Assembly (NCBI GenBank): GCA_030528995.1
Contig: JAUMXR010000005.1
Span: 1 to 37,538 of the forward strand
Source: Candidatus Saccharimonadota bacterium
GTDB taxonomy: Bacteria; Patescibacteriota; Saccharimonadia; Saccharimonadales; Saccharimonadaceae
Length of the DNA stretch: 37,538 nt
Reading direction: 5' to 3'
Below, in pieces: positions 1-37,538 of the stretch. Both the position numbers and the translations under genes were made by a program. Position 1 is the first letter of the stretch, and each line of letters begins with the position of its first letter. Below the pieces are notes generated by a model. The model made no database searches, was not told the origin of the DNA, and saw nothing but the letters and a program-made list of their open reading frames with translations.

Positions 1-65
1 ATTTAAATCGACCTTTGACCGTTTTTGCCCTCTGCGAAATATTTGCTGGTCCCAATTCAAAAAAC

Positions 66-899
66 TCATACCTCTTCATTATATTCCGAACTACGTTTAT
101 CGAACATCGACTCATCGTCAGTAGCAATAATTGGAACATTATACTTTTCGCCAAGTTTAACAAGCTCTGGTGTAATAGAATCCGGATCAGCCACAATAGC
201 TTTAGCCGTCCAATCCCCGACAACAAATTCATACGGAGACACACAATTGTCCCTACTAGTCATTAGACGATTAGCATTTTCGGTATATTTACGACGTTTC
301 ACATTGTCGTCTTCTTCCACAATTACACCATGCCATTGATTGGTTTGGATATCTTCATTGCTTGCCAAATTGACTTCCCCATCAACCAATATCCCCACCT
401 TCGACCTCAACCAACGTTTTGCCGTTTTTAATCTTTCACTAGTATCATAAGCTTGAGTAGATATTTCCTTCTCGTGTTTGCCATTACCAAGCATTTCTTC
501 GATTTGCTTCACCATATCGCTATTAGACACCCAGTGTATACAGCGAAAGCTTTGGATAAAATCACGGTCTGCATGTTCTGCCCATTTCTCGCGTAAATAT
601 TTAACTGCAGCTTTCTGGTCTACATTCCACAGACGCTCAAATTCTTCATTCTCCTCCAGAGTCATAAAATGTGAACCGTTATGATAGTTTTCATACTTAT
701 AGAGATAGTCATCGTCAATAATTACTTTAGGCGATTGTTTCCGATTCGTGTTTCCATCAACGGGATCTTCATAAGCTCCTTCGTCTTGCTGAGCAGCAAC
801 ACGTGATTCAAAGCTAGGCATACCCTCCAGTGGGTGTTTTTTTGTCTCATCTTGAGCACCAGGGTCAGATGAACTTACCACATTCATATTATTCTTCAT
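66..899 (-). CDS. Hypothetical acidic cytoplasmic protein (277 aa)
   Basis: I do not recognise this protein. It has no signal peptide or membrane segment and is hydrophilic and rich in Asp/Glu. The first ~60 residues look disordered. The remainder looks folded, with Trp-rich helical stretches (e.g. FERLWNVDQKAAVKYLREKW) and a C-terminal region containing IVADPDSITPELVKLGEKY. The start at 899 is supported by an AAGGAG Shine-Dalgarno at 909-914 (spacing 9) and by an extended -10 element further upstream. This is therefore a leadered gene, unlike many of its neighbours. It stops with TGA. It stands alone, diverging from the prepilin gene. The reading frame is convincing but the function is unknown. 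Confidence 0.8.
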   Translation of the reverse strand: MKNNMNVVSSSDPGAQDETKKHPLEGMPSFESRVAAQQDEGAYEDPVDGNTNRKQSPKVIIDDDYLYKYENYHNGSHFMTLEENEEFERLWNVDQKAAVKYLREKWAEHADRDFIQSFRCIHWVSNSDMVKQIEEMLGNGKHEKEISTQAYDTSERLKTAKRWLRSKVGILVDGEVNLASNEDIQTNQWHGVIVEEDDNVKRRKYTENANRLMTSRDNCVSPYEFVVGDWTAKAIVADPDSITPELVKLGEKYNVPIIATDDESMFDKRSSEYNEEV

Positions 900-925
900 G
901 ACTATAATCTCCTTTTATGCATTAC

Positions 926-934
926 ATTATATCA
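926..934 (-). promoter_or_regulatory. Extended -10 promoter (TGATATAAT) for the 66-899 gene
   Basis: Reading leftward the sequence is TGATATAAT. Transcription should begin near 919, leaving a ~20-nt leader that carries an AAGGAG ribosome site at 909-914. I see no clear -35 box. Confidence 0.6.
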
Positions 935-1020
935 GAATTCGTAGTTTTTCTACTCCATTTTATATCTTCGTCATGAGTTTCTCAGTCATTCACCGAACAA
1001 TTAACCGATAATACTGACAA

Positions 1021-1035
1021 GTGCTCATAGAGCAC
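1021..1035. promoter_or_regulatory. Perfect dyad GTGCTC-ATA-GAGCAC upstream of the prepilin gene
   Basis: A 6-bp perfect inverted repeat with a 3-nt centre ends 25 bp before the -10 element of the prepilin gene. Its position would suit an operator. It has no T-tract, so it is not an obvious terminator for either strand. A regulatory role is inferred from position only. Confidence 0.3.
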
Positions 1036-1060
1036 AAATCACGTAACATAGCTATTCTGT

Positions 1061-1068
1061 GCTATAAT
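1061..1068 (+). promoter_or_regulatory. Extended -10 (TGCTATAAT) of the prepilin gene, leaderless type
   Basis: TATAAT lies at 1063-1068, preceded by TGC. Seven bases separate it from the ATG at 1076, so the expected transcription start falls on or beside the start codon. There is no Shine-Dalgarno sequence. Confidence 0.65.
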
Positions 1069-1075
1069 ATATACC

Positions 1076-1465
1076 ATGAAGAATAAACAAGGCTTCACCA
1101 TCATCGAAATCATCATCGTCGCTGTATTCGCATCACTGTTATTCATTCTCTTTTTCGTCCAAAAGCAAAACATCGACGCCATGAATCGTGATGAAGACCG
1201 CAAAACCGCCATCAATGCCATGTATTATGCACTCGAAGAAAGTTTTTACAAAGACCACGGTTATTATCCCGAATCCATCAACGAACAGAACATCACCGTC
1301 ATCGACCCCGCCCTCTGGACCGACCCAAATGGCATCAATCTCGGCGACCCGGCCAGCTCCTATTCATACGAAGCGGCAAACTGCAAAGAAGGTAAATGTA
1401 AGGAATACACCCTGAAAGCCAACCTCGAAAAAGAAGACGCCTACGTCAAATACAATCGCAACTAA
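1076..1465 (+). CDS. Type IV prepilin / pseudopilin with class III signal
   Basis: The protein (129 aa) begins with a short basic leader, then the prepilin peptidase site G6/F7 (QGFTIIEIIIV). Glu sits at position 5 of the mature protein, followed by a ~20-residue hydrophobic helix: the classic type IV pilin/pseudopilin N-terminus. A prepilin peptidase should cleave after Gly6, and the helix should pack into a pilus fibre. The C-terminal half is a small globular domain with one cysteine pair (NCKEGKCKEY). No other pilus genes (pilB, pilC, pilD) are in the window, so this may be a minor pilin encoded away from its cluster. The gene meets the 1466-2212 gene stop to stop (TAA at 1463-1465, opposing stop at 1466-1468). 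It has a leaderless-type promoter. Confidence 0.88.
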   Translation: MKNKQGFTIIEIIIVAVFASLLFILFFVQKQNIDAMNRDEDRKTAINAMYYALEESFYKDHGYYPESINEQNITVIDPALWTDPNGINLGDPASSYSYEAANCKEGKCKEYTLKANLEKEDAYVKYNRN

Positions 1466-2212
1466 TTAGATAGTATCCCCCTCGCAATACCCACTCCGAA
1501 TGTTATAAGTATACGAATCTCTCGATTCATCACCAATTTCTTCCACCCATTTCCTCACCAACTCTTCCGCCTCTTTTACCAAAGGATTTTTGGTATCACA
1601 CGAATACAAATAGACCTGCACCAACTGTAGCCCATCCCTCGTTGCATCAATTTGTTTCACTAAAACCGTCTCTCCTGATACTGTCTTCAACTCATGCGGT
1701 AAATTATTTCTCAAAGACTTGCTAGTACTCCCATAAACCCCCGCGCATTGCTCATCTGAATATTTCATTTCTGACACCAACGGACAAGTAATTTGAACGG
1801 GCAAGTCCGTTATTTCGCCATCCTTAGTATATATATTTACCCTATATGTCTGCTTTAGGGAATCAATATCTACCAAAAAACTAACTCTTCTCTGCAATTT
1901 TGATTCTACATACTTCTTTTGGTGAACAACCGAATCTTCTCTTATTACAATATCTTCCACAACCTCGCTATTGGCTATTAATTCTTGTTCCTCTAGCAAC
2001 CTCAAAAGCTGAGATTTGAAATCATTAGTTTCATCGTTTGATACGCCAACAAGTGCATCAGGATTCGCTATTTTTGCTCTATCATAATCTTTAGGGATAA
2101 TATTCCAAATCAAAAACACCAGTAAAGTCAAAATAAAACAACTTATTAGTGTAATTAGTAAATATCTCCAAAACAGTGGCTTATTTGACATTTTAATCAT
2201 TACGTCATTCAT
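1466..2212 (-). CDS. Single-pass membrane protein with extracytoplasmic domain, paralogue of the upstream gene
   Basis: No known family recognised. One membrane helix near the N-terminus (LLITLISCFILTLLVFLIWN) is followed by ~200 extracytoplasmic residues. The block FLVDIDSLKQTYRVNIY, a following CP motif and several cysteines match the neighbouring 2220-2939 protein (FIVDIDSLHYSFDVTL), so the two are tandem paralogues. I place the start at ATG 2212 (248 aa) because a GGAGG sits about 10 bases before it, overlapping the end of the upstream gene. An in-frame TTG at 2239 would lie ahead of that site. It is the last gene of an operon headed by the multidomain hydrolase, which suggests a role in anchoring, exporting or controlling that enzyme (inference). 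Confidence 0.78.
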   Translation of the reverse strand: MNDVMIKMSNKPLFWRYLLITLISCFILTLLVFLIWNIIPKDYDRAKIANPDALVGVSNDETNDFKSQLLRLLEEQELIANSEVVEDIVIREDSVVHQKKYVESKLQRRVSFLVDIDSLKQTYRVNIYTKDGEITDLPVQITCPLVSEMKYSDEQCAGVYGSTSKSLRNNLPHELKTVSGETVLVKQIDATRDGLQLVQVYLYSCDTKNPLVKEAEELVRKWVEEIGDESRDSYTYNIRSGYCEGDTI

Positions 2213-2219
2213 AATTCCA

Positions 2220-2939
2220 CTACCTCCTACATATATCAATTAATTCCATTTTGTAATCATTCGGATCAAGATATATTGTTTTCAACCATTTTTTAATAGA
2301 ATCAATCACAGACTCTCTCAAGCTTTCGTCCCCACAAGTAGACACCTCAACCCTTAAGTACTTTTCGCCATCAAAAATTCTAAAATCAACTGCATACTTT
2401 TTATCCCCCACATAATCGTAGTAAGGCAAATACCGCGCCAGTTGTGCTTGGGGGCTCTGCGCTATGCATTTTTTATCCTTGTAAATCACATCTAAATAAT
2501 GCGGACATTCGATCAGTATATCAGGATCTTCCGGTTCACTGTCCCCAGAGTCTTTCCGCCAGCTCAACGTAACGTCAAAAGAATAATGCAACGAATCAAT
2601 GTCCACAATAAACTCCGCTTTTTTTTCATTTTCATTTTCACTCTCCTTATATGAGCCTTCCCTTATCGCAGCGTCTGCAAAAACCAACTCATCGTCATTT
2701 GATGCACCATTTATAATCTCTCCTATTCCTTTTTCCACTAAGTGCATATAGCCTTTTGGCGTCGGGGTCATATCTTCAAAGTTTCCTATGTCTACCATCA
2801 CATCGTCCTTAAGAATCGGTCGATTTAATACAATTATCGTCACCACCACAATGACAATAAACAGTGACAAAACCGCACCAGCTACTACTTTAAAAGTTTT
2901 AGAAGAATACTTAATAAGATTCACAAAATCGCCCATCAT
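2220..2939 (-). CDS. Single-pass membrane protein with extracytoplasmic domain
   Basis: This 239-residue protein has a short cytoplasmic N-terminus, one membrane helix (VVAGAVLSLFIVIVVVTIIVL, described here in part) and a ~200-residue outer domain with VDIDSL, IECP and a C-terminal helical segment (SVIDSIKKWLKTIY). These features recur in the next gene, so both belong to one unnamed family. Translation is coupled to the 1007-residue hydrolase: the hydrolase stop TAA overlaps this start (TAATG at 2939). Tight coupling suggests the products are needed in fixed ratio. Possible roles include membrane anchor, chaperone or inhibitor of the hydrolase; the sequence does not decide among them. Confidence 0.8.
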   Translation of the reverse strand: MMGDFVNLIKYSSKTFKVVAGAVLSLFIVIVVVTIIVLNRPILKDDVMVDIGNFEDMTPTPKGYMHLVEKGIGEIINGASNDDELVFADAAIREGSYKESENENEKKAEFIVDIDSLHYSFDVTLSWRKDSGDSEPEDPDILIECPHYLDVIYKDKKCIAQSPQAQLARYLPYYDYVGDKKYAVDFRIFDGEKYLRVEVSTCGDESLRESVIDSIKKWLKTIYLDPNDYKMELIDICRR

Positions 2940-5900
2940 TACTCACCAGTCTCCAAATATCTTTCTATTGCGTCAAAATCGACACTCGCAGGGTAAGCAA
3001 AACTAAAAGGGGATTCCAGGAACGCCTCTATGATATTTGCACTTTTCTTCACAAATCCTGTTCCACTCCCAGCTTCCGTTCCATCACCTTTCCCAACCTT
3101 ATCACGACGACAACTCGCGTGCCCAACTATCCACTCATCACCCTCTTTGCCCAAAATAACACCAGTATGATTTGGTGAAGCACTAAAAATAGCCCAAATC
3201 TTTGGAATCGCCCCCCTAGTAAAGCTACCTTTAGCCTGATCTACAAACATATCGCCATTTCCACCACCATATTTCATAGAAGTAAATTTACCTGCGAAAA
3301 AAGCCGAGAATGTCACGCAGTTCGATCCACCTAGCCCCAATGCCCTATTGTTTCCATTACAATTTATATACCATTGGTCATCTCCTACTATTTTGCGTGA
3401 ACTATCATTTAAATTAGCCCCATAGTTTATCATAAATTGCTTTGCCTGCTCGTAAGTCAAACCTTTATCTTCATCGATATCAGCACTGCCCAATTTACTT
3501 CCTACATATCGATAAATTCCGAATGGTCTGCCCGTACCATCATTGATTTTTCCGGATTCAGTATAACCAGTGCCTCCATTAATCCTTCCTACCCATTCGT
3601 GGGCAGACGCATGAGCCATAATACCAAAATCACCACCATAGCTACCTATATAAACAGCAGCATGCCCAGGACTCGTAAAAATATCTCCTGGCTGCAAATT
3701 ATCATAAGACCCAATGTTTTCTACCTCTTCCCATTCGCTCGAAGCACGGAAAAAGGCATTCTTATCGTGATACCATCCAGCTTTATTATCCTCGTCCAGC
3801 TCCAGATAATATAAAACCGCCGACATAAACCTCCCACAGTCTTCATAATAATCCAGATTAGTGTCATGGCTATCAAAAACCTCCTTATACAAAGGTCTAG
3901 GAACATGCGCACAAGTACCAGTGGAATGATTATATTGTATCCAATTCTGACCATCAAAACACATTCCAGCGTGTTTATCATCACCTTGCCCTACCTGTAC
4001 AGGCCAAGACATCATTGCAGCTGCCTCCGCAATCCTAGCCGCGCCCTTGCTTCTATTTGATCTGCCTTCACACTCATCAGCGCCTTTAGGCAAATCATTC
4101 GTAACCTTAACCCTGCCCTCTGAAGTTGTTCTTTCAATCCCGTTTTTAAAGATATTATCCGCAGTTTCCTGTTGTTCAGAAGTGACCGTTATTTTAGGCT
4201 TTTCTTTGATGAATCTATCAAAGTCTCCTCGATATTTAAACTTTTCACTTTCCCTCACGTATTTCATAAAATCCTGCGCATTTCCTCTTTCACCTTCCCC
4301 GGACTGTTCGTAATCGCCTAATACTTTCGATAAGACATCTTGATAATCCCTATCCTCCCGTTCACCCTTCCAAATTGCAAACTGCAAAAGAGTCCTAATG
4401 TCCTTGGGAATCATATCATACTTGTAGTTATTCGTTCCGCTAAGCGTCTCCATTGATGTAAATCCGCTACTCGATCCAGATGACACGCTTCTAGCAGAGC
4501 ATGAAAACCCGCTCAACTGGCCAAACGCATCATTACCCCAACCAGAACGTCTCTGTTGGACCTCCGCAGAATCACACTTATAGCACACTTCATACTTTTG
4601 CGCAAAATAAACAGCCGCATCTGAAGCATTCATATTGTTAAATCTGTCAATTTCACTTTGCCCTATCTTAGCCAAAAATGTATCATACATCCATTCAACT
4701 TCAAGTTTAACCAAAGCATCGTAATCTTCATCACCGATTTTTGCCAGCAAAGCATCGCCAGGGGTATCATATCCACTCCAACCCAGTCCGGTAAAATCAT
4801 ATGTACCCGGATCTTTAAAGTATTTTATAAGCTGTGGAGCAACATCGTTTATATGGTGCAAATAAGCTGATCTCCCCGCGGTGATACCGAACGCTCCAAC
4901 ACCAGTAGGCTGTCCACCCGAAGGGCAACCCGAATGTGAACCAGATGTACTGCAATCATTATTATAATATCTATCCCAACTCCACCCATTCCCCCAGGTA
5001 TTCGTCCCAGTCATCCCATAACTTTTTAAATTCCCAAAGTCCCAAGACCATAACCAAGTACCTGATTCTGTTCCTACAGGGTTAAACATCCCTTCATTCA
5101 TTACGTTACCGATTATGCCAGCAGTTGCCCCTTCATCAAAATACTGTCGTATCGCAACCCAATACTTCTCTTTTGCCGTCGTTCCGCATAAATCAGTCGA
5201 ACAATCTACTCCAGACAAAAGCCCTAAAATAAAATCAAGAAACGCATCGTGCCCCTCTGCATTAAAATGTGTCCCATCATAATCCAATGTCTGAAAATAC
5301 TCATGATGCTCTGCCAATACACTAGCCCAATCTCCAACTACCAAATTTGGATATTCTGCCGAACTAACATTATCCAAGAAACTATTATCTATTAGATTAG
5401 TACTCCCGGTTTTCCCAATTACGTACGAATTAAGAACAACTACCGTCGTATTGTTCCCGACAAGCTCAAATAGTTTATCCATCCATGCCTTTTGCCACCC
5501 ACCATTATTGGCACCCAATTCAAAAACCAACACTTTACGCAGTTTACCCTGATTCACTATATTTTCTAAAATGTTTAAACCAGATGGACCGTCAGGATTA
5601 TCTCCATACACTTTTTTCCCGCTCCTAACATAATCATTAATAGTGGTCCCATTAAAAGTTCCGCCATAATCAACACCTGGAAAACGTTCTTTTAGGGCAG
5701 CTTCCGCACCCTTACCACTACTATCTTGGAATCTTAACGCAGTCAACGAATCCCCAATCCACGTAATATCGCTTCCGCTCACCGCAGTACAAATCTTTCC
5801 AGGTGTCGGGTTTTTGCATGCATCTGGTTCATAAAACATAATTTCATTCTGCGAATACAAGTCCATCAAAGAATTGCTCAGCGCAAAAACACCACCAGTC

Positions 5901-5962
5901 GGCAACACGGTAAGTAGAATTGCCAAAACAACCAAAACCAATCGCTTAACAAAAAACCTCAT
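2939..5962 (-). CDS. Secreted multidomain hydrolase: SGNH esterase, phage-type lysozyme, two papain-like (CHAP/NlpC-like) domains
   Basis: A 1007-residue exported protein with an N-terminal signal peptide (~1-28). Residues ~60-250 form an SGNH-hydrolase-like domain: nucleophile block WIGDSLTAL (Ser72), Asn152 in ELGANN, and DGTHFNAEGH giving Asp229/His232. Residues ~265-480 resemble the phage tail lysozyme family (GIIGNVMNEGMFNP, candidate catalytic Glu290). Residues ~640-825 are papain-like, with Cys709 (YEDCGRF) and His767 (SPGHAAVYIG). Residues ~840-1000 repeat that plan with Cys882 (GGSNCVTF) and His932 (PNHTGVILG). The family assignments predict deacylation, glycan cleavage and peptide cleavage of peptidoglycan. 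It has a leaderless-type promoter and heads an operon with two membrane proteins. Such an enzyme could remodel the cell's own wall or attack a host's. Domain calls are from motif recognition only. Confidence 0.85.
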   Translation of the reverse strand: MRFFVKRLVLVVLAILLTVLPTGGVFALSNSLMDLYSQNEIMFYEPDACKNPTPGKICTAVSGSDITWIGDSLTALRFQDSSGKGAEAALKERFPGVDYGGTFNGTTINDYVRSGKKVYGDNPDGPSGLNILENIVNQGKLRKVLVFELGANNGGWQKAWMDKLFELVGNNTTVVVLNSYVIGKTGSTNLIDNSFLDNVSSAEYPNLVVGDWASVLAEHHEYFQTLDYDGTHFNAEGHDAFLDFILGLLSGVDCSTDLCGTTAKEKYWVAIRQYFDEGATAGIIGNVMNEGMFNPVGTESGTWLWSWDFGNLKSYGMTGTNTWGNGWSWDRYYNNDCSTSGSHSGCPSGGQPTGVGAFGITAGRSAYLHHINDVAPQLIKYFKDPGTYDFTGLGWSGYDTPGDALLAKIGDEDYDALVKLEVEWMYDTFLAKIGQSEIDRFNNMNASDAAVYFAQKYEVCYKCDSAEVQQRRSGWGNDAFGQLSGFSCSARSVSSGSSSGFTSMETLSGTNNYKYDMIPKDIRTLLQFAIWKGEREDRDYQDVLSKVLGDYEQSGEGERGNAQDFMKYVRESEKFKYRGDFDRFIKEKPKITVTSEQQETADNIFKNGIERTTSEGRVKVTNDLPKGADECEGRSNRSKGAARIAEAAAMMSWPVQVGQGDDKHAGMCFDGQNWIQYNHSTGTCAHVPRPLYKEVFDSHDTNLDYYEDCGRFMSAVLYYLELDEDNKAGWYHDKNAFFRASSEWEEVENIGSYDNLQPGDIFTSPGHAAVYIGSYGGDFGIMAHASAHEWVGRINGGTGYTESGKINDGTGRPFGIYRYVGSKLGSADIDEDKGLTYEQAKQFMINYGANLNDSSRKIVGDDQWYINCNGNNRALGLGGSNCVTFSAFFAGKFTSMKYGGGNGDMFVDQAKGSFTRGAIPKIWAIFSASPNHTGVILGKEGDEWIVGHASCRRDKVGKGDGTEAGSGTGFVKKSANIIEAFLESPFSFAYPASVDFDAIERYLETGE

Positions 5963-5968
5963 GCTTAT

Positions 5969-5977
5969 ATTATATCA
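5969..5977 (-). promoter_or_regulatory. Extended -10 (TGATATAAT) of the hydrolase operon, leaderless type
   Basis: Read leftward, TGATATAAT ends 6 bases before the ATG whose first base is 5962. No Shine-Dalgarno sequence could fit between the predicted transcription start and the start codon. Confidence 0.65.
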
Positions 5978-5990
5978 CAAAAACTACATA

Positions 5991-7382
5991 CTACTGCTTC
6001 AACAACCAATCCACCAACTCGCTGTTTCTTAGCGCACCAGAAATCGAGCCATGATACTGATACGGATAAACTTCCATTTTAGCAGAACCACCCACATTTC
6101 TAATTCTATTAACAAAATTGCTCATGCCGTCTCTCACATTCCAGTCGGAATTCGTTTCATACTCGCCCGCCACTGCCCAAATTTTTGTATGCAAAAAATT
6201 TGAAGGCGATTCTCCAAATTGCGGATAATTACTAACAGGTACAGCCGCCGCAAAATAGTTAGGATAGCTATCCACCATTTTCCAAAGTCCCGTCGCGCCT
6301 CGGCTAAAGCCTACAATATTAATCTTATTCTTGTCCACATTATATTCGCTTACAACCCCATCGATTAGAGTTTTTAAAGTTGACGGACTGTCTGTCCACT
6401 TTGAGCTTACAGTCGGCAAAACGGGCACTAGCGTGAGGTATGGAGTAGAGCCATTGTAGCCATTTATTAAGTATTTTACCATTGGTACATTCGTATTGCT
6501 TACCTTCAAAGAATTTGGATTTCCCCTTTCTCCATCACCATGCAAAAATACGATTAACGGCATTCCACTAGTGGCATTATTTGGCACGTTAATCCAATAC
6601 TGATAATTACGCCCGCTCCGTAATTCATACACCGCATCATAACGAGCAGTGCCACCACCGCCATCTCCACCATCATCACCACCGCCATCTCCGTCATCTC
6701 CACTACTGCCTGCGCTACCGCTACCACTATCCCCACCATCATCTGGCACAATAAAAGGATTTGGAGTCTCTTTCTGCTCGCAAGTTATATCCGCCGAAGC
6801 TTTTTGTCCATCTACCGCAATTGCCGTGATTGTTGCTCCTCCCTCTTTTATACAACGTAATGCCCCACCAGCATAAGCCGACACGATGTTGGGGTCAGAA
6901 CTAACTAAAGAATAAGATTTGTCCTCACCATCTATCTCCACTAATGGTTTTACAGTCTTATTTACCGCCAAAGTCGACGTCTCGAACTTCAAACTAATAC
7001 TCTTCACTGAACTCGTTTTTTTCAACACTCCGCCAGGTAATAACCACTGTAGCCCAGTCCACAACAGCGCAAAAGTTACTAAACCAATCAAAATTTGAAT
7101 CATCCTATTTTTAGCTTTTGTCGTTTTTCCAGGATCTCCCCCAGCAGTCAAGAATTGGACACCAAAGACCATAATCCCCACCAAGCCCAAAACCCCCACG
7201 CCTCCTGCCAAAATATTTATAATCAACAACAAAATATGCCATATCGCTCCACCACCACCTTCTTCGCATTCAAGAATCGAAGTATCAGCTCCCCCACAAG
7301 TCGCCGCAAATACCGGAATACCGCCAAAAACCAAAGTCAACACTATTGGTAAGAGCACTAGCAACGTCCTATTTCTCTTCAT
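5991..7382 (-). CDS. VirB2/TrbC-like membrane leader fused to a BIG2-like domain and an alpha/beta-hydrolase
   Basis: Residues 1-27 are a signal peptide ending FAAT. Residues ~28-120 carry two hydrophobic helices separated by a basic turn (GGDPGKTTKAKNRM), a layout like VirB2/TrbC pilins. Residues ~125-205 resemble a bacterial Ig-like BIG2 domain (YSLVSSDPNIVSAY, ATITAIAVDG). Residues ~210-246 are a Gly/Asp/Ser linker. Residues ~250-463 form an esterase-like alpha/beta-hydrolase with IVFLHGDGERG, nucleophile elbow GFSRG (Ser360) and probable His444 (YHGS). The first ~200 residues align with the 15712-16929 protein, but the C-terminal domains differ completely. Translation is coupled to the upstream small membrane protein (14-base overlap). 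The enzyme domain is predicted to face outside. Substrate unknown; polyester, glycan ester or lipid are all possible. Confidence 0.85.
   Translation of the reverse strand: MKRNRTLLVLLPIVLTLVFGGIPVFAATCGGADTSILECEEGGGGAIWHILLLIINILAGGVGVLGLVGIMVFGVQFLTAGGDPGKTTKAKNRMIQILIGLVTFALLWTGLQWLLPGGVLKKTSSVKSISLKFETSTLAVNKTVKPLVEIDGEDKSYSLVSSDPNIVSAYAGGALRCIKEGGATITAIAVDGQKASADITCEQKETPNPFIVPDDGGDSGSGSAGSSGDDGDGGGDDGGDGGGGTARYDAVYELRSGRNYQYWINVPNNATSGMPLIVFLHGDGERGNPNSLKVSNTNVPMVKYLINGYNGSTPYLTLVPVLPTVSSKWTDSPSTLKTLIDGVVSEYNVDKNKINIVGFSRGATGLWKMVDSYPNYFAAAVPVSNYPQFGESPSNFLHTKIWAVAGEYETNSDWNVRDGMSNFVNRIRNVGGSAKMEVYPYQYHGSISGALRNSELVDWLLKQ
6653..6692. repeat. In-frame 16-bp direct repeat, 24-bp period, in the Gly/Asp linker
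   Basis: CACCACCGCCATCTCC occurs at 6653-6668 and again at 6677-6692, a period of exactly eight codons. It lies within the low-complexity linker of the VirB2-like/esterase fusion. Slippage would change linker length without breaking the frame. Confidence 0.7.
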
Positions 7383-7866
7383 ATAGACAGTGGTACACTT
7401 TCCCCATATTTATTAACGAATTTCCATCAAAATACACATATTTATCCGCTCTATTGGACGACAATTCAATCATGATGTCAACACCATCCACTATCGAATA
7501 ACTACCGTAGTCCAAATATTCTCCGTCTGTACCACGTTCCGCGAACCTATAATCATCTAATAGTTCAAATATTGTTTCATCATCCGCTTTGCAAAACAAC
7601 AGCAATTCTTTCACATTTCCATTCTCATCACGGACCACCGAGTAGTCACCATAAGTTTTTGTTTCTTCGCAATCACACTCTACTGGAGCAGCCTTTTCAA
7701 ACGTCGTCAAAATTACGATAATCACAATCGCCAGAATTACCACCAAGATTCCCAAAACAATAGTAGCAATTTTGAACCAATTATGTCTATCATTTTTATT
7801 TTCATAATTTGCAGGTGCAACCTGCACTCTGTTCATAAATTCCTGTTCGAAATTTCCCTCTTGCAT
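7369..7866 (-). CDS. Small single-pass membrane protein coupled to the VirB2-like esterase
   Basis: Not a family I recognise. This 165-residue protein has ~30 hydrophilic residues, then a strong membrane helix (IATIVLGILVVILAIVIIVI), then ~100 acidic extracytoplasmic residues. The outer part contains a cluster VECDCEE and YxDYGSYSIVDGVDIMIEL, suggesting a small beta-rich domain. Its stop lies inside the start region of the VirB2-like esterase gene (14-base overlap), so the two are translationally coupled. The arrangement resembles the two membrane partners encoded after the 1007-residue hydrolase: a secreted enzyme with a small membrane companion. A companion or immunity function is inference. 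Confidence 0.75.
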   Translation of the reverse strand: MQEGNFEQEFMNRVQVAPANYENKNDRHNWFKIATIVLGILVVILAIVIIVILTTFEKAAPVECDCEETKTYGDYSVVRDENGNVKELLLFCKADDETIFELLDDYRFAERGTDGEYLDYGSYSIVDGVDIMIELSSNRADKYVYFDGNSLINMGKVYHCLYEEK

Positions 7867-7889
7867 TTTTATTTACCCACCATTATTAT

Positions 7890-8483
7890 TTATTCCTTCG
7901 CCCCCGCGACAGCTTTTTCGCCCACTTCTTTTTTCGCTTTTGTAATCAAATCAGTCACCGCCCTCAGATCCGTAGGCGAAATATCAGAATATGGAAAAGT
8001 ATATGTCGTTTCATCACCTACCGTCGCCAACCTCAATGTCCCATAATGGAACATCTTCTGTAAAATATTTTCCTGCCGAAAACTCGCATCCTCAATCGAT
8101 GATAAATCAATAATATTAATGGAGGTAGAAACAGGCGAATTCATCACCATTTGAATTACATGTCTATTGGTGATGTATAGTTTATTACCGTTGTAAATTT
8201 TAAGCGCCAACAGCCAAATCACAAAAGTCGCCGCCAGCAAAGCGAACAAGATAATAAATAGGAAATTTACACCCATCTCATCAAGCATGGTTTGTCCCAT
8301 CAATACTAATAAGAAAGCTAGCAATATCACTACTAGTCCAACAAACAAACCTCCCCAAATCAACGCTAAATAGACCTTCGCTCGTCGGAAAAAGAACTCT
8401 ACATATTCATCTTCTTCCAACTTCAACCCAGGAAAATCCTTTTTACTTCTATCATGTCGGATTTTAGCTAAAGATTCATCCAT
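7890..8483 (-). CDS. Membrane protein with bacterial PH (DUF304/bPH2-like) domain
   Basis: 197 residues. Two membrane helices (~35-60 and ~70-95) are followed by a domain typical of the bPH2/DUF304 family: GNKLYITNRHVIQ, SINIIDLSSIEDASF and a final helix (DLRAVTDLITKAKKEV). Such proteins are common in Gram-positive and CPR bacteria as small membrane proteins of uncertain role. The start at 8483 has an AAGGAG Shine-Dalgarno five bases upstream and a TATAAT-like box at 8501-8506, so it is leadered. It is the first of three leftward genes ending with the VirB2-like esterase, with a 23-base gap to the next gene. Confidence 0.82.
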   Translation of the reverse strand: MDESLAKIRHDRSKKDFPGLKLEEDEYVEFFFRRAKVYLALIWGGLFVGLVVILLAFLLVLMGQTMLDEMGVNFLFIILFALLAATFVIWLLALKIYNGNKLYITNRHVIQMVMNSPVSTSINIIDLSSIEDASFRQENILQKMFHYGTLRLATVGDETTYTFPYSDISPTDLRAVTDLITKAKKEVGEKAVAGAKE

Positions 8484-8500
8484 AATGACTCCTTTTCCTT

Positions 8501-8506
8501 ATTATA
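8501..8506 (-). promoter_or_regulatory. -10 box (TATAAT) for the PH-domain gene group
   Basis: Reading leftward, TATAAT lies 17 bases before the ATG at 8483, between the ruvB stop and this gene. A Shine-Dalgarno AAGGAG is present in the short leader. Read-through from ruvB is also possible. Confidence 0.45.
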
Positions 8507-8508
8507 AC

Positions 8509-9522
8509 TTATTTTTCAGGATTTTGCAAATGTTTACGCCCTTTTTCCGTCACCACACGACCCTTCGGCGTCCTCGTTAATAGTCCCATCTGCATCAAAT
8601 ACGGTTCATAAAAATCTTCTATCGTTGCCGCCTCATCACCCGTGAGTGCCGCAATCGTGGTCAAACCCACCGGACGTTCTCCGTAATTCTCCCACATCAG
8701 TCTAAGCATATTCCTATCCGCCGGATCCAAACCCAAATAATCAATCTCCATCAATTTTAAGGCATCTTGCGCGACTACCGTATCAATAATCCCGTCTCCA
8801 TTTACATCTGCATAATCTCTCACCCGCTTAAAAATCCGGTTCGCAATCCTCGGCGTCAACCGCGATCTCGTAGCTAATAGTTTTGTCGCCTCCGGTTCAA
8901 TTTTCGTCTTCAAAATCCCCGCCGTCCGATTGATTATTTTTTCAATTTCAGGCTCCTTATAATACTCCAAACGATGAATTATCCCAAATCTATCACGCAA
9001 AGGTCCCGCAAGCGACCCTGTCCGCGTCGTCGCTCCAATCACAGTAAAATGTGGTAAATCGAGTCGCACGCTTCTCGCTGCCGGACCCTTCCCTATCACA
9101 ATGTCCAACTTATAGTCTTCCATTGCCGAATATAGCACTTCTTCCACTGCTCGTCGCAATCGATGGATCTCATCAATGAACAATACGTCACCATCTTTCA
9201 AATTCGTCAAAATAGACGCAAGGTCCCCCGCTCGCTCAATTGCCGGCCCCGAAGTAACGCGAAGCGACGCGCCCAGTTCATGCGCTATCACCCCTGCCAT
9301 CGTCGTTTTGCCAAGGCCAGGTGGACCATATAATAATACGTGATCCAAAGTTGAACCGTCCGCCCGCTTTTTGACCGCCTCAATCGCCAATTTTATATTA
9401 TTCTTCAAGTGCTCTTGTCCAATATATTCATCAAAAGTCACCGGCCGAAGACTGATTTCAATCTTCTCCTCTTCCGCATCATCCGCCGCCATCGTCGGCT
9501 CCACTAACCTCTCTATCGCCAT
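8509..9522 (-). CDS. ruvB: Holliday junction branch migration ATPase RuvB
   Basis: RuvB forms hexameric rings on Holliday junctions and, with RuvA, drives branch migration during recombinational repair. The protein (337 aa from this start) is full length. It shows Walker A GPPGLGKT (66-73), Walker B DVLFIDEIHR (112-121), sensor GATTR (163-167), and the C-terminal winged-helix domain (DGDGIIDTVVAQDAL..., GLTTIAALTGD). I choose the start at MAIERLVEP (9522) because an extended -10 (TGGTATAAT) lies directly before it; longer in-frame starts would lie inside the promoter. ruvA and ruvC are not adjacent. It diverges from the 9566 gene across 43 bp. Confidence 0.97.
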   Translation of the reverse strand: MAIERLVEPTMAADDAEEEKIEISLRPVTFDEYIGQEHLKNNIKLAIEAVKKRADGSTLDHVLLYGPPGLGKTTMAGVIAHELGASLRVTSGPAIERAGDLASILTNLKDGDVLFIDEIHRLRRAVEEVLYSAMEDYKLDIVIGKGPAARSVRLDLPHFTVIGATTRTGSLAGPLRDRFGIIHRLEYYKEPEIEKIINRTAGILKTKIEPEATKLLATRSRLTPRIANRIFKRVRDYADVNGDGIIDTVVAQDALKLMEIDYLGLDPADRNMLRLMWENYGERPVGLTTIAALTGDEAATIEDFYEPYLMQMGLLTRTPKGRVVTEKGRKHLQNPEK

Positions 9523-9531
9523 ATTACTACC

Positions 9532-9540
9532 ATTATACCA
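9532..9540 (-). promoter_or_regulatory. Extended -10 (TGGTATAAT) of ruvB
   Basis: Read leftward, TGGTATAAT ends nine bases before the ruvB ATG. The predicted leader is at most about three bases. It abuts the oppositely directed -10 box at 9551-9556. Confidence 0.6.
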
Positions 9541-9550
9541 TCTAATGATA

Positions 9551-9556
9551 TATAAT
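9551..9556 (+). promoter_or_regulatory. -10 box (TATAAT) of the 474-aa gene, leaderless type
   Basis: TATAAT ends nine bases before the ATG at 9566. The divergent ruvB promoter lies 11 bp away, so RNA polymerase could probably occupy only one of the two at a time. Confidence 0.55.
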
Positions 9557-9565
9557 AATACCATT

Positions 9566-10990
9566 ATGGATAACAAAGAATCGATCTCTAATTCAACCCC
9601 GAATAATCAAAAAGCAACAGGCTGGGAAGATGTTGCTGAAATGGCGGACAAGCAAACACTTTTCGAACAAGCCTCCAAAGAAGGCCGGGCAAAAATGCTT
9701 AGTTTAGGAAAACAATACCCTCGGTCAGGCTTTGAAATGACCTTCATGGGCTTCCAAACGAGATGCCATGAAAAAACCGCTGAATGCGTTAATACGGTAG
9801 TCGAAAGAGTATCCAAACTGGCTGAAGATAACGATCCGGAGATCAACGTCATTAGATATTGCCTAAGAGCTGGCATTCATGGAGGAAAATGGACAAATGA
9901 TTCAATCGGAAAATTTGGCACCGGAGAATTTATTTTCGAAACTCTTGGCTCTCGTTCTAACCCGGAAAACATAGGACGATTGCAACTTATCATGAGGACT
10001 ATTCCTAGCTCAGACCACGCTAGATATGAGACCATGCGCGTAGACGCTAGAAGGATCGAAGACGTCGTAATCAAAGGCCGCAGTTTCATTCACGATAACG
10101 CCCCTGAGGCCTATAAGCTCATAACAGCGATGGTAGACTACTATGATTCAAAAAACGACCCCGAGTTATTTGAGCAAAAAAGAAAAGAATTAGATGAGAT
10201 GCTTCAAGAACTCAGGACCAAATACAAAGCAGGCTACAAAGAAAGGCACGAAGACTTCATCTTTGATTTAGGCAATTATGATAAGCCAGCAAGGAGTTAC
10301 ATAGGTTCCGCCCTAAACACCAACAATGAAGCAAGTGATGCCGTATACAATGGTGACAAAGGCGACGAAACAGCAATAGACGTCCTAAGAAGACTACAAA
10401 AAAACATGATGCCAATCCCGCTTAATGCCCCCAAGACCAAAATCCCAGAATTAAACGAAGCTTTTGAAAAGCTTGGCCAAATACCAATTAATGAACAAAC
10501 CGGCGAAATGCAAATTGAACTAAAAGACCTTTCAAATATTTTAAGCGCTATCAACAACCATCTGGTAGAAAAACAAGGCAAAAGAACACTTTATCCATCA
10601 ACCATTACCGCAATAGCATACATCGATAAACTTTCAGCCACGGTACTCAAAAACCTACCGAAAAAAACTTGGCAAGAAATTGCTTTCGATCCTACCTTTA
10701 AAGAAATACTAAGATTCTCCCAACTCACCATGAGCAAGGAATATAATTCAAAAGACTTCGAAACATTTTATTCAAATTTCATCAAAAAAGCCGGAATAGC
10801 CTTCGAAGAAGACGGCATAAATGACGAAACTGTTTCCGAAGCATTCAAAATAATCCAATTTCAAACTCTCAAAAACGCCCAAGCCGTAGCGGCTAGCTTT
10901 TCACACGAGCAAGGCCAAGAGTACCTTGCTTCAGCAGTTTGGTCCGGCAACCTGACACATGAGCTCATTGGACTTCCAGAAAAATACTAA
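9566..10990 (+). CDS. Hypothetical cytoplasmic protein, mostly helical (474 aa)
   Basis: I cannot assign a family. There is no signal peptide or membrane helix. The sequence is hydrophilic and predicted to be largely alpha-helical, with an internal charged stretch (~KRKELDEMLQELRTKYKAGY) that could be a short coiled coil. No nucleotide-binding or catalytic motif is apparent. The open frame continues upstream to 9371, but that extension runs antisense through ruvB. The ATG at 9566, just after a TATAAT box, is the sensible start. It is transcribed divergently from ruvB and ends shortly before the dnaK control region. Base composition is similar to neighbouring genes. Confidence 0.82.
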   Translation: MDNKESISNSTPNNQKATGWEDVAEMADKQTLFEQASKEGRAKMLSLGKQYPRSGFEMTFMGFQTRCHEKTAECVNTVVERVSKLAEDNDPEINVIRYCLRAGIHGGKWTNDSIGKFGTGEFIFETLGSRSNPENIGRLQLIMRTIPSSDHARYETMRVDARRIEDVVIKGRSFIHDNAPEAYKLITAMVDYYDSKNDPELFEQKRKELDEMLQELRTKYKAGYKERHEDFIFDLGNYDKPARSYIGSALNTNNEASDAVYNGDKGDETAIDVLRRLQKNMMPIPLNAPKTKIPELNEAFEKLGQIPINEQTGEMQIELKDLSNILSAINNHLVEKQGKRTLYPSTITAIAYIDKLSATVLKNLPKKTWQEIAFDPTFKEILRFSQLTMSKEYNSKDFETFYSNFIKKAGIAFEEDGINDETVSEAFKIIQFQTLKNAQAVAASFSHEQGQEYLASAVWSGNLTHELIGLPEKY

Positions 10991-11010
10991 ATAATCTTTC
11001 AAATCTTTCA

Positions 11011-11037
11011 TTGGCACTATTGACATGTGAGTGCTAA
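11011..11037 (+). promoter_or_regulatory. CIRCE operator 1 of dnaK (overlaps the -35 box)
   Basis: TTGGCACTA, nine bases, then GAGTGCTAA. This matches the HrcA operator TTAGCACTC-N9-GAGTGCTAA at the correct spacing, with two mismatches in the left arm. The central nine bases contain the -35 hexamer TTGACA, so HrcA bound here would block RNA polymerase. Confidence 0.85.
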
Positions 11038-11048
11038 TTTGCTACAAT
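11020..11048 (+). promoter_or_regulatory. Sigma-70-type promoter of dnaK
   Basis: TTGACA at 11020-11025, 17-bp spacer, TACAAT at 11043-11048 preceded by TGC. This is the clearest two-element promoter in the window. Transcription should begin near 11055, giving a ~55-nt leader. Confidence 0.85.
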
Positions 11049-11057
11049 AGAGGTATA

Positions 11058-11084
11058 TTAGCACTCCACACACACGAGTGCCAA
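11058..11084 (+). promoter_or_regulatory. CIRCE operator 2 of dnaK (start-site proximal)
   Basis: TTAGCACTC, nine bases, GAGTGCCAA: one mismatch from the HrcA operator consensus. It covers the predicted start of transcription. An identical pair of arms precedes dnaJ at 33225-33251. Confidence 0.92.
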
Positions 11085-11110
11085 CGCAAAGTAAAAGAAA
11101 GTGAGGAAAA

Positions 11111-12985
11111 ATGAGTAAAATAATTGGTATAGATTTAGGAACCACTAACTCTGCTTTTGCCTACATGGTCGCAGGCAAGCCAGAAGTTATCACTAACGCC
11201 GAAGGCGACCGCACCACTCCGTCCGTAGTGGCCGTCACCAAAAAAGGCGAACGCCTAGTTGGTAAAGTCGCCCAACGTCAACGCGTCACTAATCCAAAGA
11301 ACACCATTTATGGCATTAAGCGTCTTATCGGTCGCAAGTACGAAGACAAAGAAGTCAAGCACGACCTTGAAATCAGCCCATACAAGATTGTCAAAAAAGG
11401 TAATGGTGTAGCCGTCGAAATGGATGGCAAAGAATACACTCCAGAGGAAATTTCCGCGATGGTCTTAAGCAAAATCAAAGCCGACGCCGAAGCCTTCCTT
11501 GGTGAACCAGTCACCGAAGCCATCATCACCGTACCTGCTTATTTCGACGATTCTCAGCGTCAAGCTACCAAAGATGCCGGCAAAATCGCTGGTCTCGAAG
11601 TCAAGCGCATCATTAATGAACCTACTGCCGCTGCTTTAGCCTACGGTCTCGAATCCAAAAAAGACGAAAAAATCGTCGTCTTCGATCTTGGTGGTGGTAC
11701 TTTCGATGTTTCCATCTTGGAGCTTGGTGATGGCGTCTTCGAAGTGATGTCCACCAACGGCGATACCCACCTAGGTGGTGAAGATTTCGACAATGTCATC
11801 GTCAACTTCCTCGTCGACGAATTCAAGAAAGAATCCGGCATCGACATCAAGGGCGACGCCGCCGCCATGCAACGCGTCAAAGACGAAGCCGAGAAGGCCA
11901 AGAAGGAACTATCCAGCAGCACTTCCACCGACATTAATCTTCCCTTCCTTAGTGCCGACGCCGACGGTCCCAAGCATTTCGAATATACTTTGACTCGCGC
12001 CAAACTCGAAGAACTAGTATCTGAACTACTCGACCGTCTCGAAGAACCAGTCAAGAAGGCTTTGAAAGATGCTAAACTTGAAACCAAAGACATTGACGAG
12101 ATCGTCATGGTTGGTGGCATGACTCGTATGCCAGCCGTTGTCGAAAAAGTCAAGAAAATCTTCGGCAAAGACCCAATGCAAGGTGTCAATCCAGACGAAG
12201 TCGTGGCCGTCGGTGCCGCTATTCAAGGCGGCGTTCTCCAAGGCGATGTCAAAGACATTCTTCTGCTTGATGTTACTCCACTTACTCTTGGTATTGAAAC
12301 CATGGGTGGCGTCCGCACACCATTAATCGAACGTAACACCACCATTCCGACTTCCAAATCCGAAGTCTTCTCTACCGCCTCCGACAACCAACCTCAGGTA
12401 GAAATACATGTTCTCCAAGGTGAACGTGAGTTTGCCGCTGACAATAAATCTCTCGGCCGCTTCATTCTCGACGGTATCGCTCCAGCTCCTCGTGGTGTCC
12501 CCCAAATCGAAGTTACTTTCAACCTCGACGCCAACGGTATCTTAAATGTTACCGCCAAGGATAAAGGCACCGGTAAGGAACAGTCTATCACCATTCAAAA
12601 CTCCGGCAATATGAGTAAGGATGATATCGAAAAAGCTCGTCAAGAAGCTGAAGCTCACGCCGATGAAGACAAGAAGAAACGCGACTCTATCGACGCCAAG
12701 AACCACCTAGAAAACACCATCTATCAAGCTGAGAAAATGCCATCTGAATACAAGGACAAAATCAGCGATGACGACAAAGAGACCATCAAAAAAGCCGTCG
12801 AAGAAGCCAGAAAAGTCCTGAACGATGACAAGGCCGACAAGGATAAGTTCGAAGAAGCCACCAAAGAGCTTAACGACAAAATCATGCCAATCGGCGCAAA
12901 GCTCTATCAATCAGCTTCCGAAGACGCCAAAAAGGACGACAAATCTGACGACGATGCAGTTGAGGGAGAAATAGTCGACAAATAA
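11111..12985 (+). CDS. dnaK: Chaperone DnaK (Hsp70)
   Basis: DnaK binds exposed hydrophobic peptides in an ATP-dependent cycle with DnaJ and GrpE. The 624-residue protein is full length. The nucleotide-binding domain has [10 protein letters not shown] near the N-terminus, the [12 protein letters not shown] segment and [11 protein letters not shown]. It is followed by the interdomain linker ([16 protein letters not shown]), the substrate-binding domain ([15 protein letters not shown]) and a Lys/Asp-rich C-terminal lid. A GTGAGGA ribosome site lies five bases before the ATG. Two CIRCE operators indicate HrcA repression released on heat shock. grpE and hrcA are not adjacent, unlike the hrcA-grpE-dnaK-dnaJ operon of many bacteria; dnaJ lies ~20 kb away with its own CIRCE. 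Confidence 0.98.
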
Positions 12986-13144
12986 AACCTCAACGGCATT
13001 TTTCGAGACATTTTGAAATCGCCCACTAAAAATTACAACAGTCGCAGATGAGTATCCTGCACTGAATACAGGCACGAATCCGCCCGACCTGTTGTAATTT
13101 TTACATGGCGAGATTTCAACGTCGAGAAAATGTCTTGAAGTTTT
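12984..13144. repeat. Long imperfect inverted repeat between dnaK and pta; candidate structured RNA or element
   Basis: Two arms of ~56-58 nt can fold on each other. The inner 15 bp are perfect: TAAAAATTACAACAG at 13027-13041 against CTGTTGTAATTTTTA at 13089-13103. Outward, paired blocks continue (GCC, TTGAAATC, TCGA, CATTTT, TCAA) and close with AAAAC...GTTTT. The 47-nt loop has a smaller potential stem (CCTG...CAGG). It begins at the dnaK stop and ends 20 bp before the -10 box of the next gene. It could be the dnaK terminator, an unrecognised non-coding RNA, or a MITE-like insertion. It is far longer than an ordinary terminator and lacks a long T-tract. I find no SRP RNA, tmRNA or RNase P motif. 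Confidence 0.7.
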
Positions 13145-13160
13145 ATCTGACAAACTGTTG

Positions 13161-13169
13161 TGCTATAAT
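13161..13169 (+). promoter_or_regulatory. Extended -10 (TGCTATAAT) of the pta-glmM-GNAT operon, leaderless type
   Basis: TGC followed by TATAAT at 13164-13169, six bases before the ATG at 13176. This also shows that the in-frame ATG at 13158 lies upstream of the promoter and is not the start. Confidence 0.7.
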
Positions 13170-13175
13170 TATCCT

Positions 13176-13934
13176 ATGAAAATTCTCTTTCCAGAAATAA
13201 CTCACAATCAATTTGCCAAAGAAGCCGTCAAAGCCTTCCCAAATATTGACTTTATTCCATCTAACACTCTAGAAGACGCCGCCAAATTGTTACAAGCCGG
13301 CGCCGCCGACTCTATGATTTCTGGTTTAGACTATTCTTCTCGTGATGTGCTTCTTGCCTACAAATCATTTATCCCACTCCGGTCAAAATTCTTCTCCAGT
13401 TGTTTTATTTGTAAAAAAGACCAACAAGTTTTCGCCCTAGCCGACGGCGGAGTCAACAAAATCCCCACCGCAGAACAACTCTACACCATCGTCGAAGATA
13501 CCGCTCGTACCTTCCAAGCATACACCGGCAAACGGCCCAAAATCGCTATGCTTTCCTACTCCACCCATGGTTCCGGCGGCAAAAATCCCGATCTCGACAA
13601 AATCCACTCCACCGTTGCCAATATCAAACAAAACCACCCAGATTGGCTCATCGACGGCGAAATGCAACTAGATGCCGCCGTCAATCCTCGTGTTGCTAAC
13701 AAGAAAACTCCAGATAGCCCATTAAAAGGCCAAGCCAACATCCTCATCACACCCGACCTTAACTCCGGCAACATTCTCTACAAATCTCTCGAACAATTCG
13801 GCGGCTTTACTCTTGCCGGCCCCATCATCCAGGGCTTTCGTATTCCTCTAGCCGATTTATCTCGTGGTAGCACAGTTGACGATATCATCCTCACCATCAA
13901 TGTCATTCTAAAACAACTATCAAAGGAGCATTAA
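13176..13934 (+). CDS. pta: Phosphate acetyl/butyryltransferase, compact form
   Basis: This enzyme family interconverts acetyl-CoA plus phosphate and acetyl phosphate plus CoA. Family signatures are clear in the 252 residues: GAADSMISG (42-50), LSYSTHGSG (126-134), DGEMQLDAA (160-168), ITPDLNSGNILYK (191-203) and the phosphate-binding LSRGS (228-232). The protein is about 70 residues shorter than usual (~320-330 aa); the missing part is N-terminal. I start it at 13176 because the -10 element ends six bases earlier. It is the first gene of an operon with glmM and an acetyltransferase, which suggests it supplies acetyl-CoA for amino-sugar acetylation. Another acyl phosphate substrate cannot be excluded. 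Confidence 0.85.
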   Translation: MKILFPEITHNQFAKEAVKAFPNIDFIPSNTLEDAAKLLQAGAADSMISGLDYSSRDVLLAYKSFIPLRSKFFSSCFICKKDQQVFALADGGVNKIPTAEQLYTIVEDTARTFQAYTGKRPKIAMLSYSTHGSGGKNPDLDKIHSTVANIKQNHPDWLIDGEMQLDAAVNPRVANKKTPDSPLKGQANILITPDLNSGNILYKSLEQFGGFTLAGPIIQGFRIPLADLSRGSTVDDIILTINVILKQLSKEH

Positions 13935-15251
13935 ATGAAATATTTCGGCACCGACGGCATCCGTCAAGAAGCAGACAAATTCACCAGCGAATTTCTCGCC
14001 AAAATCATCCGCGGTCTTAACGATTACGCTGGAAATCAAATCAAAGTCATGCTAGGCGGCGACACTCGCGAATCCACCGAATGGATTTTGCAAGATCTAA
14101 GCACAGCCCTAGAAACCTTCGGCATAGAATACAGCAGCGTTGGCATTCTTCCTACACCAGCCATCAACTACTGTTTCTACGAAATGGGTTTCGACTTTTG
14201 CATCGACGTTACCGCCAGCCATAACCCCTACACCGACAACGGCATCAAAATCTTCGAACGGGGAAAAGATCAAGGTCAAAAACTCAGTCAGCCAGCTTGC
14301 GACGCCATCGAAAATTCCCTCTCGCTGCCCATTGATTATCAACCAGTTTCCACCACCTATCGCGAAGACCTCCACGGCGAAGCTGTCGACCTCTACAAGG
14401 AACACCTCACCAATTATCTCGGCAAAGTCGACTTAAGTGGCCTCAAACTCGCCATCGATTGCGCCAATGGTGCCACTTCCGTCATCAGTGAATCTGTTTT
14501 TAACGCTCTTGGCGCCGAAACCGAGCTTGTTCATGCCAACTCAAACTACAATACCGAAATCAACCAAGATTGCGGCAGTACTCATCTAGGATCACTTCAA
14601 AATCTCGTTAAAACCAACCATCTCGACCTCGGTGTCGCCTTCGACGGCGATGGCGACCGCTGCCTTCTCATCGACCAGGCAGGAAACGAAGTTGATGGTG
14701 ACCAAATCATCGCTATTCTCGCAAATCACTTAAACCTCGATAAAATCGCAGTTACCGTAATGGCGAATCAAGGTCTTCTCAACTGGGCCAAGGATAACCA
14801 TATCATTACTGAAATTACCGCCGTAGGCGATTCCAATGTCGCCGAAGCCATGCGCACCAAGCACATTCAAATCGGCGGGGAACAATCCGGTCACATCATT
14901 CTTCCCAATGAAGCCACCGGTGACGGCATGCTTACCGCCCTCATGGTTACCAAAGTCATTTCCTCAACCAATCAATCTCTTCATGACCTTGCCAACATTT
15001 ATCAAAAATCCCCCCAAGTTATAGTTAATCTTTCCGCCTCCCCCGAACAAAAAGAGCGATTAAAAACTAGCCCCGAAGCAAAACAACTCCTTCTCGACTA
15101 CGAACATAAACTCGAACAAGAATCCGGCCGACTCCTTGTCCGTCCCTCCGGCACCGAACCCCTCATTCGCATCACTCTCTGGGGAAATGACGAAGCAACT
15201 ATTACAAAATTAGCCAATCAACTAAAAGAGGAATTATCAAAAGTACTATGA
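13935..15251 (+). CDS. glmM: Phosphoglucosamine mutase GlmM
   Basis: GlmM converts glucosamine-6-phosphate to glucosamine-1-phosphate on the way to UDP-GlcNAc. The 438-residue alpha-D-phosphohexomutase begins MKYFGTDGIR, the GlmM hallmark. It has the phosphorylated serine loop TASHNP (Ser95), the metal-binding loop DGDGDR (237-242), the sugar-binding loop GEQSGH and the C-terminal phosphate-binding RPSGTEP. The ATG follows the pta stop directly, with AAAGGAG just upstream. The TGA stop overlaps the next start (ATGA). Its partner glmS lies at 23066-24892. GlmM is favoured over phosphomannomutase because of the FGTDGIR start and the GlmS context. Confidence 0.95.
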   Translation: MKYFGTDGIRQEADKFTSEFLAKIIRGLNDYAGNQIKVMLGGDTRESTEWILQDLSTALETFGIEYSSVGILPTPAINYCFYEMGFDFCIDVTASHNPYTDNGIKIFERGKDQGQKLSQPACDAIENSLSLPIDYQPVSTTYREDLHGEAVDLYKEHLTNYLGKVDLSGLKLAIDCANGATSVISESVFNALGAETELVHANSNYNTEINQDCGSTHLGSLQNLVKTNHLDLGVAFDGDGDRCLLIDQAGNEVDGDQIIAILANHLNLDKIAVTVMANQGLLNWAKDNHIITEITAVGDSNVAEAMRTKHIQIGGEQSGHIILPNEATGDGMLTALMVTKVISSTNQSLHDLANIYQKSPQVIVNLSASPEQKERLKTSPEAKQLLLDYEHKLEQESGRLLVRPSGTEPLIRITLWGNDEATITKLANQLKEELSKVL

Positions 15252-15688
15252 GAATCGAAATATTAAAAGAGTATAGCCCAAAAACTGCCAATAGAATCAG
15301 AGAATTACTCATCCAACTATCCAGAAGCGGCAAGGATCGTGGCGAAATCCCCGAGCAATGGTTTCAAGATTTAATCAATTCCGACAGTCACGATATGCTG
15401 CTCGCCATCGATGAAAAAGACCAAATTGTAGGTATCGCAACCTTATCCATCATCATGGGACCCATCGTCAGAAAAGTCGCCTACCTAGAGGACTTTGTTA
15501 CCGACCAATCGGTCCGTGGGCAAGGTGTCGGTAGCCAACTCTGGGAAGCCATGCTAGACTGGGCCAAATCCAAAGGCTGCACCGAACTAAACTTCACCTC
15601 CGGTCACGGTCGTGAAGCCGCCCAAGCTTTCTATAAAAACAAAGGTGCCGAGGTCTATGACACTAACTTCTTTCGCAAATCTATCTAA
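15248..15688 (+). CDS. GNAT-family N-acetyltransferase
   Basis: A 146-residue GCN5-related acetyltransferase. It shows the acetyl-CoA pyrophosphate-binding motif RGQGVG (90-95) followed by a helix, and the C-terminal AQAFYKNKGAEV segment typical of the fold. The start overlaps glmM by four bases (ATGA), so translation is coupled. Its place in an operon with an acetyl-CoA-forming enzyme and GlmM suggests it acetylates an amino sugar phosphate, a job done elsewhere by GlmU or by eukaryote-type GNA1. That substrate is inferred from context only; protein or small-molecule acetylation is possible. Confidence 0.88.
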   Translation: MRIEILKEYSPKTANRIRELLIQLSRSGKDRGEIPEQWFQDLINSDSHDMLLAIDEKDQIVGIATLSIIMGPIVRKVAYLEDFVTDQSVRGQGVGSQLWEAMLDWAKSKGCTELNFTSGHGREAAQAFYKNKGAEVYDTNFFRKSI

Positions 15689-15692
15689 TTAT

Positions 15693-15700
15693 GCTATAAT
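15693..15700 (+). promoter_or_regulatory. Extended -10 (TGCTATAAT) of the second VirB2-like fusion gene
   Basis: TATAAT at 15695-15700 preceded by TGC. It ends 11 bases before the ATG at 15712, giving a predicted leader of only four or five bases. Confidence 0.6.
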
Positions 15701-15711
15701 ATATAGCATAA

Positions 15712-16929
15712 ATGAAAAAACAATTCATTCCTACATTGGTTTTCATGATAATCATCGCAGCTCTCATTACGGCCCAACCAACGTTCGCTGCCACCTGTAG
15801 CGGTGTAGAGACGAGCCTCATTGAGTGCGAAGGCGGCGGAGATGCCGGCATTTGGCATATTCTGATTCTAACCGTAGAAATTCTATCCATCGGCATCGGC
15901 ATCACGGCCTTAATTGGAATCCTTATCTTTGGCGTCCAATATCTCACCGGCGGAGGCGACGTCGCAAGAACCACCAAAGCCAAGCGACGTATGTTTGAAA
16001 TTGTTATCGGCCTAGTTGGCTGGGTTTTGATTTACTCCATTTGCGAATGGTTAATGCCGGGGGGTAAATTTAATTTCACCTCCAACATTACCAACATCTC
16101 TCTAAACTTCAGCAAAGACTCACTTGAAGTAGGAAAAAGTGCCAAGACGACAGTAAATTTTACTCCGGAAGGCACTCAAGACAAAACTTATTCTCTATCC
16201 ACAGAAAACTCTGACATCGCCTCTGTGGTTGGAAATACTGTCAAATGTCGAGGCGAAGGCACCACTATTATTACTGCGACATCCGTCAATGGCAAAACGG
16301 CCACCGCCGAGATTACTTGCACCAAACCTGTCGAACCGACCAACAATAAACCCGGCGCAACCCCCCAAGACACCTGGTTTAATTGCGATAATTGTCCTTC
16401 CGATGGCAGCCTCATTAGCCAAGCTCAAAGCGCAAGCTTCGATGCCGCATTTGAAAAAGAAGAAAGCTCAATAACCTATGAAGCTGCCGAACAACTTGCA
16501 ACCGCCAAGGGAATATCGCAAGAAAATTTTCACGCCATAATGGCTTGGGCACGAACTGAAAACTATGAAAACGACGGAGCTGGAAACTATTTTGCCTATC
16601 TATGCACATCAACGATGGTGAATAAAGCTCTGAATGGCGCAAACTTGCTCGGTGAAATGAAAAATTGGGCAGACGCTGCCCCCAGTCAAGTATGGTTTTA
16701 TGCCTATGCAGATTTCATAGGAAGCAACGACAACAACCATTGGCAAGATGATGAAATTTACGGAACCGGTCAATCCGTACCTGGATATTATCAGTCGAAC
16801 CTAAAAATAGCCTATATGGCTTTAAAATACACATATCCAAACGTTAATTCTTGCTACGGAGGCAGACCAGCCAATGTAGTAGCCCACCAGAAAAACTCAA
16901 GGCAGGAAAACATATATGTTGGATGGTAG
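15712..16929 (+). CDS. VirB2/TrbC-like membrane leader fused to a BIG2-like domain and an unidentified C-terminal domain
   Basis: The N-terminal 200 residues match the 5991-7382 protein: signal peptide ending FAAT, ECE-GG segment, GIWHIL, two helices around GGDVARTTKAKRRM, a PGG motif, and a BIG2-like domain (YSLSTENSDIASVVG, TTIITATSVNGKTA). After a short Pro/Asn linker and a CDNC motif, residues ~235-405 form a different domain. ENFHAIMAWARTENYENDGAGNY and CTSTMVNKAL weakly recall SleB-type cell-wall hydrolases, with Glu283 as a possible catalytic acid; I am not sure of this. Four or more cysteines suggest disulfides in an exported domain. It is transcribed alone from a near-leaderless promoter. 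Together with its paralogue it defines a shared-leader, variable-cargo family. Confidence 0.82.
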   Translation: MKKQFIPTLVFMIIIAALITAQPTFAATCSGVETSLIECEGGGDAGIWHILILTVEILSIGIGITALIGILIFGVQYLTGGGDVARTTKAKRRMFEIVIGLVGWVLIYSICEWLMPGGKFNFTSNITNISLNFSKDSLEVGKSAKTTVNFTPEGTQDKTYSLSTENSDIASVVGNTVKCRGEGTTIITATSVNGKTATAEITCTKPVEPTNNKPGATPQDTWFNCDNCPSDGSLISQAQSASFDAAFEKEESSITYEAAEQLATAKGISQENFHAIMAWARTENYENDGAGNYFAYLCTSTMVNKALNGANLLGEMKNWADAAPSQVWFYAYADFIGSNDNNHWQDDEIYGTGQSVPGYYQSNLKIAYMALKYTYPNVNSCYGGRPANVVAHQKNSRQENIYVGW

Positions 16930-16969
16930 TGCATAACTGCCAAACTCTCTCATCGTTATTTGAAATATT

Positions 16970-18403
16970 CTATATAATTAGTATTACAATTACTGGCAAC
17001 AAATATATCTGCAACGCATTCGGCAACCCCGCGAAGAAGCACAGGCTCACCCCATATGCCACCATCAAGCTAAGCATCATTCCATTAATCTGAATCTTCT
17101 TCCAAACCGCCACTAAGACTAGAACCAAAGTTAGCGCAAATAGGGAAATACCAACCAACCCCGTTTCTAGAAGCAACGATACATACTGATTTTGCACAAT
17201 TTCCTTTGGACTTGATGAAAGCCCCGCATTATACAAGGCCTGTCCTGCACCCCCAAGTCCCACACCAAAGAAGATAGTTTTTAAATCTTTAGACCATGCC
17301 TCAAACGCGGTGCTGGACAATTTCAAACGTATATCGGTAGATTCCGCCACATAACCATCAAAAACCGCATCCTGAGCATCAGATTCCACCTGTTCCGAAT
17401 CCTCTTCTCCGCCCCTGTTCTCTTCCAAGTTTTCCACAGGTTTTTCCACAGGTAAATCTATCACCCCCAACGACAAGTGGTTTAACACTTTTCCCACCCC
17501 AGTCATATACGTATCATTAGTAGGACTTACTTGCGCCATCATCCCCTGCATGTTTAGCGTAAACAGGAAAGAGAGAACTACTGTACCCCACACCAAACCC
17601 AATCTCTTCCCAACCAAAATCCGCTCTTTTCGCACCTTTGTTCCAAACATCAAAAATCCCGTCATAAACAACAACCCCACCACAAACGCATAAATCGCCC
17701 CCCTTGAAAACGTCAAAAATAGAGTTGTGGTTATTATGAAGAAACAGAATAGCATTATTTTGCTATTCTGTTTCTTAACCAATAACCACGCCACCAGTAT
17801 CGTTGGCGCGAGCAGCAAATTCCCCATAAACTGCGGTTCAATCGCAAACCCATTCGGGTGAGGGAACCCAAACATCTGATAGGTACACCCCGCACACATC
17901 AGGGAATAGTCTCTTGACACCCCCACCAAATCCAACACACACTGTATTGCGCACCACCCGCATACAGCCAAAGTCGCACCGAAAAACCATTTTAACCATT
18001 TCGCACGAAACTCTTCATCAAATGTTTCTCGCATCTCCCACATCGCATATCCCGCAAAATAAATCAGCCACAGAATCCCAACCGTGAGCACCCCCCGCGT
18101 CACATTTAACGACCAAATTACCGATAGGCTTAACCACACAGGGAATAGTAGCCACATCCATTTTTGCTTCAATCCAGAAAACAATTTTTTATCTTTACCA
18201 AGTAGCACCAAAGCCATTACGTCAAAAAGCACTAGCCAAATAATCGGCAGGGAAATCTCAAAATTCATCGTTTCGCCACTACCAAACGAAATCACCGGAT
18301 AATACGAGAAAAACAAACAAGCCGGCAAACAATACAAAAAATACTTAATAATCCCATAAGCGTCCTTTTTCGCAGTATTTTTATCCAACTTTCTCTTTAA
18401 CAT
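16970..18403 (-). CDS. O-antigen ligase / polymerase-like polytopic membrane protein
   Basis: 477 residues with about 10-12 membrane helices and one large extracytoplasmic loop (~305-375) rich in Glu and Asp. It is followed by the segment FFGVGLGGAGQALYNAG, typical of the O-antigen ligase/Wzy-like (Wzy_C) family. Such proteins polymerise lipid-linked oligosaccharides or transfer them to an acceptor. It is the third gene of a leftward glycan operon and its start overlaps the end of the GT4 gene by 23 bases. Ligase and polymerase cannot be told apart from sequence. Confidence 0.85.
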   Translation of the reverse strand: MLKRKLDKNTAKKDAYGIIKYFLYCLPACLFFSYYPVISFGSGETMNFEISLPIIWLVLFDVMALVLLGKDKKLFSGLKQKWMWLLFPVWLSLSVIWSLNVTRGVLTVGILWLIYFAGYAMWEMRETFDEEFRAKWLKWFFGATLAVCGWCAIQCVLDLVGVSRDYSLMCAGCTYQMFGFPHPNGFAIEPQFMGNLLLAPTILVAWLLVKKQNSKIMLFCFFIITTTLFLTFSRGAIYAFVVGLLFMTGFLMFGTKVRKERILVGKRLGLVWGTVVLSFLFTLNMQGMMAQVSPTNDTYMTGVGKVLNHLSLGVIDLPVEKPVENLEENRGGEEDSEQVESDAQDAVFDGYVAESTDIRLKLSSTAFEAWSKDLKTIFFGVGLGGAGQALYNAGLSSSPKEIVQNQYVSLLLETGLVGISLFALTLVLVLVAVWKKIQINGMMLSLMVAYGVSLCFFAGLPNALQIYLLPVIVILII

Positions 18404-19514
18404 AATCTCTCACTTCTTGATCAAATCTTTCTGCTTTAAAGTTTTCCACAGTCTTTGCGATTTTTTCTCTCTCGAATTTCATTTTTTCAAACTTTTCTAT
18501 CGCCTCAACTAGTGATTTAATCGTCTGTTTCTCAAACAAAATCCCATTCTCTCCATTCATAACATAGTCTCGCGCCCCACCCTCGCCAAACGCAATCACC
18601 GGACAACCCACCGCAAGTGCCTCAACCGGCGCAATTCCAAACGGCTCCAAGCTAGGGAACAAATATCCCTTTGCTCCAGCCAAGTACTTTGCTAGTTTCT
18701 TTTTCCCTACTAGCGGCACAAATTTCACCAAATCACTCCCATTTGACATTTTCACCAAATTATTGTGTTCTGGCCCCTCTCCCACCACTAGCAGTTTCCT
18801 GTTCATTTTCATACAAGCCTTCACCGCCAAATCAATTCTCTTCCAATTTACTTGCCGAGAAGTGGTAATATAATAATCTTCTTCCGATACGTCATTCTGA
18901 ACACTGAACGCATCAATTTCCACCGGCGGATGAATCACTATCGCTTCCCTCTTATAATACCGTTTCATCAGCTCCTGCGCATATTCGCTTATCGTCACAA
19001 AATAATCCGGACTTTGCGCCGCCCTATAATCTGCCTTTCTAAGAGGCTTCACCAACAACTTAAAGAAGAACCTCACCAACGGATTTAAAATCCCAAACCC
19101 CGGGTTCTCAACATAATCATCATACATCTGCCAATAATACTGTGTTGGTACGTGACAGTATGATATGTGAATTCCATTTGGGTTCTTAGACTTCTTCCCT
19201 TCTTCGTGAAGCCGTTTTCCTGACTTCACGGCTTTTGCCTCCGCCCCAGTTACCGAAATAATTAAATCATACTCTGACAAATCCAAATGCGAAAACCACC
19301 GCTGCCGCAAAGGTCCTAGTATTCTTCGCATCCACGACGGAAAAATCTGTAACCACCCAGTCCTTACCTCCGCATCTTTAAACCAATCAATTCCCTTTTC
19401 CGAATATTTCGACGTATAAATCGGCGCTTCTGGATATAGTTTATGTATCGCGAGTAACACCTTCTCCGCTCCCCCTATATTTGTCAGCCAATCACAGACA
19501 ATGGCAACTTTCAT
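18381..19514 (-). CDS. Family 4 glycosyltransferase
   Basis: 377 residues with a GT-B fold of the GT4 type. The N-terminus MKVAIVCDWLTNIGGAEKVL contains the acceptor-side GGAE loop. The C-terminal half has ITTSRQVNWKRIDLAVKA and the nucleotide-sugar site EPFGIAPVEALAVGCPVIAF. It should transfer a sugar from a nucleotide donor to a lipid-linked acceptor on the cytoplasmic face. It sits between the initiating transferase (4-base overlap) and the ligase/polymerase, so it probably extends the first sugar. Donor and acceptor are not evident. Confidence 0.92.
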   Translation of the reverse strand: MKVAIVCDWLTNIGGAEKVLLAIHKLYPEAPIYTSKYSEKGIDWFKDAEVRTGWLQIFPSWMRRILGPLRQRWFSHLDLSEYDLIISVTGAEAKAVKSGKRLHEEGKKSKNPNGIHISYCHVPTQYYWQMYDDYVENPGFGILNPLVRFFFKLLVKPLRKADYRAAQSPDYFVTISEYAQELMKRYYKREAIVIHPPVEIDAFSVQNDVSEEDYYITTSRQVNWKRIDLAVKACMKMNRKLLVVGEGPEHNNLVKMSNGSDLVKFVPLVGKKKLAKYLAGAKGYLFPSLEPFGIAPVEALAVGCPVIAFGEGGARDYVMNGENGILFEKQTIKSLVEAIEKFEKMKFEREKIAKTVENFKAERFDQEVRDYVKEKVG

Positions 19515-20935
19515 TTAGCTCCTTCGCCCTTCAAAACCACCACAATCGTCTTAAAGAAAATCGCAATGTCCAGCCACAACGACCAGTTTTTCACATAATA
19601 AATATCGAGCGCCCTTCGTTCTTCAAACGGAATATCTCGCCGACCCGACACCTGCGCAAATCCCGTCAACCCAGACCTTACCATCAAGATTAGCGATCTA
19701 TCGCCATAATCCCTCAGTTCCCCAGGCAAAAGCGCCCGTGGCCCAATTAACGAAATATCACCCTTCAAAATATTAAATAACTGTGGCAATTCATCTAAAG
19801 AAGTCCTTCTTAAAATCTTCCCAACCTTTGTTATTCTTGGATCATTCTTCATGTAATCCCCGTCTCGCCGATATTTTTTTATCAGCTCCGGCTTCCCCAT
19901 CTTAATAAACGCTTCTTCTGCCGTCATCCCTGAATACTCCGGTTTCATTGATCTAAACTTATAGCAACGAAACCTTCGGTTATATTGCGTCAGCCTTTCA
20001 TCCGTATAAAACGCCGAATGCTTAATATCCGCACATTTCAAAATCACCCAAATAATCGCCATCGGAATAATCGTAATCAAAATAGCAACTAACGCAAACA
20101 AAATATCAAACAACCTCTTCACCCCAGCACTCAACCCATTCAGTGGAGTCGCCATCACCATCACTGCCGGCGTATTGCCAATTAGTTCCAATTCGCCAAA
20201 ATGCGACGACAAAGCCGTTTCAGATGGCACAAAATAGTACAACAAATGACGGTTTACCGCCTGTTTATAGACATACTCTGTCGACTTCTCGTCCGTCTGA
20301 AAAATCACATCCGGTCTAGTTTTTTTCAAAGCGTCCTTCAAAGATGAGTACTGATGCGTCTTCAAATCATGCGGAATATATTTCCGGTTTGCCACAATCC
20401 CCGCCAACCTATAGCCAGACTCCGGCCTTGACGCGATATAATCCGCCAAGTATTCTGTGTTTTTCGAATTCCCAATTATCACAGCCCGTTTAGTAGCATA
20501 ATCTTTTCGGAATATTACTTTAATTAGAAGACGTACCAGCGCCCTTTCCACCACCAAAAACACGAAAGACAGTCCCATCGCCGTCACCGCCATCACTCTG
20601 ACCGGAAATAGATTTTCACCCTTAAAGAAATCGTAAACAATCAAAGCCGCCACCGACAGTATTGCCGCTATGAATAATCTCCCCACTTCCGGTAGCCTCG
20701 ATCGCCCCAAGAAAATTGATTTCCGATAAAGCCCTAACGCCATAATGATAATTAGCATCACTGGCACCACCCAAACGGAGGTCAAAATAAAATCCGACAG
20801 CTGCGCCTCAAACATATACGGCCGAGGATCAACATAAATTCTAATGATATATGCAATTGCAAACGACAATATCAACGCCACCGCATCACCGATTATCAAA
20901 CATAACCGCAAAATCAAATCCGACTTTTTCCGCAT
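19511..20935 (-). CDS. Polyprenyl-phosphate sugar-1-phosphate transferase (WcaJ/WbaP-like)
   Basis: This enzyme family starts glycan assembly by moving a sugar-1-phosphate onto undecaprenyl phosphate. The 474 residues show four N-terminal helices, a middle CoA-binding-like Rossmann domain (KRAVIIGNSKNTEYLADYI), another helix, and the catalytic C-terminal domain. That domain has KRLFDILFALV, CYKFRSMK, RITKVGKILRRTSLDELPQ, and LIGPRALLPGE followed by GLTGFAQVSGR. The architecture is that of the long WcaJ/WbaP-type polyisoprenyl-phosphate hexose-1-phosphate transferases. It is the first gene of the glycan operon, transcribed from a leaderless-type promoter. The identity of the first sugar is unknown. 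Confidence 0.94.
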   Translation of the reverse strand: MRKKSDLILRLCLIIGDAVALILSFAIAYIIRIYVDPRPYMFEAQLSDFILTSVWVVPVMLIIIMALGLYRKSIFLGRSRLPEVGRLFIAAILSVAALIVYDFFKGENLFPVRVMAVTAMGLSFVFLVVERALVRLLIKVIFRKDYATKRAVIIGNSKNTEYLADYIASRPESGYRLAGIVANRKYIPHDLKTHQYSSLKDALKKTRPDVIFQTDEKSTEYVYKQAVNRHLLYYFVPSETALSSHFGELELIGNTPAVMVMATPLNGLSAGVKRLFDILFALVAILITIIPMAIIWVILKCADIKHSAFYTDERLTQYNRRFRCYKFRSMKPEYSGMTAEEAFIKMGKPELIKKYRRDGDYMKNDPRITKVGKILRRTSLDELPQLFNILKGDISLIGPRALLPGELRDYGDRSLILMVRSGLTGFAQVSGRRDIPFEERRALDIYYVKNWSLWLDIAIFFKTIVVVLKGEGAK

Positions 20936-20941
20936 AACAAT

Positions 20942-20950
20942 ATTATATCA
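20942..20950 (-). promoter_or_regulatory. Extended -10 (TGATATAAT) of the glycan operon, leaderless type
   Basis: Reading leftward, TGATATAAT ends six bases before the ATG at 20935. No ribosome-binding sequence precedes the start. Confidence 0.65.
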
Positions 20951-21003
20951 AACTCCCACTAATATTGCTAAACGATAGTTTTTTTAACAAAACATAAATA
21001 ATA

Positions 21004-21012
21004 TGCTATCAT
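21004..21012 (+). promoter_or_regulatory. Extended -10 (TGCTATCAT) of the FISUMP surface protein gene
   Basis: TGC followed by TATCAT at 21007-21012, six bases before the ATG at 21019. It differs from the usual box of this window by one base (C for A). Confidence 0.5.
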
Positions 21013-21018
21013 CATAAT

Positions 21019-22947
21019 ATGACTAAGGTTCTGCTTAAACAGTTTTCAAGTTCTAGATATTATTTATATATAATTCTCAGTATTACAGTGTTCTCAGGTT
21101 TTATCCTTTCTACCACCAAAGCATTCGCAGAAGACACTGACATTGTAGACCAAGTCAACATCACCGTTCCAGAATCTTGTACAATGAGCGGCACTGGCAT
21201 GAATACTCATAATGCAGAAATACAAAACAATACATATACGGCCGACATAGGCACCACTACCTTACACGCCTTCTGTAATGACAATGGCGGTTTCGCCATT
21301 TACGCAGTCGGGTACACCGGGAACGAAATAGGTGGCACCAATAGCACTAAACTAGTAGGTAGCCCATCTACTATAGGTAATATAGACACAGGCACTGCTA
21401 TTAATGGCAATACATCAAATTGGGCTATGAAACTCACGAAAACACAGGATTCTGGTAATACTACTGGCGCCAATGCCTTTACTATAGACAATAGCTTTGG
21501 TGACTATCATGCAGTACCGTCCTCATACACCAAAGTAGCCCACAAAGACACTGCCACTGATATGACCACCTCTACTGGTGGAGTTAAACTTACTACTACT
21601 TATGCTGCTTTCATCAATAAAACCCAACCCGCCGGCACCTATTCCGGCCAAGTCAAATACACTCTCGTCCATCCAGCCAGTGAAATCCCTACTCAGCCAA
21701 TAGCCTGTCCTTCCGGTTATATATGTTACAACCCAAACGGCAGCAACGTGGTTGGAACTATGGGGCAACCAACTATCTCTTCCTCCGCCACTTCTGCCAC
21801 ACTCCTGCCATCAAACTTTTCTCGTGAAGGCTATGGGTTCGCTGGCTGGAGTACTACATATGATTATTCTGACACTACTGGTTTTCTGGGACCACAGGAA
21901 TATATCACTTTTACTGCCGGAGAATACACAGGTAGTAATCCAGGTCTCAGCCTTTATGCCCATTGGATAAAGTCTGCTGGTAACATTCAGGATTGGTCTG
22001 GCTGTTCCAGCCTTGCCTCCGGCTCCGTCACTGCATTAACTGACCAACGCGATAACGAAACCTACGCTGTTGCCAAACTGGCAGATGACAATTGTTGGAT
22101 GATAGAGAACCTCCGCCTGGAAAGCACGAATTCAGACAATGCCACTGGCGCATTGGCAGAAGGTTATGGTACATCCGCAACTTACGGCAACTTCTCTGGT
22201 CTCGCTGATGCAGAAAGTATGGGCTTCTCTTTAACTTATACCGCAAATAGCCTATACTATAGTGGCACGCGGGAAAGTACCGCTAGCGTAGATATCGGTA
22301 CTACTAATTACCCTGCTTATCGTATGCCACGCTATAATAACTGGAATAACCAATCTACTTCCGCGAATCGTCCACAAAACCCAATTACCAGTGATGCCAC
22401 TAATAGCACTACAAATGCTGGCATGTATAGCTACGGTAACTACTACACTTGGCATGCAGCTATTTCCGATCTTACTTACAACGGTACAGCTAACCAATCT
22501 ACTACCAGTACTTCACTTTGTCCGAAAGGCTGGCATCTACCTACTGGCGGTCTAGCATACGCTTCAGATAATACTGGTGCGGTAAACGTCACCGGAAAAC
22601 CAGAGACCTTTAGTGAATTCTATAACCTAGGCTACACAATTATGGATAGTATAACTGCATATGAAAGCAATGCTAATAGTGGCGTATCATATTATGGATC
22701 CAATACTATCAACACAGCAGGTGATACTGCCACTAAAGCCTTCCGAAAATACCCTAATAATTTTATTTATTCTGGCCATTTTAGTGGTTCGTCGGCGTTG
22801 GTTAGCAGCGGCTTCTATTGGTCGTCTACGGCAAGCGACTACGAAAGCGCTCGATATTTGGTAGTTAATAGTTCTAACGTCCGCCCAGGTACGAACGAAA
22901 GTCCTAAGTACTATGGCGGGAGCGTTAGATGCCTTAGTTCGTCTTAA
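21019..22947 (+). CDS. Large secreted surface protein: adhesin-like domain, InlB B-repeat-like module, FISUMP C-terminus
   Basis: 642 residues. A signal peptide (~1-37, ending AFA) precedes an extracytoplasmic domain (~40-215) beginning DIVDQVNITVPESC and ending PAGTYSGQVKYTLVHPAS. Residues ~235-318 contain NPNGSNVVGTMG and GFAGWSTTYDY...LYAHWIK, resembling the InlB B-repeat (Listeria-Bacteroides repeat) fold. Residues ~325-642 carry TDQRDNETYAVAKLADDNCWMIENLRLE, CPKGWHLPTGG, FYWSSTAS and SVRCL, the signature of the FISUMP (Fibrobacter major paralogous) domain, a C-type-lectin-like beta fold. No LPXTG motif or C-terminal anchor is visible. It is Thr/Ser/Asn-rich. A role in adhesion is likely but inferred. 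The paralogue at 27889-29711 is frameshifted. Confidence 0.88.
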   Translation: MTKVLLKQFSSSRYYLYIILSITVFSGFILSTTKAFAEDTDIVDQVNITVPESCTMSGTGMNTHNAEIQNNTYTADIGTTTLHAFCNDNGGFAIYAVGYTGNEIGGTNSTKLVGSPSTIGNIDTGTAINGNTSNWAMKLTKTQDSGNTTGANAFTIDNSFGDYHAVPSSYTKVAHKDTATDMTTSTGGVKLTTTYAAFINKTQPAGTYSGQVKYTLVHPASEIPTQPIACPSGYICYNPNGSNVVGTMGQPTISSSATSATLLPSNFSREGYGFAGWSTTYDYSDTTGFLGPQEYITFTAGEYTGSNPGLSLYAHWIKSAGNIQDWSGCSSLASGSVTALTDQRDNETYAVAKLADDNCWMIENLRLESTNSDNATGALAEGYGTSATYGNFSGLADAESMGFSLTYTANSLYYSGTRESTASVDIGTTNYPAYRMPRYNNWNNQSTSANRPQNPITSDATNSTTNAGMYSYGNYYTWHAAISDLTYNGTANQSTTSTSLCPKGWHLPTGGLAYASDNTGAVNVTGKPETFSEFYNLGYTIMDSITAYESNANSGVSYYGSNTINTAGDTATKAFRKYPNNFIYSGHFSGSSALVSSGFYWSSTASDYESARYLVVNSSNVRPGTNESPKYYGGSVRCLSSS

Positions 22948-23065
22948 CGTTTAAATTACGGTTCGTGCTATTTTAGACCCTCGACTCAATTAATCCCCAA
23001 GCATAAAAATGATTTGTCAAGTTGTCCATATCTCAAAACATCAATGGCTAGTTGTCTTAACAAAT

Positions 23066-24892
23066 TTATTCCACCGTCACTGATTTTGCCAAATTTCTCG
23101 GCTGGTCCACATCGTAACCTTTGGCAATTGTCATATAATACGCAAATAATTGTGACACCAAATTCATCAAAATTGGCGCAAACAACTCAATATCTGTTGT
23201 AATTTTTACAACAGTTTCCACGGGTAAATCAAACTTATCCACATTTGTTGCTGCAATAATATGTCCGCCTCTAGCTAGTACTTCCTGTACGTTCGATACC
23301 GCTTTATCGTACAACTCACCGTCTGGCAGTAGCGCCATTTCAAAAAACCTATCATCAATCAAAGCCAAAGGCCCGTGCTTCAATTCCCCAAACGCATACG
23401 CATTCGCGTCTACATACGAAATCTCTTTGAGTTTCAAAGCCCCTTCCATCGCCGTCGGATATGCTACATCCCTTCCTAGATAAATCCCGTGCTCATACTT
23501 CGTATACTTCCCTGCAATCTTTTCTACTTCACCCCGCACTTCATCTAGCACCTTGCGAATCTCTTCCGGCATTCGCGCAATTTCCGAAACATATGGCTTC
23601 AGTATTCCACTTTTCACCCCCTTCGCTTGCGCAATTGTTAGCCCAAACATCACCATCGCAATCACTTGAGAAGTAAACGCCTTGGTCGAAGCCACTGAAA
23701 TTTCCGGCCCCACGTGCACATAAGTCCCTCCATCCACCTCACGTGCGATAGTCGATCCAATCGCATTCACAATACCAATCGTTTTCACCCCCTGTTTCTT
23801 AATCTCACGAAGGCATGCCAAAGTGTCCGCCGTCTCGCCCGACTGTGACACGATCAAAGCTACCGAATCCTCCGGTATATAAGCCTGCCGATAACGATAC
23901 TCCGACGCAATCACGGCTTCCACCGTAATCTCCGGCGTAAATTTCTCGATATAATATCCGGCCAGTAATCCAGCATGATACGCCGTCCCACATCCAACAA
24001 TCACCAAATGTTTAATTTTTCGAAGCTCCGCTTCACTCAACCCCGGTCCACCTAAATGCACCACTCCATCTTCCAAATTCATCCGACCCCGCAAAGTCTC
24101 CGTCAAAGAATCCGGTTGTTCCATGATTTCCTTTAGCAAGAAATGTTCATACCCACCCTTCTGTATTGCCGCTAGATTCGTCTCGATTTCTTCAACTTTT
24201 GCCGAAACCGGCTCCGCATTCAACGTCTTTATCTCTACGCTTTTTTCTGTTACCGTTGCCACTTCCCCATCATTCAAATAAATCGCTTGCTTCGTGTGGC
24301 CAAGTAATGCCGACGCATCCGACGCAATCAAAGTCTCATCGTGTCCAATCCCAATCACCAAAGGCGAGCCGCTTCTTGCTACCACAATTTCATCGGGCTT
24401 CAACACCGACACCACCGCAATTCCGTAAGTTCCCTTCACTAGCTTCAGTGCCTGCACCACTGCATTCGCCAAAGGATATTTCCCCTCTCCATAAAACGAT
24501 TCAATCAACGCCGCCAGTACTTCCGAATCCGTCTCCGATTTAAAATCAAAATCTTTCAACGCCTTCTTTAGCTCTTTGTAATTCTCGATAATCCCATTGT
24601 GCACCAAATAAATCGGCCCCGCTTGGTGCGGATGCGCATTACGCTCGCTTGGCTCACCATGCGTCGCCCAACGCGTATGCCCAATCCCAATCGTATCATT
24701 TCGCTTCGCTCCAGCTAGTTTCTCTTCCAAGTTCGAAATCTTACCTTTCGCTCGCACCAAAGTCGCTTCCCCGTCAGCACCTAGTGTCACAATCCCAGCC
24801 GAATCATACCCCCGATATTCCAATCGCTTCAATCCTGACACTAGAAAATCCTGCGCATTCTTTTCCCCCACATAGCCCACAATTCCACACAT
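23066..24892 (-). CDS. glmS: Glutamine-fructose-6-phosphate aminotransferase (isomerizing)
   Basis: GlmS makes glucosamine-6-phosphate from fructose-6-phosphate and glutamine, the first committed step to UDP-GlcNAc. The 608-residue protein is full length. The N-terminal nucleophile is Cys2 (MCGIVGYVG), with HTRWATHGEPSERNAHPH and the NGIIENYKEL segment in the glutaminase domain. Two SIS isomerase domains follow (IVGCGTAYHAG, VSQSGETADT; LGRDVAYPTAMEGALKLKEISY). The C-terminus is the conserved DVDQPRNLAKSVTVE. A GGAGGA ribosome site precedes the ATG. I see no glmS ribozyme core in the short leader. It lies 8 kb from glmM. Confidence 0.97.
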   Translation of the reverse strand: MCGIVGYVGEKNAQDFLVSGLKRLEYRGYDSAGIVTLGADGEATLVRAKGKISNLEEKLAGAKRNDTIGIGHTRWATHGEPSERNAHPHQAGPIYLVHNGIIENYKELKKALKDFDFKSETDSEVLAALIESFYGEGKYPLANAVVQALKLVKGTYGIAVVSVLKPDEIVVARSGSPLVIGIGHDETLIASDASALLGHTKQAIYLNDGEVATVTEKSVEIKTLNAEPVSAKVEEIETNLAAIQKGGYEHFLLKEIMEQPDSLTETLRGRMNLEDGVVHLGGPGLSEAELRKIKHLVIVGCGTAYHAGLLAGYYIEKFTPEITVEAVIASEYRYRQAYIPEDSVALIVSQSGETADTLACLREIKKQGVKTIGIVNAIGSTIAREVDGGTYVHVGPEISVASTKAFTSQVIAMVMFGLTIAQAKGVKSGILKPYVSEIARMPEEIRKVLDEVRGEVEKIAGKYTKYEHGIYLGRDVAYPTAMEGALKLKEISYVDANAYAFGELKHGPLALIDDRFFEMALLPDGELYDKAVSNVQEVLARGGHIIAATNVDKFDLPVETVVKITTDIELFAPILMNLVSQLFAYYMTIAKGYDVDQPRNLAKSVTVE

Positions 24893-24925
24893 TTTTTATC
24901 CTCCAGTTTTTATTAATTAAACAAT

Positions 24926-25888
24926 CTAAGCTTTCGCTTCCTCATGTAATTTCTTGAATTTTGCCGACTTTCCGTCCAATTCGTCTAAGTCTTTCTCCGA
25001 AATCGTTTCATTCTTACCAGATTCAATAAAGTTTCTCAGTACTCCCACCAATATAAACGGCCTCACAAACACCGAATGCAAAATACTCCACATTATAATG
25101 CCGCCAATAGCCGCTGTAATTAGCATCACATTATTAGGATCCGCCAAGAAAGCCGTGTCTTCCGTGCCTTCCTTCGCGAACTCCGCCGCAACGCTATTAA
25201 ACGCATCCGGAAACGCCATGGTAATAAGATAAGTTATTCCGAAGAATACCCCACCAATCACCAAGAATGATACAAAGCTCATTCCAAACATTCTCCCCAT
25301 ATTCTTAAAGAAAGTCTTACCGTGTTTGAAAAACAGCACCGCGCCTTCAAGAGTTGCCTTCACCGCACTTTTATCTTTCATATAAAATACCCAACCAAGA
25401 CAACAATCACATAGATATCTTACAATCGTTTGAATCACACTTGAAATCGCACTGCCAATCGCACTTCCATTATCACCACCAATTGCACTACCAAGTGCCG
25501 TTATTGCTCTACCTAGCTGATTAAATATTCCCCGAATTGCGCTAGTCGCAGCATAATAGGCCGCCACCGTCAAAAACCTTTCCTTTACTATTTTCTTCCC
25601 CTCCGCATACACATCGTCTGGCAATTTGCCTTCCGTGACACCTTTTGTCATCATCGCAATTTGCCCTGCTTTAAATATGTATGATACAAAATGCGACGCA
25701 ATTGCCACCAAAATAATTGCAATCACCACGCCAATAGCTAGTCCAATCAAACCATTATCCGCAAATTTCTCTGCCAAGAAAAACCCCGCCGCCGCTAATA
25801 TAATAATCACCACTACCGACAACAAATCCCAACCAAACCTTCTCAACGAAAACGTTAAAGTTTTCTTATATATTTCTTTATTGTCCAT
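24926..25888 (-). CDS. Polytopic membrane protein, DUF6159-like
   Basis: 320 residues with about six membrane helices, including paired helices at ~20-75, a Gly/Ala/Ser-rich central helix region (~115-165, AITALGSAIGGDNGSAIGSAISS), and later helices at ~200-225 and ~255-280. The layout recalls uncharacterised DUF6159-type proteins; that assignment is tentative. The C-terminus is hydrophilic and charged. It has an AAGGAG Shine-Dalgarno and an extended -10 (TGCTATAAT at 25913-25921, leftward), so it is leadered. It diverges from the response regulator gene across 104 bp. The sequence gives no specific function. Confidence 0.8.
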   Translation of the reverse strand: MDNKEIYKKTLTFSLRRFGWDLLSVVVIIILAAAGFFLAEKFADNGLIGLAIGVVIAIILVAIASHFVSYIFKAGQIAMMTKGVTEGKLPDDVYAEGKKIVKERFLTVAAYYAATSAIRGIFNQLGRAITALGSAIGGDNGSAIGSAISSVIQTIVRYLCDCCLGWVFYMKDKSAVKATLEGAVLFFKHGKTFFKNMGRMFGMSFVSFLVIGGVFFGITYLITMAFPDAFNSVAAEFAKEGTEDTAFLADPNNVMLITAAIGGIIMWSILHSVFVRPFILVGVLRNFIESGKNETISEKDLDELDGKSAKFKKLHEEAKA

Positions 25889-25912
25889 AAGTCTCCTTTA
25901 TAATTTATCTTC

Positions 25913-25921
25913 ATTATAGCA
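25913..25921 (-). promoter_or_regulatory. Extended -10 (TGCTATAAT) of the DUF6159-like gene
   Basis: Reading leftward, TGCTATAAT lies 24 bases before the ATG at 25888. The short leader contains AAGGAG, so this is a conventional leadered promoter built on the same -10 sequence as the leaderless ones. Confidence 0.6.
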
Positions 25922-25969
25922 TATTCTATTTTTCAGTTTCATTCTAGTTTCAAGATGCACAATATATAT

Positions 25970-25975
25970 TATAAT
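25970..25975 (+). promoter_or_regulatory. -10 box (TATAAT) of the two-component operon
   Basis: TATAAT ends 17 bases before the ATG at 25993. AAGGAG at 25981-25986 serves as ribosome site. The predicted leader is about 10 bases. No convincing -35 box. Confidence 0.5.
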
Positions 25976-25992
25976 AAAACAAGGAGAATCAG

Positions 25993-26661
25993 ATGAGAGT
26001 ATTATACGTTGAAGATGCCGTTTTCTTAGCCGAAGCCGTCAAACACAATCTAGAAAAACAAGGCATCACAGTTGATTTAGCAGACAATGGCGCCGATGGT
26101 TTAGAAAACGCCCTCAAAGACATTTACGACTGCGTCGTTCTAGATATCATGTTACCCAAATTATCCGGCACCGACATCTTAAAGCGCATGCGTGAAAAGA
26201 ATGTCCAAACCCCAGTCATTATGCTATCCGCTCTTTCTGAAGTTGAAACCAAAATCAACCACTTAGATCACGGCGCCGATGACTATCTTGCCAAACCTTT
26301 CAAAACCGCCGAGCTAGTCGCCAGAATCAAAGCCATCGTTCGTCGTCCCAAAAATATCGATACTTCCAATCTCACCTACAGCGATTTAACCCTAGACAAA
26401 ACCAATGCCACCCTAAATGGCGAGCAGCTCACCGCCAAAGAAGTCGAAATCGTTACCGAATTCATCAAAAATCCCGAAAACCTTATCGGCAAAGAATACC
26501 TGCTTGCCAAAATCTGGGGCGAAGATAACGTCTGCGACGACAATTATATTGAAACTTATATTTCCAGACTTCGCAAAACTTTCAAGAAAATTCATAGTAA
26601 AGCCAAAATCGTCACCATTCGTGGCCTTGGTTACAAACTTACGAGTAAAGCCGATGTTTAA
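25993..26661 (+). CDS. OmpR-family response regulator
   Basis: 222 residues. The receiver domain has acidic residues YVEDA near the start, phosphoacceptor Asp51 (CVVLDIMLPK), and the conserved Lys in YLAKPFK. The C-terminal winged-helix DNA-binding domain includes LTAKEVEIVTEFIKNPENLI and YIETYISRLRKTF...VTIRGLGYKL. It should bind DNA as a dimer when phosphorylated by the kinase encoded next (8-base overlap). A start near 25993 is fixed by the AAGGAG six bases before the ATG. Target genes are unknown; the divergent membrane protein gene is a plausible one (inference). Confidence 0.95.
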   Translation: MRVLYVEDAVFLAEAVKHNLEKQGITVDLADNGADGLENALKDIYDCVVLDIMLPKLSGTDILKRMREKNVQTPVIMLSALSEVETKINHLDHGADDYLAKPFKTAELVARIKAIVRRPKNIDTSNLTYSDLTLDKTNATLNGEQLTAKEVEIVTEFIKNPENLIGKEYLLAKIWGEDNVCDDNYIETYISRLRKTFKKIHSKAKIVTIRGLGYKLTSKADV

Positions 26662-27601
26662 AAAGCTCCGAAATAGAATTATAATTACTACAATGGCCAT
26701 CACGACCACGGTTTTAGTTTTGGCCGGCGTATTTATCATGGTTTTCTCGTCTGCCACTCGTCCAGAACCAAAACCCCACATCGAAGTTAACTATAATTTA
26801 CCTAACTATTCAATCTCCTACAACGAAATTGAATTAAAAAATTACATTGAATCCGACCGTCAAGAAGGCCACACAAGGCTCCTTATTACTCTACTTTCAG
26901 TTGGCACCGCCATTGAAATTGCTGTCTTTATCATTATTTATTATTTATCCCGTGCTATCGTCGAACCCGTCAAAGATTCCTACGAAAAGCAAAAAATCTT
27001 CATCGCCAACGCTTCCCATGAACTCAAAACCCCACTTGCCGTGATTGAAGCCAACATCGAGGCTCTCGACGTAGACAAATCCAACCGAAAATGGAAGGAC
27101 AATATCGAAAGCGAAATCACTCACGCCAACAAACTTGTCCTAGATTTACTCCAACTTGCCAGAATGGATGCCGGTAGTCTCAAGCAAACTCCGCCCGAAG
27201 ATATTAACCTCGTCACCGAAATCAAAAACCACATCACTCTATTTGAACCTAAGTTCGCAGGCAAAATATCTTTTAACTCCAATAACGCCACGTCACATTA
27301 TCTCCTACCAAAACAAGACATTTTACAAGTGTTAGATATTTTGCTCGACAACGCCACCAAATATGGTCGCCAAAAAATCAACCTCAACCTAGACAAATCC
27401 AGCCTCACTATTCAAAACGACGGCACCACCATCGCAAAAGATGACCAAGCAAAGGTCTTCGATCGCTTTTATCAAACTGACAAAACCAAAAGCGGCTCCG
27501 GCCTCGGTCTCGCCATCGCCAAAGCCATTTGCGACCAAAACCACTGGAAAATCCACTGCGAAAGCACTCACCGCACCACCAAATTCACTGTTTCTTGGTA
27601 A
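26654..27601 (+). CDS. Membrane sensor histidine kinase
   Basis: 315 residues. Two membrane helices (~9-31 and ~76-98) enclose a short ~45-residue extracytoplasmic segment, too small for a PAS or Cache sensor domain. A dimerisation/phosphoacceptor domain has SHELKTP (His122). The ATPase domain has the N box DILLDNATKYG and the G box GSGLGLAIAKAIC. The open frame extends 79 codons upstream inside the regulator gene; the true start is the ATG at 26654 (MFKKLRNRI), which overlaps the regulator stop by eight bases. There is no HAMP domain of normal length. The signal may be sensed within the membrane (inference). Confidence 0.93.
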   Translation: MFKKLRNRIIITTMAITTTVLVLAGVFIMVFSSATRPEPKPHIEVNYNLPNYSISYNEIELKNYIESDRQEGHTRLLITLLSVGTAIEIAVFIIIYYLSRAIVEPVKDSYEKQKIFIANASHELKTPLAVIEANIEALDVDKSNRKWKDNIESEITHANKLVLDLLQLARMDAGSLKQTPPEDINLVTEIKNHITLFEPKFAGKISFNSNNATSHYLLPKQDILQVLDILLDNATKYGRQKINLNLDKSSLTIQNDGTTIAKDDQAKVFDRFYQTDKTKSGSGLGLAIAKAICDQNHWKIHCESTHRTTKFTVSW

Positions 27602-27625
27602 TCCCTTGTTCTTATTTCACAACTC

Positions 27626-27643
27626 AAAAAACGCCTCAAGGCG
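27626..27643 (-). terminator. Rho-independent terminator downstream of tRNA-Lys
   Basis: Read leftward, CGCC-TTGA-GGCG is followed by six T residues (27631-27626). This suits transcripts coming from the tRNA gene. In the rightward direction the A-tract precedes the stem, so it would not terminate the histidine kinase transcript. Confidence 0.65.
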
Positions 27644-27654
27644 CCAAACTTCAA

Positions 27655-27675
27655 TGGTGAGCCGGGTGGGACTCG
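27655..27675 (-). repeat. Duplicate of the tRNA-Lys 3' end (21 bp)
   Basis: These 21 bases are identical to 27722-27742, the CCA, 3' acceptor strand and part of the T arm of the adjacent tRNA-Lys gene. The match stops inside the T loop and nothing tRNA-like precedes it. This could be a relic of tandem tRNA duplication or of integrase-mediated insertion and loss at a tRNA 3' end. Confidence 0.75.
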
Positions 27676-27705
27676 CTCATTTATGACCGAGTTCCGCTTT
27701 TTGAG

Positions 27706-27723
27706 CAATTCCGCTAGGAATTG
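27706..27723 (-). other. Hairpin immediately 3' of tRNA-Lys
   Basis: CAATTCC-GCTA-GGAATTG is a perfect 7-bp stem with a 4-nt loop, overlapping the encoded CCA end by two bases. It may assist 3' end processing of the precursor (inference). It lacks a T-tract. Confidence 0.4.
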
Positions 27724-27798
27724 GTGAGCCGGGTGGGACTCGAACCCACGACACCAAGCTTAAGAGGCTCGTGCTCTAACCAGCTGAGCTACCGGCCC
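27722..27798 (-). tRNA. tRNA-Lys (anticodon CTT), CCA encoded
   Basis: Read leftward from 27798: acceptor GGGCCGG pairs with CCGGCTC (one G-U), then TA, the D arm GCTCAGCTGGTTAGAGC, the anticodon stem CGAGC/GCTTG with loop CTCTTAA (anticodon CTT, reads AAG), and the T arm GTGGG-TTCGAGT-CCCAC. It ends with discriminator A and a genomic CCA. All cloverleaf elements are present. The 77-nt gene is followed by a hairpin, a partial duplicate of its own 3' end, and a terminator. Confidence 0.96.
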
Positions 27799-27876
27799 GC
27801 TCACTCATATCATTATATCACTTTTCTTCTTAAAAGTAAAGCACACAACGGTCTTGCTTTCTAGAAAAATACCATA

Positions 27877-27882
27877 TATAAT
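27877..27882 (+). promoter_or_regulatory. -10 box (TATAAT) of the frameshifted surface protein gene, leaderless type
   Basis: TATAAT ends six bases before the ATG at 27889. No extended TG element and no Shine-Dalgarno sequence. Confidence 0.55.
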
Positions 27883-27888
27883 ATACTT

Positions 27889-28854
27889 ATGTTTAAAGGT
27901 CATCTGGTCTTGGGAGGAATCATCGGTGTCACCATGCTTTCTGGTGCCACTCTATTATCTACTGGCGTCTCCGCCGACGACGTTATAGATCAAATCAATA
28001 TCACTGTCCCCGAATCTTGTTCAGTAGAAGGAATCGTCGCTCCCGAACACACTAAAACAGTCCAGAACAACAACTACTATTCTGGCATCGGTACCACTAC
28101 CTTTACAACTTATTGTAATGACAACAATGGTTATGCTATCTACGCCATAGGCTACTCCAACGATGAATTTGGCAACACATTAATGAAACATAATTCTAAT
28201 AGTACTTACGATTTTGATACCGGTACAGCTACATCTGGCAATACTTCAAACTGGGCCATGAAGCTCACTGCCACTCCTGGCACTTATGCTCCTACCATTC
28301 ATTCTGATACCAATGGCGCCTTCACTAGCTACCACGTTATTCCATCAACCTATACTAAGGTAGTAAGCTTTGCCTCAAATACTGATTTACCAGCTAGCGG
28401 CGTCAATGCCACTGGTTCTGGCTTCACTTCCACTTACGCTTCTTGGATTTCCGCCACCCAACCTGCCGGCACCTACACCGGCAAAGTCATATACACCCTC
28501 GTCCACCCAGCTAGCGAAGAGCCGTTACAGCCTCAAACTGCCACAAGCGGTTGTATCAACTACTTTCCGAATGGCAGTAATGTGATCGGAACGATGGGTT
28601 GCCAATCTATCTCAACTTCAGCTACCACCGCTACGTTACTCGCCTCCAATTTCAGCCGAGTCGGTTATGGCTTCGCTGGTTGGTCTGATGTTTACGATTA
28701 TGCTACGAATAATAATGCCCGCCTCTACGGCCCGCAAGAAGATATTAACTTTACTGCTGGACAATACACCGGAAGCAATAATGGTCTAGCTCTCTATGCT
28801 GTATGGATTAAAGTGCCGGTAACATCCAAAGTTGGTCTGGCTGTAGTGGTTTAG
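27889..28854 (+). CDS. N-terminal part of a secreted surface protein (paralogue of 21019-22947), truncated by frameshift
   Basis: 321 residues are read before a premature stop. Signal peptide (~1-29, ending VSA), adhesin-like domain beginning DVIDQINITVPESCSVEG and ending PAGTYTGKVIYTLVHPAS, then the InlB-repeat-like module (FPNGSNVIGTMG, GFAGWSDVYDY, LYAVWIK). It matches the 642-residue paralogue up to LYAVWIK. There the frame slips at 28813-28815, and the final ten or so residues (VPVTSKVGLAVVV) are out of frame. The paralogue continues in the -1 frame. The truncated product could still be exported and fold as two domains without the FISUMP part. Confidence 0.8.
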   Translation: MFKGHLVLGGIIGVTMLSGATLLSTGVSADDVIDQINITVPESCSVEGIVAPEHTKTVQNNNYYSGIGTTTFTTYCNDNNGYAIYAIGYSNDEFGNTLMKHNSNSTYDFDTGTATSGNTSNWAMKLTATPGTYAPTIHSDTNGAFTSYHVIPSTYTKVVSFASNTDLPASGVNATGSGFTSTYASWISATQPAGTYTGKVIYTLVHPASEEPLQPQTATSGCINYFPNGSNVIGTMGCQSISTSATTATLLASNFSRVGYGFAGWSDVYDYATNNNARLYGPQEDINFTAGQYTGSNNGLALYAVWIKVPVTSKVGLAVVV

Positions 28855-29711
28855 CTAGTGGAGCAGTTACTGCTCTCACCGATCAGCGTGACGGTGAAAC
28901 TTATGCTGTAGCTAAACTTGCTGATGGCAATTGCTGGATGATTGAAAACCTAAGATTGGAAAACACCGCCGCCCATAATTCTGATGGAACACTGGCCCAA
29001 GGATACGGCACGTCTACTACTTACGGCAACTTCTCTGGCCTAGCCGACCCGGAAGCTCCAGATAAGTTTTCCTTAACCTACTCGCCCAATAGCCTTTACA
29101 GTAGTGATGGCAATAATGGCACTATTAACATTGGCACTACCATACCGCATGACCGTACTCCACGTTACAACAATGCAAACACGCCATCCATCGCATCAGA
29201 CCGCCCACAAAACCCAACCACCAATTGGTCTGCCGCCATTGCAGACTTAACCCCCACCCATTCATTCGACCAGTCTATCACTAGCACATCGCTCTGTCCG
29301 ACCGGTTGGCATCTACCAAAAGGTGGCACTAAAGGGAATGAAGCTAATAATGAGTTCTGGTCATTAATAGTTACTGGCATTCATAACGGCACTAATCCTG
29401 CCAACTACGAAAGCAATACTCGTCCTTACTATGGTGGCACTCAAGAAGGTAGAAACGCGTCAAAAACCATAAGAATGTACCCCAATAATTTCCTGTATTC
29501 TGGCTACGTGACCAATGGCTCAATAAATAATCGTGGGTCTAACGGCATTTATTGGTCATCTACGTCGGGCGAATCAACCATATCGGGTACAAGTACGTAT
29601 GGCCACGCATATGGTCTAAACTTTGCTTCTTCCAATGTCTACCCAGGCACATATGGATATATCAACAAGACTATAGGAAGCGTTATCCGTTGTCTTATCT
29701 CTGGCACTTAG
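28815..29711 (+). pseudogene. FISUMP C-terminal part, out of frame with its N-terminal half
   Basis: From GCC at 28815 the frame encodes AGNIQSWSGCSGLASGAVTA and continues with CWMIENLRLE, CPTGWHLPKGG, GIYWSSTSG and SVIRCLISGT, matching residues ~323-642 of the intact paralogue. The internal Met at 28938 is the M of CWMIENL and not a real start; no promoter or ribosome site precedes it. One base is missing near 28813-28815. No canonical -1 slippery heptamer is visible there, so a real mutation or an assembly error is likelier than programmed frameshifting. The rest of the domain is well preserved, which suggests a recent event. Confidence 0.82.
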
Positions 29712-29784
29712 AGATTCTGATACATTATGTTCCAAGTATATATTCGCTTTTACCACTCACCAACCCCCCATCATTCCGCCCCAC

Positions 29785-30339
29785 TTATCCCCCCAAATCC
29801 CTCTCAATCTGCTTTTTATACCTCTCCTCTTCCGAAAACACACACCCACAATACTTCTGCATATAAAGCCCCATCTCCCGCGCCTTCTTCTGTCCTTCTC
29901 GAAATCCTTCTCTAAAATCCCGATACACAAACTCCACCCCAGACATACCCGCTAAGTCCTTACACACTTCAACTATCTCATCATGCTTTTGATACGGCGA
30001 TACTAACAAAGTCGTCGTAAACGCATCATACCCATTTTTCGTCGCATATCTCACTGTCTCACCCAGCCGCTTCTTGTAACAATAATTTACGCACCGCCCC
30101 GGAATATCCGACACCACATTTTTGCAAAACTCATCCAACCCATAATCTTCAATAAACACCGACTCTACTCCCACCTTTTCACAATAGTCCTTCAGACAAT
30201 CTCTCCGCGCCTTATATTCCATATACGGATGAATGTTCGGATTATACCAAAATACTGTCGGTTCAATTCCCTCACTTCTCAAAGAGTCAATGCAATACAC
30301 CGAGCAAGGCGCACAACAAGTATGCATCAAAAGCTTCAT
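29785..30339 (-). CDS. queH: Epoxyqueuosine reductase QueH
   Basis: QueH reduces epoxyqueuosine in tRNA to queuosine, a non-orthologous replacement for QueG. The protein (184 aa from this start) has the family's cysteine motifs: LMHTCCAPC near the N-terminus, GRCVNYCYKKRL in the middle, and the C-terminal YCGCVFSEEERY. WYNPNIHPYMEY and TTLLVSPYQKH are also typical of the family. I choose ATG 30339 because GAG lies seven bases before it; an in-frame TTG at 30345 has no suitable site. It follows rny after nine bases, so the two are probably co-transcribed. No other queuosine genes are in the window. Confidence 0.92.
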   Translation of the reverse strand: MKLLMHTCCAPCSVYCIDSLRSEGIEPTVFWYNPNIHPYMEYKARRDCLKDYCEKVGVESVFIEDYGLDEFCKNVVSDIPGRCVNYCYKKRLGETVRYATKNGYDAFTTTLLVSPYQKHDEIVEVCKDLAGMSGVEFVYRDFREGFREGQKKAREMGLYMQKYCGCVFSEEERYKKQIERDLGG

Positions 30340-30348
30340 CGCCAAACT

Positions 30349-31866
30349 CTACTTCGCGTATTCAACCGCACGGGTTTCACGAATCACATTGACTTTGATT
30401 ATACCCGGATATGACATTGTCGCTTCAATCTTGTTAGCGATATCCCTCGCCAACTTCAATGCCGACAAATCATCAATCTGTTTTGGTTCTACGATTACAC
30501 GAATTTCACGCCCTGCCGAAATCGCATAAGCCTTGTCAATTCCGGTAAACGAAGTAGCAATATTTTCAAGATCACGCATTCTCTCTGCAAAATTCTCCGC
30601 CGAAATATTACGCGCTCCCGGCCGTGCCGCTGAAATTGCATCCACGATTTTCACAATCACTGCCTCAGGTGTGGTCGGTTCAATATCGTCATGATGTGCA
30701 GCCATCGCATGCACCACCGCATCGGGCATTCCATATTTCTTCGCCAGCTCTGCTCCAATCTCTGCGTGCTTTCCTTCAATCTTATGCGTCACTGCCTTGC
30801 CCACGTCATGAAGCAAAGTTGCAGTCTTAGTTACTCGCTTGTCTGCGCCAATTTCTTCTGCAATCATCCCTGCCATATGCGCCATTTCAATCGAATGCAG
30901 CAAAACATTTTGCCCATACGAAGTACGAAACTTCAACTCACCAAGTAAATGCAAAATCTCTCTTGGTATCCCCACCACACCTACCTCACGCGCCGCGTCT
31001 TCGCCCGCACGCACGACTTCCTTCTCAATTTCACGTTCCGCCCTAGCTACAGCTTCTTCGATCGAAGCCGGGTTAATTCTTCCATCCTTCATCAATCTTT
31101 CCAAAGCATACCTTGCCACCTGCCTCCTAATTGGATCAAACGACGACAACACAATCATACCGGGCGTATCATCCACCAACACATCTACACCAGTTGCTCT
31201 TTGCAGAGCTTGAATGTTTCGCCCTTCCTTACCAATAATCCGTCCTTTCATATCATCATCTGGTAACTTCAAAGCAGTCACGGTTCTATCCGCAGTCACC
31301 TCCGACGACATTCTTTCCATCGCCGTGAGCAACACCGCCTGCGCCGTCTCGTCAATTTCGTGCTTTATTTCTTTTTGTTCCTTTACTACCAAACCAGCTA
31401 AATCTTGCTTAATATCATTCTCCGTCATCTTCATCAATTTCTCACGTGCTTCTGTCTTGGAAAGATTCGCAATCTTTTCCAACTTCTCATGCTGCTTCGT
31501 TCTAATCTCTCGTACCTCATTCTTCAAATCTTCCAGCTCTTTTTCCTCACGGGCTAGTTTCTCGGTCTTTTTCTCTAGCTGATCCAATTTGGCATCCAAA
31601 GAAGTCTCGCGCTCAGCTAAACGATTCTCCGTCCGCTTCCATTCCTTACGACGTTCGTTTTCTTCGTTCTGGTTCTTCTCCGTAACCTTCGCAGCCTCTT
31701 TCTTTGCTGCTAGAACAATGTCCGAAGCTTCCCTCTTCGCTTTTCTCAGCAAATCATCAGCCCTTTCTTTCCCCCCATTTTCATTATGCTTGTTATAAGC
31801 AAAAATACCTCCCGCCCCAGCGGCAATACCCACTATGGCGGCAATGATAGGAATTGCTATTTCCAT
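30349..31866 (-). CDS. rny: Ribonuclease Y
   Basis: RNase Y is a membrane-anchored endonuclease that starts mRNA decay in many bacteria lacking RNase E. The 505-residue protein has one N-terminal helix (~4-24), a long charged coiled coil (~35-190), and a KH domain (GRIIGKEGRNIQALQRATGVDVLVDD). An HD phosphohydrolase domain follows (TATLLHDVGKAVTHKIEGKH, AHHDD), ending with the conserved C-terminal region (YPGIIKVNVIRETRAVEYAK). The length and order are standard. An AGAAAGG ribosome site precedes the ATG. The ~58-nt leader contains a hairpin at 31888-31911. queH follows. Confidence 0.97.
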   Translation of the reverse strand: MEIAIPIIAAIVGIAAGAGGIFAYNKHNENGGKERADDLLRKAKREASDIVLAAKKEAAKVTEKNQNEENERRKEWKRTENRLAERETSLDAKLDQLEKKTEKLAREEKELEDLKNEVREIRTKQHEKLEKIANLSKTEAREKLMKMTENDIKQDLAGLVVKEQKEIKHEIDETAQAVLLTAMERMSSEVTADRTVTALKLPDDDMKGRIIGKEGRNIQALQRATGVDVLVDDTPGMIVLSSFDPIRRQVARYALERLMKDGRINPASIEEAVARAEREIEKEVVRAGEDAAREVGVVGIPREILHLLGELKFRTSYGQNVLLHSIEMAHMAGMIAEEIGADKRVTKTATLLHDVGKAVTHKIEGKHAEIGAELAKKYGMPDAVVHAMAAHHDDIEPTTPEAVIVKIVDAISAARPGARNISAENFAERMRDLENIATSFTGIDKAYAISAGREIRVIVEPKQIDDLSALKLARDIANKIEATMSYPGIIKVNVIRETRAVEYAK

Positions 31867-31887
31867 ATTACCTTTCTAATTGTTTTT

Positions 31888-31911
31888 GTTGGTATTTTTC
31901 TCTATACCAAC
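31888..31911 (-). promoter_or_regulatory. Hairpin in the rny 5' leader
   Basis: GTTGGTAT pairs perfectly with ATACCAAC around an 8-nt loop, between the probable -10 box (31932-31937) and the rny ribosome site. It could be a protective 5' stem or a cleavage site through which RNase Y controls its own mRNA; this is inference. There is no T-tract for termination. Confidence 0.5.
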
Positions 31912-31931
31912 GGGTTAACAAATAACATCAA

Positions 31932-31937
31932 ATTATA
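31932..31937 (-). promoter_or_regulatory. -10 box (TATAAT) of rny
   Basis: Reading leftward, TATAAT with a predicted transcription start near 31925. This gives the ~58-nt leader that contains the hairpin described above. It lacks the extended TG motif. Confidence 0.45.
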
Positions 31938-32064
31938 ATATTCCAATATCTATTATACCACAATAATTTCAAAATTCATAAACCAATTCATCCCAAAATC
32001 CACTCATGCTTGCCTTTTGTCACACCTAAGAGTACACTTATTAAAAATAAGTGGAGGAATTCCA

Positions 32065-32283
32065 ATGGGATATTTAGAAGAAATGTTAGTAAGAAACGGG
32101 GTCATCTACCGTAATTCAAACGGCGAAAGTTCCTATATTGAGGGCAGCCTAGTTTCCAACTCATTAGTTGTCCGTGATTCTAACGGCTGGGTTACTCATC
32201 GTATCGAACGCGCATCAAACGGCGTCGATCTCGTCGTTCGTAATCTCTCTACTGGTCTTGTCGAAACCAGAGTTAGAATCTAA
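32065..32283 (+). CDS. Small hypothetical protein (72 aa)
   Basis: No recognised family. The protein is predicted to be all-beta: after a short N-terminal helix ([11 protein letters not shown]) come alternating polar/hydrophobic strands with Asn-Gly turns ([34 protein letters not shown]), looking like repeated hairpins. No signal peptide. A strong GGAGG lies nine bases before ATG 32065, fixing the start over the ATG at 32017. A possible promoter is TTGCCT (32010) - 17 bp - TACACT (32033). It converges with dnaJ and the two stop codons overlap (32280-32283). Confidence 0.72.
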
Positions 32284-33206
32284 CCCCAAAACCCACGCTT
32301 CTTGCTTTTCTTGAATTCTTCTAGCAATTCTTTCTGCTTTTTCGACAGATTCTTCGGCGTCTCCACAATAATCGTCACAATATGTGGCCCTCTATCCCCA
32401 TCTGCCCTAAACGGTACACCGTGACCCGACAGTTTAAATGGCGTGCCAGACTGCGTTCCTGCCGGTACTTTCATCGTTACTACTCCGTCTACCGTCTCCA
32501 CATCAATCTCGCAACCAAGTGCCGCATCCACCATCCCAATGCGTTCTTCCGACAATATAATCGAGCCTTCTCTCGTCAAATGTTTGTGTGGCTTCACTCG
32601 TACCCTCACATACAAATCCCCCGGCTCCGTTCCGCCTTCTGGCGCCGGACCGCCTTTTCCGTGTAACCGAATCGACATTCCATCATCAATACCAGCTGGA
32701 ATTTTTACTTTCAAATCTTTTCCCTCTACACTGACAGATTTACTTGTGCCAAATATCGCTTCTTCAAAAGTTAAAGTCACACTTGTCTGATAATCCGCAC
32801 CCCGTCTCGCTCTTCTTGCCCCGCCATTACCGAACCCAAACAAACTTCCCAAAATATCATCAAACGCCCCACCGCCACCAAAGTCAAAGTTAAAAGTCTG
32901 ACCATTATAATTAAATGCTCCCCCACTAAATGGGTTTCCTGAGAACCCACCAGCACCGCCTGCCCCACCAAAACCAGCTCCCCCCACTCCCGCATGCCCG
33001 AACTGATCATATCGTGCCCGCTTCTGCTTATCAGAAAGCACATCATGCGCCTCATTAATCTCTTTAAATTTTGCTTCTGCTTCTTTATCTCCAGGATTTT
33101 TATCCGGATGATACTTCACCGCTAGCTTACGGTAAGCTTTTTTAATCTCATCATCTGACGCATTTTTTGACACGCCAAGCACTTCGTAATAATCTCGTTT
33201 TGCCAT
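32280..33206 (-). CDS. dnaJ: DnaJ-type co-chaperone without zinc-finger domain
   Basis: Stimulates DnaK's ATPase and delivers substrates. The 308 residues begin with a complete J domain ([16 protein letters not shown] at 33-35). A Gly/Phe-rich region (~70-135) is followed by two C-terminal beta domains ([58 protein letters not shown]). The four CXXCXGXG zinc motifs of classical DnaJ are absent, so this is a type II protein like CbpA. A CIRCE operator lies upstream of a leaderless-type -10 box, placing it with dnaK in the HrcA regulon. It may be the main DnaK partner or a second J protein. Confidence 0.94.
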
Positions 33207-33213
33207 ACACTAT

Positions 33214-33219
33214 ATTATA
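33214..33219 (-). promoter_or_regulatory. -10 box (TATAAT) of dnaJ, leaderless type
   Basis: Reading leftward, TATAAT ends seven bases before the dnaJ ATG (33206). The CIRCE element starts only six bases upstream and so occupies the -35 position. Confidence 0.65.
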
Positions 33220-33224
33220 TACCA

Positions 33225-33251
33225 TTAGCACTCCAAATACAAGAGTGCCAA
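33225..33251 (-). promoter_or_regulatory. CIRCE operator of dnaJ
   Basis: On the plus strand TTAGCACTC, nine bases, GAGTGCCAA. The arms are identical to those of dnaK CIRCE 2. It lies between dnaJ and the end of the VirB4 gene and covers the -35 region of the dnaJ promoter. Confidence 0.92.
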
Positions 33252-33254
33252 ACA

Positions 33255-35093
33255 TTAATTTGCCGGATTTGGTAACGGCTTACTCATAGGGTTAGTTGTA
33301 ATCAATCCCTCTTCCGTCTCCGACGCAATCACCTGAATGTGGACATGATTTTGCCCCGCAAAGAATAGTCCTTGCCCCACCGGGAAATTCGATAATCGAC
33401 GTTTTTCCTCTTCGGTCAATTTAAATACGTCCGACAATACGTCTACCGCCGACGCCGATTGTTTCAAAAGTAGTTGCATCGAAGAGTTCGATACAATCGC
33501 CCTACCCATCTTCGAACCCATGAAGTCTTCCACGTCCTGCGAAATCGTCGTTAATCCCAAATAGTACTTACGAGCACGTTTAGCGAGTGAGAACATGAAA
33601 TTCGCCGAATCCTCATACTGCATCAATTGCCAAGCCTCATCAATAATCAAAAGTCGTTTCTTCTGTTCAGCCCGCACAATATTCCAAATATGTGACAAAA
33701 CAATATACATCGCCACTGGACGAAGTTCATCCTCAAGATCTCGAATATTAAACACCACCATCTGATTATTGATATCAATATTGGATTGTTGAGAGAAAAT
33801 TCCCGCAAAAGTCCCAGTCGTATATTTACGCAGTCTCTGTGCCAAATTCGGCCCAGAACCACCCATGTGTAGCAAAGTGTCATACAAATTAGCAATCGTC
33901 GGCGGCGTCGACTGATGCGTCAACGGATCAGAAGTAATCCCAGCTCTAGCATAAGTATCTATCAAAGCTTGGTCCAAGTCCGCTTCTTCGTTAGCGGTCA
34001 ATGCTGGCACTACCTGGCCTGATGCTGTGGCCTGATTCCCCCCTAACATCAATCTGAATAAGCCATGCAAAGTCACCAAATTCGCACGCAAAGCATCGTT
34101 TGAATCTTCTGCATCTACTACTTTAGGCAAATCAAACGGGTTAATCCTCACATCCGAGTTTAATGATAATCTAATATATGAACCACCCACCGCATCGCAT
34201 AATTTCTGGTACTCATTCTCTGGGTCAATAATCAAAACCTCAGCCCCAATCATCATTGTTCGCAATGCTTCCAGCTTCACTGCAAAAGATTTACCTGCAC
34301 CAGATTTCGCAAACACCACCATATTAGCGTTCTCAAGCGAAAACCTATCAAATATCACCAAGCCATTGTTGTGCATATTCACACCATACAGAATACCCTT
34401 ATCCTGCGTCAAATCAGCCGAGGTAAACGGGAAAGAAGTCGAAATCGCACCAGTATTCATGTTCCGTCGAATCTGCAATTGGTCCGTGCATTGTGGCATT
34501 GTTGAGTTCAAACCTTGCTCTTGCTGGGCATTAGCTACCTTCGAAAACACCATTTGTTGACCAAAAATCGTCTCAATCTTCTGCTGCACAAATTTCAACT
34601 CGTCTAAAGAATCTGCCCATAAAGTCACGTATAATCCGAAACGGAAAAATTTCTCCGCCCCTAGCTGCAATTGGTCACGCAACTCTTCCGTATCAGCAAG
34701 TGCCGCTTCAAGTTCCGGGTCACGCACTTTGCCTTTTTCAATGTTCAGATTCATTGAAGCTTCTAGTTGAGTTGCTTTAGTACGCAAATTCTTCATCACT
34801 ACCGCTGATTCTACCGGATAAATATACATCGATACATCAATCACTTCATCAATATTAATAATTGGCGACAACCAACCAGTGTAAATTGAACGCGGATAAC
34901 CATATACATATAAAGTTCGGCCATATTTATTTCCTAACCTGAAATAATCCGAATGAATCTCAATCGCTGAAGGCGAAATCAAATCCCTTAAAGTATTTGT
35001 ACCCTGCTCAAACGCTCTCTGAATTTCCGCCGCCTCCATCGCCTCCTGTTGCGCTGCAATTTCTGCCGCTGAAAGTTTCTTTTTCTTACTCAT
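33255..35093 (-). CDS. VirB4/TraC-like type IV secretion ATPase
   Basis: 612 residues. VirB4-family ATPases power assembly or substrate transfer in type IV secretion systems. The N-terminal ~240 residues match the VirB4 non-catalytic domain (LYVYGYPRSIYTGWLSPIIN). The ATPase has Walker A AKSGAGKS (262-269), IIDPENEYQ after it, INPFDLP, Walker B RLLIIDEAW (480-488), and the conserved TTISQDVEDFM and IVSNSSMQLLLKQS. The start is preceded by AGGGAG, and the gene overlaps the upstream gene by eight bases. No relaxase or VirD4 coupling protein is in the window, so a protein or surface-structure role is as likely as DNA transfer (inference). VirB2-like proteins occur at 5991-7382 and 15712-16929. 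Confidence 0.92.
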   Translation of the reverse strand: MSKKKKLSAAEIAAQQEAMEAAEIQRAFEQGTNTLRDLISPSAIEIHSDYFRLGNKYGRTLYVYGYPRSIYTGWLSPIINIDEVIDVSMYIYPVESAVVMKNLRTKATQLEASMNLNIEKGKVRDPELEAALADTEELRDQLQLGAEKFFRFGLYVTLWADSLDELKFVQQKIETIFGQQMVFSKVANAQQEQGLNSTMPQCTDQLQIRRNMNTGAISTSFPFTSADLTQDKGILYGVNMHNNGLVIFDRFSLENANMVVFAKSGAGKSFAVKLEALRTMMIGAEVLIIDPENEYQKLCDAVGGSYIRLSLNSDVRINPFDLPKVVDAEDSNDALRANLVTLHGLFRLMLGGNQATASGQVVPALTANEEADLDQALIDTYARAGITSDPLTHQSTPPTIANLYDTLLHMGGSGPNLAQRLRKYTTGTFAGIFSQQSNIDINNQMVVFNIRDLEDELRPVAMYIVLSHIWNIVRAEQKKRLLIIDEAWQLMQYEDSANFMFSLAKRARKYYLGLTTISQDVEDFMGSKMGRAIVSNSSMQLLLKQSASAVDVLSDVFKLTEEEKRRLSNFPVGQGLFFAGQNHVHIQVIASETEEGLITTNPMSKPLPNPAN

Positions 35094-36009
35094 TTTTATC
35101 TCCCTTCCTCACGTACATTGTCGCAACCTTCGAAAAATCCACCAAAGGTTCTCTTACCGCCGTCTCAGGATTGTTGAAGTTATAATACAGCTCAGCCAAT
35201 TCCTTTGTACTTAGTCTCACCGAATGTATACCAATTTGGAACAGACCTGACATCACTGCATCAACTCGGTTATTAATTTCCGTCATCGCTTTGTCATACG
35301 TTGCTCTATCTATTCGTATTACACCTTGTGTTTTATTCTTCGAAAATGTCTTAAATAAATTCTTGGTTTGCTGCAATGCTTTCTCTGCATCCATTGAAGC
35401 ATAATACGGAATCACAATAAAGAAAGCCTTATCCATAATATTTGCTTCCTGCGAAAGCACATCAATGAAATTGATATAATCATCCATTAATACACCAAGC
35501 AACATATTGTCATTGTTGCGACGAATTTCTGACAACCGTTCTATATACGGACCAATATCCACTCTCTGAGAACGCACTAATATCTGTGTTGTAAATTTCA
35601 ACGAATTTAAGAAATTCTGGTAAGAATATTCTACACCTTCGCGCTCAGCATCTGACATCAAATCAAAGTTAATTGATTTACAAGCAACCACCGCTCTAAA
35701 AGAACCGTCTTTCATAATCACCACGTTATCGCGAAGCTCTGAAATTAAAAGTGTAGATTGTGTTGAAGTCGGAGACTCTTTAGTCGGCGACACCGGCATC
35801 GCCATATTGGCTGCCACTGCTGTAGCTCCCAAATTTGCTGCACTTTGGTTCGAAATGTTATTCTGCCCCGGCATCATAATCTGCGGCGCTCCATTTGCTG
35901 GTTGACCGGCCGCGCCAAACGGCACCTGCAACATCGGCTGAGCCCCCGACATCGGCTGCGGTTGTGGCATTTGCCCATAATTCGTATTGTTATAGTCTTG
36001 TGGATTCAT
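35086..36009 (-). CDS. TraC-like conjugation/secretion protein encoded between PrgI and VirB4
   Basis: 307 residues. The first ~80 are Gln/Pro/Met/Ala-rich and probably disordered. The rest resembles a TraC-type domain often found between the PrgI and VirB4 genes in Gram-positive and CPR bacteria: LLISELRDNVVIMKDGSFRA, NFDLMSDAEREGVEYSYQNF, VRSQRVDIGPYIERL, IVIPYYASM, and RLSTKELAELYYNFNNPE. There is no Walker motif, so it is not an ATPase. It lies three bases after the PrgI gene and overlaps VirB4 by eight. It probably works with VirB4 at the membrane; the exact function is not established. Confidence 0.8.
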   Translation of the reverse strand: MNPQDYNNTNYGQMPQPQPMSGAQPMLQVPFGAAGQPANGAPQIMMPGQNNISNQSAANLGATAVAANMAMPVSPTKESPTSTQSTLLISELRDNVVIMKDGSFRAVVACKSINFDLMSDAEREGVEYSYQNFLNSLKFTTQILVRSQRVDIGPYIERLSEIRRNNDNMLLGVLMDDYINFIDVLSQEANIMDKAFFIVIPYYASMDAEKALQQTKNLFKTFSKNKTQGVIRIDRATYDKAMTEINNRVDAVMSGLFQIGIHSVRLSTKELAELYYNFNNPETAVREPLVDFSKVATMYVRKGDKNE

Positions 36010-36012
36010 ATT

Positions 36013-36873
36013 TTAGTGTAACGATATAAAAACTTCGCCCTCATCTTTTTTATTAATTCGTTCGGCCTCTTTTGCGATTGTTGCAACAGAATAATCAGGA
36101 TTATTTGCTAACTCTATTATACTAGATTTTAAAGGTTTTTGCTCAACTTTTTCTCGATCCTCGTGCTCTTCACTTTCATGTTTTTCCACAGGTTTATTCT
36201 CAATTGAAGCAACCGGCCCTGGTTCCACGCTAGAACTTAATACTTCACCATTGGTCTTCATGATGTTTACCGGGCCAATGTTCTCAACCTTATCTATCGC
36301 TTCTCGCATTTCTTTTATAACTTCAGCATGTCTTTCGTTTTCATCCTTCATAATCGTCTCGCCTAAATTATCAAAGTGTTTCGTTTCAAACATATCTTCT
36401 GCCATGCTTGCCTCGGCCTTCAGCTCATCTCGCATTGAATTATTAGCCACACCTTTAATTGCATACCCCTCTGTGTCCACGATATCCGCCAAGAACGACA
36501 GCCGATGTGTCGCCTCTTCACCCGTAATATCCCTAGCCCTGTTATCCTCTTCAATCTTTGGTGCAGTTATTAAAATCATGTTATTTTTTTGTCCTGGTTC
36601 CCATTTTCGTGACCTTGGCTTCAAATAATAACTTAGTAACGCCGCCAAATATGTCTCCATAGGCTGATCTTTCTTTAGCGGCAACGCCAATGCACCAAAA
36701 AACAATAAAAATGGTACAGGTATAATTGCTAACATTGGGAAAATTTGGAATAGTCCCACCGCCAATGCTATCAAACCACCGCAAATCAAAAGATAAACAA
36801 ACTGCCGAAAAATCAACGGCCCGATTAATTTGTCATCCGCCTCAACATCCTGAGGCACCTTATATTGCGCCAT
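36013..36873 (-). CDS. PrgI-family membrane protein (VirB3-like) with long C-terminal extension
   Basis: 286 residues. The first ~100 match the PrgI family, the VirB3-like inner-membrane component of Gram-positive type IV systems: MAQYKVPQDVEADDKLIGPLIFRQ (described in part), two closely spaced helices (~25-70), then QPMETYLAALLSYYLKPRSRKW. The remaining ~170 residues are hydrophilic, acidic and probably extended, longer than in typical PrgI proteins. It is the first gene of the PrgI-TraC-VirB4 unit and has a leaderless-type promoter (TGGTATTAT). Confidence 0.88.
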   Translation of the reverse strand: MAQYKVPQDVEADDKLIGPLIFRQFVYLLICGGLIALAVGLFQIFPMLAIIPVPFLLFFGALALPLKKDQPMETYLAALLSYYLKPRSRKWEPGQKNNMILITAPKIEEDNRARDITGEEATHRLSFLADIVDTEGYAIKGVANNSMRDELKAEASMAEDMFETKHFDNLGETIMKDENERHAEVIKEMREAIDKVENIGPVNIMKTNGEVLSSSVEPGPVASIENKPVEKHESEEHEDREKVEQKPLKSSIIELANNPDYSVATIAKEAERINKKDEGEVFISLH

Positions 36874-36880
36874 ATAATAT

Positions 36881-36889
36881 ATAATACCA
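36881..36889 (-). promoter_or_regulatory. Extended -10 (TGGTATTAT) of the PrgI-VirB4 operon
   Basis: Reading leftward, TGGTATTAT ends seven bases before the ATG at 36873. No Shine-Dalgarno site lies between. The region is very AT-rich, so the exact box is less certain than for others. Confidence 0.45.
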
Positions 36890-36940
36890 TAAAAATATCA
36901 ATAAACAAAATCATTAACTACATTCAAAAAGAGTAGTGCG

Positions 36941-37538
36941 TTAGTCAAGACCACCGAATATCTTGTTCATGATGTAACTATACAACGCAGCCACATTTGT
37001 ACATTGAGGAATTATTTTTTCAATCTCCTCAAACACATCTTCGCCCACACGTGTTTCGGTCGACGATTTCAAGATATCTTTCACTTCTCTCCAGAACCCT
37101 TCAACATCACCACCATTAGTGCCCCTATAACGCTCAAACACGTCTTCAATATCTTCGCTCGTTTCATTATGAACTGCATAAGAAACATTATCAACCTCAT
37201 CCTCACTATTCACAGGCATACCGTCTTCATCATCATCTTCTTGGGCGCCACGCTTATTATTCTTTGCATTATCCTCGCCATTAGCAAAGAATTGCTTGTA
37301 GAGCTCGTCCGGTTCGAGCAACTGAATCAAACCATCTTTTGCTTCGCCCTGATAACCCTTGTGGTGCATTTTTACGAAGCCCTTCAAGGCGTCTTCCTTA
37401 AATGAACCCACAAACGCTTTCTTCACATTGTCAAGATGGTCTTTCTCCTGTTTCTTGTATTCGTCATCAGTCATCTTATTTCCTACCTTGCCAAGACTTT
37501 TTTCCAACAATTCAGGATTCTTGTCCAACATATCCTTC
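36941..37538 (-). CDS. Hypothetical acidic protein, probably partial at the window edge
   Basis: At least 196 residues. The frame remains open to the window boundary beyond the Met at 37531, so the real start may lie outside. It is hydrophilic, helical and Asp/Glu/Lys-rich, with a strongly acidic central stretch (AQEDDDEDGMPVNSEDEVD). There is no signal peptide or membrane helix in the visible part. It is co-oriented with the PrgI-VirB4 operon, 67 bp upstream of it, but that operon has its own promoter. No family recognised. Confidence 0.7.
   Translation of the reverse strand, partial: KDMLDKNPELLEKSLGKVGNKMTDDEYKKQEKDHLDNVKKAFVGSFKEDALKGFVKMHHKGYQGEAKDGLIQLLEPDELYKQFFANGEDNAKNNKRGAQEDDDEDGMPVNSEDEVDNVSYAVHNETSEDIEDVFERYRGTNGGDVEGFWREVKDILKSSTETRVGEDVFEEIEKIIPQCTNVAALYSYIMNKIFGGLD

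Follow-up and report, generated by a model that had tools for sequence, protein, structure and literature searches.

The window, meaning the whole stretch of DNA analysed here (37,538 nucleotides, contig JAUMXR010000005.1), stems from a reduced genome of 873 kb in 55 contigs, and encodes an exported wall hydrolase candidate, P0001, flanked by genes for two paralogous membrane proteins (P3 and P4) and for a pilin-esterase fusion (Table 1). The original prediction of a secreted 1007-residue protein with four hydrolase domains held up well: the open reading frame exists, on the minus strand (no strand had been named), and the four domains, their order and the export signal were all recovered. P0001 is no chance reading frame because homologues of equal length and the same domain order were found in other genomes. 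The relatives that carry names are Saccharibacteria, including Ca. Nanosyncoccus alces, and come mostly from the ruminant gut. The pilin-esterase gene was considered as a fixed part of the hydrolase unit and rejected, since the syntenic locus of the orthologue L051 lacks it.

Table 1. Features of the window discussed in the text (positions within the window; residues are those of P0001).
Feature	Position	Strand	Remarks
P4, 257-aa paralogue of P3	1466..2239	minus	overlaps P3
P3, 239-aa single-pass membrane partner	2220..2939	minus	start abuts hydrolase stop; conserved downstream neighbour
P0001, 1007-aa exported four-domain hydrolase	2939..5962	minus	ATG at 5962, stop 2939-2941; homologues
Papain-like domain 2, CHAP-like, residues 823-1007 (C882/H932)	2942..3496	minus	alignments, profiles, model
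Papain-like domain 1, NlpC/P60-like, residues 641-822 (C709/H767)	3497..4042	minus	alignments, profiles, model
Helical linker, residues 506-640	4043..4447	minus	model
Phage-tail-lysozyme/muramidase-like domain, residues 256-505 (E290)	4448..5197	minus	profile, alignments; weak phi29 gp13 match
SGNH domain, OatA-C-like, residues 59-255 (S72, D229, H232)	5198..5788	minus	profile, alignments, fold match
N-terminal signature YSQNEIMFYEPDAC, residues 36-49	5816..5857	minus	alignment; common to relatives of other build
Sec-type signal peptide, residues 1-27 (VFA-LS)	5882..5962	minus	sequence, alignment; model helix 2-19
T4SS-pilin + Ig (Big_2) + PHB-type esterase fusion	5991..7382	minus	directly upstream of P0001; absent at L051 locus
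DnaJ	32280..33206	minus	marks place of hydrolase/partner pair in relatives
VirB4 of the genome's T4SS	33255..35093	minus	no hydrolase/partner pair behind; DnaJ directly next
PrgI (VirB3-like), same T4SS, upstream of VirB4	36013..36873	minus	PF12666 36.2 bits, over cut-off

Searching each domain against profiles gave a divided result, in which P0001 itself stayed under the Pfam cut-offs while relatives exceeded them for the phage-tail lysozyme and CHAP. The SGNH domain of P0001 scored 20.6 bits, which is under the cut-off, and Phage_lysozyme2 (PF18013) reached 14.3 bits against a cut-off of 28.2, as compared to 72.9 bits in L051. Its papain-like domains had no Pfam match, and were assigned through a further homologue, L055: the CHAP2 region of this protein passed the CHAP cut-off (31.5 against 26 bits), and a CHAP1 region came just under that of NlpC/P60 (19.9 against 23 bits). 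From the scores of these two relatives, domain 3 is therefore described as NlpC/P60-like and domain 4 as CHAP-like. PHROGs and NCBIfam held no match for P0001, phmmer against the PDB returned chance matches only, and no Acyl_transf_3 membrane domain was found in P0001; one stand-alone Acyl_transf_3 protein is encoded elsewhere in the genome.

All eight residues that had been proposed as catalytic (S72, D229, H232, E290, C709, H767, C882 and H932) occur in P0001, and turned out to be invariant in a four-sequence alignment of homologues with the same architecture and 29-37% identity. In a wider, 38-row alignment, S72, H232, E290 and both Cys-His pairs were kept in nearly all rows covering them, with the exception of D229, which was poorly aligned and corresponds to Glu in L051, an orthologue that keeps the catalytic Ser, His, Glu and Cys. 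Judged from these alignments, D229 is the weakest of the named catalytic residues. The SGNH fold with its Ser-His(-Asp) and GxN block is present, although the Asp is not kept in every relative.

An AlphaFold2 model built on the 38-row alignment (mean pLDDT 76.6, pTM 0.43) had well-modelled domain cores, while the linkers and residues 300-355 were poor. In this model the catalytic residues occupy the secondary-structure positions expected for their families: helices begin at C709 and C882, strands begin at H767 and H932, E290 sits at a helix end and S72 just after the first strand. The best VIA match of the SGNH part was the C-terminal SGNH domain of OatA (PDB 6vjp, Z 15.8, rmsd 2.3 over 149 residues; 5ufy, Z 14.9), followed by an entry at 13.3; the VIA matches listed for P0001 were filled by SGNH folds, which left the remaining domains hardly probed by this comparison. 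Fold searching matched the cysteine domains to a CHAP endolysin (8xyf) and, weakly, the lysozyme part to phi29 gp13, while Foldseek of the whole model against the PDB gave no match with E < 0.001.

Relatives of P0001 are mosaic. When 50 distinct proteins from the retrieved loci (the window's own protein included, and a few cut by contig ends) were compared with profiles of its four domains, 19 different domain strings emerged, among them LYS-SGNH-CHAP2, SGNH-CHAP1, LYS-CHAP1-CHAP1-CHAP2 and CHAP1-SGNH-LYS-CHAP1-CHAP2; in some relatives a C39-like peptidase replaces the last domain. An N-terminal motif of the YSQNEIMFYEPDAC type was seen in 31 of the 50, a biased count, as 27 of the loci had been retrieved with patterns containing that motif; in the source genome the DNA pattern has only two copies. 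Family matches were found in 29 of 35 other genomes of the genus and, at the sensitivity used, in 0 of 24 genomes from the order's other families. Across the phylum, P0001 matched in only 5 of 287 genomes, all of the same family. A tblastn search returned no match in 50,697 phage records and, among 72,556 plasmid records, two weak matches to single domains. Beyond the phylum, the scan of whole genomes used only patterns from the N-terminal region of P0001. By these searches the family is narrow, and the abundance of related autolysins in free-living bacteria that the original prediction had named as a counter-indication was not seen in the phage records, the plasmid records or the 287 genomes of the phylum. 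A phage origin was considered and rejected, as there was no phage match and the chromosomal neighbours are housekeeping genes.

Comparing the window with the L051 locus, which lies at the same chromosomal place, enabled a ranking of divergence. DnaK, RuvB and bPH are 97%, 94% and 82% identical, as against 42% for the hydrolase, 43% for P3 and 49% for P4; VirB6, which is also partly exposed, shows 67% identity over the matched part between the two genomes. Enzyme and partners change together and unusually fast, a pattern that would suit, though not prove, a role facing the host or matched to a partner.

Both partners are bitopic: each has a single membrane-spanning helix at the N-terminal side, and the remainder is extracellular. 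A gene of the P3/P4 type follows within 100 bp downstream of 26 of the 27 hydrolases that end in CHAP2, as opposed to 3 of the 20 without CHAP2, an association whose Fisher p-value is inflated by the shared ancestry of the loci. The P3 model (pLDDT 91) combines a beta-alpha-beta roll with a small C-terminal alpha-beta domain. For the roll (beta-alpha-beta-beta-beta-beta), the Foldseek and VIA matches were weak and tied between cystatin-like folds (3gax, Z 4.9, rmsd 3.0 over 81 residues) and NTF2-like chains (Z 4-5); P3 also gave a weak match to a ring-forming domain of PrgK from type III secretion. Z values below 8 may reflect merely a common arrangement. Neither P3 nor P4 had a Pfam match to VirB8, and no VirB8 chain was among the P3 fold matches listed. 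Since these matches are weak and tied, P3 was named neither a VirB8 nor a cystatin. The C-terminal domain of P3 and P4 is common to the partners encoded at T4SS loci across the order (hhalign 94.7%; profile matches), where the N-terminal part is PEGA or Ig-like.

These partners could be read differently, with P0001 as a polymorphic secreted antibacterial effector and P3 and P4 as its immunity proteins, anchored in the membrane and shielding the producer and its kin by blocking the last (CHAP) domain. Cystatins are the classical inhibitors of papain, and the weak alignment of the P3 roll with them, the domain shuffling, the position of CHAP2 as the last domain in 27 of 27 hydrolases holding it, the specific downstream gene and the equally fast divergence of hydrolase and partners would all fit such a system. 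I nonetheless consider it rather unlikely, because the C-terminal partner domain recurs at T4SS loci order-wide together with PEGA or Ig-like rather than cystatin-like N-terminal parts, because Z values this low may mean no more than a common arrangement, and because two partners accompany one hydrolase here.

The link to the T4SS comes from gene position in relatives. Of 33 genomes in the genus that carry VirB4, at least 22 have a homologous hydrolase encoded behind it, on the same strand and no more than about 6 kb away. In most of the order's remaining families, this position is taken by an exported hydrolase (CHAP, NlpC, C39, M23, glucosaminidase or amidase), after which come a membrane partner of about 220 residues and, on the opposite strand, recF and dnaN. 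The genomes of the window and of L051 instead have DnaJ directly after VirB4, with the hydrolase-P3-P4 unit beside ruvB; P0001 is on the same contig as VirB4, 27 kb apart, so that its own T4SS link rests on the relatives. The simplest reading of this gene order is that the hydrolase/partner pair left the T4SS locus in the lineage of the window; had it been duplicated and the copy at VirB4 then lost, the picture would be the same. One further genome (G035) has the unit, few pilins and no detectable VirB4, though at 90% completeness a gap in the assembly may be the cause.

It is common for exported hydrolases with these folds to act on their own cell's wall, and P0001 might accordingly be a self-wall remodelling enzyme (an autolysin, or one for division or general growth) with no tie to a host; given the stand-alone Acyl_transf_3 protein, the cell's own wall or other glycans could be O-acetylated. 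This reading appears unlikely: domain order and content vary among species of one genus with VirB4 proteins 85-90% identical to a single reference, a variation not expected of own-wall enzymes, and both the T4SS-locus association in relatives and the confinement of relatives to one family among the 287 phylum genomes argue against it. As a member of a fast-changing family with T4SS-adjacent relatives, P0001 is probably a wall-opener of the T4SS and not an ordinary housekeeping enzyme. I favour, by a little over even odds, the view that it is an expanded and relocated member of the T4SS-paired wall hydrolases of Saccharibacteria, PrgK/VirB1-like, that opens peptidoglycan at the contact between T4SS and host. 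The original prediction of host wall penetration stands as plausible and fits the epibiont setting, but it was unproven and incomplete: the family is a T4SS-locus hydrolase in relatives, and opening of the own wall for the T4SS is therefore just as likely to belong to its task. The host wall would be at least one target, and sequence does not settle between the two walls.

In the mechanism envisaged, Sec would export P0001, and P3 and P4 would probably bind and hold or guide it to the membrane as tether or regulator. The OatA-like esterase may then strip MurNAc of the O-acetyl groups that impede muramidases; glycan cleavage would fall next to the phage-tail-type muramidase, and cleavage of stem peptides or cross-bridges to the NlpC/P60-like and CHAP-like domains, all presumably at the T4SS/host contact. 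The authors of the work on PrgK, the T4SS wall hydrolase of pCF10, note that muramidases are often inhibited by O-acetylation (PMC11323569). They saw no activity for its CHAP and LytM domains, both of which down-regulate the muramidase (PMC11323569); conserved residues are therefore no guarantee of activity and may serve binding. By analogy, P0001 could be mostly a binding or scaffold protein in which the muramidase alone is active and the other domains bind the wall and regulate. This is improbable, as the catalytic residues are all kept in P0001, unlike in the degenerate LytM of PrgK.

A wider reading is offered as a tentative one: Saccharibacterial T4SSs may carry a fast-evolving, host-tuned, mix-and-match kit for wall cutting, composed of mosaic hydrolases with matched membrane partners and of enzyme-fused pilins. 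Within it, the pair would fill the VirB1 and perhaps the VirB8 roles, for which profile searches detect candidates in few Patescibacteria, and the pilin fusions would comprise NlpC/CHAP-like, VanY, esterase and GDPD types. If so, the domain make-up of the hydrolase/partner pair would predict the wall chemistry of the host. A recurring, rapidly diversifying pair next to VirB4 bears on the open question of how epibiotic Patescibacteria get through the envelope of their hosts: it provides concrete genes for knockout and purification, and a way to ask whether the domain content of the hydrolases tracks the wall chemistry of the host.

Among known systems, the VirB1-type hydrolases of the MPF-FATA class, exemplified by PrgK, are the nearest comparison, and P0001 shares with them, at the level of sequence and fold, an export signal together with predicted glycosidase and peptidase/amidase domains. 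PrgK carries a phi29-gp13-like muramidase and is bound by the VirB8-like PrgL (PMC11323569). Both are exported multidomain hydrolases of T4SS-linked families with a phi29-gp13/phage-tail-type muramidase and a CHAP domain, and both have a membrane partner with an extracellular domain. PrgK, however, is LytM-MUR-CHAP, whereas P0001 adds an OatA-like SGNH and an NlpC-like domain, has a signal peptide that looks cleavable, and belongs to a chromosomal unit away from VirB4. The muramidase-like part resembles phi29 gp13 and the phage-tail lysozymes of PF18013 in the motif A.GI.GN..E...NP, which contains E290, and through the score of L051, and differs from them in the sub-threshold score of P0001 and the lack of a match in phage genomes. 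The SGNH domain has the OatA C-terminal domain as its best fold match, but is fused to wall hydrolases instead of a membrane acyltransferase, and esterase activity is therefore favoured over transferase activity. VirB1 and VirB8 homologues are reported to be rare in the T4SS loci of epibiotic Patescibacteria (PMC12102498). In Ca. Southlakia epibionticum, T4SS genes are essential on the host, and a passage of PMC12102498 citing Wang 2023 describes homologues of peptidases and lysozymes, encoded immediately after virB4, as essential for epibiotic growth. Strain ML1 of this species belongs to the same wider bacterial group and has its hydrolase genes directly behind VirB4; the likeness drawn here is one of gene position, and the window gene would be a four-domain version placed elsewhere in the genome.

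The window holds two fusions of a T4SS pilin with Ig, each ending in a further domain, and other loci hold pilins joined to other domains (table below); T4SS pilins that carry enzyme domains seem to be recurrent.

T4SS-pilin fusions in the window and in other loci
Location	Strand	Fused or terminal domain
window 5991-7382	-	Ig; terminal PHB-type esterase
window 15712-16929	+	Ig; terminal further domain, ~180 aa
L127:12086-13189		NlpC/CHAP1-like
L064:8026-9039		VanY-type D,D-carboxypeptidase
L130:465-1679		glycerophosphodiesterase

Genome G035 (L032 / L052) retains the unit P3-hydrolase-P4, that is, the hydrolase with its two membrane partners; VirB4 was not found in this 90% complete genome, in which only two pilins, both weak, were found. 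In L078, a protein-coding gene (3979-8046) separates VirB4 from the hydrolase, and the equivalent place is occupied in other families. The proteins placed there measure about 790-1360 aa; the single one scanned includes an M23 peptidase, along with a weak match to Exo_endo_phos.

After the signal peptide, the N-termini of the hydrolases in L032-L077 carry the signature Y(S/A)QNNI.FYDP, which is common to relatives that differ in their domains and perhaps serves a role in sorting. The window's genome has two copies of it. A second SGNH protein of this genome (L049:1-843, G000:C14), cut by the contig end, bears the same N-terminal signature as P0001, the window's four-domain hydrolase.
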